NCBI GenBank assembly: GCA_946553025.1
Contig: CAMNRM010000040.1
Coordinates: 1 to 48,255 of the forward strand
Direction of reading: 5' to 3'
Length of the DNA: 48,255 nucleotides
Source: an uncultured Clostridium sp.
Lineage (GTDB): Bacteria > Bacillota > Clostridia > Lachnospirales > Lachnospiraceae
Shown here: one piece after another, positions 1 through 48,255 of the stretch
Numbering within the stretch: position 1 is the first letter of the stretch
How the letters are laid out: every line of letters starts with the position of its first letter
Made by a program: the position numbers and the translations under genes
Notes under the pieces: model-generated
Seen by the model: the letters and a program-made list of their open reading frames with translations, nothing else
Databases searched by the model: none
What the model was told of the DNA's origin: nothing

Positions 1-1035
1 GATTACGGCAACTGCCGGGGCATTGGCGGAAAGAGCGACTGCGGTGTGCTTTCCTATGCGATGGTTGACGGGGACTATGCCGATAAGGTGGTGGCGATTA
101 CCGACTGCCTGGTGCCGTTCCCGAATTTCCCCGCCCATATTTCCATGACCAAGGTGGACTATGTGGTGGTGGTTGATGCCATCGGCGACCCGAAAAAGAT
201 TGCTACCGGTGCGGCAAAGCCGACGACCGATATGCGCAAGCTGATGATGGCGGATTACTGTACAAAGTTCGTGGTCAATACACCGTATTTTAAGGATGGG
301 TTTTCCTACCAGACCGGCGTGGGCGGGGCTTCCATTGCCTCGACCATTTCCCTGGCGAAAATCATGAAGGAGAGAAATATTCGGATGCGCTTTGGCGTGG
401 GCGGACTGACCAAGCCCATGTGTGATTTGCTGATTAACGGACAGGCAGACTGTATGCTGGATACCCAGGATTTTGACTTAGACGCGGTGGAGTCGGTAAA
501 GAACTTAAAGCACTTCCGCATTTCCGCCGGAGAGTATGCCGATCCCTTTAATAAGGGCGCTGTGGTCAATAAGCTGGATTTTGTTATCCTGGCGGCGCTG
601 GAAGTGGATGTGAATTTTAATTGCAATGTGGTGGTCGGCTCAGACGGGGTGATTACCGGGGCGCAGGGCGGACACCCGGACACGGCTGCCGGGGCGAAGT
701 GCACGATTGTCATTGCCCCGCTGCTGCAGGGAAGGATTCCTGCCATCTGTACCGAAGTGACTACGGTTACAACGCCGGGGGAGAGCATTGATGTGGTTAT
801 CACCGATTACGGAATTGCGATTAATCCCAGAAGGCAGGATTTGATCGAATGTATGAAGGACGTGGATCTGCCGTTTAAGACGATTGAAGAGTTAAGAGAT
901 ATCGCCTATTCCATCGTGGGAGAGCCAAGAAAGGTGCAGTTCGATGATCAGGTAGTGGGGATTATCGAGGCAAGGGACGGAACCATTATGGATGTGGTGC
1001 GGAAGGTGAAGGCTTTTGCATTTGAGGAAGAGTAA
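1..1035 (+). CDS. citF: Citrate lyase alpha subunit (citrate CoA-transferase), 3' part
   Basis: This is the C-terminal 344 residues of CitF; the frame is open through base 1, so the 5' end lies outside the window. CitF transfers the activated ACP thioester to citrate in the cytosolic citrate lyase complex. Identification rests on a side-by-side match with the complete citF at 8237-9802: roughly nine in ten residues agree by eye, including GKSDCGVLSY near the start and the glycine-rich TGAQGGHPDTAAG stretch. The matching genes citD and citE of this copy, if present, lie upstream of the window. A terminator follows 88 bases after the stop. The two copies differ at many synonymous sites, so the duplication is not recent or one copy was acquired. 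Confidence 0.93.
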   Translation, partial: DYGNCRGIGGKSDCGVLSYAMVDGDYADKVVAITDCLVPFPNFPAHISMTKVDYVVVVDAIGDPKKIATGAAKPTTDMRKLMMADYCTKFVVNTPYFKDGFSYQTGVGGASIASTISLAKIMKERNIRMRFGVGGLTKPMCDLLINGQADCMLDTQDFDLDAVESVKNLKHFRISAGEYADPFNKGAVVNKLDFVILAALEVDVNFNCNVVVGSDGVITGAQGGHPDTAAGAKCTIVIAPLLQGRIPAICTEVTTVTTPGESIDVVITDYGIAINPRRQDLIECMKDVDLPFKTIEELRDIAYSIVGEPRKVQFDDQVVGIIEARDGTIMDVVRKVKAFAFEEE

Positions 1036-1122
1036 TTTGCAGACCTGGGCATAAAAAGTCCTGGAGTGCAAAAGTTGATGCGCGATTTGCTGATAAAAAT
1101 AGTAAGAAAGAGATTATACGGA

Positions 1123-1160
1123 GAAGGACAAAAAGCAGCGGTTGTTTTTTGTCCTTCTTT
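1123..1160 (+). terminator. Rho-independent terminator after the first citF
   Basis: A 12-bp perfect stem, GAAGGACAAAAA (1123-1134) against TTTTTGTCCTTC (1146-1157), encloses an 11-base loop and is followed by TTT. It separates the citF transcript from the kinase gene downstream. The A/T runs in the stem would let it act on the minus strand as well. Confidence 0.8.
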
Positions 1161-1174
1161 ATATGCGCTTTGCT

Positions 1175-1200
1175 GTTGCTGTGAACATGTGAACAGCAAC
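1175..1200. promoter_or_regulatory. Imperfect 26-bp palindrome upstream of the sensor kinase gene
   Basis: The half-sites GTTGCTGTGAACA and TGTGAACAGCAAC pair at 11 of 13 positions. The element lies between the citF terminator and the extended -10 element of the kinase promoter. A one-mismatch copy of the right half, TGTGAACAGTAAC, lies just after the second citF stop (about 9810). An operator is an inference; a hairpin in a leader RNA is the alternative. Confidence 0.4.
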
Positions 1201-1256
1201 CTTTGCCTGCGATGCATTGCAACATATTTTTAAAAGGTGCATTTATGCCTGATTTG

Positions 1257-1265
1257 TGGTATGAT
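1257..1265 (+). promoter_or_regulatory. Extended -10 promoter element for the kinase-polymerase operon
   Basis: TGGTATGAT is an extended -10 (TGn plus TATGAT) about 50 bases before the kinase start. No good -35 box is visible at the right distance, which is common for extended -10 promoters. Confidence 0.45.
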
Positions 1266-1317
1266 ATAGAAAACACGTTGCCATAAACGGGGCAGGAAGA
1301 AGAAAGGGGAAATATTC

Positions 1318-2718
1318 ATGGATTATGTGCTGTCAGCACCGGTTGCTACTCTTCCGTACCAAATTCTTGCCTATTATCCTTTTTGGAACGGGTATTTGAG
1401 GTTTTCCAGGCGGCAGACCTTTTTTCTGTTGTCCCTGCTGTTCTTTTTAAAATGCGCCTGTTTTTATTTTTTTGTACCTCAGCTTGTGCCTGTTCGTTTG
1501 CTGGATTTTTTGTTTTCCGTGATTCATTTGTTCACGTTTTTGTATTTGGTGAAGCTGCATCCGGGTACGGTGCTGTTTGTCTTTTTCTTTTTGCTTGCGT
1601 ATCTGGGGTTTAACCGGGGAATTGCAAATTTTTTCCAGGTTCGTTTTACCACGATGACGGATGTTGGCTTTTACGGCCGGGCCAATGGTTTTTTGCATCT
1701 GGCAGTAATGGCGGTGACGGTTCCGTTTCTTTTAAGGCTGTTTCGTAAGACCTGTCACGAGATTGTGGATATGAAAGAGGAATATATCGCCTCCCGTTTC
1801 TGGATTATACCTGCTCTGACATTGGTGACTTCTTTTGTCTACAGCATAAAAATGACGCCGGAAACGGCAAGAAGCATTCCTTTTCTGCTTTCCAGAATAT
1901 TCCTGTTTCTTGGAACGCTGGTGGAATATATTATTCTTATCCGTCTGCTTCAGGCTGCCCGCAGGCATGCGCTGCTGGAAGCGCAGACGAAAAATGACCA
2001 GCTGCTGTCCGCCATGCACCGGGAGCAGTATGCCCTGCTTTTGAAACGTATCGAGGAAACCCGGCGGGCCAGGCATGATTTGCGCCAGCATCTTGTGCTG
2101 GTACAGGGTTATCTGGAGGACGGAGATAAGGAGGCCCTGAGAGAATATGTGCGCATTTTCGGGCAGTCTATACCGGAACCGGCGAACAGTTTTGTTTATT
2201 GCGGAAATTATGCTGTTGATACCATTATGCGTTTTTATTTGACCCAGGCAAAGGATGAGGGGATTAATGTGGAAGTTTCCCTTCCTCTGCCGAAACAGCT
2301 TCCTGTACCGGAGTCCGATGTGTGCGTCCTGCTTGGGAATCTGCTGGAAAATGCCCTTGCTGCCTGCCGCAGACTGGGAGAGGCTTTTGAAAACCGCTAT
2401 ATTCGGGTTCACGGACTTTTTACACCGCCCTATGCCCTGTCTTTTACGGTGGATAACAGTTTCTGCGCAGATCAGCATGGCAGAAGGAGCGGGCAGCGGG
2501 AGGGCGGAGAGTCCTTTGATTCTGCGGATACCACGGATTATGACCGTCCGGGCCTTGGACTGGGGCTTTCGTCTGTCCGGGCCACAGCCGAAAGGTTTGG
2601 CGGCACGGTTAAATTGGAGAGAACGGAAACGGAGTTTCGGGCGTCCGTGCTTTTGTTTGGGAAGGGGGAGCAAAAGGATAATCATGATATAATTGAAAAG
2701 GGAGGAAGATATGGGTAA
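1318..2718 (+). CDS. Membrane sensor histidine kinase, GHKL/AgrC-like
   Basis: The 466-residue protein has an N-terminal half of hydrophobic segments (about residues 10-215, probably six helices), a short coiled coil, and an AgrC/NatK-type kinase domain. The phosphoacceptor is His253 in RHDLRQH. The ATP lid follows with the N-box GNLLENALAAC and the G-box GLGLGLSSVRATAERFGG, so the catalytic site looks intact. Kinases of this type sense peptides or envelope signals and usually pair with a LytTR regulator; none lies nearby, so this is an orphan. Its 3' end overlaps the next gene by 8 bases, so the kinase and a translesion polymerase share a transcript, which is an unusual pairing. The signal and target are unknown. 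Confidence 0.85.
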   Translation: MDYVLSAPVATLPYQILAYYPFWNGYLRFSRRQTFFLLSLLFFLKCACFYFFVPQLVPVRLLDFLFSVIHLFTFLYLVKLHPGTVLFVFFFLLAYLGFNRGIANFFQVRFTTMTDVGFYGRANGFLHLAVMAVTVPFLLRLFRKTCHEIVDMKEEYIASRFWIIPALTLVTSFVYSIKMTPETARSIPFLLSRIFLFLGTLVEYIILIRLLQAARRHALLEAQTKNDQLLSAMHREQYALLLKRIEETRRARHDLRQHLVLVQGYLEDGDKEALREYVRIFGQSIPEPANSFVYCGNYAVDTIMRFYLTQAKDEGINVEVSLPLPKQLPVPESDVCVLLGNLLENALAACRRLGEAFENRYIRVHGLFTPPYALSFTVDNSFCADQHGRRSGQREGGESFDSADTTDYDRPGLGLGLSSVRATAERFGGTVKLERTETEFRASVLLFGKGEQKDNHDIIEKGGRYG

Positions 2719-4237
2719 AAGCCGCAGTTATATAGCGATTGATTTGAAATCCTTCTATGCGTCCGTGGAATGTATGGAGCGGCAGTTAAACCCGCTTACG
2801 GCAAATCTGGTCGTGGCGGATGCTTCAAGGACGGAAAAAACCATCTGCCTTGCCGTATCGCCCTCGCTGAAGGCTTATGGGATTCCCGGAAGAGTGAGGC
2901 TGTTTGAGGTGGTTTCGCGGGTAAAGGAGATTAATGCCGAGCGCAGGCGCAAGGCACCCGGAAAGCAGTTTACCGGTTCTTCTTACCTTGCCACGGAACT
3001 GGAGGAGCACCCGGAATGGGAGCTTGCCTACATTATCGCACCTCCCCGGATGGCATTTTATATGGAATACAGCACGATTATCTATCATATTTACCTGAAA
3101 TACATTGCGCCGGAGGATATCCATGTGTATTCGGTGGATGAGGTGTTTATGGATGTAACGGATTATCTGGATACCTACGGTCAGACGCCGAAGGAACTTG
3201 CCTCAGCGATTGTTCTGGATGTTCTTAAGAGCACGGGCATAACCGCAACCGCCGGAATCGGGACAAATCTTTATTTATGCAAGGTTGCGATGGATATTGT
3301 GGCAAAGCACGTCCAGCCGGATGCGCACGGGGTACGGATTGCAGAACTTGACGAGATGCGTTACCGGAAGCTTTTGTGGAGCCATCGCCCGCTCACCGAT
3401 TTCTGGCGGGTTGGGCACGGAATCCAGAAGAAGCTGGAAGAGGTCGGCTTGTTTACCATGGGCGATATTGCCCGATGCTCGTTGGGGAGTGCGCAGGATT
3501 ATTATAACGAAGAACTTCTCTATCATCTCTTTGGCGTCAATGCAGAACTTTTAATTGACCATGCCTGGGGATGGGAGCCGGTGACGATGGATTTGATTAA
3601 GGCTTATCAGCCGGAAACGAACAGCATAAGTTCCGGTCAGGTGCTTTCCCATCCTTACGACGCAGAAAAGGGAAGGCTGATTGTCCGCGAGATGACCGAT
3701 CAGATGGTTTTGGAACTGGTGGAGAAGAAAATGGTAACGGACCAGATGGTTCTTACCATCGGCTACGACAGGGATAATCTGATCGATGATAAAATTAAGG
3801 AGAATTATCACGGCGAGATTACCACCGACCGCTATGGACGAAAGGTTCCCAAGCACGCGCACGGGACGGTAAACCTTGACTGTTCGACGTCATCCACACA
3901 GATGATTATGGAAGCAGTTCTGGGGCTTTACGACCGCATTATTAATCCGAATCTTTTATTGCGGCGCGTGACGGTCACGGCGAACCATTTGCTGGATGAA
4001 ACGCAGGTGGTGAAGGAAGAAACTTATGAGCAGTTGGACTTGTTTACCGATTATGCCGCTTTGGAGAGGGAACAGGAGGAGAAAAAACGGCAGCTTTCCA
4101 AGGAGAGAAAACTACAGGAAGCTATGCTGTCCATTAAAAAGAAATATGGGAAAAATGCTATTTTAAAAGGAACAAATCTCCAGGAAGGGGCCACGGCAAT
4201 AGAACGCAACCGCCAGATTGGAGGGCATAAAGCGTGA
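2711..4237 (+). CDS. Y-family DNA polymerase (UmuC/DinB-like, Gram-positive type)
   Basis: A 508-residue translesion polymerase of the UvrX/YqjW type. The first palm motif YIAIDLKSFYASVE carries the catalytic Asp, and SVDEVFMDVTDYL carries the second acidic pair. A helix-hairpin-helix region and little-finger domain follow, then a charged C-terminal tail. ATG 2711 is chosen because GGAGGAAG sits just upstream; an in-frame ATG at 2693 has no ribosome site. The gene overlaps the kinase end by 8 bases, which implies translational coupling. Such polymerases bypass damaged template bases in the SOS response and are often carried on mobile elements with a YolD-like partner; such a partner is present just downstream. 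No LexA box was recognised. Confidence 0.92.
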   Translation: MGKSRSYIAIDLKSFYASVECMERQLNPLTANLVVADASRTEKTICLAVSPSLKAYGIPGRVRLFEVVSRVKEINAERRRKAPGKQFTGSSYLATELEEHPEWELAYIIAPPRMAFYMEYSTIIYHIYLKYIAPEDIHVYSVDEVFMDVTDYLDTYGQTPKELASAIVLDVLKSTGITATAGIGTNLYLCKVAMDIVAKHVQPDAHGVRIAELDEMRYRKLLWSHRPLTDFWRVGHGIQKKLEEVGLFTMGDIARCSLGSAQDYYNEELLYHLFGVNAELLIDHAWGWEPVTMDLIKAYQPETNSISSGQVLSHPYDAEKGRLIVREMTDQMVLELVEKKMVTDQMVLTIGYDRDNLIDDKIKENYHGEITTDRYGRKVPKHAHGTVNLDCSTSSTQMIMEAVLGLYDRIINPNLLLRRVTVTANHLLDETQVVKEETYEQLDLFTDYAALEREQEEKKRQLSKERKLQEAMLSIKKKYGKNAILKGTNLQEGATAIERNRQIGGHKA

Positions 4238-4259
4238 AGGAGCAGGGGAGATATTTGCT

Positions 4260-4309
4260 GATGCGGATTGATGTAGGGTGATGCAGATTAATACAGATTG
4301 ATATGGATT
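4260..4309 (+). repeat. Five degenerate 10-bp tandem repeats
   Basis: Units GATGCGGATT, GATGTAGGGT, GATGCAGATT, AATACAGATT and GATATGGATT run head to tail in the gap between the polymerase and the YolD-like gene. The period is close to one DNA helical turn. No function is evident; replication slippage is the simplest origin. Confidence 0.6.
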
Positions 4310-4346
4310 AAGGGGATATTTGGCGCGAATAAAGGGGATAGCAGGT

Positions 4347-4547
4347 ATGGAATTACAAAATGATCACCAATATGACGATATTATCATGCTGGAATACTAC
4401 GGTTCCAAGCGGCATTCCCGGATGTCGCTCTTAAACCGTGCAGCACAGTTTGCGCCGTTTGCCGCGCTTAACGGATATGATGAAGCAATTCAGGAGGCAG
4501 CGCGGCGGGCGGTTGTTTCCGGTGAAGTTTCAGATGGTATAAAGTGA
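4347..4547 (+). CDS. Small YolD-like protein linked to the Y-family polymerase
   Basis: A 66-residue protein beginning MELQNDHQYDDIIML, with the core RMSLLNRAAQFAPFAALNGY. The PFAAL-GY pattern resembles the YolD-like family, whose genes sit beside UvrX/YqjW-type polymerases in Bacillus. The context here, 109 bases after a polymerase gene, fits a polymerase accessory role. ATG 4347 is preferred (AAAGGGG upstream); an upstream TTG at 4320 with its own AGGGG is a possible longer start. The last residues, GEVSDGIK, are encoded by the first unit of a tandem repeat, so the C-terminus may vary between strains. The family assignment is tentative. Confidence 0.7.
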   Translation: MELQNDHQYDDIIMLEYYGSKRHSRMSLLNRAAQFAPFAALNGYDEAIQEAARRAVVSGEVSDGIK

Positions 4548-4609
4548 AACTTCGGGTATATAGAGTGAATTTTCAGATATATTAAGAGAACTCTTCAGAC
4601 ACATAAGCG
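4522..4609 (+). repeat. Four degenerate 21-23-bp tandem repeats across a gene end
   Basis: Units begin at 4522, 4544, 4565 and 4588 and share the pattern GTGAA-TTTCAGATATATAA with drift. The array contains the stop codon of the YolD-like gene and runs into the 3' end of the convergent gene at 4595-4867. No terminator is visible between the two genes. Confidence 0.55.
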
Positions 4610-4867
4610 GGAAAGATGCCACTCATGGGCAAAATAGTTATACCAGAGGGTAAAGTTTTTCCTGCTCCCGTTAAGGATGGCGGAACATGAAAAATTTACG
4701 CCTACGCGGTTATAGCCCTGATCTTCGGACAGTATTTTATCGACAGTAACCGTGATAAGCTCCCCGGTTTTGTCCCGGAAGCGGAACCTTATGGGGGTAA
4801 TTTTTCCGTTGGTATCCGTGCAGGAAATCATCTGCACCGGGATATTAACACACAGTATGCTTTCCAC
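4595..4867 (-). CDS. Small hypothetical protein
   Basis: A 90-residue protein whose function I do not recognise. It starts at GTG 4867 with AAAGGAG about ten bases upstream, good evidence that it is translated. The middle is rich in beta-type alternation (KITPIRFRFRDKTGELITV), and the end holds aromatic residues (FTLWYNYFAHEWHLSRL), suggesting a small beta-barrel-like fold without a signal peptide. It converges on the YolD-like gene. Similar short proteins accompany Y-family polymerase genes in Clostridia as far as I recall, so a link to DNA repair is possible but unproven. Confidence 0.6.
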   Translation of the reverse strand: MESILCVNIPVQMISCTDTNGKITPIRFRFRDKTGELITVTVDKILSEDQGYNRVGVNFSCSAILNGSRKNFTLWYNYFAHEWHLSRLCV

Positions 4868-5048
4868 TTTGATAAACTCCTTTCCAGATGGTTTTGTATA
4901 GCGATCATAGCATAGAGAACATATGTTTGTAAATGGGGGAATATGTGCAGTTTTGGAATTTTATGGATGGGTAATGGAAATTTTATATTTTTTCTGCGGA
5001 TCTTCGGGAAGTAACAACAGTAATGGAAATTCAAGCTGCACGTATTTA

Positions 5049-5090
5049 TTACAACTTAAATATTGATTTTTAACTAAAATTAAGTTATAA
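5049..5090. promoter_or_regulatory. Inverted-repeat operator over the AbiE-like promoter
   Basis: TTACAACTTAA (5049-5059) and TTAAGTTATAA (5080-5090) are inverted copies matching at 10 of 11 positions, 31 bp centre to centre, flanking the -35 box and reaching into the -10. AbiEi-type antitoxins are known to repress their own promoter by binding two inverted repeats, so this is a likely autoregulatory site. Confidence 0.6.
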
Positions 5091-5091
5091 T
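5063..5091 (+). promoter_or_regulatory. Sigma-A promoter of the AbiE-like pair
   Basis: TTGATT (5063-5068), a 17-base spacer and a consensus TATAAT (5086-5091) lie 32 bases before the antitoxin start. Confidence 0.8.
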
Positions 5092-5122
5092 ACAAAATAA
5101 AGTGGAGATAGGGGTGGAAGTG

Positions 5123-6082
5123 ATGGAGTATCTTAAATCTATACTCGGAATCCGTGTTGTATATATTGATGGTGATATAGCACCTGTCCCCAATTATATT
5201 CATGCCAGGTATCATTTGCAGAAGGTGTCACTTGATGGTAAAAAGGCAGTTTTTGCTTATCTAAAAACGGATATGGATACGGTTAATGCCATAAAAAAGC
5301 ATTTTGAGAGAATCCAAAAGGTGGCAGGTGCACCAGTAGTACTTGTAACGAACCGTCTTACTTATCGGCAGAAAGAATATCTTTTGCGTGACCATATTTC
5401 GTTTGTTGTGGATGGCAGGCAAATCTACTTGCCGTTCATGGCAGTTTATCTGCAGGAACGAGGCGACTCAGAAAAGGCGGAAATTACAGCTATGCTTCCG
5501 TCAGCGCAGTTGTTGCTTCTCTATTATATTTATCATGGATGTGGCGAATTATTGACAAGTGATGCAGTGAAGGCCCTCTCTTTTACATCCACATCGATCT
5601 CCAGGGCATCAAGACAGCTTGAAGATTTTGGGCTTGTAAAGACAGAAAAGAGGGGAGTGCAGAAAGCCATTTATTCTGACAGGGAACCGCGGGAACTTTT
5701 TGAAATGGCAAAGAGTTATCTGATGAATCCTGTAAAACGGACGATTTATGTGCCAAAGGCAGAAATTAAAGAAAAGCTGCTTGTGAGCGGCTATCCGGCA
5801 TTATCTGAGTATTCCATGTTAAATCCGTCGGCAGTAGAATGTTTTGCTTCTGAAAGTATTGCGGGGTGGGGAAAATTTTCATCAGGCAAATTACAAAATT
5901 CAGATGAACAGTGTGCACTAGAGTTTTGGCGGTACGATCCAAAAAAACTGACCCAGGGGGAATGCGTAGATCGGCTGTCCCTTGCTTTAGCGTTTAAAGA
6001 GGACAAAGATGAAAGGATAGAAGAAGCTGTAGAGGAAATGTTGATCGAGGCTTGGAGGGAAATCGATGGTAAGAGGAATTGA
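5123..6082 (+). CDS. AbiEi-like antitoxin/transcription regulator
   Basis: A 319-residue protein. The N-terminal part (1-130) has alternating beta/alpha character and no recognised motif. A winged-helix domain lies at about 140-200, with the recognition segment STSISRASRQLEDFGLVKTEKRG. The C-terminal third is unassigned. ATG 5123 is chosen because AGGGGTGG lies just upstream; a GTG at 5102 is too close to the -10 box. The gene overlaps a nucleotidyltransferase gene by 17 bases. That order (winged-helix regulator, then DUF1814/AbiEii-type nucleotidyltransferase) is typical of AbiE-like type IV toxin-antitoxin systems, where the first gene both antagonises the toxin and represses the operon. 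The promoter bears a fitting inverted repeat. The exact family is inferred from context. Confidence 0.72.
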   Translation: MEYLKSILGIRVVYIDGDIAPVPNYIHARYHLQKVSLDGKKAVFAYLKTDMDTVNAIKKHFERIQKVAGAPVVLVTNRLTYRQKEYLLRDHISFVVDGRQIYLPFMAVYLQERGDSEKAEITAMLPSAQLLLLYYIYHGCGELLTSDAVKALSFTSTSISRASRQLEDFGLVKTEKRGVQKAIYSDREPRELFEMAKSYLMNPVKRTIYVPKAEIKEKLLVSGYPALSEYSMLNPSAVECFASESIAGWGKFSSGKLQNSDEQCALEFWRYDPKKLTQGECVDRLSLALAFKEDKDERIEEAVEEMLIEAWREIDGKRN

Positions 6083-6824
6083 AAGTTTCAGACAGTGGTT
6101 TCAAGGCTATGAGGAACAATATGCCATTATCGGCGGTACGGCATGCGACCTGCTGATGACGGACGTAGGGCTGGATTTTCGAGCGACAAAGGATATTGAC
6201 CTTGTACTTATTATAGAGGCGGTGGATGCTGCTTTTGGAGGTAGATTTTGGGAATATATTACTGCAGCCGGGTATGAACATCGAAATAAAAGTACAGGTG
6301 AACCGCAGTTTTATCGCTTTACGAATCCAAAGTCGAAAGAGTATCCGATGATGATAGAACTGTTTACGAGGAAGCCGGATGCTATCTCTTTGCCAAATGA
6401 CGCAGTGCTTTCGCCGCTTCCGATGGAGGAAGATGTATCAAGTCTGTCAGCAATTCTTTTGGATGAGGATTACTATGAATTTCTGCGGAGAGGAAGAATC
6501 CGAGTGTCAGGGGTTATGGTATTGAATACGCCGTATTTGATTCCTTTCAAGGCTAAAGCTTGGATTGACCTGTCGCGCAGAAAAGCAGAGGGTGAACAAG
6601 TTGACAGCAGAAATATACGAAAACATAAGAATGATGTATTCCGTTTGACGGAACTTCTTGATCGCAATATGGAGCCGATTTCCTATTTGCCGGATACAAT
6701 AAAAACAGATATGAACGAATTTACAGAACGTATGCGGCTGGAGGATGTGGATCTGAAGCAGATCGGGATTCGGGACAAGTCAAAGGAAGACATACTTGAA
6801 GAACTAAAAGCAATTTATGGATGA
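6066..6824 (+). CDS. AbiEii-like nucleotidyltransferase toxin
   Basis: A 252-residue protein with the nucleotidyltransferase signature IIGGTACDLL near residue 20 followed by RATKDIDLVL, which supplies the Gly-Gly helix start and the two metal-binding Asp residues of the DNA polymerase beta-like superfamily. A third acidic residue is probably MIELFTRK. AbiEii/MenT toxins use this fold to transfer nucleotides, in some cases to tRNA, and cause reversible growth arrest or phage abortive infection. The start has GGAGGGA upstream and overlaps the antitoxin end, so translation is coupled. A terminator lies 110 bases after the stop, so the pair is a self-contained unit. Confidence 0.8.
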   Translation: MVRGIESFRQWFQGYEEQYAIIGGTACDLLMTDVGLDFRATKDIDLVLIIEAVDAAFGGRFWEYITAAGYEHRNKSTGEPQFYRFTNPKSKEYPMMIELFTRKPDAISLPNDAVLSPLPMEEDVSSLSAILLDEDYYEFLRRGRIRVSGVMVLNTPYLIPFKAKAWIDLSRRKAEGEQVDSRNIRKHKNDVFRLTELLDRNMEPISYLPDTIKTDMNEFTERMRLEDVDLKQIGIRDKSKEDILEELKAIYG

Positions 6825-6934
6825 GGTGAAATTGGGGGTGTTGATAGACGATGAAAGGCGGAGGACTTAAAAAATTATTGCAGACAGTGCAGGGTAAAAA
6901 ATATATTTGAAGAAAATCTTTACCCTTATCAGTA

Positions 6935-6985
6935 AAAAAGAGCATCTACCTTAACAGATATTAAGGTAAATGCTCTTTTTGTTTT
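6935..6985 (+). terminator. Terminator after the AbiE-like pair
   Basis: The left arm AAAAAGAGCATCTACCTTAA pairs with TTAAGGTAAATGCTCTTTTT, with one mismatch and a six-base loop, followed by GTTTT. The A-run before the stem makes it potentially bidirectional. It insulates citDEF from upstream transcription. Confidence 0.88.
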
Positions 6986-7036
6986 AAGGTTTCCGGTCTA
7001 GGATAGAAGTATGATAACAAGCAAGGAGGAAAAGCC

Positions 7037-7336
7037 ATGGAAATTAAGAGAGCGGCGATAGCAGGGACGCTGGAATCGAGCGATTGTCAGGTAACGGTTG
7101 AGCCTGGTGAAGGAAAACTGGATTTGGTTCTGGAAAGTGCAGTGATCCATCAGTTTGGAAACCAGATCCGAAAAGTGACCATGGAAACATTAAAACGTCT
7201 GGGCGTGGAGGATGTAAAGATTACGATTATTGATAAGGGGGCGCTGGACTGCACGATTAAGGCGAGGATTGAGGGCGCTGTTTATCGTTCGCAGGAACAG
7301 ACCGAGCATTTGCCGTGGGGAGGGGCTATCCGCTGA
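7037..7336 (+). CDS. citD: Citrate lyase acyl carrier protein (gamma subunit)
   Basis: A 99-residue protein of usual CitD length. Ser14 in GTLESSDCQV matches the serine that carries the triphosphoribosyl-dephospho-CoA group, which holds the acetyl/citryl thioester in the complex. The strand-rich core GKLDLVLESAVIHQFG is typical. The start ATG is preceded by AAGGAGG. The stop overlaps the citE start by one base (TGATG), giving tight coupling. The maturation genes citC, citG and citX are not in the window and must be supplied elsewhere for an active lyase. Confidence 0.95.
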   Translation: MEIKRAAIAGTLESSDCQVTVEPGEGKLDLVLESAVIHQFGNQIRKVTMETLKRLGVEDVKITIIDKGALDCTIKARIEGAVYRSQEQTEHLPWGGAIR

Positions 7337-8235
7337 TGAATCCGAATAAAAAACGATTAAGAAGAACCATGATGTTTTTAAACGCGCAGAAACCGGGGTT
7401 AATTAAGGACCCGTATATCTATAAGCCGGATTCCATTATCCTGGATTTAGAGGATGCTGTGGCAGAGAATCAGAAGGATGCGGCAAGGTTTTCTCTTTTC
7501 CATGCGCTCAGGGAAATCGATTACCGAGGCGTGGAACGTGTAGTGCGGGTCAATGCGCTGGATACGCCTTACTGGAAGGAGGATATCCGCTGCGCGGTAG
7601 CCGGGGGATGTGACGCTATCCGTGTCCCCAAGGCGGAAAGTGCCAATGATGTAAAGCTGGTGGAGGACGCCGTTTCCTTTGCCGAGAGGGAGTCGAACCG
7701 TCCTATAGGGAGTGTGCTGATTATGGCGGCGATTGAATCGGCAAGGGGTGTGATGAAGGCTCTGGATATCTGCGAGGCGTCGGAGCGGCTTTTTGGCATT
7801 GCCTTATCCGGCGGGGATTATACGAAGGATTTGCAGACCCATATCACCGGAACAGGAATTGAACTGATGGGGGCGAGGCAGAATCTGGTGATTGCTGCCC
7901 GGGCAGCCGGGGTACAGTGTTTTGATACCGTGTATACGAACTTAAATGATATGGATGGATTCCGCCAGGATGTTACGAATATTCATTTGATGGGATTTGA
8001 CGGGAAATCCATTATTAATCCAAGACAGATTCCGGTGGTTCATGAAATTTTTACTCCATCGGCAAAGGATATTCTTTTTGCCGAAAAGGTGGTAAGGGAA
8101 ATTGACGAAAAGAAGGCGCAGGGAATCGGTGTATTTACCGTGGACGGGAAAATGATTGATATTGCATTTTATGACGGGGCAAAGAGGACGATAGCCCTGG
8201 CGAAGGCATCCGGCATATATAAGGGGGACTTATAA
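7336..8235 (+). CDS. citE: Citrate lyase beta subunit (citryl-ACP lyase)
   Basis: A 299-residue HpcH/HpaI-type TIM-barrel protein. It cleaves citryl-ACP to acetyl-ACP and oxaloacetate. Visible family features are the RRTMMFLNAQKPGLI opening, SIILDLEDAV with the metal-binding acidic pair, and the conserved GFDGKSIINPRQIPVV substrate-loop segment. ATG 7336 is chosen: it overlaps the citD stop and has GGGGAGGGG about 12 bases upstream, while an in-frame GTG at 7315 lies inside citD without its own site. Gene order citD-citE-citF is standard. Confidence 0.95.
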   Translation: MNPNKKRLRRTMMFLNAQKPGLIKDPYIYKPDSIILDLEDAVAENQKDAARFSLFHALREIDYRGVERVVRVNALDTPYWKEDIRCAVAGGCDAIRVPKAESANDVKLVEDAVSFAERESNRPIGSVLIMAAIESARGVMKALDICEASERLFGIALSGGDYTKDLQTHITGTGIELMGARQNLVIAARAAGVQCFDTVYTNLNDMDGFRQDVTNIHLMGFDGKSIINPRQIPVVHEIFTPSAKDILFAEKVVREIDEKKAQGIGVFTVDGKMIDIAFYDGAKRTIALAKASGIYKGDL

Positions 8236-8236
8236 G

Positions 8237-9802
8237 ATGATTAACGCGGTAGGAAGAGATATTCCAGAGGAGATTTTGGAAGCGACAGGCAAGGAAGTAT
8301 TCCATGGAAACCATTATTACGACAATTATGTCTATAAAAAACACGGCCCGGATATCCAATGTGTGATTAATTCTGAGGGCAGCAAGCTGGTGGGAAGCAT
8401 CCGCGAGGTTTTGGAAAAGTGCGGGATTAAGGACGGCATGACAATCAGCTTTCATCACCATTTCCGCGAAGGAGATCTTATCGTCAACATGGTGATGGAG
8501 GAAATTCATAAGATGGGGATTAAGGACATTACGATCTGTGCAAGTTCCTTAGGAAAGGCCCACGATCCCATTGTTCCCTATATCGAGGACGGGACGATTA
8601 CCAATATTCAGTCCTCGGGTGTGCGCGGAAAGATTGGAGAGGCGATTTCTAACGGGAAGCTGAAAGGGCTGGCGATTATGCGCTCTCACGGCGGACGGGT
8701 GCGCTCCATTGTTACCGGGGAAACCCAGATTGATATAGCATTTATCGGAGCGCCTACCTGTGACGATTACGGGAACTGCCGGGGGATCGGCGGAAAGAGC
8801 AACTGCGGTGTGCTTTCCTATGCCATTTCGGACTCCTTCCATGCCAATAAGGTGGTTGCCATTACGGACTGCCTGGTTCCCTTCCCTAATTTTCCGGCCC
8901 ATATCAGTATGACCAGGGTGGATTATGTGGTGGAGGTGGAAGCCATCGGCGACCCGAAAAAAATTGCCACCGGAGCAGCAAAGCCGACGACGGATCAGAG
9001 AAAACTGATGATGGCGGATTACTGTACAAAATTTGTTGTAAATTCGCCCTATTTTAAGGATGGATTTTCTTACCAGACCGGTGTGGGCGGGGCTTCGATT
9101 GCCTCGACCATCTCGCTTGCCAGGGAGATGAAAGAGAGAAATATCCGTATGCGTTTTGGCGTGGGAGGACTGACAAAGCCCATGTGCGATCTTCTGATTA
9201 ACGACCAGGTGGACTGTCTTTTAGATACCCAGGATTTTGACTTAGACGCTGTGGAATCGGTGAAAAATTTAAAACATTTCCGGATCAGTGCGGGGGAATA
9301 TGCCAATCCGTTTAATAAAGGGGCTGTGGTCAATAAGCTGGATTTTGTTATTCTTGCCGCCCTGGAAGTGGACGTAAACTTTAACTGCAACGTGGTTGTC
9401 GGCTCGGACGGGATGATTACCGGGGCGCAGGGGGGACATCCCGACACGGCAGCCGGAGCCAAATGTGCCATCGTAATTGCACCGCTGCTTCAGGGACGGA
9501 TTCCTGCGATATGTACGGATGTTACTACGGTGACAACGCCGGGGGAAAGTGTGGATGTGGTGATTACCGACTACGGCATTGCCATTAATCCAAGAAGGCA
9601 GGATTTAATCGAAGCGATGAAGGATGTGGATCTTCCCTTTAAGACGATTGAAGAACTGCGCGATATTGCCTACTCGATTGCCGGAGAGCCGCAGCGGGTA
9701 CAGTTTGGCGATCGGGTTGTGGGCATTATCGAAAGCCGGGACGGAACCATTATGGATGTTGTCCGTCAGGTTAAGCCCTTTGCGTTTTCGGACGCAGAGT
9801 GA
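8237..9802 (+). CDS. citF: Citrate lyase alpha subunit (citrate CoA-transferase)
   Basis: A 521-residue complete CitF, the size usual for the family. It exchanges acetyl for citrate on the CitD carrier in the three-subunit cytosolic lyase. Features include FHHHFREGD near residue 75, the GRVRSIVTGETQIDIAFIGAPTC-type transferase core split by the DYGNCRGIGGKSNCG loop, and the TGAQGGHPDTAAG stretch. It starts one base after citE with AAGGGGG upstream. It is the second citF in the window; the partial copy at the start of the window is about 90% identical in protein, suggesting two citDEF sets in the same orientation. A terminator follows at 9892. Confidence 0.96.
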   Translation: MINAVGRDIPEEILEATGKEVFHGNHYYDNYVYKKHGPDIQCVINSEGSKLVGSIREVLEKCGIKDGMTISFHHHFREGDLIVNMVMEEIHKMGIKDITICASSLGKAHDPIVPYIEDGTITNIQSSGVRGKIGEAISNGKLKGLAIMRSHGGRVRSIVTGETQIDIAFIGAPTCDDYGNCRGIGGKSNCGVLSYAISDSFHANKVVAITDCLVPFPNFPAHISMTRVDYVVEVEAIGDPKKIATGAAKPTTDQRKLMMADYCTKFVVNSPYFKDGFSYQTGVGGASIASTISLAREMKERNIRMRFGVGGLTKPMCDLLINDQVDCLLDTQDFDLDAVESVKNLKHFRISAGEYANPFNKGAVVNKLDFVILAALEVDVNFNCNVVVGSDGMITGAQGGHPDTAAGAKCAIVIAPLLQGRIPAICTDVTTVTTPGESVDVVITDYGIAINPRRQDLIEAMKDVDLPFKTIEELRDIAYSIAGEPQRVQFGDRVVGIIESRDGTIMDVVRQVKPFAFSDAE

Positions 9803-9891
9803 TGATAATGTGAACAGTAACAATTCGTATTCTGCGCAGGATAAGGGCAGGGCGGCAGACGGATGTTTTCCTGTATAAGAATGATGCAGAC

Positions 9892-9944
9892 GGGGGCTAT
9901 GAAAGATGGAGTTTTAGCGGCTTCATTTTTCACAGGCCCCTTTT
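9892..9944 (+). terminator. Terminator of the citDEF operon
   Basis: GGGGGCTATGAAAGATG on the left pairs imperfectly with CATTTTTCACAGGCCCC on the right and is followed by TTTT. It lies between the citF stop and the end of the facing regulator fragment, so it may serve both directions. Confidence 0.65.
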
Positions 9945-9976
9945 ATCGCAGTTTTTTGCAGAAATGTTACGGGATG

Positions 9977-10345
9977 TTACGGGACAAACCGGTAGCCCAG
10001 TCCGCGGACGGTAACGACATGTTTTGGATTCTGGCGGTCGGCTTCTACCTTGCTCCGCAGGCGGTTAATATAAACCATGATGGCATTATCATCAATGGCG
10101 ACGGTGTTTCCCCAGACGTGTTCGTAGATCATATCCTTTGTAAATACCTGCTGAGGATGCTTCATAAATAAAAGCAGGAGGGCACCTTCCTTTGCGGAGA
10201 GAATCAGTTCTTCCCCGTGTTTGTAAAACCGCATGGCGGAGAGGTCATAGCTGAACGGACCGCATTCCAGGGTATCGGTATGGCCCGGAAGCAGACTTTT
10301 GTTCCGCCGGATCAGCGCCTTTACCTTTGCCCCAAGGACGAGGCT
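9977..10345 (-). pseudogene. 3' fragment of an OmpR-family response regulator
   Basis: Read on the minus strand, this encodes the end of a receiver domain (SLVLGAKVKALIRRN) and a complete winged-helix DNA-binding domain ending VVTVRGLGYRFVP, with the usual wHTH features FTKDMIYEHVWG and VYINRLRSKVE. The frame closes with a stop just upstream (10346-10348), and the phosphoacceptor part of the receiver is missing. No start codon with a ribosome site serves the fragment. It abuts, head to head, a kinase that has lost its own 5' end, so a deletion or inversion joined two genes at about 10340. Confidence 0.82.
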
Positions 10346-11864
10346 TTATCCTGAACTGGATTATTCCAGCCTGGAGGCAATGGTGAAGGAGCAGTGCAGC
10401 GGAAATAAGGGGATTTCGGAGTATTATTCCTACTGGTGGGGAAGTCCGGTATTATCCAGGGTAAAAAAGATCAGTGCCTATGCACCGGTTGCACTTGGTG
10501 GGGATTTCTGGGTGATCAGTGCCGTTGTGGATTATGATGATTTCTGTATGCCCATCGAAGAGGGGTTTCGCAAGGTTTCCCTGCTGTTTATCGGGGCGCT
10601 AGCAGCATTTTTGTTTTTGATGTTTTTTGCAGGAAAACTGTTATTGGAACAGCAGAAGGCGCAGGAGGAAATTGCCCAGCTTAAGGAATTAAATGAACGG
10701 CTGGAAACCATTCATCAGGGAGAAGAAATGCTGGCACATCAGCAGCGGCTGCAGGTGATGGGGACAATGACCGGCGGTATTGCCCATGAATTTAACAATT
10801 TTCTCACTCCGATTATGGGCTATGCGGAACTTCTGATGATGGAACTGGATGAGGATTCGGATGCCTATGACAGCGCCAGGGAAATTTATGAAGCCTCCGA
10901 AAAGGCAAAGGAAGTTATCCGTCAGATTGCTTCTCTCAGCCGAAAAAATGTGGAAACGGTGTATAAGGGGATTCTGGCGGAAAAGATGTGCCTGCGGGTG
11001 CTGAAGATGATAGAATCGATCTGTCCGTCCAATATTCATCTGCTTCGGGAGATAGAGCTTCATGAGGAATATATCCTGGGAAATGCCGCGCAGCTAAACC
11101 AGGTGATTTTAAATCTCTGCGTCAATGCCGTTCATGCGATTGGGAAAAAAGAAGGGCAGATTACCTTTCGGGTAAGCACAGCAGCCAGGGAGGAACTGAC
11201 AAAAATCCCGGAACTGGAAAAACAGCGTATCTCTGAGGACTGGAAAAGGTTTCTGCACATGGAAATCAAAGATAATGGATGCGGAATGGACGCAGACACG
11301 CTGCGCCGGATTTTTATTCCCTTTTTTACCACGAAAAAGGCAGGAGAGGGAACCGGTCTGGGACTTGCACTGGCAGAGCAGATTATTATTTCCCATAAAG
11401 GCTATATCTTTGCCAGAAGTCAGCCCGATAAAGGAAGCACATTCCATATTTTCCTGCCGGTTATGGAATCAGGCGGCAAGGATGTGATTCAGGAAAGCCA
11501 GAAAAAGGCATTAAAACTGGTGATTGGCGATGAGAACCGTAAGATTCTGCAAATGCTTGAGAAAAACTTTTCCCGTCTGGAACTTTCCGTGTTTACGGCA
11601 GGGGAAAAGAAAGAACTGCTCCGCCTTCTGGAGGAAGAAATTCCGCAGGTTCTGGTGCTGAGTGAGCATATAGAACGGGGAAGCGGTATTGATTTTTGCA
11701 TGTCCATCCAGGGGAAATACCCGGAGATGATAAAGATAATAATGGCAGACTGCGTCAATCGGGAAATTGCCGAAGCAAAGCAGAAAAGAATTATTCACGG
11801 CTATGTGACAAAACCGGTTTCTGCCACAGCCATTCTGGAAGCGATTAGAACAATTGAGGCGTAA
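10341..11864 (+). pseudogene. 5'-truncated hybrid sensor histidine kinase
   Basis: The remaining 507 codons start in the middle of a periplasmic sensor domain (YPELDYSSLEAM, then APVALGGDFWVISAVVDYDD, like the end of a Cache domain). They then hold a membrane helix (LLFIGALAAFLFLMFFAG), a HisKA domain with GGIAHEFNNFLTPIMGYAE, a HATPase domain with EIKDNGCGMD and GEGTGLGLALAEQI, and a C-terminal receiver. The first transmembrane helix and most of the sensor are gone. The frame continues to 10299, but that part is antisense to the regulator fragment and not homologous. The receiver has also lost its phosphoacceptor Asp: VLVLSEHIERGSG replaces the usual LLD-MP motif, though the KP loop remains. 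Expression from an internal start cannot be excluded. Confidence 0.72.
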
Positions 11865-11878
11865 AAATATACACAAGC

Positions 11879-11958
11879 GGCCCGACCTTAACATTTTGTA
11901 AGTTTTCTCTTAACAGATTCTAAGAGAGAAAACGTACAGGTGTAAGGTTGGGCCTTTA
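11879..11958 (+). terminator. Long imperfect hairpin, probable terminator
   Basis: Arms of about 34 bases (11879-11912 and 11921-11954) begin GGCCCGACCTTA and end TAAGGTTGGGCC, with a second paired block TTTTCTCTTA/TAAGAGAGAAAA at the loop side. TTTATA follows. It is longer than most terminators, so a decayed inverted-repeat element or a leader structure for the citrate transporter gene is also possible. Confidence 0.6.
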
Positions 11959-12032
11959 TAGTATGGGTATAACATCAATCACTCAAAAAAGTACGTGATT
12001 GGGCATGAAATAAAGAAACGGAGGAAGGACAG

Positions 12033-13376
12033 ATGAACGAAACCATGCTTGCCCTTTTAGGGTTTGCAACCATTATCATGATTATTGTCTTGCTGCTTAA
12101 GAATGTGACGGTTCCGGCGCTGGCGTTTATCGGCGTATCTACGGTAACTGCGCTGATTCTGGTCGAAACAGGGACATTTAGCATCGGTGAAATGGGAGAT
12201 TTTATTAAGGCCGGTGTTTCCGGCGTGCACTCAACTGCCGCATTATTTATCTTTTCTGTATTGTTTTTTGGCATTATGACAGATGCAGGGATGTTTGACC
12301 GGATTATTAATGCACTGATGAAAAAAGTGGGCAGCAATGTTGTGGGTGTTGCCCTGATGACCTGCATTATCGCCATGATTGGCCATCTGGACGGAGGCGG
12401 TGCTTCGACCTTTTTAATTACAATTCCGGCCATGCTTCCGGTGTATAAACGCCTGCATATGCGCCCGACGACCCTGCTGCTAATCTGTGTAACGGCAATG
12501 GGGGTAATGAATCTGCTTCCCTGGGGCGGGCCGACCATGCGCTCTGCGACAGTGCTTGGCATTGACCCGAACGAACTTTGGATGAAGCTTCTGCCGATGC
12601 AGATTGTGGGAATTGTTATCGCTTTGGCGACCGCGGTTTTCTGGGGAACGGTAGAAAAGAAACGCGGGGCAGGATCGGGAAATTTTGCTGGAGAAGAAGA
12701 TGAATCGCTGCAGTCTGACGGCGCTGGGACTGATTCAGCTGAAGGAAAGGAACTGGTTCGGCCGAAATTATTCTGGATGAATATGGTGCTTACTCTTATT
12801 GTAATCGTCTGCCTGATTTTCCTGGATGTGCCGTCTTACTATATCTTTATGGTTGGCTGCGCCGTGGCACTTCTTGTCAACTATCCCGGGGCAAAATTAC
12901 AGAATAAGATTATCAAGTCCCATTCCGGTCCGGCGCTGATGATGGCATCCACCATCCTTGCCGCAGGTGTATTCCTGGGCGTTCTGGAAGAAAGTGAAAT
13001 CATGGTGCACATGGCGAATGTCCTTGCATCCTTTATTCCGCAGTCCATGGGAAGATTCCTTCCGCTGATTATCGGAATCCTTTCCGTGCCGCTGACCCTT
13101 TTATTCTGCACGGATTCCTACTTCTTTGGCCTGCTTCCGGTACTGATTGGAATTGGCAATGAGTTTGGCGTCGATCCGGCCCATACGGCAATCGTTATGG
13201 TGGTCTGCCGCAACTGTGCGACCTTTATCAGCCCGGTTGTCCCGGCGACCTTCCTGGGAACAGGACTTGCCGGTGTGGAAATTAAAGACCACATCAAGGC
13301 TTCCTTCTTCTGGATTTGGGGGGTAAGCATGGTGTGTCTGATTTCGGGAATTGTCCTTGGGGTGCTGCATTTTTAA
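12033..13376 (+). CDS. Citrate transporter, CitMHS family
   Basis: A 447-residue polytopic membrane protein with about 11-12 hydrophobic segments. The conserved CitMHS loop GHLDGGGASTFLITIPAML lies near residue 115, and the second-half signature CTDSYFFGLLPVLIGI near 355. The family imports citrate complexed with divalent metal in symport with protons. A charged cytoplasmic loop around residues 205-245 splits the two halves. It follows citDEF and the decayed kinase locus, so the logical role is citrate supply for the lyase; a citrate-sensing two-component pair may once have stood between them. GGAGGAAGG lies just before the start. A terminator follows the stop. Confidence 0.9.
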   Translation: MNETMLALLGFATIIMIIVLLLKNVTVPALAFIGVSTVTALILVETGTFSIGEMGDFIKAGVSGVHSTAALFIFSVLFFGIMTDAGMFDRIINALMKKVGSNVVGVALMTCIIAMIGHLDGGGASTFLITIPAMLPVYKRLHMRPTTLLLICVTAMGVMNLLPWGGPTMRSATVLGIDPNELWMKLLPMQIVGIVIALATAVFWGTVEKKRGAGSGNFAGEEDESLQSDGAGTDSAEGKELVRPKLFWMNMVLTLIVIVCLIFLDVPSYYIFMVGCAVALLVNYPGAKLQNKIIKSHSGPALMMASTILAAGVFLGVLEESEIMVHMANVLASFIPQSMGRFLPLIIGILSVPLTLLFCTDSYFFGLLPVLIGIGNEFGVDPAHTAIVMVVCRNCATFISPVVPATFLGTGLAGVEIKDHIKASFFWIWGVSMVCLISGIVLGVLHF

Positions 13377-13397
13377 GTGAAGTGATTTATGAAAAGT

Positions 13398-13430
13398 AAG
13401 ATCAGATGGTATCGTCTGGTCTTATTTTTA
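13398..13430 (+). terminator. Terminator after the citrate transporter gene
   Basis: AAGATCAGATG (13398-13408) pairs with CGTCTGGTCTT (13413-13423) over a four-base loop, including G-U pairs, followed by ATTTTTAT. Confidence 0.75.
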
Positions 13431-13597
13431 TGGCCTGATTGTCTTATTATCTATTGTTTTATAAAGAAGATTTCAGACCAAAGTTCATTGACTTTAGCAG
13501 TAGAATGGAATAAGATAATGGCAGGAATGAGCAGTGATATAAAGATGGGTGAGAGGAATGCAGATGGTTTATTGGCATCCATTATAGGAGAAATCGT

Positions 13598-14148
13598 ATG
13601 AGTGATACCAAATTGGAAACAATAACATCTATGAATTATTCAAATACGGACAATATTCTGTTAGATGTGAAAAATATTATAGAAGCGGCACAACAGCAGG
13701 CATATCAGGCAATTAATATAACATTAGTAAAAAGAAATTGGCTGATAGGATACCGTATTGTTGAAGAGGAATTAAAAGGAACCACTCGAACAGACAATTA
13801 CGGAAAAGAGAAAATGAAAACATTGTCAAAGTCTTTAACTAAAGAGTATGGAAAAGGTTTTGATGTTAGCAGCTTATATAAGTTTAAGAGATTTTATGAG
13901 GTGTATCCTGACATTTTGGACTCACTGAGTCCAAAATCTTCTGGACAGATTTTGTCGTGGACACATTATAGGGTTCTGTTTGTTCCGATACAGATGAAGA
14001 TATAGCAAGATATTCTATACTTCATGGAAATGAACAACTTTTTGCATCAAAATATAAATTATATCTTCCTACGGAAGAAGAATTAAAAGCAGAGATTGAA
14101 ACTCAAAAAATGTTGTTTCAGTTGCAGCAGCAGGAAAAAGAGGAATAA
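13598..14148 (+). pseudogene. DUF1016/YhcG-family nuclease, internal deletion
   Basis: The first 125 codons encode an intact DUF1016 N-terminal domain (AYQAINITLVKRNWLIGYRI, SSLYKFKRFYEVYP, then LSWTHYR). Where the family continues into its PDDEXK nuclease domain, the frame breaks off within a few codons (stop at about 14003-14005). In another frame the next bases encode the family's extreme C-terminus (DTDEDIARYSILHGNEQLF, then ASKYKLYLPTEEELKAEIE), ending at 14148. So an internal deletion of most of the nuclease domain, with a frameshift at about 13975, has inactivated the gene. DUF1016 proteins are linked to restriction and defence loci. Confidence 0.8.
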
Positions 14149-14205
14149 AAATAAATGTGCAATGGGAGCAGCATAAAGTAAAGAAATAAAAAGGAGGAAA
14201 TCAAA

Positions 14206-14679
14206 ATGAGTAAAGTTTTAGTCGCCTATTTCAGCGCCAGCGGTACAACGGCAAAATTAGCAAAAAACCTGGCTTCGGCCATTGGGGCAGATCTGCATGA
14301 AATTCAGCCAAAGACACCGTATACAAGCGCAGATTTGAACTGGATGGACAAAAAGAGCAGGAGCAGTGTGGAAATGAGTGATAAATCTTTCCGCCCTGCC
14401 ATTGCCAACCACGTCGAGTCGATAGAAAACTATGATAAGGTTTTTCTGGCATTTCCGATCTGGTGGTATGTTGCTCCTACGATAGTGAATACATTTCTTG
14501 AGCAATATGATTTTGCGGGGAAAACCATCATTCCTTTTGCAACGTCCGGGGGAAGCGGAATGGGAAATACGAATAAAGAACTTGCCCCATCCTGCCCCGG
14601 CGCAAGCTTAAAAGAGGGAAAGGTATTTTCGGCAAATACCGATAAAAACAGTTTAAAAGCGTGGGCGGATGCATTTTGA
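14206..14679 (+). CDS. Flavodoxin
   Basis: A 157-residue flavodoxin-fold protein. The FMN phosphate loop is VAYFSASGTTAKLAK at the N-terminus. FPIWWYVAPTIVNTFLEQYDF and PFATSGGSGMG supply the isoalloxazine-flanking regions, as in the flavodoxin_4 group of cytosolic flavodoxins or NAD(P)H-quinone-type proteins. It likely carries low-potential electrons to a reductase. AAGGAGG precedes the start. Its TGA overlaps the ATG of the next gene (TGATG). Confidence 0.9.
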   Translation: MSKVLVAYFSASGTTAKLAKNLASAIGADLHEIQPKTPYTSADLNWMDKKSRSSVEMSDKSFRPAIANHVESIENYDKVFLAFPIWWYVAPTIVNTFLEQYDFAGKTIIPFATSGGSGMGNTNKELAPSCPGASLKEGKVFSANTDKNSLKAWADAF

Positions 14680-15143
14680 TGAAGAAAATCGTTCGTATTA
14701 TTGCAGCTTTTTTAGTGGGCTTTTTTCTGCTTGCCGTGTTCATGCTTTTAGCCCTTCTTATCGCGGCACCCATGGTCAATGATCATAAAGCAAAGAAAAC
14801 CGCAGACAAACTTGCAGACCTGCCGCTTCCCGATAAAACGGAATATATAGAGCAGGTGTACAAGGCGGGAAAACTAGTTGGGAACGGCAATGGAATGCAG
14901 TATTTCGGCGCAGTTCTGATTAAAAGTGAACTTTCGGCGGAGGAACTTCAGGAATATTATCGAAGATTTGCCGCCAATGATGAGGACTGCGTGGTTGAAC
15001 CTCAGGTGAGCGCGGAGATTAAAATCATCGAACATGAACAACTGCGGTTTAACACGGATATTTTGGGAGATAATTATTATATGGTTTATTCGTGGGGGGA
15101 TAATCCTACGATTTTTCATAGTTTTGATATCCGGGGGCATTGA
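14679..15143 (+). CDS. Small single-pass membrane protein, unknown function
   Basis: A 154-residue protein with a basic N-terminus (MKKIVR) and one strong hydrophobic helix at about residues 5-30 (AAFLVGFFLLAVFMLLALLI), then a soluble outer domain of about 120 residues. There is no lipobox Cys, so it is an anchored rather than a lipid-modified protein. It is translated from an ATG overlapping the flavodoxin stop and lacks a strong ribosome site of its own, so it depends on coupling. No family is recognised. Confidence 0.7.
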   Translation: MKKIVRIIAAFLVGFFLLAVFMLLALLIAAPMVNDHKAKKTADKLADLPLPDKTEYIEQVYKAGKLVGNGNGMQYFGAVLIKSELSAEELQEYYRRFAANDEDCVVEPQVSAEIKIIEHEQLRFNTDILGDNYYMVYSWGDNPTIFHSFDIRGH

Positions 15144-15242
15144 AGGTTTACTTTATGATTAATGGTAGAAAAATATTTAAAAAATACAGGCTTTGTGTTT
15201 TTTAATTATTTTGAATTATTTTTAATTATTTGTCAAAACTTC

Positions 15243-15271
15243 TTGCTTTTTATCATCGTTTGGGCTATACT
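15243..15271 (+). promoter_or_regulatory. Sigma-A promoter of the DUF134-NifX gene
   Basis: TTGCTT (15243-15248), a 17-base spacer and TATACT (15266-15271) lie 35 bases before the start ATG at 15306. The open frame upstream of that ATG overlaps this promoter and so is not coding. Confidence 0.72.
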
Positions 15272-15305
15272 GTTATCGTCATATGTCGGAAATGGAGGTG
15301 GAGGC

Positions 15306-16145
15306 ATGGCGAGGCCGGTCCGGTGCAGGAGGATTTGTTTTGAACCGAAATACAGCCAGTTTATTCCAGACGGGAGAGAACCCGAAGAATTGAACAGGGA
15401 AGAAAACGGGGAAAAAAACGAAGAACAAAATAAGGAACAAAGCAGAGAACAGGTACTTCTGACCCTGGATGAATTTGAGGCAATCCGGCTGATTGACCAT
15501 GAAAAAAAGACCCATGAGCAATGTGCCAGGCAGATGGCGATTTCCCGCACGACGGTTACAGAGATCTACGAGAGGGCGCGGGGGAAAATTGCAGACTGTA
15601 TTGTCAATGGGAAAACACTTTGTATTTCCGGCGGTAATTATGTATTATGTGATGGTTCAGCATGGAAGAGCTGCGGAAAAAAGTGCAGGAAAATCAACCA
15701 TGCATTAAAAGACCAGGGCGCAGGCAGAAGGGAGAAAGAAGCGATGAAAATTGCAGTTACTTATGAAGATGGGAATGTATTCCAGCATTTCGGACATACA
15801 GAACAGTTTAAGGTTTATGAAGTTACCGATGGAAAAATCGTGGATGCACAGGTTGTCAGCACCGAGGGAAGCGGTCACGGCGCTTTGGCGGGTATGCTTT
15901 CGGAACAGAAGGTGGACGTGCTGATCTGCGGCGGCATTGGCGGAGGAGCACAGGTGGCGCTGGCAGAAGCCGGGATTAAGCTTTATGGCGGCGTGACGGG
16001 AAGTGCAGATGATGCAGTTGTGGCATTCCTCACAGGAAATCTTGCATTTAATCCAGATGTGCACTGTAATCACCATCACCATGAAGAAGGCCACGACTGC
16101 GGCAGCCAAAAGCATGGCTGTGCCGGGAGTGAAGCCGGGCATTAA
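15306..16145 (+). CDS. DUF134 DNA-binding domain fused to NifX/NifB-type cofactor-binding domain
   Basis: A 279-residue fusion. Residues 1-115 are a DUF134 domain (MARPVRCRRICFEP, then LTLDEFEAIRLIDHE and a helix-turn-helix CARQMAISRTTVTEIYERAR), interrupted by an acidic E/N/K insert. A Cys-rich link (SCGKKCRK) leads to a dinitrogenase iron-molybdenum cofactor-binding domain at about 147-250 (AVTYEDGNVFQHFGHTEQF and VLICGGIGGGAQVALAEAGI). The tail is His/Cys-rich (HCNHHHHEEGHDCG), as in metal-binding proteins. In anaerobes without nitrogenase, such proteins are linked to Fe-S or metal cofactor handling. GGAGGTGG precedes ATG 15306. An internal ATG at 15744 also has AAGGGAG upstream and could yield the second domain alone. 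Confidence 0.87.
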   Translation: MARPVRCRRICFEPKYSQFIPDGREPEELNREENGEKNEEQNKEQSREQVLLTLDEFEAIRLIDHEKKTHEQCARQMAISRTTVTEIYERARGKIADCIVNGKTLCISGGNYVLCDGSAWKSCGKKCRKINHALKDQGAGRREKEAMKIAVTYEDGNVFQHFGHTEQFKVYEVTDGKIVDAQVVSTEGSGHGALAGMLSEQKVDVLICGGIGGGAQVALAEAGIKLYGGVTGSADDAVVAFLTGNLAFNPDVHCNHHHHEEGHDCGSQKHGCAGSEAGH

Positions 16146-16172
16146 AAGAGAAAACAGGAAAAAAGCAAATAA

Positions 16173-16280
16173 GGCAGTGTCAGGCAGTCTATGAAAAAAT
16201 GAAGCGAAGGCAGTGCCAGGCAGTCTATAAAAAAATGAAGCGAAGGCAGTGCCAGGCAGCCTATAAAAAAATGAAGCGAA
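16173..16280 (+). repeat. Three 36-bp tandem repeats before the rubredoxin gene
   Basis: Units at 16173-16208, 16209-16244 and 16245-16280 start GGCAGTGCCAGGCAG and end ATGAAGCGAA, with only two or three differences between them. The 36-base period equals 12 codons, and one frame stays open through all three units. Confidence 0.9.
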
Positions 16281-16303
16281 TAAGAAGGGAGAAACGAAAA
16301 TGA
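16199..16303 (+). CDS. Possible 34-residue repeat-encoded peptide upstream of rubredoxin
   Basis: An ATG frame through the 36-bp repeats encodes [12 protein letters not shown], then the same 12 residues with one change, then a basic end ([10 protein letters not shown]). Its TGA overlaps the rubredoxin ATG as ATGA. There is no ribosome site before its first ATG, so it may be only a by-product of the repeats. It is listed because the overlap would couple it to rubredoxin. Confidence 0.2.
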
Positions 16304-16455
16304 AATATGTATGTGAAGTTTGCGGATGGGAATATGATGAAGAGCAGGGCTACCCGGATGGAGGTATCGCACCGGGAACAAAATGGGAAGATGTACCGGA
16401 AGATTTTGAATGCCCGCTGTGCTATGTAGGAAAGGATCAGTTTGTAAAGGCGTAA
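16300..16455 (+). CDS. Rubredoxin
   Basis: A 51-residue rubredoxin, the usual size. The iron is bound by Cys5, Cys8, Cys38 and Cys41 in [12 protein letters not shown] and [13 protein letters not shown]; the [19 protein letters not shown] loop between them is diagnostic. It shuttles single electrons in the cytoplasm of anaerobes, often to peroxide- or oxygen-reducing proteins. AAGGGAG precedes the start. Neighbours are the flavodoxin and NifX-type genes upstream, so an electron-transfer or oxidative-stress grouping is plausible. Confidence 0.95.
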
Positions 16456-16527
16456 AAAGGTAAGATGAAGTACAAAATGCAGTACAAGTTTTTTTGAAAT
16501 TGACGGAAGAAGAATGAAATGATGAAG

Positions 16528-16585
16528 AACCCCTGTTTGATATGGTTGGAAATTAGCCGTATGGAATGGGGGTTTTATTTATTTT
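16528..16585 (+). terminator. Probable terminator after rubredoxin
   Basis: AACCCC (16528-16533) pairs with GGGGTT (16569-16574), and an inner stem ATATGG/CCGTAT continues the hairpin after a mismatched bulge. TTTTATTTATTTT follows. Confidence 0.6.
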
Positions 16586-16646
16586 ACAAATTTCCCCTAA
16601 AGATATACTATGAAATTTCTGAGTGACACATAAATTTGCTAATATC

Positions 16647-16675
16647 TTGCGACGGCGCAGTTAATTGGATATAGT
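16647..16675 (+). promoter_or_regulatory. Sigma-A promoter of the split-barrel flavoprotein gene
   Basis: TTGCGA (16647-16652), a 17-base spacer and TATAGT (16670-16675) lie about 57 bases before the start codon. Confidence 0.6.
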
Positions 16676-16732
16676 TAGCATAACAAAAAGAACACACCAA
16701 ATGGAAAAAATAAGATTTAGGAGGAAAAAGTT

Positions 16733-17128
16733 ATGTTGAATGAAAATGTTAAAAAATTGCTGGCGGATGGTATGTGGGATTTAGCTACCTGTGCAGATAA
16801 TGAGCCAAATGTTGTCCCTGTGGCGTTTAAGTCGGTAACTGAGGACGGCAAGCTGGTGGTAGGTGATGTGTTTTTAGAAACGACGTTAAATAATCTGCAG
16901 AAAAATGGCGGCAGGATTGCCATTTCCGTATATGATGCAAAAACTTTAGAGGGCTATCAGATCAAAGGCATTGCAGAATATTTGACCGAAGGTGCAGTTG
17001 TAGATAATTTTAAGGCTATGGTTGAAAAAATGTTTAATGGCGCTGCCACGGCAAAGGGAGCATTGGTCATTACACCGGAAAAAGTGATTGTGACAACGCC
17101 GGGGGCGGATAATAAGAAAGTTCTGTAA
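16733..17128 (+). CDS. Pyridoxamine 5'-phosphate oxidase-family protein
   Basis: A 131-residue FMN-binding split-barrel protein. The opening LLADGMWDLATCADNEPNVVPVAF is typical of the short PNPOx-like group in anaerobes, followed by the VGDVFLETTLNNLQ strand-helix and a C-terminal strand region. The group includes flavin reductase-like and heme- or flavin-storage proteins; the substrate cannot be told. AGGAGG precedes the start. It has its own promoter and terminator and is followed by an HxlR regulator, a class that often controls such flavoproteins. Confidence 0.82.
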   Translation: MLNENVKKLLADGMWDLATCADNEPNVVPVAFKSVTEDGKLVVGDVFLETTLNNLQKNGGRIAISVYDAKTLEGYQIKGIAEYLTEGAVVDNFKAMVEKMFNGAATAKGALVITPEKVIVTTPGADNKKVL

Positions 17129-17257
17129 AAAGAGATAAAGAGAAAAAAGGATTTACAAAAGAAATAATATGTTATTTCAAAAAAATTTATAGCAAAAATT
17201 CATAGCAAAATACATAGCAAAAATAAAAAAGAATAGCTGTAAAAATTCATCGGGTGC

Positions 17258-17290
17258 ACGGGCTTACATCATGCTTTGCGCCCGTTTTTA
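17258..17290 (+). terminator. Terminator after the split-barrel gene
   Basis: ACGGGC (17258-17263) pairs with GCCCGT (17280-17285) over a 16-base loop that may pair further, followed by TTTTT. Confidence 0.65.
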
Positions 17291-17356
17291 AGTTGATTTT
17301 GGATGATGTTTTTAAGTATTTTTTAACTATTTTTCTAAGCACTTTCTAAGCATTAG

Positions 17357-17385
17357 TTGACAAGTGCGGTTAGAATGGTTAAAGT
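17357..17385 (+). promoter_or_regulatory. Sigma-A promoter of the hxlR-crp genes
   Basis: A consensus TTGACA (17357-17362), a 17-base spacer and TAAAGT (17380-17385). The predicted start of transcription, about 17392, rules out translation from codons upstream of it. Confidence 0.7.
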
Positions 17386-17428
17386 AGGGTTAGATTATTT
17401 TATGTCAGGAGGAAATAATAATTTATTT

Positions 17429-17827
17429 ATGTACAAACCAAAGTTAGATAAGGATATTCGCTGCCCGTTAGAGTATGGATTGGATATCTTTGGGGGAAAG
17501 TGGAACTCCCGGATTATCTGCGTGCTGGCAGAAAAGGGGACGCTGCGCTACAGTGAATTGCGCAGCGAACTTACCAATATTACGGATGCGGTTCTTGGTA
17601 CATCATTAAAAGCTTTGATAAAAAATGAGATTTTAAGCCGCAAATCTTACGATGAGATTCCGCCCAGGGTGGAGTATTCCCTCACGGAGAAGGGCTTATC
17701 GGTTGTGCCGATTTTACAGAGCATCTGCCAATGGGCGGGCGCATACCACAAGGAAGTATCTGGAAAATCGATGCTGCAATGCCAAAAATGCGACTATAAC
17801 GGCAGCTTTGGGGCAAGTAAAGAATAA
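17429..17827 (+). CDS. HxlR-family transcriptional regulator
   Basis: A 132-residue winged-helix regulator. The family pattern is clear: CPLEYGLDIFGGKWNSRIICVL, then LRYSELRSELTNITDAVLG (recognition helix region) and the wing PPRVEYSLTEKGLS. A Cys pair near the end (CQKCDYNG) may respond to redox state or metal. The start is uncertain. ATG 17429 fits family length, but its AGGAGG lies an unusually long 16 bases upstream; ATG 17402 has no ribosome site. The next gene, a Crp/Fnr regulator, follows after 16 bases, so the two regulators share a transcript. Confidence 0.85.
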   Translation: MYKPKLDKDIRCPLEYGLDIFGGKWNSRIICVLAEKGTLRYSELRSELTNITDAVLGTSLKALIKNEILSRKSYDEIPPRVEYSLTEKGLSVVPILQSICQWAGAYHKEVSGKSMLQCQKCDYNGSFGASKE

Positions 17828-17843
17828 CAGGGGATGAAGTAAG

Positions 17844-18521
17844 ATGATGACAAACGAAATGATGGAATCGGTTTATCAGGAAAGTTTTCCTTTTTGGGAT
17901 AAGATAACTGATGCGGACAGGGAATATATCCGTCAAAATTCTTATCCGGTGCACTATCCGAAAGGAAAAAATATTTATAATGGCAGCGAATGCCTGGGGG
18001 TGGTGCTGGTTCGTTCGGGGAGTTTGCGTCTTTATATGATGTCCGACGAGGGGAAGGATATTACGCTTTACCGGCTGCATCCGGGCGATTTATGTGTACT
18101 GTCGGCATCCTGCGTGCTGGAAGCCATTACCTTTGATGTATTTGTGGATGCAGAAGAAGAGTGTGAATGTCTGGTTATCGGCTGCTCGGCATTTGCGGCG
18201 GTTTCCGGGCGGAATCCCGAGGTTAAAATTTTTGCCTTAGAAACCGCGGTCAGCCGTTTTTCGGATGTGATGTGGGTAATGCAGCAGATTTTGTTTATGA
18301 GTATGGACAAGCGGCTGGCGATTTTTCTTTCGGATGAATCGGCGAGAACGGGTTCGGATACGATAGCACTGACACACGGGCAGATTGCCCGCTATATGGG
18401 ATCTGCCCGTGAGGTGGTTTCCAGAATGTTAAAATACTTTGCCGGTGAGGGAATTGTAGAGGTTTCCAGAGGAGGAGTTACCATCCTCGATAAAAAACGT
18501 CTGCGGGGATTAACCGTTTAA
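17844..18521 (+). CDS. Crp/Fnr-family transcriptional regulator
   Basis: A 225-residue regulator with a cyclic-nucleotide-binding-like beta-roll (about 20-130), a dimer helix, and a C-terminal helix-turn-helix (LTHGQIARYMGSAREVVSRML). In the recognition helix the R-E-x-x-x-R arrangement (AREVVSR) matches that of CRP, which reads GTGA half-sites. The beta-roll contains several Cys residues (LSASCVLEA, ECECLVIGC) but no N-terminal Fe-S cluster motif as in FNR. It converges on the thioredoxin gene with 12 bases of overlap. Palindromes GTGACAAAGTCAC stand before the thioredoxin and ferredoxin genes, so it is the best candidate to bind them. The effector is unknown. Confidence 0.88.
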   Translation: MMTNEMMESVYQESFPFWDKITDADREYIRQNSYPVHYPKGKNIYNGSECLGVVLVRSGSLRLYMMSDEGKDITLYRLHPGDLCVLSASCVLEAITFDVFVDAEEECECLVIGCSAFAAVSGRNPEVKIFALETAVSRFSDVMWVMQQILFMSMDKRLAIFLSDESARTGSDTIALTHGQIARYMGSAREVVSRMLKYFAGEGIVEVSRGGVTILDKKRLRGLTV

Positions 18522-18821
18522 CATGGCAAGAATATCCGATTTCGGTCTTGCTCCCGCGGACTGATGGATTAGTTTTCCGTCTTTAAATACGACAAGTGTG
18601 GGAATGCTCATAACGTTAAACATCTGCGCCAGTTCCGGTTCATTCGTTACATTAATCTTGCCCACCAGGTACTGCGGATTTTCTGCTGCAATCTCTGCCA
18701 CAACAGGAGCCATCATACGGCAGGGGGCGCACCAGTCGGCATAAAAGTCAAGAAGAACGGGTTTGCTGCTGTTTTTGATTTCATGAAAATTATCTTTGTT
18801 TACATTAAGTACGGACATCAT
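18510..18821 (-). CDS. Thioredoxin
   Basis: A 103-residue cytosolic thioredoxin with active-site Cys31 and Cys34 in DFYADWCAPCRMMAP and the cis-proline loop SIPTLVVFKDG. It reduces protein disulfides. The ATG at 18821 is chosen because AAAGGAAGG lies just upstream; a longer frame has no ribosome site and crosses the operator. The palindrome GTGACAAAGTCAC lies 57-69 bases upstream, and a candidate -10, TAAAGT, lies at 18855-18850. No thioredoxin reductase gene is nearby. Confidence 0.95.
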   Translation of the reverse strand: MMSVLNVNKDNFHEIKNSSKPVLLDFYADWCAPCRMMAPVVAEIAAENPQYLVGKINVTNEPELAQMFNVMSIPTLVVFKDGKLIHQSAGARPKSDILAMLNG

Positions 18822-18877
18822 TAGTACCTTCCTTTCTTTATCTGTTTTAACTTTATCATGTTCTGTGCATTGTTTCA

Positions 18878-18890
18878 GTGACAAAGTCAC
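18878..18890. promoter_or_regulatory. 13-bp palindrome upstream of thioredoxin
   Basis: GTGACAAAGTCAC is a perfect odd-length inverted repeat. The 17-mer TTCAGTGACAAAGTCAC that contains it recurs exactly upstream of the ferredoxin gene (26508-26524). Counting to the candidate -10 on the minus strand (last base 18850) gives 34 bases from the palindrome centre, identical to the ferredoxin case, and places the centre near -41, the position of class II activators. Confidence 0.65.
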
Positions 18891-18906
18891 CGTGCGGGAA
18901 ATGCGC

Positions 18907-19614
18907 CTACAAGACAGAAAGCATATTGTAAAGCTTCAGCAGCCGGATATCTTCCCGGGAAACTTTTAGCTTCTGGGCGAGGGCGGCGTCCTCATGGAGT
19001 CTGGTTTTGGAGAACAGCATTTTAATGGCAATGGGCATCATGGGGCGGGAGGAAAAGCCGTTAAACAGGCCCCATTTTGTGTCGGCGTCCAGGTAGGAGG
19101 CCAGGATCTGTACACTGGCTTTTTCAATGGGGCTGTCCTGGTTGGTGAGCTGGATGTGGGTGAGGGCGTCGTAGTGCTCGATATAGCCCCAGTAGGTGTT
19201 TTCACAGGTATGGTAGTTATCATAGTCTTTGAAATTCATATACATCATAATCTTATAAGCCGAGTCGGAAGTTTCAGATAAGACATCGAATACGCAGCGG
19301 GTTAGCTGATTGTTTCTTCCGTCAAACAGATAGGAATAAAACTGAGAGCAGCCGGCGAAGAACGCAGGGCTGTTGTTTCCCGCAGACATGGCTGTTCTCC
19401 CGGGCAGGGCGTAAAGAAGCTGCTCCACATGAACCTGGAGGGCTTCGGCAATATCGTAGAGGGTTTCGATATCCAGCGGAATTTCTCCTTTTTCATATTT
19501 GGAAATGGTGGATTTGCTTTTGCAGATAATGCGGGACAAATCGTCCAGGGTCATATTGCGTCGTTTGCGGAAGCTGCGGATCAGCTTTCCGATTTCTTTG
19601 CTGATTTCGGACAT
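18907..19614 (-). CDS. XRE-family regulator, divergent from the patB operon
   Basis: A 235-residue protein. Residues 5-65 form an XRE helix-turn-helix (IGKLIRSFRKRRNMTLDDL, then CKSKSTISKYEKGEIPLDIETL); the rest is an unrecognised sensor-like domain rich in aromatic residues. ATG 19614 is chosen for AGGAGGAA just upstream. It is transcribed away from the patB-ridA-M20-yfcC-patB operon, with 292 bases between the two starts. That region holds two inverted repeats and the operon promoter, so control of the operon is likely. The effector may be an amino acid derivative, but the sequence does not show it. Confidence 0.85.
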   Translation of the reverse strand: MSEISKEIGKLIRSFRKRRNMTLDDLSRIICKSKSTISKYEKGEIPLDIETLYDIAEALQVHVEQLLYALPGRTAMSAGNNSPAFFAGCSQFYSYLFDGRNNQLTRCVFDVLSETSDSAYKIMMYMNFKDYDNYHTCENTYWGYIEHYDALTHIQLTNQDSPIEKASVQILASYLDADTKWGLFNGFSSRPMMPIAIKMLFSKTRLHEDAALAQKLKVSREDIRLLKLYNMLSVL

Positions 19615-19640
19615 CTTATGTTCCTCCTGTTTTTTGTTGT

Positions 19641-19662
19641 TTGTTCGATAGTTTTTGAACAA
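19641..19662. promoter_or_regulatory. Inverted repeat in the XRE gene leader
   Basis: TTGTTC (19641-19646) and GAACAA (19657-19662) flank ten bases, close upstream of the XRE start. It is a candidate autoregulatory operator. Confidence 0.35.
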
Positions 19663-19814
19663 ATATTTGGTAAAATTATCCATAAAAAAGTTTCGTATAA
19701 ATCAAAAAATATGCGAATTTTTCTGCATTTCCTCTTCTTTTCTCTAATTCTATCATAAACCCCTGTGAAAATCTACTGAGAAGAAAAAAATAAATAAAAA
19801 TTCCACTCTGACGA

Positions 19815-19835
19815 AAAATCGCGTTGTTTGATTTT
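19815..19835. promoter_or_regulatory. Inverted repeat overlapping the -35 of the patB operon
   Basis: AAAATC (19815-19820) and GATTTT (19830-19835) flank nine bases and overlap the -35 box TTGATT. A repressor bound here would block the operon promoter. Confidence 0.4.
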
Positions 19836-19856
19836 GCATTTTTCCTCTGCTATAAT
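19828..19856 (+). promoter_or_regulatory. Sigma-A promoter of the patB-ridA-M20-yfcC-patB operon
   Basis: TTGATT (19828-19833), a 17-base spacer and a consensus TATAAT (19851-19856) lie 50 bases before the first start codon. Confidence 0.85.
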
Positions 19857-19906
19857 CAGCGCATAAGAAAGAAACACACAAAAATAAACAAAAGGAGTTG
19901 GAAAAA

Positions 19907-21127
19907 ATGTACAATTTTGACGAAGTAATTGACCGCAGACACACCAATGCCATGAACACTGACGGATTCCGCAGTTATATCTTCCATGCGGATGAATCCA
20001 TGACTTTTCCGTACAAGGATGAGGAATTTATCCGCATGTGGGTGGCGGATATGGAATTTGCAACCCCGGATGTGGTTATTGACGGGATGAGGGAAAGACT
20101 GGATAAGCGGATTTTCGGCTATACCAGAGTGTTTGAAAAGAGTTATTATGACGCATTTCTTGCCTGGTGCGAGAGGCGGTACGGATGGAGTTTTCCAAGA
20201 GAAGAACTGGTAATGTCAAATGGGATTATCCCGGCTTTATATGAACTGGTGGAATATATCTGCAAGCCGGATGAAAAAGTATTATTTTTAACGCCATCCT
20301 ATGCGTATTTTAAGTATGCGGCGGAGTTTAACAAGCGGGATTATGTCTGCTCGGATTTAAAGTATGAGGACGGGCGGTATTCGATTGATTTTGACGATTT
20401 TGCCGCAAAGGCAGCCCAGGAAAAGAATACTCTTTTGATTTTGTGTAATCCTCACAACCCCAGCGGACGGGTGTGGACGGAAGAAGAACTGGAAAAGCTG
20501 GCAAAAATAATCGAAGAGAATCATCTCTGGGTAATTTCCGACGAAATTCACTGCGATTTGCTCCGCAGAAACCAGAAACACATTCCTTTAGGACGGGTAA
20601 TGCCGGATTATCAGCGATTGATTACCTGCATGGCACCCAGCAAAACCTTTAATCTGGCAGGCATGATGATTTCCAATATTATGATTCGCGATAAGGACCT
20701 GCGTGCTGTCTGGCTTGACCGCCATTATAACTTTGACAATCCGCTGAGCATTGCTGCGGCGCAGGCGGCTTATGAAAAGGGAGAACATTGGCTGGAGGAG
20801 TTACGGGTTTATCTGGACGGGAATTTTGCCTTTGTCGGCGAATATCTATCCAAATATCTGCCAAAAGCAAAGTACCAGCCGTCGGAAGCAACCTACCTGG
20901 CCTGGGTGGATTTAAACGAGTATTTTGAGCCGGATGAAAAGCTGCCGCTGTTCTTTGCCTATAAAGCGGGTGTCCTTCTGGAAGGCGGAAATATGTTCGT
21001 ACAAAACTCCGATGGATTTATCCGGTTAAACCTGGCCTGCCCAAGAGCTACATTAGAGGAAGGGTTAAAGCGGATCTGCGAAGCGGTAAATACGAAGCAT
21101 ACGGAGAAGTATTTGGGGGAAAATTAA
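19907..21127 (+). CDS. PLP-dependent C-S lyase, PatB/MalY type (first copy)
   Basis: A 406-residue fold-type I PLP enzyme of the PatB/MalY group. Features are the early WVADMEF motif, the NPHNPSGRVWTEEEL loop, SDEIHCDLL with the PLP-pyridine Asp, and the Schiff-base Lys246 in APSKTFNLAG. PatB/MalY proteins split cysteine S-conjugates or cystathionine to a thiol, ammonia and pyruvate by beta-elimination. ATG 19907 follows AAAGGAG by nine bases. It heads a five-gene operon containing a second PatB-type enzyme, RidA, an amidohydrolase and a transporter, which argues for catabolism of imported cysteine derivatives rather than methionine synthesis. Confidence 0.9.
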   Translation: MYNFDEVIDRRHTNAMNTDGFRSYIFHADESMTFPYKDEEFIRMWVADMEFATPDVVIDGMRERLDKRIFGYTRVFEKSYYDAFLAWCERRYGWSFPREELVMSNGIIPALYELVEYICKPDEKVLFLTPSYAYFKYAAEFNKRDYVCSDLKYEDGRYSIDFDDFAAKAAQEKNTLLILCNPHNPSGRVWTEEELEKLAKIIEENHLWVISDEIHCDLLRRNQKHIPLGRVMPDYQRLITCMAPSKTFNLAGMMISNIMIRDKDLRAVWLDRHYNFDNPLSIAAAQAAYEKGEHWLEELRVYLDGNFAFVGEYLSKYLPKAKYQPSEATYLAWVDLNEYFEPDEKLPLFFAYKAGVLLEGGNMFVQNSDGFIRLNLACPRATLEEGLKRICEAVNTKHTEKYLGEN

Positions 21128-21199
21128 GGCGAACACGATAAATGTGATAAAGCAAGTTAAGCATGAAAATATTAAGAGGAATATAAGGAGGAAATCAAA

Positions 21200-21568
21200 A
21201 TGAAGTTAATTAACACAGAAAAAGCACCAGGGGCAATCGGGCCGTATTCACAGGCTTTTGAGGTAAACGGGGTAATTTATACTTCCGGGCAGATTCCGGT
21301 CAACCCGGAAAACGGGGAAGTGCCGGAGGGGATTGCCGCCCAGGCTGAACAAAGCTGTAAAAATGTGGGCGCGATTCTGGAAGCGGCGGGAAGCGGTTTT
21401 GCAAAGGTATTCAAAACAACCTGCTTCTTAGCGGATATGGGAGATTTTGCGGCATTTAATGAAGTTTATGGGAAGTATTTTGTGTCAAAGCCGGCAAGAA
21501 GCTGCGTAGCGGTTAAGACCCTGCCCAAGGGCGTATTGTGCGAGATTGAGGCTGCGGCGGAGAAATAA
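21200..21568 (+). CDS. ridA: RidA/YjgF-family enamine/imine deaminase
   Basis: A 122-residue RidA with the signature PARSCVAVKTLPKGVLCEIEA, in which the Arg and the later Glu bind and hydrolyse the substrate. It speeds hydrolysis of 2-aminoacrylate and 2-iminopropionate, the reactive products of PLP beta-eliminations, to pyruvate and ammonia. Its place directly after a PatB-type lyase is therefore biochemically apt: it would clear the lyase product. AAGGAGG precedes the start. The gap from patB is 72 bases with no terminator. Confidence 0.93.
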   Translation: MKLINTEKAPGAIGPYSQAFEVNGVIYTSGQIPVNPENGEVPEGIAAQAEQSCKNVGAILEAAGSGFAKVFKTTCFLADMGDFAAFNEVYGKYFVSKPARSCVAVKTLPKGVLCEIEAAAEK

Positions 21569-21582
21569 GAGAGGAGAAAGCG

Positions 21583-22767
21583 ATGGAATTATCCAGGGTA
21601 AAGGAACTTGCTGTGGAGTATCAGGATTACATGGTTAAGATGCGGAGGGAATTTCACCGCCGCCCGGAACTTTCCGGGGAAGAGTGGCACACGAGGGATG
21701 TGCTGGTCAGGGAAATTGAGGCCATGGGGCTGCCGTTTAAGCTGTTAAAGGGAACGGGAATCATTGCCATTATCGAAGGGGGAAAACCGGGGAAGCACCG
21801 GGTTATCCGGGCGGATATTGACGGGCTTCCGGTTAAGGAAGAGGTCTGCAATCTAAAACAGGAAAAGACCTGCGTGTCCGAGATTGACGGGGCGTGCCAT
21901 GCCTGCGGTCATGATGCCCATATGGCAGTGCTTCTGGGGACAATGAAGGTGCTGACCCAAATCCGGGATGAGATTGAAGGGACGGTGTACTGCTGTTTTG
22001 AAGAGGGTGAGGAAACCAACTGCGGGATTGAAACCATGCTGGAAATGCTGAAGGAGTATCCGATTGACGAGTGTTTTGCCCTTCATGTCTACAGCGGACT
22101 GGATGCCGGGAAGCTGAATATCGTCCCGGGTCCGAGGATGGCGGGAACGGTGGGGATTGGCTTCCATGTTAAGGGAAAAGCCGGTCATGGTTCCAGACCG
22201 GATCAGGCGGCAAATCCGATTGTTCCGGCAGCTCACATTGTTACCCAGATTGATTCTGCATTTTTAAACCAGATTAATGCGGAGGAAACCGTTACCTTAG
22301 GTTTATGTGTATTTCAGGCCGGAGAAACGACGAATGTTATCCCGGAAGATGCCTATATTGGGGGTACGGCGCGGTATTTTAATAAAGAAGAGGGAGAAAA
22401 GGCGCTGAACATTATCAATACGGTTGCCGAGAATACGGCAGCCTGCCATAAGTGCACTATAGAATTTGCAGAGAGAAATAAGATCAGCCTGCTTCCCGTC
22501 GTGAATGACCGTGATGTTGCCAACCGGGTACAGGAGATAACCGAAGATATCTGCGGAATCGGTGTTCTTGCAGATTGTGACCGCTGGTATGCTTCGGAGT
22601 GTTACAGCATGTATCTGGAAAAATATCCGGGTGCACTGGGATTTTTAGGCATACGCAATGAAGAGTACGGCAGCGGGGCAGCGCATCACAACGGGAAGTT
22701 TGATATTGACGAAGATTCATTATATCTGGGCGTGTGTGCAGAGGTTGGGTTTGTTTTAAGTAAGTGA
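21583..22767 (+). CDS. M20-family N-acyl-amino-acid amidohydrolase
   Basis: A 394-residue M20D-type metallohydrolase. Metal ligands are seen in GACHACGHDAHMA (about residue 105) and EEGEETN (about 142), and the dimerisation domain begins with the conserved HVKGKAGHGSRP stretch. Such enzymes remove an acyl group from N-acyl amino acids or act on related amides. No signal peptide is present, so it works in the cytosol. Its neighbours (C-S lyases, RidA, an organic-acid-type transporter) suggest a substrate such as an N-acetylated S-substituted cysteine. It starts 14 bases after the ridA stop with GAGAGGAGAAAG upstream. Confidence 0.9.
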   Translation: MELSRVKELAVEYQDYMVKMRREFHRRPELSGEEWHTRDVLVREIEAMGLPFKLLKGTGIIAIIEGGKPGKHRVIRADIDGLPVKEEVCNLKQEKTCVSEIDGACHACGHDAHMAVLLGTMKVLTQIRDEIEGTVYCCFEEGEETNCGIETMLEMLKEYPIDECFALHVYSGLDAGKLNIVPGPRMAGTVGIGFHVKGKAGHGSRPDQAANPIVPAAHIVTQIDSAFLNQINAEETVTLGLCVFQAGETTNVIPEDAYIGGTARYFNKEEGEKALNIINTVAENTAACHKCTIEFAERNKISLLPVVNDRDVANRVQEITEDICGIGVLADCDRWYASECYSMYLEKYPGALGFLGIRNEEYGSGAAHHNGKFDIDEDSLYLGVCAEVGFVLSK

Positions 22768-22845
22768 ACATTGTGTTAGCGGAATGGTAAAAAGGCAGAT
22801 TGTAAAACATACAGAGAAAAATGTACATAGAATGTGGAGGAAATA

Positions 22846-24252
22846 ATGGAAAAGAAAAAAGCGTTTAAGATGCCGCATTTACTGTGGATTATGACGGGGA
22901 TTATCCTGCTTTCCTGTCTGGCGACTTATCTGATTCCGGCAGGACAGTTTGCCACGAATGAGGCAGGGGAAATCGTGGGAACAGAATTTCACTACCTGGG
23001 ACATCAGACCCCGGTAAGCCCATGGGATGCGATGATGCTGATGAAATCGGGAATGATCGGCGCGGCGACGATTATGTTCGTGGTTATGATTTCCGGGGCA
23101 AATATTAATGTTGTTATCGAAACCGGTGTGATGGATGATTTGATGAACTGGGGCGTTTACAAGTTAAAGGATAAGGGCGCGGGAATCCTGATTGCCATGA
23201 TGATGATCTTAATGGCTTACCTGGGCGGTTTTGGCGGAACAGACGCATTGATTGCCGTGGTTCCTATCGGGGTGCTGTTTGCAAAGAAATTAAAACTTGA
23301 CCCGATTTGTGCGCTGGGGGTAACGACCTTTGCTTCCCTGATTGGTTTTGGTACAGGACCTGCACAGCAGGCGACGACGCAGATGCTGATGGGGGTAACA
23401 CCGTACTCGGCATTTTTCACCCGTCTGGTCATTATGAATTTCTTTCTGGCGGTAGCGATTGTTATGGTGATGCGCTATGTAAAGAAAATCCAGAAAAATC
23501 CGCAGGCGTCCCTGATGTATTCGGCGGGCTGGAGGCCGGAGATTTCCGCATCCGGTGCAGAGGAATCCCAGGTGCTTAAGCAGGTGGAGATGAACTGGAG
23601 AAAGATTGCGGTTATTATTATCTTTGTCCTTCAATATCTGGTGATTGCCCTGTATCCGTTAATGGGCGGGGACGACAGTTTAACGTTTGATTTTATGATT
23701 GCCATTATGCTGTGCACGATGGTGATTGTGGGACTGATCGGCGGAATGAGTTTTGAAAAGCTGGGACAGAGTTTTGCCAGAGGGCTGGGTTCGATGGCGT
23801 TCGTTGCCTTTGTTATCGGCCTGGCAAAGGTTATTTCCCTGGTTCTGGGCAATGGAAATGTTATCCATACCATTGTTTATGTGCTGACCAAGCCGCTGCT
23901 GGCCCTGCCAAAATCGGTTTCCAGCATTGGACTGACCTTAATTGTATCGATTATTAATCCGCTGATTCCTTCAGCTACGTCCAAGGCGGCAATCCTTGTT
24001 CCGATTATGAAGCCGGTAGCCCAGGCGTTAGGGATGCAGCTTAACCTGGCGGTTGTTGCCTATCAGATGGGTGACAGCTTTACCAACCTTCTTTCCCCGC
24101 TTTTAGGCTGGATGATTGGTTCCTGTGTTATGGCGGATGTTCCCTTTGCCAAGTGGTTCCAGTGGGTGCTTCCCAAGGTGCTGATCTTAATTGCCCTGGC
24201 CTGTGTGATTGTTTTCCTTTTGACCGTGACAGGGTGGTCGGGCGTGATTTAA
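22846..24252 (+). CDS. YfcC/DcuC-family membrane transporter
   Basis: A 468-residue polytopic protein with about 11-13 hydrophobic segments. The opening KMPHLLWIMTGIILLSC and PAGQF loop, GGFGGTDALIAVVPIG in the first half, and NPLIPSATSKAAILVPIM in the second half are YfcC-family features. Members are annotated as putative basic amino acid, dipeptide or C4-dicarboxylate carriers, and few have known substrates. ATG 22846 has GGAGG upstream; a GTG at 22834 does not. Within this operon it is most likely the importer of the amidohydrolase substrate. Confidence 0.87.
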   Translation: MEKKKAFKMPHLLWIMTGIILLSCLATYLIPAGQFATNEAGEIVGTEFHYLGHQTPVSPWDAMMLMKSGMIGAATIMFVVMISGANINVVIETGVMDDLMNWGVYKLKDKGAGILIAMMMILMAYLGGFGGTDALIAVVPIGVLFAKKLKLDPICALGVTTFASLIGFGTGPAQQATTQMLMGVTPYSAFFTRLVIMNFFLAVAIVMVMRYVKKIQKNPQASLMYSAGWRPEISASGAEESQVLKQVEMNWRKIAVIIIFVLQYLVIALYPLMGGDDSLTFDFMIAIMLCTMVIVGLIGGMSFEKLGQSFARGLGSMAFVAFVIGLAKVISLVLGNGNVIHTIVYVLTKPLLALPKSVSSIGLTLIVSIINPLIPSATSKAAILVPIMKPVAQALGMQLNLAVVAYQMGDSFTNLLSPLLGWMIGSCVMADVPFAKWFQWVLPKVLILIALACVIVFLLTVTGWSGVI

Positions 24253-24302
24253 GGATGGAATGAACATATGGAAAAAAGTGTACATAGACAAGGAGGGACA
24301 AT

Positions 24303-25493
24303 ATGGATAAGCAGGAGTTTTTACAACATTATCTGGTCGAACGCCACGGGACGGACAGCATGAAGTGGGACGGCCTGGAAGATAAGTTTGGAGAGGGAGA
24401 AAAGGATCTTCTGGCGATGTGGGTTGCCGATATGGAGTTTAAGACCTGTGATGCCGTGGTGGAAGCGATGGAAAAGCGCTCGCGGCATGGGGTATTTGGC
24501 TATAGTATTGTGCCGGATGCCTATTATTCGGTGTTTTCACAGTGGATGGAAAGGCGTTATCATTTTCCGGTAAAAAAGGAATGGCTGCGGTTTTCTACCG
24601 GATGCGTGACGGGGATTTCCTGGATGATCCATGCGTTTACCAACCCGGGGGATGCCTGCATGATCTTAACTCCGGTATATTATCCCTTTCACAATGTTGT
24701 AACCAACAGCGGGCGGAAGCTGGTAAAGGTGGATTTATGTTACCGGGACGGATATTTTACGATGGATATCGAAGCCATAGAAAAGGCGATTGTGGAAAAT
24801 CAGGTGAAGATGTTTCTTTTATGTTCGCCGCATAATCCGGCTGGAAGGGTGTGGACGGAAGAGGAACTGGATCGGGTGCTGGCGGTCTGTCAGAAGTATA
24901 ATGTGCTTGTGGTCAGCGATGAGATTCACCAGGATATTGTCTTTGAGGGCAGGAAGTTTGTCCCTGCAGCGGTGGTTTGCGGCGGGAAATACAGGGATAT
25001 TGTGATTACCCTAAATTCGGCGACAAAAACTTTTAATCTGGCGACACTGATTCATTCCCACATTATTATTACCAATGAAAAGCTGATGGAAGGCTATGAT
25101 CGGTTCGCCTCTGCCTTAAACCGCACGGAAGTCAGCATTATGGGCATGGTGGCAACGATGGCAGCTTATCAGCACGGGGAAGCGTGGTTAGGGAATGTGC
25201 TGGAAGTGATTTGGGATAATTATGCTTATCTGAAAGAAACACTGGAAAAAGGGCTTCCCGGGGCGAAGGTGTGCTGTATGGAAGGGACGTATCTTCCCAT
25301 GGTTGACCTGCGGGCCTGCGTAGAGCCGGAAAAGACGCAGGACTTTGTCCAGAAAAGATGCCGCCTGGGCGTGGATTATGGCGAGTGGTTTGGAGAGAAG
25401 TATCAGGGGTTTGTCCGTTTTAACCTGGCAACCGCCCCGGCGTATGTAAGACAGGCGGTGGAGAGAATGATTGCTGAGGGGAAGAGAGGATAA
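24303..25493 (+). CDS. PLP-dependent C-S lyase, PatB/MalY type (second copy)
   Basis: A 396-residue PatB/MalY paralogue of the operon's first gene. Shared features are WVADMEF near residue 40, CSPHNPAGRVWTEEELD, SDEIHQDIVF, and Schiff-base Lys242 in SATKTFNLAT. The two are clearly related but diverged along their length, so they may handle different S-conjugates or form a mixed enzyme. AAGGAGG precedes the start, 50 bases after the transporter stop. It is the last gene of the operon, followed by a terminator. Confidence 0.9.
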   Translation: MDKQEFLQHYLVERHGTDSMKWDGLEDKFGEGEKDLLAMWVADMEFKTCDAVVEAMEKRSRHGVFGYSIVPDAYYSVFSQWMERRYHFPVKKEWLRFSTGCVTGISWMIHAFTNPGDACMILTPVYYPFHNVVTNSGRKLVKVDLCYRDGYFTMDIEAIEKAIVENQVKMFLLCSPHNPAGRVWTEEELDRVLAVCQKYNVLVVSDEIHQDIVFEGRKFVPAAVVCGGKYRDIVITLNSATKTFNLATLIHSHIIITNEKLMEGYDRFASALNRTEVSIMGMVATMAAYQHGEAWLGNVLEVIWDNYAYLKETLEKGLPGAKVCCMEGTYLPMVDLRACVEPEKTQDFVQKRCRLGVDYGEWFGEKYQGFVRFNLATAPAYVRQAVERMIAEGKRG

Positions 25494-25532
25494 AAGGACA
25501 GAGAAGCCGTTTAATATCAAAATAAGTGAGTA

Positions 25533-25573
25533 AAGGCGCATGGAACAGAAAATGGTAAACCATGCGTCTTTTT
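25533..25573 (+). terminator. Terminator of the patB-ridA-M20-yfcC-patB operon
   Basis: AAGGCGCATGG (25533-25543) pairs with CCATGCGTCTT (25560-25570), followed by a run of T. It lies between convergent genes and could act in both directions. Confidence 0.8.
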
Positions 25574-25646
25574 GTATATTAGGATATTCCGGAAGGTGTT
25601 TCATATCTTACCGGACGAAGTCTGCCCATTCCGAAGGGTTTTGCGT

Positions 25647-26258
25647 TTACGAGTGCCCGGATGGGGATGATTTCTGCGGTGATGCCATGTTTTTGGCTTT
25701 GCAGATAAGCTGGGTCATGGTTCCCATCGGGCAGTAGACACACCAGGAGCGGGGCTTGAATAAAATCATAGTAATCAGGCCAAGTACGGTGGAAGTAAGC
25801 ATTACGCTGTAGAAGCCAAAGGCAAACTGCGCGACGCCGTCGGAGAACAGGGTGCCGTGATAGGCCCAATGCCAGGGAAGTTTGAAGGTCCAGAGCAGGG
25901 TTACGGCGGTTTTTAAGTCGTTTGTCCCGGCAAATACCAGCCAGGTGTTCCACAGCATTTGAAAAAACATAATAAAGAAGAAAATTAAAAATCCATAGCG
26001 GAAATACTTGGATTTCATCCACCTGGGAACGTCTTTTTTCCGGGAAAGACCAAATCTGCCGCCGATAAGGGAAAATAGCTGCCCTCTGCCGCAGTATCTG
26101 TTACAATAGGCTTTATTTCCCCGGATAATGGAGATAAGAAGGGGAATAAAGAAACAGAGAAGCCCCAGCCAGGCAAATAAGATATTGAAAAATCCCAGAA
26201 TCAGATAAGTAAGGGAAGCGATCCAAAGGTAATCGTACCAGTTCTTTTTTTCTTTCAT
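25647..26258 (-). CDS. Membrane 4Fe-4S protein (NapH/RnfD-like electron carrier)
   Basis: A 203-residue protein with four or five hydrophobic helices and two cytoplasmic cysteine motifs, YCNRYCGRGQLF and SWCVYCPMGTMTQ. These resemble the CxxxCP-type clusters of NapH/CcoG/NosR-like proteins, here split between helices. It would pass electrons between soluble ferredoxin and a membrane partner. The start ATG overlaps the ferredoxin stop (TGATG) and has GGAGGTGATT upstream, so the two are co-translated and likely a functional pair. The extra C-terminal tail (KNMASPQKSSPSGHS) is hydrophilic. The physiological partner is not in the window. Confidence 0.8.
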   Translation of the reverse strand: MKEKKNWYDYLWIASLTYLILGFFNILFAWLGLLCFFIPLLISIIRGNKAYCNRYCGRGQLFSLIGGRFGLSRKKDVPRWMKSKYFRYGFLIFFFIMFFQMLWNTWLVFAGTNDLKTAVTLLWTFKLPWHWAYHGTLFSDGVAQFAFGFYSVMLTSTVLGLITMILFKPRSWCVYCPMGTMTQLICKAKNMASPQKSSPSGHS

Positions 26259-26452
26259 CACCCAATCACCTCCAGTTCAATAACACTTGCGGGACATTCC
26301 TTCGCACATTTTCCGCACCCGACGCACAGGTCCTGACGAATATTGGCATAGATGCCGTCGGGGATGGAGATTGCATTTCTTGGACAGACTTTTATACAGC
26401 ATCCACAGGCAACACAATCCTGAATACTGACTACTGCTTTTCGCTTTGCCAT
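26258..26452 (-). CDS. Two-cluster 4Fe-4S ferredoxin
   Basis: A 64-residue ferredoxin with two classic motifs, DCVACGCCIKVCPRNAI and LCVGCGKCAKECPASVI, each binding one [4Fe-4S] cluster. ATG 26452 is chosen for AAGGAG just upstream. It is the first gene of a two-gene unit with the Fe-S membrane protein. The promoter region holds TATACT and, 34 bases upstream of its last base, the palindrome shared with the thioredoxin gene. Confidence 0.93.
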   Translation of the reverse strand: MAKRKAVVSIQDCVACGCCIKVCPRNAISIPDGIYANIRQDLCVGCGKCAKECPASVIELEVIG

Positions 26453-26483
26453 GGTGATTCTCCTTGTAAAATAAATTTTTTTC

Positions 26484-26489
26484 AGTATA
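26484..26489 (-). promoter_or_regulatory. -10 box of the ferredoxin promoter
   Basis: TATACT on the minus strand. No good -35 box is present, as expected where an activator bound near -41 replaces it. Confidence 0.55.
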
Positions 26490-26511
26490 CCGAAAATAGT
26501 AAATGGATTCA

Positions 26512-26524
26512 GTGACAAAGTCAC
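26512..26524. promoter_or_regulatory. 13-bp palindrome upstream of ferredoxin, second copy
   Basis: GTGACAAAGTCAC, identical to 18878-18890, with TTCA also shared on one flank. Its centre is 34 bases from the end of the ferredoxin -10. It lies in the gap between the divergent ferredoxin and RelB-like genes, so it could act on either, but the thioredoxin parallel points to ferredoxin. Confidence 0.65.
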
Positions 26525-26562
26525 GCTTTTTTGTAAAAATTATAGGATTTGAAAGCTATTGC

Positions 26563-26591
26563 TTGCGAAATGATTCATTTTTGAATATAAT
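26563..26591 (+). promoter_or_regulatory. Sigma-A promoter and possible operator of the RelB/PIN pair
   Basis: TTGCGA (26563-26568), a 17-base spacer and TATAAT (26586-26591). The spacer holds ATTCA-TTTT-TGAAT (26573-26586), a small inverted repeat placed where a RelB-type antitoxin would repress. Confidence 0.7.
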
Positions 26592-26619
26592 AAAAGAAAA
26601 AAGAAAGGAGAGTATTAGC

Positions 26620-26916
26620 GTGAAAACTATAAGTATAAGATTGGAAGATACATTATATGATGAATTAAGTGAAATGCTTAACGCGATGGGGCAGACAAAA
26701 CAAACTTTTTACGAGTCTTTTACCAGAATGGCATTAAGGGAACGGCGAATACCTTTTATTATATCTGCACCAATCCAAACAAAACCCCAAAATGTACAGG
26801 ACAAATTAGAGGCATTTGCAAGATTAGAAGCATCCAGAAAATTATTTTCTGAATCAATAGAATACGATGTAGAAAGAGAGGAAGCTATGAATGCAAAATA
26901 TGGCAGTGTTGATTGA
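26620..26916 (+). CDS. RelB/DinJ-like antitoxin
   Basis: A 98-residue protein starting at GTG with AGAAAGGAG nine bases upstream. The N-terminus KTISIRLEDTLYDELSEML is a ribbon-helix-helix DNA-binding domain, and RRIPFIISAP matches the RelB/DinJ family. The C-terminal part, rich in charged helices, would wrap the toxin. It overlaps the toxin gene by 26 bases. RelB/DinJ antitoxins usually pair with RelE/YafQ toxins; here the partner is a PIN-domain protein, a less common combination. Confidence 0.87.
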   Translation: MKTISIRLEDTLYDELSEMLNAMGQTKQTFYESFTRMALRERRIPFIISAPIQTKPQNVQDKLEAFARLEASRKLFSESIEYDVEREEAMNAKYGSVD

Positions 26917-27313
26917 TACCAATGTTTTGCTTAACTATATTACGAACAGGGAGGATAAATACCTTAATGAATCCATTAGAATTGTTGAGTTATGTGCGTT
27001 AGGAAAGATTAATGGTTATATAGCATTTCATACGCTTTCTACTTTATGGTATGTATTGCGAAAGAAGAATGATAAAGAGAGAAGAGAAAATTTGAGAGAT
27101 ATTTGCATGATTTTTTCAGTTGTATCTGCATCACAAACAGAAATATTAGATGCAATAGAAAAAGACTCTTTTGCAGATTTTGAGGATTGTTTGCAGGATA
27201 AATGTGCAAAAGAGGTGGGTGCAGATTATATAATTACCGTGAATGAGAAAGACTTTACAAATTCGGAAATTGAAGCAATTAATCCTTATGAATTTTTGAG
27301 AAGAATAAAGTAA
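26891..27313 (+). CDS. PIN-domain toxin (VapC-like ribonuclease)
   Basis: A 140-residue PIN protein. AVLIDTNVLLNYI carries the first catalytic Asp. DFEDCLQDKCAKEVGADYIIT carries the later acidic residues, and FTNSEIEAINPYEFL closes the fold. Such toxins are Mg-dependent RNases that cut tRNA or rRNA and stop growth. ATG 26891 is preferred (GAGAGG upstream); an ATG three codons on is also possible. Tight overlap with the antitoxin gene is typical of a type II pair. Confidence 0.88.
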   Translation: MQNMAVLIDTNVLLNYITNREDKYLNESIRIVELCALGKINGYIAFHTLSTLWYVLRKKNDKERRENLRDICMIFSVVSASQTEILDAIEKDSFADFEDCLQDKCAKEVGADYIITVNEKDFTNSEIEAINPYEFLRRIK

Positions 27314-27339
27314 AAAATGAGATAGAGTGTGAACAGTAC

Positions 27340-28197
27340 ATGGAAAAATGGGATTTATATACGAAATATCGGGAAAATACCGGGAAAACGCATATTCGGG
27401 GAGAAGTGATTCCTGATGGCTTTTATCACTTGGTGGTTCATGTGTGGATACGCAATCGCAAAGGAGAATTTCTTATATCGCAGCGTTCTGCTAACCGGCC
27501 AACCTATGCGCTGATGTGGGAATGCGTCGGCGGTTCGGTGTTAAAGGGGGAAAGCAGTATAGAAGGGGCGCTCCGGGAGGTAAAAGAAGAGGTAGGGCTT
27601 AATCTTAATCCAAGTGCCGGCAAAGTTATTTTTTCTAAAATTCGCAGTAAAGATCCCCGATATACCGATAAGATATTTAATGATATTATGGATGTATGGC
27701 TGTTTGACTATGATGGGGAATTGCATCTGGAGGAAGCCACGACGGATGAAGTGGCGGTCTGTCAGTGGATGTCGGCTGCAGAAATCAGAGAGTTGCATAA
27801 GAAGAAAATATTAGTGCCGACACTGGATTATTTTTTCTGTGCAATGGGAACGGATGAACCGGATTATCGTTATATTATTGGAAAAATGGTAAAGGGAAGA
27901 ATTGACCGTCCATTAGGAAGTTCACATCCCCGGTATCCTGAATTAATTTATTCCGTAAACTATGGCTATATTGAAGGTGTATTTGCCGGTGACGGCGAAG
28001 AACAGGATGTGTATGTATTTGGAGCAGACAAGCCCTTAAAATATTTTGAAGGAAAAGTCATTGCGGTATGGCATCGTTTTGATGATACAGAAGATAAATG
28101 GATCGTATCTTTGGATGGAAGCGATATTCCTGATGAAAAAATCTTAGGCGATATTGCTTTCCAGGAACAGTTTTTTTATGGGAAATTATACCAATAA
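27340..28197 (+). CDS. Nudix hydrolase fused to a pyrophosphatase-like domain
   Basis: A 285-residue two-domain protein. Residues 1-165 are a Nudix domain whose box is complete: GGSVLKGESSIEGALREVKE followed by EVGL fits GX5EX7REUXEEXGU. It resembles the IPP-isomerase-like, YfcD-type Nudix group. Residues 175-285 resemble a short inorganic-pyrophosphatase-like family of Firmicutes (IDRPLGSSHPRYPELIY, NYGYIEGVFAGDGEEQDVYV), in which the DxDPxD motif of true family I enzymes is replaced by DGEEQD. A Nudix domain that releases diphosphate joined to a diphosphatase-like domain would be a logical tandem, but the second activity is unproven. The ribosome site is weak; the gene lies 26 bases after the PIN toxin. 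Confidence 0.85.
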   Translation: MEKWDLYTKYRENTGKTHIRGEVIPDGFYHLVVHVWIRNRKGEFLISQRSANRPTYALMWECVGGSVLKGESSIEGALREVKEEVGLNLNPSAGKVIFSKIRSKDPRYTDKIFNDIMDVWLFDYDGELHLEEATTDEVAVCQWMSAAEIRELHKKKILVPTLDYFFCAMGTDEPDYRYIIGKMVKGRIDRPLGSSHPRYPELIYSVNYGYIEGVFAGDGEEQDVYVFGADKPLKYFEGKVIAVWHRFDDTEDKWIVSLDGSDIPDEKILGDIAFQEQFFYGKLYQ

Positions 28198-28272
28198 TGT
28201 GAGGTAAAGGTGAGTATCAGGTGTTACTAAAAATATAAGAAAAAGACAGGTTAAAGCGGGAGGAAACGGGCA

Positions 28273-28932
28273 ATGAAAAAATTTGATATTAAAAGTCTGG
28301 CGGCAGGAGTGCTTATCGGCTCATTGGGAATAACGACGGTATTTGCGGCTACGGGGATTAAGTCGGCGGTTTTAAGCAGCACCAGGATTGTACTTAACGG
28401 AGAAGTTCTGCCGCTGGATAAGCCGGTACTTTCTGTTACTTTGGACAATGCGCAGGATGCAGGGCTTTATGTGCCGGCAAGTACATTGCTGGAAAAACTT
28501 GGGTATACGGTGTGGCATGATGGGGGAACGGATTGCCTGCATCTTGTTTCCAACGTACCTGGAAATCCATTTTCTCCGAATACGGACGGTCTTTCGCAGG
28601 GGGCTGCCGGAGAAACGGCTTCTGCGGAAAATACAGTGAATGGAACGATGGTTATGCATGTAACGAATCATCCAGGACAGAAAAATATCGCAGAATCCGG
28701 TTCATTTACCGCAGAAGATAATCAGAAATTAACTCTGGCAATTTTTTCGGATATTCAAGGCGGAACGGTGGATTTATTTTTATTTGATCCAAACGGGAAA
28801 GAGCAGCATATGGTGATTGGTGCAGAGAACAGTGTAAAGGAAATTGCGCTGGAAAAAGGAACATGGAAGTATAATTGTTCGGGAATATTTCGAGATGGCG
28901 GGGATGTACAGATTATGGGGATAATTCAGTAA
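28273..28932 (+). CDS. Secreted protein with copper-amine-oxidase-N-like (stalk) domain
   Basis: A 219-residue exported protein. The signal peptide (MKKFDIKSLAAGVLIGSLGI) ends near TTVFAA. Residues 30-95 fit the copper amine oxidase N-terminal/stalk domain common in Clostridia (IVLNGEVLPLDKPVLSV, LYVPASTLLEKLGYTVWHD). The C-terminal half is a beta-rich domain resembling a small jelly-roll or pre-peptidase-type fold. It is probably bound to or shed from the wall; there is no LPXTG or lipobox. GGGAGGAAA precedes the start. Function is unknown. Confidence 0.75.
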   Translation: MKKFDIKSLAAGVLIGSLGITTVFAATGIKSAVLSSTRIVLNGEVLPLDKPVLSVTLDNAQDAGLYVPASTLLEKLGYTVWHDGGTDCLHLVSNVPGNPFSPNTDGLSQGAAGETASAENTVNGTMVMHVTNHPGQKNIAESGSFTAEDNQKLTLAIFSDIQGGTVDLFLFDPNGKEQHMVIGAENSVKEIALEKGTWKYNCSGIFRDGGDVQIMGIIQ

Positions 28933-28952
28933 AAAGTCTGGCAAACTTTTCC

Positions 28953-28982
28953 TTGATTTTCACGATAGAAGAGGATTATACT
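28953..28982 (+). promoter_or_regulatory. Sigma-A promoter of the dehydrogenase gene
   Basis: TTGATT (28953-28958), an 18-base spacer and TATACT (28977-28982) lie 55 bases before the start codon. Confidence 0.65.
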
Positions 28983-29037
28983 ATTAGTACAGAAGTAAAA
29001 AACAAGGTAAATGTTTTTGGCAAAGGAGGTTTTTCTT

Positions 29038-30063
29038 ATGGGCAAGATTAAAGTTGTACAGTACGGATGCGGCAAGATGAGCAAATATACGCTGCGTTAT
29101 CTGTATGAAAAGGGAGCACAGATCGTAGGGGCGATTGATGTAAACCCGGAAATTGTCGGTATGGATGTGGGGGATTATGCGGAACTGGGTGTGAAAACCG
29201 GAGTTCTGATCAGTGACAATGTCGATGAAGTTTTAGACAACACCGATCCCGATATCGCGGTTGTCACCTTATTCAGTCTGGTAAGCGACTGCTATGATCA
29301 CTATGTAAAATGTTTAAGCCGCGGAATCAGCGTGATTACGACCTGCGAGGAAGCGACCTACTGCTGGACCACCGATCCGGTGCGGGCAAATCAGCTGGAC
29401 GTGCTGGCGAAGGAAAATAATTGTACCTTTGTGGGAAGCGGCATGGAAGATACTTTCTGGGTAAATATGGTCGGCATGGTTGCCGGAAGCTGCCACACGA
29501 TTAAAAAGATTGAGGGCGAAGTAAGCTACAATGTCGAAGAATACGGACTTGCCTTGGCAAAAGCGCACGGTGTAGATTTAACGCCGGAAGAGTTTGAAAA
29601 GCAGATTGCGCATCCCGAAGTGTTAGAGCCTTCCTATGTATGGAATTCCAACGAAGCCCTGGCGGCAAAGATGGGCTGGACGATCAAGAGCCAGACGCAG
29701 AAATGCGTTCCGTATTTCCATGACAGCGATATCTATTCCTCCACCATGGGCAAGGATATTAAGAAGGGCAATTGCATCGGCATGGCAGCCGTGGTAACGA
29801 CGGAAACCTTCCAGGGCCCGGTGATTGAAACCAAGTGTATCGGCAAGGTTTACGGCCCGGACGACGGGGATATGTGCGACTGGAAGATTACCGGCGAGCC
29901 GGATACCGAGTTCCATGTTGTAAAACCGGCAACTGTGGAGCACACCTGCGCAACCATTGTCAACCGGATTCCCAGCGTGCTGCGTGCACCAGCCGGACTG
30001 ATTACCATGGATGAACTGGATGAGATAGAATATATGACTTATCCGATGGAGTTTTATTGCTGA
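29038..30063 (+). CDS. 2,4-diaminopentanoate dehydrogenase-like oxidoreductase
   Basis: A 341-residue NAD(P)-dependent enzyme of the Ord/DAPDH group, related to dihydrodipicolinate reductase. The N-terminal Rossmann motif is [17 protein letters not shown]. The segments [33 protein letters not shown] and [12 protein letters not shown] are typical of the group. In Clostridia, Ord oxidises 2,4-diaminopentanoate in oxidative ornithine breakdown, next to ortAB and oraSE. None of those genes is here, so the substrate may be a related amino acid. ATG 29038 has AAAGGAGG upstream, and the gene has its own promoter. Confidence 0.78.
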
Positions 30064-30102
30064 ATGGAATCATAGGAAGTAAAAGCAAATTATAAGAATC
30101 CA

Positions 30103-30200
30103 AAGTGAAAAACAGGAAGCAAAAGTGGAAAACAAGAAGAAAATAGAAAGCAAAAGTGGAAAACAAGAAGCAAAAGCGGAAAATAGAAAGCAAAAGCAAA
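30103..30200 (+). repeat. A-rich tandem repeats of about 20 bases
   Basis: Units of the form GAAGCAAAAGTGGAAAACAA recur about four times with small indels (for example from 30116, 30148 and 30168). The 30064-30263 gap otherwise shows no gene. Purine-only strand bias is strong. Confidence 0.6.
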
Positions 30201-30263
30201 AAAACGGAAAAAGATAAGCTTCCATCAGCAGCCAGAGGTTTTTGGTGAAAGACTGAGAAAAAG

Positions 30264-30315
30264 AAAAGCAGAGAACGGACTGCATTGGATTGCGGTTGGT
30301 GCTCTGCTTTTTGCT
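30264..30315 (+). terminator. Terminator after the dehydrogenase gene
   Basis: AAAAGCAGAG (30264-30273) pairs with CTCTGCTTTT (30302-30311) around a 28-base loop that can fold further, with T following. Downstream, 30310-30380 holds four drifted copies of TTGCTGCTGTCTTT and no gene. Confidence 0.65.
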
Positions 30316-30423
30316 GTTGTCTTTCTGTTTCTGTCGTGCTTGCTGCTGTCTTTATTGCTGCTGTTTGCTGTCGTCTTTTGCTACCGCCTTTTAAAGATTT
30401 TATTTCCCTTTCTATTCCGGATA

Positions 30424-30448
30424 TGGTATAATTGACCCATTAGTGGGT
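30424..30448 (+). promoter_or_regulatory. Wadjet operon promoter with overlapping palindrome
   Basis: TGGTATAAT (30424-30432) is an extended consensus -10. ACCCA-TTAG-TGGGT (30435-30448) follows at the probable transcription start, as an operator or a 5' hairpin. The -35 region is weak. The jetA start is about 107 bases downstream, a longer leader than most genes here have. Confidence 0.6.
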
Positions 30449-30538
30449 TTGTCTGTAAGTTATTTCTATTTCATAATTAAAAAATGGGTGCCAAAAATAA
30501 AATTTACTGTTAATTTACTTGAAAGAAACGAGAATCTT

Positions 30539-31978
30539 ATGATGAATTTATTCGATAAAATCCCCTCCGGTTTTTTTAACTGCTTAGCGAGCGGGAGCAA
30601 TAATCGTATTTATGCAGACTGTCTGCAGATTATCTATGAACAGTACGACCGGGAGATTACCTACCGGATTTCCAGGAACAGGATTCGCGATGCGCTTGCC
30701 GCGTATTTGCTGGAAAATCATATTGATTTTCTGGATCAGGACAATGAATCCGATGATGCAAAATCCCTTAAAGGTGAACGAAATTATAATGATATGGCAA
30801 ATGGAATTATCCGAAAATTCTGCTCGAAAGATATTGGATGGCTGGAGGAGGAATCGGATGATGCTACCTATGAAAAGCACATTATCATGACGGAAGAGGG
30901 AATTTTATTAGTCGAATTTTTACAAAATCTAATTAAGCCCGAACGCGAAGAATTTTCCAGTTATATTTTTAATATCTATAATGTTCTGCAAAATAAGGAA
31001 CAGTGGCGGCAGGACCCTTATGTTGACGCCCTGAAAAATGTTTACCGCAATGCACGTCTGTTATCAAAGTCGCTGAAGCGCCTGGCGACCTTTATTAAAA
31101 AGATTATTGAGCGGATGGTTAAGGAAGAAACCCTGGAAAGTTTAACTGAAAATCTTCTGGAATACTGCGACGGCAATTTTATCCGCGAATATGCAAGGCT
31201 GACGAAGCAGCAGAACATTCATATTTATCGTTCATTCATTAAATCCCGCTTAGAAGAAATGCAGAATAATCCCGAATTAAGTGAACTTCTGTACATCGGC
31301 TGTGCGCTGGAGGAAGGTATAGAGGAAGAAAAAGCAAGGGAAATGGTTTTGGATATGCTGCAGGCGACAAAGCGTTTTCTCGCCGAAGATTATGATCGGA
31401 TTATGCGGGATATTAAGCATAAAATCAATATTTATTTACAGATTGCCATTGGCCGTGCGCGGTTTTTAAGAAACCGTGAGGCAGATATGCGGGGGAATGT
31501 GGAACAGACCATACGCTATCTTGTCCGCGAAATGAACCAGATTGGCTGGAGGGAGGAAATTCCCGAAGAGATGCGGGGGTTATTTTCTCTGGATCGACAT
31601 GAATTTATCGATACCGGCTCGCTTCGCTATCCAAGGAAACCAAAAACCATTCAAAGAGAAACCGTGGTTGAACTGGAGGAAATGAGTGAAGAGGATGTAT
31701 TAAGAACACAGGCAGCACATGAAAAGGAAGCCTATAACCCCTATGCAAAGGAAAAGATGAAGGAATACTTAGAAGCCGTGATGAATAAGAAAACCACTAT
31801 TTCCTGCGAACACCTCCCCATGCAGGGAAAGCGGGATCTGCTCTGTGCATTGTCAGCCATTGCCTACAGCGATGAAAACGGCTATGCGGTGCAGTTGGAG
31901 GACGGCTATCTTCAGGTTAATGAACTGCTTCTGCGGAGGTTTTCGATAAGCAGGGCAGATGATAAGCAGGGCAGATGA
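30539..31978 (+). CDS. jetA: Wadjet defence protein JetA (kleisin-like)
   Basis: A 479-residue protein that I assign to the JetA family of the DUF5716 type from its opening (NLFDKIPSGFFNCLASGSN), its mostly helical make-up and its gene order. JetA is the kleisin subunit that bridges the JetC ATPase heads. With JetB and JetC it forms an SMC-like motor that extrudes loops on incoming plasmid DNA so that JetD can cut it. ATG 30539 (or the adjacent 30542) is chosen; the ribosome site is weak, and codons upstream encode an unlikely hydrophobic stretch. The last residues (ISRADDKQGR) come from a 16-bp tandem repeat that carries the stop codon, so repeat-number changes would alter the C-terminus. 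Confidence 0.88.
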   Translation: MMNLFDKIPSGFFNCLASGSNNRIYADCLQIIYEQYDREITYRISRNRIRDALAAYLLENHIDFLDQDNESDDAKSLKGERNYNDMANGIIRKFCSKDIGWLEEESDDATYEKHIIMTEEGILLVEFLQNLIKPEREEFSSYIFNIYNVLQNKEQWRQDPYVDALKNVYRNARLLSKSLKRLATFIKKIIERMVKEETLESLTENLLEYCDGNFIREYARLTKQQNIHIYRSFIKSRLEEMQNNPELSELLYIGCALEEGIEEEKAREMVLDMLQATKRFLAEDYDRIMRDIKHKINIYLQIAIGRARFLRNREADMRGNVEQTIRYLVREMNQIGWREEIPEEMRGLFSLDRHEFIDTGSLRYPRKPKTIQRETVVELEEMSEEDVLRTQAAHEKEAYNPYAKEKMKEYLEAVMNKKTTISCEHLPMQGKRDLLCALSAIAYSDENGYAVQLEDGYLQVNELLLRRFSISRADDKQGR

Positions 31979-32040
31979 TAAGCAGGGCAGATGATAAGCA
32001 GGGCAGATAATAAGCAGGGCAGATAATGAGCAGGACAGAT
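31945..32040 (+). repeat. Six 16-bp tandem repeats at the jetA end
   Basis: GATAAGCAGGGCAGAT occurs four times exactly, then twice with one to three changes, from 31945 to 32040. The jetA stop falls at 31976-31978, inside the array. The 16-base period is not a multiple of three, so slippage changes frame. The array fills most of the 118-base gap before jetB. Confidence 0.95.
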
Positions 32041-32096
32041 AATGATTAGGCGGTCAGTGCGCTGGGGGATGAAACATACACAGAATGGAGGAAATC

Positions 32097-32894
32097 GTGA
32101 ATTTCGACGAATTTTGGAAGGATTGTACATCATCAGAAAAGGATTTATTTCAAAAATCATGCAGGCGGCTTTTAAAGTCTACCTTTATTGTGCGTGATAA
32201 GGATGAGGAGAATAAAAAAGCCTATTATTTTATTGCGAAGCACCCGGAGCCGTTTTCCATGTATTTGGGCTATATAGGGTTTGACGTTGTGGTGGACAGG
32301 GATAACGGGGTAATTATGCTTTCTAACTGTGCAGATATGGCAGAAAGCGGGCGACTGCAGTCGAACAGGATGGCATTGAAGAAGATGGAAAGCATTGTGC
32401 TCTGCTGTCTTTGGACGCTGTATGCGGACAGGATTCGATCGGGGAGTCTTTCACAGGCAATCTTTATTTCAGTTGTCGATTTAAACTTTGAACTGGAAAA
32501 ATATGAAGTAAAAGAACTGATTGACAATAAAAAGCTGATCACCGATATTTTAACCTTATTTTCCCGCTTTAATCTTGTGGATATTAAAGGAAAAATCGGG
32601 GATGCCGACTGTATGATTCGGCTGTATCCGTCGCTGGCCTTTGCCTTAAATGCAGAGGAATTTACTCGCTTTGCCGAGGTTACGCGAAAGCGGATGCTGG
32701 AAAAGGGCGGGGAAGATGAGCAGGATTTTGAAGAATTATCGGACGGAGAGGATGAGGAGTATAGCATAGAATTATCGGATGGAGAGGATGAGGAGGATAG
32801 CATAGAATTATCGGACAGAGAGGACGAGGAGTATAGCATAGAATTATCGGATGAAGAAGGCGAGGAGGGGCAGGACGATGAAGCAGATGAATAG
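32097..32894 (+). CDS. jetB: Wadjet defence protein JetB (KITE-like)
   Basis: A 265-residue protein of the DUF4194/JetB type. Residues 1-200 form the helical and winged core (FWKDCTSSEKDLFQKSCRRL, then GYIGFDVVVDRDNGVIML), which in Wadjet is the KITE dimer that binds the JetA kleisin. Residues from about 213 are a very acidic tail of four 12-residue repeats, ELSDGEDEEYSI with drift. GTG 32097 is chosen because GGAGG lies six bases upstream; an ATG at 32085 overlaps that site. The gene overlaps jetC by 17 bases. Confidence 0.87.
   Translation: MNFDEFWKDCTSSEKDLFQKSCRRLLKSTFIVRDKDEENKKAYYFIAKHPEPFSMYLGYIGFDVVVDRDNGVIMLSNCADMAESGRLQSNRMALKKMESIVLCCLWTLYADRIRSGSLSQAIFISVVDLNFELEKYEVKELIDNKKLITDILTLFSRFNLVDIKGKIGDADCMIRLYPSLAFALNAEEFTRFAEVTRKRMLEKGGEDEQDFEELSDGEDEEYSIELSDGEDEEDSIELSDREDEEYSIELSDEEGEEGQDDEADE
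32733..32876 (+). repeat. Four 36-bp in-frame repeats encoding the acidic tail of JetB
   Basis: Units at 32733, 32769, 32805 and 32841 each encode 12 residues, ELSDGEDEEYSI with changes. The fourth is diverged, and its end (GAGGAGGGG, 32862-32870) forms the ribosome site of jetC. Period 36 is in frame, so copy number could vary without breaking jetB. Confidence 0.92.
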
Positions 32895-35800
32895 GAAAAC
32901 CGCGACAAAGCTTTTGATGGTGCAGTGGTCAAGGTTTCAGCGCTTATGTGTAAATCTGGAAGGTTCCACGCTCTTTACCGGGGTAAACGGAAGCGGGAAA
33001 TCGACGATTTTGGATGCCATGACCTACCTTCTCACCGGAAACCGGCAGTTTAATAAGGCGGCAAAGGATCGGGATCGAACGGTACTTGCCTATGTGCGCG
33101 GCGATACCAAAAGCAACGGGCCTTCCCGCTTTCTGCGCTCCGGGGAAGTGATTAGCTATATTGCGATGGAGTTCTGGTCGCCGGTGGAAAATCAGTTTAT
33201 GGTGGTCGGCGTGTGCATAGAATCAGCTAATGAAACCGCGCAGAAAAGCAGCTGGTTTATCTGCCGCGATACAAGGATAGAGGAGATAGCATTTACTAAA
33301 ACAGAAGGAAAATTCCTGAAAATCACACCGAAAAGTGAACTTCTGGTCAAGGGACAGTCCATGAAATCCGCGGATTTCTGGAACCGTGATCGGGGTGTGG
33401 ATCAGGTATTAAGGGCACTTGGACTGCGCTGCAATACAGAAAAATATCGCTCAAAACTGTTAAAAATGATGGCTTTTGACCCGCAGAATAATATTGATCA
33501 GTTTATTCAGGAATGTGTATTAGAGCCGGGAAAGGTGGAGTCCTTAAAGGAACTGCGGGAGCAGAGGCAGCGCTTTGAACAGATTAAAGAGGTCTATGAA
33601 AACCTGCGGAAAAGCAAGGGAAAATTAGAGGAAGTTGAGAAAAAAAGCATTGAATATGAAAAGAAAAAGAGGGATTTACATATCCGGGAATTAATGCTTT
33701 CTTACCAGGATTTAAGGCAGAAGGAAGAGGAAGAAAAGGAAATTGCGCTGCAGATGGAGGCATTGAAGCAAAAGCTTATTCACCTGCAGGGGCAGAAAAG
33801 CAGCCTGGACAGGCGCTATGACGATGCAGTAGAGCGCTATCGGATTGCCCAGAATAACGATATGGTTAAGGGGATGCAGGAAAGCCTGAATGAAATGGAG
33901 AGGCAGCGAAAAGGGCTGGAGGAGGAAATTCGACAAAATGAAGAAAGGCTGGCGAAATTAAAGCGCCTCCAGATAAAGCTTTCGGAAATTTTGCCCTGGA
34001 TGGAAGAGTTTTTGCATGTTTCCGCAGAGGATAAGCGCCGTCTGGAACGGCTGACAGAGAGGGAAGTTTCGACAGAGAAAAAGGTCGATGCCTTTGTCCG
34101 CTTTGCCGATATGGTCGGGGCACAGGATAAGCTGTTTGCCACAGACGAGGTGCATATTGACGACCAGATAAAGCGGTTTGATGAAGAGATCCGCGAATTA
34201 GAACAGAAGATAAAGCAGCTTGAAGCCAATATTTTAGTATTTCCCAAAGCGATTGAGGATGCAAGGCAAGTGATTCAAAAGGAATTTGCAAGGGAAGGGA
34301 TTCACACCGAAGTCAGGATTTTTGCTGAACTTGTACAGGAAGTGAAGGATGAAAAGTGGCGTGCGGCGATTGAAACTTTTTTGCGGAGAAAGAGATTTTT
34401 CCTGATTGTTGAGGGAAAATACTGTCATAAGGCTTTGGAAATCCTGCAGAAAAAGCAATTACATGCAGCCAATGTGGTGATTACGGATAAGCTTCCCGAT
34501 ACAAAAATTACGCCGGATTCCGCAGCGGAAATATTGACCATACCCAATCCCAATGCGCGGAAATTTGCCAATTTTCTTTTAAATGGAATACATTTATGCG
34601 GGTCATTAGAAGAATTACATGAACATCCAAAGGGCGGTATTACGCAGGATGGAATGCTGGCAAAAGGCTATTCTTTTTCCTGTATGGAGATGAAGAAAAC
34701 AGAGTTTTGCCTGGGACAGGACGCAATAAAATTTCAGCTGGAAAAGGCGAAAGAAGAGAAGAAAAGCAGGGAAAGAGAAAGAGGAAATCTCTGGAAAAAC
34801 AAGGAAAAGCTGTGCGCACAGCGAAAGGCATTAAGCCAGGTGGACTGGCAGGCCGGGCACTATGATTTCGGGGCGGCAGCGGCTCTGGAAGAGGCGGCAA
34901 AGGCGCAGAAAGGACTTGCAAAGAGGATAGAAGAAATCCGTAAAAACCCTGATTTTATGGCTGTTTTACAGGAGGTGGAGGATGCGAAAAAGGAATATCA
35001 GCGGCTTGGAGAGGAGAAGGATCGCCTTGCCGGGGATATCCGGGGCTGTGAAAAGGACCAGGAGCAGGGACAGAAGGAACAAAAAGACTTATCCGGGGAA
35101 ATTTATCGGATGAAAAGGGAGTATTCGGAGCAGTGTTTGCAGCATTTGGAACTGGAAAAACCGATGCTTGAGGAGTATGAGAGGTTAAGGGAAAAGGCAG
35201 GAGGCAAAGCAAAAGATACATCGGAAAATAAGCAAAAGGATAACGCTGAATATCATAGAGAAAAGACAGAAGAAGATAGAGGGAGCTGGCGGGTGATTAC
35301 TCCAAGGCAGGTAAAAGCCCTGAAAACCGAGCTGGAAACCTGTGTCCGGCAGCTGGAAAATGTGCAGATTGAGTATTGCCGACTGGCAGAAATCGATATG
35401 AATAAGCGGGGAGTTGCCTATATTTCTTTTTTCCGGGAGGAATACAGGAATATTGCCAATATTAAGGTTGAAGAAGCGAAGTGCCGCCTGGACGAGCAGT
35501 CATTAAAGCTGGAAAATGCCTTTATGAATGACTTTGTGGCAGAGATGAATGAAACGATTTATGATGCAAAAAATGAAATTGCAGCGATAAATCATGAACT
35601 TAAACAACTTCCCTTCGGCAATGATACCTATAAGTTTGTGATGAAGGAAAAGCCGGATCGGGCAGTGTTTTTCCGCATTTGCCGAAGGCTGGAGGATTAT
35701 ATGAGCACCCCGGAGGTCTATATGAATTCGGCAAGGGAAGATGAGGAAATGGAGCGGGATATCCGGGAATTTATGGAAGTGATTTTGGATGAAGAGGACG

Positions 35801-36216
35801 AACGGGAGTACACGGATTACCGCAAATATTTTGTGTACGATATGGAGATTGTAAGCCGCCAGGGGGGCAGCGAGATTGTTTCCGATCTTTCCAAAAAACA
35901 GGGTTCAGCCAGCAACGGAGAGAAGCAGACACCGTACTTTATTATCCTGGCGGCAAGCCTTCTGCAGTGCTATCCGCGAACAGCCTGCTGTGCAAGGCTG
36001 GCCTTTATCGACGAGGCATTTTCGGCATTGTCCAGGGAGAGGATCGAGCAGATGGTGAAGTATCTGGAGGATAATCATTTTCAGGTGTTCTATGCTGCGC
36101 CGCCGGAGAAAATCAACAGTATCGGAACCTATATTGATTCAACGGTAAGCCTGGTTATTACGGGAAGATATACAAATGCGGTGGAGGGGTTGGTGAAAGA
36201 TGGAGATAACACTTAG
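32878..36216 (+). CDS. jetC: Wadjet SMC-like ATPase JetC
   Basis: A 1112-residue SMC/MukB-like protein. The Walker A motif is GVNGSGKST at residues 35-43. Two long coiled coils (about 230-480 and 620-860) flank a hinge-like globular region near 490-610. The C-terminal head holds the signature region KQGSASNGEKQTPYFIIL and Walker B AFIDEAFSAL at about 1040-1050. All ATPase motifs look intact. JetC supplies the DNA-extruding motor of the Wadjet anti-plasmid complex. ATG 32878 is chosen because GAGGAGGGG lies eight bases upstream; it overlaps the jetB end. An extra low-complexity segment near 775-800 (KAKDTSENKQKDNAEYHREK) lies in the second coil. Confidence 0.93.
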   Translation: MKQMNRKTATKLLMVQWSRFQRLCVNLEGSTLFTGVNGSGKSTILDAMTYLLTGNRQFNKAAKDRDRTVLAYVRGDTKSNGPSRFLRSGEVISYIAMEFWSPVENQFMVVGVCIESANETAQKSSWFICRDTRIEEIAFTKTEGKFLKITPKSELLVKGQSMKSADFWNRDRGVDQVLRALGLRCNTEKYRSKLLKMMAFDPQNNIDQFIQECVLEPGKVESLKELREQRQRFEQIKEVYENLRKSKGKLEEVEKKSIEYEKKKRDLHIRELMLSYQDLRQKEEEEKEIALQMEALKQKLIHLQGQKSSLDRRYDDAVERYRIAQNNDMVKGMQESLNEMERQRKGLEEEIRQNEERLAKLKRLQIKLSEILPWMEEFLHVSAEDKRRLERLTEREVSTEKKVDAFVRFADMVGAQDKLFATDEVHIDDQIKRFDEEIRELEQKIKQLEANILVFPKAIEDARQVIQKEFAREGIHTEVRIFAELVQEVKDEKWRAAIETFLRRKRFFLIVEGKYCHKALEILQKKQLHAANVVITDKLPDTKITPDSAAEILTIPNPNARKFANFLLNGIHLCGSLEELHEHPKGGITQDGMLAKGYSFSCMEMKKTEFCLGQDAIKFQLEKAKEEKKSRERERGNLWKNKEKLCAQRKALSQVDWQAGHYDFGAAAALEEAAKAQKGLAKRIEEIRKNPDFMAVLQEVEDAKKEYQRLGEEKDRLAGDIRGCEKDQEQGQKEQKDLSGEIYRMKREYSEQCLQHLELEKPMLEEYERLREKAGGKAKDTSENKQKDNAEYHREKTEEDRGSWRVITPRQVKALKTELETCVRQLENVQIEYCRLAEIDMNKRGVAYISFFREEYRNIANIKVEEAKCRLDEQSLKLENAFMNDFVAEMNETIYDAKNEIAAINHELKQLPFGNDTYKFVMKEKPDRAVFFRICRRLEDYMSTPEVYMNSAREDEEMERDIREFMEVILDEEDEREYTDYRKYFVYDMEIVSRQGGSEIVSDLSKKQGSASNGEKQTPYFIILAASLLQCYPRTACCARLAFIDEAFSALSRERIEQMVKYLEDNHFQVFYAAPPEKINSIGTYIDSTVSLVITGRYTNAVEGLVKDGDNT

Positions 36217-37426
36217 CCAGTGGCAGAAAAAAGTTCTGGAATCTTTGCTGAATCAGTATGAAAACAGCAAGACTTACCGGGAGAAGAATAAGGTCACGCA
36301 GACATTTTCAGTTTCTCCGGCAAAAGTTTTCCCTGATTATGATTCTGATTTTGTGGATATTGACCTTGTACATGATTTTGAACAGCAGATGAAGGAATTA
36401 GAACAGAGCGGACTTCTTGTGATTATCCGAAAAAATGGTGTGATGGCAAAATTAATGGCCAATCCGTGGAGATGGGGAGATGTTTATAAGCTTTTAGGAA
36501 AAAAAGGGCGCAGGCAGAAAGAGCAGGAGCAGGCGAAAGTTTATGAGGAATTTCTGGCGATTGATCCGGGGATGGATGCTTTTTGCCAGGGGCAGATTGC
36601 GCGGTTAAATGAGGGAGCAAAACCAATATTTGCACCGGATAAAGCAAAAAAGCTGTTAAAGTTGTGGAAATTCCTTGCAGAAAATCAGGAGGAGGTACTG
36701 GAACGGGAACTGTCCATTGCCGTATTGGGGGACAGTAAGATGTGGGAAAGAAGGTATCGCTCCATGCTATGCCGGTTACTGCGAAAATATAATGATTTTG
36801 AAGCGATTCTTCTCGGTGTGGATGATAAAAGAGAGGCGGAAAAGATAATTTTAAGGGAGTATCATGTGGAAGCAAATCCTTCTTTTGCCTATATTAAGGG
36901 AGAATCAGAGATTTTCTTTTCGGATGGACAAAGATTAAGGATAGCCCCGGATATGCCCATTGCGCTTACAGAAAAAACCCTGGAGAGCGTTTGTGCAGTA
37001 AAGATTCTGGCAAAAAAAGTAATGACGGTTGAAAACCTGACTTCTTTTCATCGAATGGCGCAAAAGGAATATTTTTACCTGTTTTTGAGTGGGTATCATA
37101 ACCATATGAAACAACGGCTGCTGTGTAAAATCAACGCTGATAATCCAGAAATCCAGTGGTGTCATTTTGGTGATATTGACCCGGACGGGTTTTATATTAT
37201 TGAGCATTTGATTAAGGGAACAGGGATAGAATTTCAGCCTGTTTATATGGATACCGCCTGTCTGAAAAAGTATGATTCCTATACGAAACCATTGAATGAA
37301 AACGATGTGCGGAAGGCAAAATCTTTACTTGAACAGGGAAAATATCCGGAAGTTATGGGATATATGCTGGATAAAAATAAAAAGCTGGAGCAGGAGATTG
37401 TGAGTTGGATGATGGGGAGGAAATAA
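36200..37426 (+). CDS. jetD: Wadjet nuclease JetD (Toprim)
   Basis: A 408-residue protein of the JetD (DUF3322/DUF2220) type. An N-terminal helical arm domain leads to a C-terminal Toprim domain with the conserved Glu in VENLTSFH at about 277 and the DxD motif in HFGDIDPDGFYII at about 320-330, both needed for metal-dependent cleavage. JetD cuts circular DNA that the JetABC motor has fully extruded. The start overlaps jetC by 17 bases with GGAGGGG upstream, so the last three genes of the operon are translationally coupled. No terminator was seen before the next promoter. Confidence 0.92.
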   Translation: MEITLSQWQKKVLESLLNQYENSKTYREKNKVTQTFSVSPAKVFPDYDSDFVDIDLVHDFEQQMKELEQSGLLVIIRKNGVMAKLMANPWRWGDVYKLLGKKGRRQKEQEQAKVYEEFLAIDPGMDAFCQGQIARLNEGAKPIFAPDKAKKLLKLWKFLAENQEEVLERELSIAVLGDSKMWERRYRSMLCRLLRKYNDFEAILLGVDDKREAEKIILREYHVEANPSFAYIKGESEIFFSDGQRLRIAPDMPIALTEKTLESVCAVKILAKKVMTVENLTSFHRMAQKEYFYLFLSGYHNHMKQRLLCKINADNPEIQWCHFGDIDPDGFYIIEHLIKGTGIEFQPVYMDTACLKKYDSYTKPLNENDVRKAKSLLEQGKYPEVMGYMLDKNKKLEQEIVSWMMGRK

Positions 37427-37446
37427 ATTGTAAAATTACTATATAA

Positions 37447-37497
37447 ATGGAAACAGATTTTGATTTTGAGAATTTGTTTTTGCCGTTGCGTTTCCAT
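37447..37497. promoter_or_regulatory. Inverted repeat at the cassette promoter
   Basis: ATGGAAAC (37447-37454) and GTTTCCAT (37490-37497) are perfect inverted copies. The second overlaps the -35 box of the cassette promoter, so a repressor or looping site is possible. Confidence 0.4.
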
Positions 37498-37514
37498 ATA
37501 AAATTTAGTATAAT
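37486..37514 (+). promoter_or_regulatory. Sigma-A promoter of the three-gene cassette
   Basis: TTGCGT (37486-37491), a 17-base spacer and TATAAT (37509-37514) lie 57 bases before the first start codon. Confidence 0.75.
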
Positions 37515-37571
37515 TAGGGAAGTGGAAAAGAAGGACGGCGAATAATAAAAAGATGAGGGGGTATAAGAATT

Positions 37572-38225
37572 ATGCAAAGTTTAATTAGGTTTTCTTTGTT
37601 TGGAAATTACGAAAGATTTAGTACGAATAATTTAGAAACTTATATGAAATTGATTGAGTTTTTTGGAAAAAAGGGATATAAGCCAGCAACCGCAAATGAA
37701 CTGCAACTACAGGCAAATGGTCAGGCTCGGGTGCTTATTATGCCTACATTTTTTAATGAATCCAATAGTACAGTAGAAATAATGTCAAATCGCATAAATT
37801 TCCAGAAAATGATTAATAAAGCGGCTGATATCCATAAATTAAATGAAGAGTTTGCCAGTGAATTTTTGGATATGGTGACAACGTTTATTCCAGATATGGC
37901 AATTATTTCAAATAGGGTGGCTTTAAACTGTAATATACTGAAAGATGATATAGTGTCAGAAATGCCAACTCAATCAAGTTATTTTGATAATGTAAATAAA
38001 ACGGAAATGTCCGTGAGAAATGCTGCACGTATAGAAGTAGAAAAAGAAGAAAGCAATATAATTATTGAAAAATATGTTACTGAACAAGGTGGATTTACCA
38101 GATATTCTTATGATATTAATTCAATTGAAGAAAATCAGGCAAGCCGTTTTCATTCGGATAAAATTAAAAAAATGTATGAAGCTTATGTAAGGATAGCTGT
38201 AGAAATAGAGAAGGGGCTGAAATAG
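37572..38225 (+). CDS. Hypothetical protein A of an unknown three-gene cassette
   Basis: A 217-residue soluble protein that I do not recognise. The N-terminal half alternates strands and helices (SLIRFSLFGNYERFSTNNLE, then ARVLIMPTFFNESNSTVEIMS). The phrase STVEIMSNRINFQK recalls the mid-region of sporadic TIGR04255-type proteins, but the match is too weak to assign. The C-terminal part is charged, with a short helical end. No signal peptide, membrane helix or catalytic motif is visible. GAGGGGG precedes the start. The codon use is more AT-rich than in the Wadjet genes. The stop is followed directly by the start of gene B with no gap. Confidence 0.75.
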   Translation: MQSLIRFSLFGNYERFSTNNLETYMKLIEFFGKKGYKPATANELQLQANGQARVLIMPTFFNESNSTVEIMSNRINFQKMINKAADIHKLNEEFASEFLDMVTTFIPDMAIISNRVALNCNILKDDIVSEMPTQSSYFDNVNKTEMSVRNAARIEVEKEESNIIIEKYVTEQGGFTRYSYDINSIEENQASRFHSDKIKKMYEAYVRIAVEIEKGLK

Positions 38226-38831
38226 ATGATTGGCTATAAAGGTATTGATTCTTTATCTTTTGATTTAAAAGTAGTTCTATTAGATGAAAATGACTTTGAA
38301 TATGCATCATATTTGGAAACAGACCCGAATATAAATAAAAGCAAAACAAGAAGATTTAGCAATATGATTAGCAGTGATATTGCTAGACAGTTTAAAGATA
38401 TGCAAGAGCAGGTTATGAGTAAGGAAATACCAATATTATCAAGACTTTTGGATGAAACACCATTTGACACAGGATATGAATCTTTGGCTGAAAGATATTT
38501 TGAACAATTATCAGAAAATTATGGTCCTATAGCAGATACAATACTTCAAAATATATATCTTCAGAATATGTACCATAATCAGTATTTGTTAAAACATCTT
38601 TTATTTATTGTTAGCAATTTGCCTGCAAGTAAAAGAAAAAATCTTGAGATTATTCCATTAGCAGGAATTTCTAATCCTGATATAGAAATTCAGGATTTAT
38701 CCGTAAAATGTTTCGAGGCTTGGGAAGATAAACGGCATGTGCCAACATTAATTAACCTGCGTAATCATACCAGGGTTCAATGGTTTAAAGACTATATAAG
38801 TGATGTAATTGATGAATTAGAAGAGGAATAG
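38226..38831 (+). CDS. Hypothetical protein B of an unknown three-gene cassette
   Basis: A 201-residue soluble, largely helical protein. I do not recognise its family. The C-terminal 90 residues read like a short alpha-solenoid or HEAT-like repeat (NPDIEIQDLSVKCFEAWEDK, then HVPTLINLRNHTRVQWFKDY), a pattern common in adaptor or sensor proteins. The N-terminal part contains LDENDFEYASYLETDPNINK. It begins on the base after gene A's stop, with AAGGGG upstream, and gene C begins one base after its stop; such packing implies one multi-protein product. Confidence 0.75.
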   Translation: MIGYKGIDSLSFDLKVVLLDENDFEYASYLETDPNINKSKTRRFSNMISSDIARQFKDMQEQVMSKEIPILSRLLDETPFDTGYESLAERYFEQLSENYGPIADTILQNIYLQNMYHNQYLLKHLLFIVSNLPASKRKNLEIIPLAGISNPDIEIQDLSVKCFEAWEDKRHVPTLINLRNHTRVQWFKDYISDVIDELEEE

Positions 38832-38832
38832 A

Positions 38833-39348
38833 ATGGCATACTATATAAGAAAAATTTCACGTTCTAAGTGGCAGGATAATCCATTAAGTACAAATGAAGA
38901 AAAGGCATTACAAGAAATAAGAAGTGTATCCGCAGATGCGATAACTAATTGTATAAAAACAACTGGCAATAGGTTATCCATATGGAAGGTTGAAGAAAAA
39001 AATAATTCTATTGATGATATTATTCCTTTGATCATTGGCTTTGAAAGGCCAGATACTTGTGATGTTATTTATATACCTGAAGAACTGTTCTTTGAAGAAG
39101 GAATAAGCTTGGAACAATCTTCGGAGGACGCAAATACACCATTGGAGGAACTGAAACAATATCATTACAATGCTATTGTTAATAATTATGAAGGATTGGG
39201 TAAATTTGCAAAAGTAGTGTTAAAGTCCCTAAGTAATCATAAACGATTTAGAGGGAGAGAGGTCAAAACAAAATTAAAAGAAATGTTAATTAATCATGAT
39301 ATAGATAAGGATATGATCTCATTAAAGCTATACGAAAAAATCAAATGA
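38833..39348 (+). CDS. Hypothetical protein C of an unknown three-gene cassette
   Basis: A 171-residue soluble protein starting MAYYIRKISRSKWQD. I know no family for it. The N-terminal half suggests an alpha/beta fold (NRLSIWKVEEKNNSIDDIIP, then CDVIYIPEELFFEEGISLE); the end is helical and basic (KRFRGREVKTKLKEMLINHD). No catalytic motif can be named. It is the last gene of the A-B-C unit, which lies directly after Wadjet jetD, and is followed by a relic of an AraC regulator. No terminator was seen. Confidence 0.75.
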   Translation: MAYYIRKISRSKWQDNPLSTNEEKALQEIRSVSADAITNCIKTTGNRLSIWKVEEKNNSIDDIIPLIIGFERPDTCDVIYIPEELFFEEGISLEQSSEDANTPLEELKQYHYNAIVNNYEGLGKFAKVVLKSLSNHKRFRGREVKTKLKEMLINHDIDKDMISLKLYEKIK

Positions 39349-39445
39349 GTGCTATTTGGATTATTTGTATATTCTGACAATAAATCTTTTTGTGATCTTG
39401 TAAAATAATCATTCTTATTTCATGAGGATCTTACTCCCTGTTTGA

Positions 39446-39717
39446 TTAATGTAGAACCTCCCACCAGTTCCTTCGTACCTGCAAAGGCGTGGCGTGAAAA
39501 TGCTCGGCAAATACCTGCGAAACAATTTATAATTGGTAAACCCATGGCGTTCCAGGATTTGCTGTAAGGTATCATTTGTTGACAGCAAGTCCTGGTAAAT
39601 ATGGGACAGGCGGACTTTGATTTCTTTGAATATTTGGCAGATGAGGGGAAAGCAGTGGATTGACTGATAAAATATCGATGAAATTCTGTTATCTATCTTA
39701 AGGCAGAATTTCTTGTG
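39446..39717 (-). pseudogene. AraC-family regulator relic
   Basis: On the minus strand, one frame encodes the end of an AraC-type regulator (SHIYQDLLSTNDTLQQILER, then HGFTNYKLFRR). At about 39513-39515 a one-base loss shifts to a second frame, FAEHFHATPLQVRRNWWE, which completes the second helix-turn-helix and ends at a stop (39446-39448). A stop at 39718-39720 closes the upstream side, and the sensor half is missing. It marks decayed DNA at the edge of the three-gene cassette. Confidence 0.72.
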
Positions 39718-39762
39718 CTATCCTTAATGCAGAACTTCATCTGGCTGTCCTTGCAGGAATCT
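39694..39762. repeat. Degenerate 25-27-bp repeats before the phosphatase gene
   Basis: TATCTTAAGGCAGAATTTCT, TATCCTTAATGCAGAACTTC and TGTCCTTGCAGGAATCT recur in tandem from 39694. They overlap the 5' edge of the AraC relic and the -35 box downstream. Confidence 0.4.
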
Positions 39763-39779
39763 GAGGATTGTGCTATGCT
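39751..39779 (+). promoter_or_regulatory. Sigma-A promoter of the histidine phosphatase gene
   Basis: TTGCAG (39751-39756), a 17-base spacer and TATGCT (39774-39779) lie 30 bases before the start codon. Confidence 0.65.
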
Positions 39780-39809
39780 AAAGCATAATGAAAATCATGG
39801 AGGGCAGAA

Positions 39810-40583
39810 ATGAGAATATTAATGATACGCCATGGAGATCCGGATTATGAACATGATTCTCTTACAGAAGTAGGGAAGAAAGAGGCGGCGCTGCTTGCTG
39901 AAATTGCCGAAGATTTGCATATGGGGGACTGCTTTGTATCACCGCTTGGCCGGGCGCAGGAAACGGCATCTTACAGCCTGAAAAAGCTGAACCGCTCGGC
40001 AAAGACCCTGGACTGGCTTCGGGAATTTCCGGCAAAGCTGGATATTAACGGTTCGGAAGAACTGCAGAAGGCTTATCCTGACACAAAAATGAAAGATGGG
40101 TTCTACATACCAAGGATTGTCTGGGATATGGTGCCGTCCTATTATCTGACCCACCCGGAATATACGGACAGAAAAGCCTGGCGGGAGTCTGCGGTGGCGA
40201 AAAAAAGCGATATGATTTCTCTGTACGATAAGGTGACTGCAAGTCTGGATGAACTGCTTTCCGGTTATGGCTATGTTCGGGACGGGATGCTTTATCGCGT
40301 GGAGAGGGCGAGTACAGATACAGTTACGTTCTTTTGCCATTTTGGTTTAAGCTGCGTTCTTCTTTCTCACCTGATGAATGTATCACCGTTTTCGCTCTGG
40401 CATGGGACGGTTTTGGCACCGACTTCCGTGACGGAGGTGATAACGGAGGAGCGGGAGCAGGGAATTGCCATGTTCCGTGCACAGCGCATAGGGGATGTGC
40501 ATCATCTTCTGGCTGGCGGAAGGAAACCGTCATTTTCTGCAAGGTTTTGCGAAACGTATAATGATGTGGGGCAGAGGCATTAA
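39810..40583 (+). CDS. Histidine phosphatase (phosphoglycerate mutase-like)
   Basis: A 257-residue cytosolic protein. MRILMIRHGDPDYEHD carries the catalytic RHG motif; SPLGRAQETA supplies the second Arg and TFFCHFGLS the later His. It therefore belongs to the histidine phosphatase superfamily, longer than the usual 200 residues because of an insert around 90-150. Members dephosphorylate small metabolites or act as mutases; the substrate is unknown. GGAGGG precedes the start. Confidence 0.85.
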   Translation: MRILMIRHGDPDYEHDSLTEVGKKEAALLAEIAEDLHMGDCFVSPLGRAQETASYSLKKLNRSAKTLDWLREFPAKLDINGSEELQKAYPDTKMKDGFYIPRIVWDMVPSYYLTHPEYTDRKAWRESAVAKKSDMISLYDKVTASLDELLSGYGYVRDGMLYRVERASTDTVTFFCHFGLSCVLLSHLMNVSPFSLWHGTVLAPTSVTEVITEEREQGIAMFRAQRIGDVHHLLAGGRKPSFSARFCETYNDVGQRH

Positions 40584-40631
40584 TGATTTGTAATCTGCTT
40601 TTGGTATAAAAAATGGAAAGGAAGTGAGTGG

Positions 40632-41120
40632 ATGGATAAAATTATCAATGTAGCACAATATGTATTTGAAGAATACAGAAGGGTAACCGGAGAAGTGATT
40701 GATGAGATGAAACTTCATAAACTGCTTTATTTTGCGCAGCGGGAGTCACTTGCAATTATAAATGAGCCTCTTTTTGAAGGTGAATTTGAAGGGTGGAAAT
40801 ATGGGCCTGTGTGTAAGGAAATCCGCAATTCCATTACCCCGGATGGTATTATTGACGTTGATGGAGATATATCTGACGAAGGAAAGTATATTGTCAATAA
40901 TGTGATTCTGGAATACGGTTCCCTTGCTTCCTGGAAATTAAGTGAACTGTCCCATAAAGAACTTTCCTGGAAAAATGCGAGAATTGGATTCCATGAAGGG
41001 GAAAATGGAAATCACAAATTGAAACTTGAGGATATCCGAAAAGATGCGCAGAAAGTCAGACCTTATGATCATGTGTGGGATATGTATTATGATGAGTTTG
41101 AAGATGAGGTGATGGAATGA
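40632..41120 (+). CDS. Panacea-domain (DUF4065/SocA-like) antitoxin
   Basis: A 162-residue protein with the Panacea/DUF4065 pattern: MKLHKLLYFAQRESLAIINE, FEGEFEGWKYGPVCKEI and SWKLSELSHKELSWKNAR. Panacea proteins act as antitoxins for many unrelated toxins. The next gene overlaps by four bases (ATGA) and encodes a MazF/PemK-type protein, so this is a type II-like pair. The start has GGAAGTGAG upstream. Confidence 0.87.
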   Translation: MDKIINVAQYVFEEYRRVTGEVIDEMKLHKLLYFAQRESLAIINEPLFEGEFEGWKYGPVCKEIRNSITPDGIIDVDGDISDEGKYIVNNVILEYGSLASWKLSELSHKELSWKNARIGFHEGENGNHKLKLEDIRKDAQKVRPYDHVWDMYYDEFEDEVME

Positions 41121-41488
41121 TAGGAAAGATTTATTCTTCCATTTCACCGTTTTACGATAATACAAAGGGTGTGAATGCGTTTAAGCGGCGTCCGGTTTTG
41201 GTTATCAGCGGTCCGAGAAATAATGATTATACTATTTTACCAGTATCGACGATTACACATAAGGAATGTATAGATCCTGACTATGATGTAAAGGTAGAAC
41301 CTGATAAATACCCAAGATTAAATCTGAACCGTATATCTTATATTAGAACTCATAAACAAACCACGGTACATCAGGCTTCGCTGATAAAAGAAATTGGTGA
41401 TTTGAAGGCAGAATATGAAGAACTGTATTTAACGGTTTTAGAGAAATTGGAGAGTTTTAATAAAATGGTTATGGACAATGCGATTTAA
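41117..41488 (+). CDS. MazF/PemK-like toxin
   Basis: A 123-residue protein resembling the MazF/PemK growth inhibitor fold: the RRPVLVISGPRNNDYTILPV strand pair and YPRLNLNRISYIRTHKQTTV correspond to the MazF core, with the GxxRPVLV-like opening somewhat changed (VNAFKRRPVLVIS). MazF proteins are sequence-specific mRNA interferases. The ATG overlaps the stop of the Panacea antitoxin gene. The family match is by pattern, and some conserved MazF residues cannot be placed with certainty. Confidence 0.8.
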   Translation: MIGKIYSSISPFYDNTKGVNAFKRRPVLVISGPRNNDYTILPVSTITHKECIDPDYDVKVEPDKYPRLNLNRISYIRTHKQTTVHQASLIKEIGDLKAEYEELYLTVLEKLESFNKMVMDNAI

Positions 41489-41554
41489 AGATAATCAAGT
41501 ATAGTTGAATAGGAATATCGCTTAATGGTTTAAAAAGCTGCAGGAGGAATGGAT

Positions 41555-42547
41555 ATGTACATTGCAGAAGAAACCCGTTATGATAAAATGCGCTATAACC
41601 GCTGTGGGAAAAGCGGACTGAAACTGCCGGAACTGTCTTTAGGATTATGGCATAATTTTGGCTCTAATGGAAATTTTGATATCATGACGGAATTATGCTG
41701 CACAGCGTTTGACCATGGAATTACCCATTTTGATCTGGCTAATAACTATGGGCCGATTCCCGGGGCGGCAGAGGAAAATTTCGGGCGTATCCTGAAAAAA
41801 ACGCTTGGTGTTTACCGGGATGAACTGGTTATTTCCACGAAGGCGGGCTATGATATGTGGCCTGGGCCTTATGGGAACTGGGGGAGCAAAAAATATCTGG
41901 TTGCCAGCCTGGATCAGAGCCTTAAACGGATGGGGCTGGACTATGTGGATATTTTCTATCATCACCGCCCGGACCCGGAAACGCCGTTAGAAGAAACCGC
42001 AAGGGCGCTGGACGGAATCGTAAAAAGCGGAAAAGCGCTGTATGTGGGAATATCAAATTACAATAAAGAACAGACGATTGCCATTGCCGATTTATTTAAC
42101 GATATGGGAACTCCCTTTATTATTAATCAGAGAAAATATTCCATGCTTGTCCGTGATATCGAAAAAGACGGATTAAAGCGTTACGCGGCGAATAACGGCA
42201 TCGGGATTATTACCTTTTCACCGCTGGCGCAGGGTATTTTAACCGAGCGTTATCTGCACGGAATCCCCGAGGACAGCCGTATCCGAACCGACGGGAGGTT
42301 TTTAAAAGAAGAAGCCGTAAATCAGGAAACCCTGGCTAAGGTGCAGGAATTAAATGCCATTGCCAGAGAGCGGGGACAGAGTCTGGCGCAGATGGCGCTG
42401 GCATGGATTCTTCGGGACGGGGATATCACCAGTGTTTTAATCGGGGCGTCGAAGCCGTCGCAGATTTTAGATAATCTGGGAATGATGGAAAATACGGTGT
42501 TTAGTAAGGAAGAGAGGGAGAGGATTGAGCAGGTTTTGGCACAATAG
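41555..42547 (+). CDS. Aldo-keto reductase, YghZ/GPR-like
   Basis: A 330-residue TIM-barrel aldo-keto reductase. FDLANNYGPIPGAAEENFG holds the active-site Asp and Tyr, STKAGYDMWPGPYGNWGSKK the Lys, and YHHRPDPETPLEE the His; GASKPSQILDN binds NADPH. The GNWGSKKYL segment is typical of the YghZ (L-glyceraldehyde-3-phosphate reductase) group, which reduces methylglyoxal and related aldehydes. ATG 41555 is chosen: AGGAGGA is six bases upstream, while an ATG at 41549 directly abuts it. Confidence 0.92.
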   Translation: MYIAEETRYDKMRYNRCGKSGLKLPELSLGLWHNFGSNGNFDIMTELCCTAFDHGITHFDLANNYGPIPGAAEENFGRILKKTLGVYRDELVISTKAGYDMWPGPYGNWGSKKYLVASLDQSLKRMGLDYVDIFYHHRPDPETPLEETARALDGIVKSGKALYVGISNYNKEQTIAIADLFNDMGTPFIINQRKYSMLVRDIEKDGLKRYAANNGIGIITFSPLAQGILTERYLHGIPEDSRIRTDGRFLKEEAVNQETLAKVQELNAIARERGQSLAQMALAWILRDGDITSVLIGASKPSQILDNLGMMENTVFSKEERERIEQVLAQ

Positions 42548-42574
42548 TCATGTGTATAAGGAAACTAATTAATC

Positions 42575-42603
42575 TTTTCCTTGCAGCAGAGCGGGGATAT
42601 AAT
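42575..42603 (+). promoter_or_regulatory. Promoter of the HAD-BglG genes
   Basis: TATAAT (42598-42603) preceded by a weak -35, TTTTCC, at 17 bases. It lies 61 bases before the HAD start. Confidence 0.55.
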
Positions 42604-42663
42604 AGAGGGGGGAGCAGCAGATAAACAGAGATAAAAGCGATAGAAGAAAGCGAGGGAAACAAA

Positions 42664-43494
42664 ATGAAAAGGATTGTTTTCAGTGATGTAGACGGTACTT
42701 TGCTGAATTCCAGGCAGGAGATTACGCCGCTGACGGAGCGGGCGATTAAGGCATTAAAGGAAAAGGGAATCCCGTTTGCCATTACCTCGGCAAGAAGTCC
42801 CTCGGGGATTTATCCGATTTTAAATGAATATGGATTTAACTGTCCGATTATCTCTTACAGCGGCGCGTTGATTTTGGATGAAAACCGGAAGGTGCTGTAT
42901 CACAGAGGGATGAAGAAATCGGAGGCGAAAAGCCTTCTCGAATATATGGAAGACTGCCGCATGGATTTAAGCTGGTGTGTGTATTCGCTGGATGAGTGGA
43001 TTGTAAAGGATAAAAGCGACCCAAGAATTATCCATGAAGAAAATGAGGTAAAGGCGCAGGCGATGCAGGGAACGGTGGATTCAGCGGCGAATGATGAGAT
43101 CAATAAGATATTGTGTATCTGCGGCCCTGGGAAAATATGGGAGATTGAAAGCAAATTAAAAGAAAAGTTCCCGCAGTATTCTATCGTTAAATCCTCGGAT
43201 ATTCTGCTGGAAATTATGGAAAGCGGGATAACGAAGGAAACGGCAGTGAGGACCCTGTGCTCGCTTTGGGATATCCCCTTATCGAATGCCGCTGCCTTTG
43301 GCGATAATTATAATGATGTGGAGATGCTGGAAGCGGTGGGAAGCGGTATCCTGATGGGAAATGCGCCGGAAGAACTGAAAAAGCGGATTCCAATGCAGAC
43401 AGAGGATAATGAGCATGACGGGATTTATGCGGCGCTTGTAAAGATGGGATGGATAGAGGCTGATGGTAAAGAGAAAACAGCGGAGAAGAAATGA
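42664..43494 (+). CDS. HAD-superfamily phosphatase, Cof type
   Basis: A 276-residue Cof/YidA-type HAD hydrolase. Motif I is FSDVDGTLLNSRQ with the nucleophile Asp, motif II ITSARS, motif III Lys in SGITKETAV, and motif IV AFGDNYNDVEML. The C2 cap lies in the middle. Such enzymes dephosphorylate sugar phosphates and other small metabolites. The stop overlaps the BglG-type regulator start (ATGA), so the gene is part of the sugar-uptake locus and may act on a phosphosugar made by the PTS. Confidence 0.9.
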   Translation: MKRIVFSDVDGTLLNSRQEITPLTERAIKALKEKGIPFAITSARSPSGIYPILNEYGFNCPIISYSGALILDENRKVLYHRGMKKSEAKSLLEYMEDCRMDLSWCVYSLDEWIVKDKSDPRIIHEENEVKAQAMQGTVDSAANDEINKILCICGPGKIWEIESKLKEKFPQYSIVKSSDILLEIMESGITKETAVRTLCSLWDIPLSNAAAFGDNYNDVEMLEAVGSGILMGNAPEELKKRIPMQTEDNEHDGIYAALVKMGWIEADGKEKTAEKK

Positions 43495-45596
43495 ATAAGC
43501 GGATTGTATCAATTATCTATGAATTGTATCATGCAAGTACGGAGGTCAGCATAGGAAGTCTGGCAGAAAAGTTTAAGATTTCCCAGAGGACGGTCAGAAA
43601 TGATTTGAATGGGATTAATGATCTTCTGCGGGAAAATAAGCTTAGCCTGTTGCAGTTAAAAAGCGGCGGCAGGATTATCTGCGGGGAGGATTTTGAAAAG
43701 GTTTTGCTGCTGATTTCCGATGAAGATTTTTATACCTATAAGCTTTCTAAAGAGGAGAGGGTGAAGATCGCCGCCTCCTTTTTGGTGAGTTCGTCGGAGT
43801 ACATAACGCTTTCTGCAATTGCGGACAGTCTTTTTGTCAGCCGGGCGACCATTATTCACGATTTGGATGAGATAAAGCAGTTTATCCGAAAAGGGAATCT
43901 TTCGGTGCTTTCCCACCCGAATAAGGGATTGCGGGTGGAAGGGCTTGAAAGCGATAAGCGTCTGTTTTTGATGAAGTTAGCAGGAGCAAAGGGCGTGCCC
44001 GGAAGCCGCCAGGATGCAGTGACGAAAAATATCAGTCTGCAGGCAGGAAACCGGATTATCGTGCAGAAGATATTAAATGAGCAGGAACACATCCATGTAA
44101 GCTTTTTTACCGATGCCGCGTTTCATAAGATTCTTCTCTACCTGGGCATTATGATTAACCGCAGTATGCAGGGGGAGTTTATCGAGGAACAGAAGAGGGT
44201 CAGCAATGCGAAATACCATATGGCGCAGGATATTATGAAATATATTGTGCAGTACTGTCATATCCAGACGACGGAGCATGAAGTGCAGTTTTTAAGCAAT
44301 CTGCTGACCGGGGTGCGGTATCTGAACAATAAACCGGTGCAGAAAAATGTACTGCAGATTCAGATGATTACCAGGCAGTTTATCGGGAAGCTTTCGGATG
44401 AACTGAGTGTGAATCTGAACGACGATTATGATTTTTTTGAAAGCCTGTCGAACCATCTGGCTTCGGTGCTGGCGGAAAAAGAGGTTTCCTACCCGGAAAA
44501 TGCCGTGATTGATGAGATTGTGGAGAAAAATCAGGATGTTTTGGAAGCGGTGGTGAAGAGAAAGACCATTATTCAAAGCTGCATAAGAAGGGAACTGGAC
44601 GGGAAAGATCTGGAATACATCGCTGTTCATGTGTGTGCGGCATTGGAGAGAAAAAAGAATAAGGGAGTTTCCTTCCATGTGATTGTTGCCTGTCATGCGG
44701 GGATAGGGACTTCGCAGCTGCTTTTGGAAAAGCTGAAAACACATTTTCATTTTCAAATTGTAGATGTGGTTTCCTCCCATGAGGCGAAGAATTTAGAGCC
44801 GGGAAAGGCAGATTTTGTGATTTCAACAGTTCCTTTAGAGGGCTGTAAGCTGGACTATGTGGTGGTGTCCCCGATGTTAAATGACGAGGACTATGTCCGC
44901 GTGGGAAATAAGATTGATACCGTAAAAAATAGCCGTCACCTGCCCTCCCGGCTGGAAAACTCCGAGATAACGGCAAGAGGGATGATCGAGCGCCTGGAGC
45001 CGATGATTATGGGGCTGGAAACGGAGGTTGGGCTGGAGCCGGGAAGGGCGGCAGAACTGATGAAAAAGGTGAAAAAGACGGTGCGGGAATATTTCCGGCA
45101 GTCGCCGGAAGCTGATGCCGAGATATTTTCACCGTGCCTGCATCATCTGTTAAGCCCGGATCATATTGTGCTGGATGTGGAGTGCAGGGACTGGAAGGAA
45201 GCGGTCAGAAAATCCGGGGAGAAGCTTTTGGAGCAGGGCTATATTGAGAGCCGCTATATTGATGCCATGATTGCCAATATTGAGGAGCACGGGCCTTATG
45301 TAGTGCTTTCTCCCGGGTTTGCTGTTCCCCATGAAGGACTGGAGGCCGGGAGCATTAAGGTTGGGATGAATTTAATCCGCCTGAAAACACCGGTGGAATT
45401 TGGCAGTGAGGAGTTTGACCCGGTGGAGTTTGTGTGCTGTTTAAGCGCAGTGGATCATAAGACGCATTTAAAGGCATTTTTCCATCTCGTCAATATGCTG
45501 CAGACGGAGGATTTTAAGGAACGGCTTCATGTGTGCGGCACGGCAAAGGAGGCCGCGAAGGTGATTGAAGAGTATGAGTATGGGGTTATGGGGTGA
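43491..45596 (+). CDS. BglG-family transcription regulator with PRDs, EIIB and EIIA domains
   Basis: A 701-residue PTS-controlled regulator. An N-terminal helix-turn-helix (SIGSLAEKFKISQRTVRNDL) and a second HTH (AIADSLFVSRATIIHDLDE) are followed by two PRD domains (about 190-390), a Gat-type EIIB-like domain with Cys401 in VIVACHAGIGTSQLL, and a type 2 EIIA domain with His614 in FAVPHEG. Phosphorylation of PRD, Cys and His by HPr and EII proteins tunes activity, so it should activate the PTS genes downstream when substrate is present. It is co-translated with the HAD gene (ATGA overlap). A hairpin terminator follows. Confidence 0.92.
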   Translation: MNKRIVSIIYELYHASTEVSIGSLAEKFKISQRTVRNDLNGINDLLRENKLSLLQLKSGGRIICGEDFEKVLLLISDEDFYTYKLSKEERVKIAASFLVSSSEYITLSAIADSLFVSRATIIHDLDEIKQFIRKGNLSVLSHPNKGLRVEGLESDKRLFLMKLAGAKGVPGSRQDAVTKNISLQAGNRIIVQKILNEQEHIHVSFFTDAAFHKILLYLGIMINRSMQGEFIEEQKRVSNAKYHMAQDIMKYIVQYCHIQTTEHEVQFLSNLLTGVRYLNNKPVQKNVLQIQMITRQFIGKLSDELSVNLNDDYDFFESLSNHLASVLAEKEVSYPENAVIDEIVEKNQDVLEAVVKRKTIIQSCIRRELDGKDLEYIAVHVCAALERKKNKGVSFHVIVACHAGIGTSQLLLEKLKTHFHFQIVDVVSSHEAKNLEPGKADFVISTVPLEGCKLDYVVVSPMLNDEDYVRVGNKIDTVKNSRHLPSRLENSEITARGMIERLEPMIMGLETEVGLEPGRAAELMKKVKKTVREYFRQSPEADAEIFSPCLHHLLSPDHIVLDVECRDWKEAVRKSGEKLLEQGYIESRYIDAMIANIEEHGPYVVLSPGFAVPHEGLEAGSIKVGMNLIRLKTPVEFGSEEFDPVEFVCCLSAVDHKTHLKAFFHLVNMLQTEDFKERLHVCGTAKEAAKVIEEYEYGVMG

Positions 45597-45703
45597 GCAG
45601 GGAAAATGCATTCTCCTGACGGGATAAGCCCAAACTCTGCCCGATAAGTTATTATTTGTAAGATATGTCGAAAAAGAAGAAAAATATAGATATAGGGTAA
45701 GCA

Positions 45704-45760
45704 GAATGGTTGAAAAAATTTCTCAAATCCGGGAAATATTTTCAACCGTTCTATTTTTCT
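45704..45760 (+). terminator. Hairpin between the regulator and PTS genes
   Basis: GAATGGTTGAAAAAATTTCTC pairs with the mirror arm ending TTTTCAACCGTTC (45704-45751, few mismatches), followed by TATTTTTCT. It is probably a terminator. Because the upstream gene encodes a PTS regulator, a binding or attenuation role in PTS expression is an alternative. Confidence 0.65.
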
Positions 45761-45882
45761 GCACAAAAGTTGAAATGTCTTTGACTGTTTTTTCTACAGG
45801 GTGCGTGATAGGATAGAAGCACAGACAGATGAGCCGGAAATCACGGCGGAAAAAAGAAAAAGAAGAAGGAGGGACAGACAGG

Positions 45883-46353
45883 ATGATTTGGGAGGAGTTA
45901 AAGGAATCCTTAATCGTGATTGGAATGGAGGCCGCGTCAAGTCAGGATGTGTTTGCACAGCTTGGCGGTGCGCTGACGAGGGAAGGCTATACAAAGACTT
46001 CCTATGTTGCGGCGCTGGCGGCGAGGGAGAAGGATTATCCCACCGGGCTGGATATTAACGGGATTGGGGTAGCGATTCCCCACACGGATGTCAGCCATGT
46101 GAATAAGGCGGCGATTGCAATTGCGGTGTTAAAGGAGCCGGTGAAATTTATCCAGATGGCGACGGATGATGAAGAGGTAAAGGTGAAGCTGGTGTTTATG
46201 CTTTCGGTGGTTGACCCGGATGCACATCTTGAGGAATTAAAGCAGATTCTGGCAGTAATTCAGGATACGGCAGTGCTGGAAAAACTGACCGAGGCGACGG
46301 AAAAGCAGGAAATTATTGAGATTATTAAAGAAAAGGAAAAGGAGATTGCATAA
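45883..46353 (+). CDS. PTS IIA component, fructose/galactitol type
   Basis: A 156-residue IIA domain. The phosphorylated residue is His67 in VAIPHTDVSHV, and the FMLSVVDPDAHLEELKQI helix is typical of the Fru/Gat IIA family. It takes the phosphate from HPr and passes it to the IIB protein. ATG 45883 is chosen, with GAAGGAGGG about ten bases upstream; the frame extends to 45829 without a better site. Its stop overlaps the IIB start (TAATG). It resembles the IIA-like C-terminus of the adjacent regulator. Confidence 0.92.
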   Translation: MIWEELKESLIVIGMEAASSQDVFAQLGGALTREGYTKTSYVAALAAREKDYPTGLDINGIGVAIPHTDVSHVNKAAIAIAVLKEPVKFIQMATDDEEVKVKLVFMLSVVDPDAHLEELKQILAVIQDTAVLEKLTEATEKQEIIEIIKEKEKEIA

Positions 46354-46637
46354 TGAAAAAGAAAGTTATCGTAGCGTGTGGCGGAGCAGTAGCAACTTCA
46401 ACAATTGCAGCAAATAAGGTGATGGAACTTTGCAGGAAAAACGGGATTGACGTGGAAATCTGCCAGATTCGGATTTCGGAGATTGAGTCGAATCTTTCGG
46501 GGGCCTCGTTGATTGTTCCCACCTCGAAGGTGAAAAGGGACTATGGGATTCCGGTGATTACAGGGATGCCGTTTATCTCCGGTGTGGGCGTGGAAAAGAC
46601 GGAGGCGGCGATTTTAAAGGCATTGGCGGAGAATTGA
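46353..46637 (+). CDS. PTS IIB component, galactitol type
   Basis: A 94-residue IIB protein. Cys9 in VIVACGGAVATSTIAANKV is the phosphorylated residue in a loop characteristic of galactitol-type IIB. It hands the phosphate from IIA to the sugar bound in IIC. It is coupled to the IIA gene by a one-base overlap. Confidence 0.93.
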   Translation: MKKKVIVACGGAVATSTIAANKVMELCRKNGIDVEICQIRISEIESNLSGASLIVPTSKVKRDYGIPVITGMPFISGVGVEKTEAAILKALAEN

Positions 46638-46689
46638 CAGGTTATGGTTAGTTGCGGGCATGTAGAAGTTTAGTATGGGAGGAATGAAT

Positions 46690-48051
46690 ATGTGGAGCGT
46701 AATTTCAAATGCCATTCAGTACATTATCGATATGGGAGCGTCGGTTATGCTTCCGATTGTTATTGCACTGATTAGTGTGTGCATTGGGGTGAAGATAGGA
46801 AAGGCAGTCCGTTCCGGGCTGATGATTGGCGTGGGGTTTGTCGGTCTTTCGCTGATTGTGGATATGATGAACGCAGAACTGGGGCCTGCGGCTGCGGCGA
46901 TGTCGGAGAGGTTTGGACTGTCGCTAAGCGTGGTGGATATCGGATGGCCGGGGGCTTCGCCGATGACCTGGTCGTCGAATATCGCAACCGTGGCAATTCC
47001 GGTAGCTATCGGGGTGAATGTCCTGATGATTGCGCTGAAGCTGACAAAGACGGTAAATATTGATATCTGGAATATCTGGCATATGACGTTTACGGGAGCA
47101 ATAGCCTATGTGGTTACCGGGAACTTCTGGCTGGGCATCCTGGGCGTAGTGGTACATGCGGCGATTTCGTATAAGCTGGGCGATCTTTGGGCACCGCTGC
47201 TTGCCGATTATTTTGAACTGGAGGGACTTACCGTTCCTCACGGTACAGCCGCCTACATGGCACCGGTGGCGTGCGTGGTGGATGCGGTTATCGAAAAGAT
47301 TCCGGGAGTGAATAAGATTGATATCAGCGCGGATTCTCTTCAGGAAAAAGTCGGTGTGCTGGGAGAGCCGATTGTGATTGGAGGTATCCTGGGTGCGGTT
47401 GTCGGATTTTTAGCCGGGTACGGGCCGCAGGAAGCCCTTCCCCTGGGTGTGAAAATGTCCGCGGTTATGGTGCTGATGCCCAAGGTTGTAAAGTGCATTA
47501 TGGACGGCCTTCTGCCATTGTCCGAGCGTGCAAAAGAGGTCCTGACCAAAAAGTTTGGCAATTCCGAGTTTTATATCGGCCTTGATCCGGCGATTTTGCT
47601 GGGAGATGCGCAGGTGGTAACTGCAGGGCTGATTTTTATCCCTCTGACCCTGCTGCTTGCCGTACTTGTGCCGGGCAACCAGGTACTGCCTTTTGGGGAT
47701 CTGGCAACGATTGGTTTCTTTATCGCCATTGCCGTAGCGGTACATAACGGAAATCTGTTCCGCACCTTATTTTCCGGCAGTTTGATTATGTTTATGACGA
47801 TTTGGATTGCCAACCAGACGATTCCGTGGATGACGGCACTGGCAAGAACCACCGGATCGACGGACGGGAGCAGCGCGGTTGCGGCACTTGACCAGGGAGG
47901 TTGCCCGCTGACCTATATTTATACACAGGTATTGACCAGGGAAAATATCGCGGGACTTGCGGCGATAGCGGTGATTTATGGTATTTGTATTTTGTTTGCC
48001 ATCAGATATTCCAGGGCAAGGGGAGCGGCTTTGGAGGCAGACGGGGAGTGA
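46690..48051 (+). CDS. PTS IIC component, galactitol family (GatC-like)
   Basis: A 453-residue membrane permease of the AG superfamily. Family marks are the opening IQYIIDMGASVMLPIVIALI, VDIGWPGASPMTWSSNIATV and the mid-protein loop LEGLTVPHGTAAYMAPVAC, followed by GNLFRTLFSG near the end. It imports the polyol or sugar and releases it phosphorylated. ATG 46690 is chosen because GGGAGGA lies six bases upstream; two earlier ATGs overlap that site. The dehydrogenase that follows suggests a sugar alcohol such as galactitol, though the exact substrate cannot be read from sequence. Confidence 0.92.
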   Translation: MWSVISNAIQYIIDMGASVMLPIVIALISVCIGVKIGKAVRSGLMIGVGFVGLSLIVDMMNAELGPAAAAMSERFGLSLSVVDIGWPGASPMTWSSNIATVAIPVAIGVNVLMIALKLTKTVNIDIWNIWHMTFTGAIAYVVTGNFWLGILGVVVHAAISYKLGDLWAPLLADYFELEGLTVPHGTAAYMAPVACVVDAVIEKIPGVNKIDISADSLQEKVGVLGEPIVIGGILGAVVGFLAGYGPQEALPLGVKMSAVMVLMPKVVKCIMDGLLPLSERAKEVLTKKFGNSEFYIGLDPAILLGDAQVVTAGLIFIPLTLLLAVLVPGNQVLPFGDLATIGFFIAIAVAVHNGNLFRTLFSGSLIMFMTIWIANQTIPWMTALARTTGSTDGSSAVAALDQGGCPLTYIYTQVLTRENIAGLAAIAVIYGICILFAIRYSRARGAALEADGE

Positions 48052-48138
48052 GAATACATGATGAGCAAAAAGGCAAGAGGCGTATAGGAACATAAGGAAA
48101 AAAATAAAATAAAAATTCTTAGCGAGGGGAGTATTATC

Positions 48139-48255
48139 ATGAAAGCAGGAGTTGTATACGCAAGGGAAGATATCCGTTATGAGGAGATAAAAAAACCTGA
48201 AGTTAAGCCGGGGAAGGTGCTGATTAAGGTGAAATATACCGGGATCTGCGGTTCG
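48139..48255 (+). CDS. Zinc-type alcohol dehydrogenase, galactitol-1-phosphate dehydrogenase-like, 5' part
   Basis: The first 39 codons of a medium-chain dehydrogenase run off the window end. The sequence KAGVVYAREDIRYEEIKKPE and the zinc-ligand segment KYTGICGS are typical of GatD and related polyol dehydrogenases. AGGGGAG precedes the start. Next to a galactitol-type PTS it would oxidise the imported polyol phosphate to a ketose phosphate. The rest of the gene is needed to separate GatD from sorbitol- or threonine-type relatives. Confidence 0.8.
   Translation, partial: MKAGVVYAREDIRYEEIKKPEVKPGKVLIKVKYTGICGS

Follow-up and report, generated by a model that had tools for sequence, protein, structure and literature searches.

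A conserved mobile three-gene operon found beside a Wadjet system and its possible role in defense

The window analyzed here, a 48,255-nucleotide stretch of DNA from an uncultured Clostridium sp., carries three adjacent genes, A, B, and C, between a Wadjet system and the remnant of a regulatory gene (Table 1). As stated in the initial annotation, the open reading frames (ORFs) of the three genes comprise 217, 201, and 171 codons and are packed with gaps of 0 and 1 base. They are also more AT-rich than their surroundings, with GC fractions of 0.31, 0.30, and 0.31 for A, B, and C versus 0.44 for jetABCD, 0.445 for the later genes, and 0.448 for the window as a whole. The anti-plasmid system upstream is complete, as JetA, JetB, JetC, and JetD all give clear PADLOC matches, and the decayed AraC relic described after the trio is likewise readable by eye as a C-terminal remnant. 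This remnant sits between the trio and a phosphatase-like gene, which is directly followed by the SocA/Panacea-domain gene. Upstream of jetA, positions 29011–30063 encode a relative of 2,4-diaminopentanoate dehydrogenase (154 bits, with a cut-off of 400).

Table 1. Positions of the trio, of neighboring features in the window, and of related cassettes at other loci.
Feature	Position	Strand	Remarks
Wadjet jetABCD	30443..37426	+	jetA 30443–31978, jetB 32085–32894, jetC 32851–36216, jetD 36200–37426
Imperfect inverted repeat	37444..37500		arms 37444–37454 and 37490–37500, 10/11 bases paired
Possible promoter	37486..37514	+	TTGCGT (3/6), 17 nt spacer, TATAAT (6/6); not above chance
Gene A	37572..38225	+	217 aa ORF; probable divergent TIGR04255 relative; proposed sensor
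Gene B	38226..38831	+	201 aa ORF; proposed adaptor or inhibitor
Gene C	38833..39348	+	171 aa ORF; predicted ADP-ribosyltransferase-like fold (weak match); proposed effector
AraC-type regulator remnant (C-terminal)	39420..39640 (about)	-	read by eye
SocA/Panacea-domain antitoxin-like gene	40632..41120	+	PF13274, E 8.3e-18
TIGR04255 + HEPN-like cassettes	L102 5010–6695, L110 4992–6686, L113 5020–6681		three adjacent genes

The sequence upstream of gene A had been described as a consensus promoter accompanied by an inverted repeat, and neither description is borne out. Although the -10 element at 37509–37514 is perfect, the -35 element at 37486–37491 matches at only three of six positions. A promoter scan did not list a site at these positions, and the region 37000–40000 gave 13 promoter-like sites, compared to a mean of 14.9 in shuffled sequences. 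The arms of the inverted repeat pair at 10 of 11 bases, but they are one of five weak pairs within 241 bases and do not rise above chance.

In agreement with the initial annotation, none of the three proteins could be recognized: no Pfam or NCBIfam model reached its cut-off with any of them, and the PADLOC library gave no match to the three proteins of the window at E-values up to 1. In PHROGs, B belongs to phrog_21208 (E 1.2e-8) and C to phrog_10743 (E 1.6e-27), both of unknown function. The "HEAT-like" repeat that had been assigned to B is weak, as the match to the HEAT-type Pfam model UTP20_N (E 0.0054, 15.6 bits) falls below the cut-off of 27.6 bits. In the alignment of B homologs, the N-terminal part is variable and the C-terminal part is more conserved.

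A tblastn search with C matched 11 phage records, all from Acinetobacter (eight of them over the first 51 residues only), and nine records of a plasmid collection, two of which are of chromosome size. An alignment search found three loci in genome_contigs and 47 in viral_contigs, the latter number being partly a bias of having searched the viral-contig collection itself. Merging identical C proteins left 28 distinct ones in 59 loci (counting the window and two loci from the genome it belongs to), with B beside 27 and A present in 26. All 26 sets that have A are arranged as A-B-C, and the gaps between the genes range from -50 to +11 bases (longest ORFs taken). The two sets without A are L010, where a 246-aa ORF fills the slot, and L040, where a transposase gene breaks the operon. 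The L040 transposase gene lies around 6900–8200 inside the trio, on an Acinetobacter-type viral contig, and the start of C is lost. In eight further genomes (L080 and L091–L097), B adjoins C in seven, and A is detected by profile in two. A TIGR04255 gene occupies the A slot in L095 and a broken TIGR04255 gene does so in L096; L091 and L092 carry B-C but lack A, and only C is seen in L094. Taking both samples together, 34 of the 36 distinct C loci have B next to C. The initial annotation had named homologs scattered without conserved neighbors as counting against its proposal, but the three genes stay together across loci. These data show that A-B-C is a conserved mobile operon that moves as a unit and is shared by prophages, small plasmids, and other genomes.

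Specifically, all three genes are lined up on plasmids of 4.4, 7.5, and 8.1 kb, and the record of a 5.0 kb plasmid begins within A and continues with B and C. The trio genes form the main cargo of the Klebsiella plasmid (4.4 kb) and the Enterobacter plasmid (5.0 kb), where they accompany replication genes and a few small ORFs. On Klebsiella Col-type plasmids, the trio is followed by a small DUF1471/YdgH-like ORF (L004 2237–2353, L007 2695–2811). In P2-like prophages, the trio has gpA (replication) on one side and gpQ (portal) on the other. This placement was established with PHROGs for L044 (gpA, portal, and terminase), with PHROGs for gpA and by eye for the portal in L046, by eye for L038, and from the RefSeq annotation for E. 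coli CV839-06. An E. coli prophage copy of the trio occupies 6001–7874 in L118. Elsewhere in phages, the trio is found near NinB (L050), beside integrases (L013 and L045), and after an endolysin gene (L014).

Carriers are rare in the groups surveyed. With the C profile as the query (a single C protein in the search of relatives), and with the starting genome included in each count, a match was found in 1 of 61 relatives, 1 of 200 genomes of the family, and 2 of 398 genomes of the phylum. Around carriers from other lineages, the counts were 2 of 369 genomes for the class of a Serratia carrier, 4 of 199 for the phylum of a planctomycete carrier, and 4 of 296 for the phylum of a Bacteroidales carrier. 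Among 5426 E. coli genomes, one allele was found in four and a second query in six, including the same four (at least six in all), while a third query had no match. This pattern is that of a gene set moving between hosts.

Rousset et al. (2022; PMC9122126) characterize the gpA–gpQ region as a place where systems directed against phages accumulate, with P2 itself having old and tin there. They also report non-defense genes in this hotspot, and three of eight further systems that they cloned were active. The A-B-C operon is conserved as a whole, and it occurs both in this antiviral hotspot (shared with non-defense genes) and on several kinds of mobile element, as is looked for in a mobile anti-phage system. 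One published three-gene system that protects against phage P1 is presumably the one that PADLOC names 3HP. Like A-B-C, the system reported by Rousset et al. (2022; PMC9122126) has three genes without clear predicted domains and comes from the gpA–gpQ hotspot of P2. PMC10855318, in which PADLOC-DB 2.0.0 was used, cites one and the same reference for 3HP and for PARIS. None of 18 trio proteins from eight loci matched PADLOC-DB 2.0.0 (E up to 1 for three proteins and up to 5 for 15), while four hotspot genes of SopEPhi, belonging to other systems, were recognized as ShosA/ShosT- and PDC-M11-type. The trio is set apart from 3HP by the models of this library, whose 3HP content is taken from PMC10855318, and not by 3HP sequences.

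The initial annotation saw no catalytic motif in any of the three proteins, a view that needs revision for C. Residues R6, W13, S49, W51, and H111 are invariant in all 33 aligned C sequences, and position 113 is D, N, or E and is not fixed. The predicted model of C weakly resembles ADP-ribosyltransferase (ART) enzymes, with ART folds of several separate families filling the upper VIA rows; Foldseek gave no significant match to the model and returned rows of mixed folds, and no PDB profile matched C. In the predicted model, strand 1 holds R6, strand 2 holds S49, and strand 5 holds H111 together with position 113. Going by the order of these elements, all four positions would sit where ART enzymes have active-site residues. 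ADP-ribosyltransferases usually have Glu in the third motif, whereas C has H-x-[D/N/E]. Neither DarT nor Tpt1/KptA of the ADP-ribosyltransferase superfamily matches C in sequence, and their structural resemblance by Foldseek is not significant. In three loci (L006, L056, and L057), C is cut to 61 aa and A and B are intact. The first of these is phage B1251, in which the shortened C occupies 4001–4186. Together with the transposase gene in L040, this decay might fit C as the costly part of the operon, although plain decay would look alike.

Gene A of the window does not match the NCBIfam family TIGR04255 (function unknown) at E-values up to 5 and does not reach its curated cut-off of 30 bits, and one of 23 relatives scores against this model at E 0.0042. 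In L095, however, the protein in the A slot is a TIGR04255 member (115.6 bits) and is followed by B and C, so that this family shares with gene A the first position before B and C. A Crinalium plasmid (L111) carries, in this order, a TIGR04255 gene, a gene for a 182-aa protein unrelated to B by profile, and a C homolog (E 3e-8). A profile comparison of the A family, supplemented with L097, L080, L099, and L093, with 11 TIGR04255 proteins gave local E-values of 1.9e-4 and 3.3e-4 (probabilities of 48% and 38%), with a single register kept across about 150 columns. For the five control pairs E was 0.25 or worse, and E-values of 0.004 to 0.008 were obtained without the four intermediates. By these comparisons, the A family is probably related to TIGR04255. 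The predicted model of A (pLDDT 79.6) has a duplicated beta-sheet saddle and two long helices.

Two of the eleven TIGR04255 loci examined (L095, L102, L103, and L110–L117) have C, namely L095 and L111. Three others from distant bacteria (L102, L110, and L113) have TIGR04255 first, related middle genes, and a related HEPN-like third protein. They resemble A-B-C in having three adjacent genes with TIGR04255 at the front, but their middle and third genes are unrelated to B and C by profile. The HEPN-like Pfam match is above the cut-off for L110 (E 4.2e-6) and below it for L102 (E 0.008), and L113 is assigned through its 50% identity to L110. Because the usual R-x4-6-H of the last helix was not seen by eye in these proteins, we do not claim RNase activity for them. 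The remaining six loci have differing and mostly unknown partners, and a Vibrio locus among them is annotated with a zeta toxin. L114 (6243–6635) and L115 (4177–4716) have a common third protein with the motifs SVF and PPRHANI, which has no significant Pfam family and is unrelated to C by profile. Defense genes near the cassettes include a PsyrT-type helicase at a distance of about 4 kb from the L095 trio. Close to TIGR04255 cassettes lie type I methylases (L103 and L111) and Old (L117), and of these three loci only L111 has C. These examples come from ten neighbors picked by eye as likely defense genes, two of them without a match, and serve as illustration rather than statistics.

Because the operon recurs in the antiviral hotspot of P2-like prophages and on small plasmids, a defense-type module is supported beyond its position in the window, which was all that the initial annotation could draw on; the defense function itself is what we infer from this recurrence. 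Our preferred reading, to which we give somewhat less than an even chance, is that A-B-C is a mobile three-component conflict (defense) operon in which A senses an invader, B relays or restrains, and C is an ART-fold effector. A would bind something that an invading phage or plasmid produces, and B, kept beside C even where A is missing, would restrain C or pass the signal on. C would then modify a host or phage target using NAD and halt the infection, probably by stopping the cell.

The serious rival to this reading, though on balance an unlikely one, is an addiction (toxin–antitoxin) module that maintains its plasmid or prophage in the population, with C as toxin, B or A-B as antitoxin, and phage defense as a side effect. 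Such a module would fit the genes being the main cargo of the 4.4 and 5.0 kb plasmids, B being the most constant partner of C, and the shortening of C alone in L006, L056, and L057. Against it stand the use of three genes where two suffice, the presence of the operon in the gpA–gpQ hotspot of integrated prophages, and the changing partners that TIGR04255, the probable relative of A, has elsewhere. Unlikely as well, in our estimate, is a defense or exclusion system whose C component binds nucleic acid or serves as a scaffold and is not an ART-fold enzyme. The Foldseek and PDB profile results described above and the variable acid at position 113 agree with this alternative, but the five invariant residues (R, W, S, W, and H), shared by 33 divergent sequences, resemble an active or binding site, and the upper VIA rows draw ART folds from several separate families.

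An accessory operon that aids the phage itself (in lysogeny, replication, or anti-defense) and was caught up in plasmids and chromosomes seems improbable. The 47 loci on viral contigs, partly a product of search bias, include some in early or nin-like regions, and the gpA–gpQ region has non-defense genes as well. However, the position of the trio varies from phage to phage and therefore implies no fixed phage function, and copies are found next to Wadjet in the window and on small plasmids whose annotation lists no phage genes. The proposal that the trio is an accessory part of the adjoining Wadjet, raised initially from its location directly downstream of jetD, is largely refuted and in our view very improbable. 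At E 1e-4, L001, a locus of the window's own genome, was the one locus of the 128 fetched that the Jet proteins matched, and no Jet homolog was present in the flanks, of limited length, fetched from other genomes; in addition, the base composition differs from that of the jet genes, and small plasmids carry the trio.

If the reading of A-B-C as a conflict operon is right, a small cassette of 1.8 kb, missed by the PADLOC library, would be distributed among prophages, plasmids, and genomes from several phyla. It would also offer a first testable role for TIGR04255, a family of which the literature searched contained no mention. The smallest elements that naturally carry the cassette are plasmids of 4–5 kb, and cloning and phage tests should therefore be easy. 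It is also possible, although we lean against it, that TIGR04255-type proteins serve as the constant sensor in a large unrecognized class of three-gene defense systems, in which the second and third genes are exchanged, with an ART-fold effector and a helical adaptor here and HEPN-like or other third proteins elsewhere.
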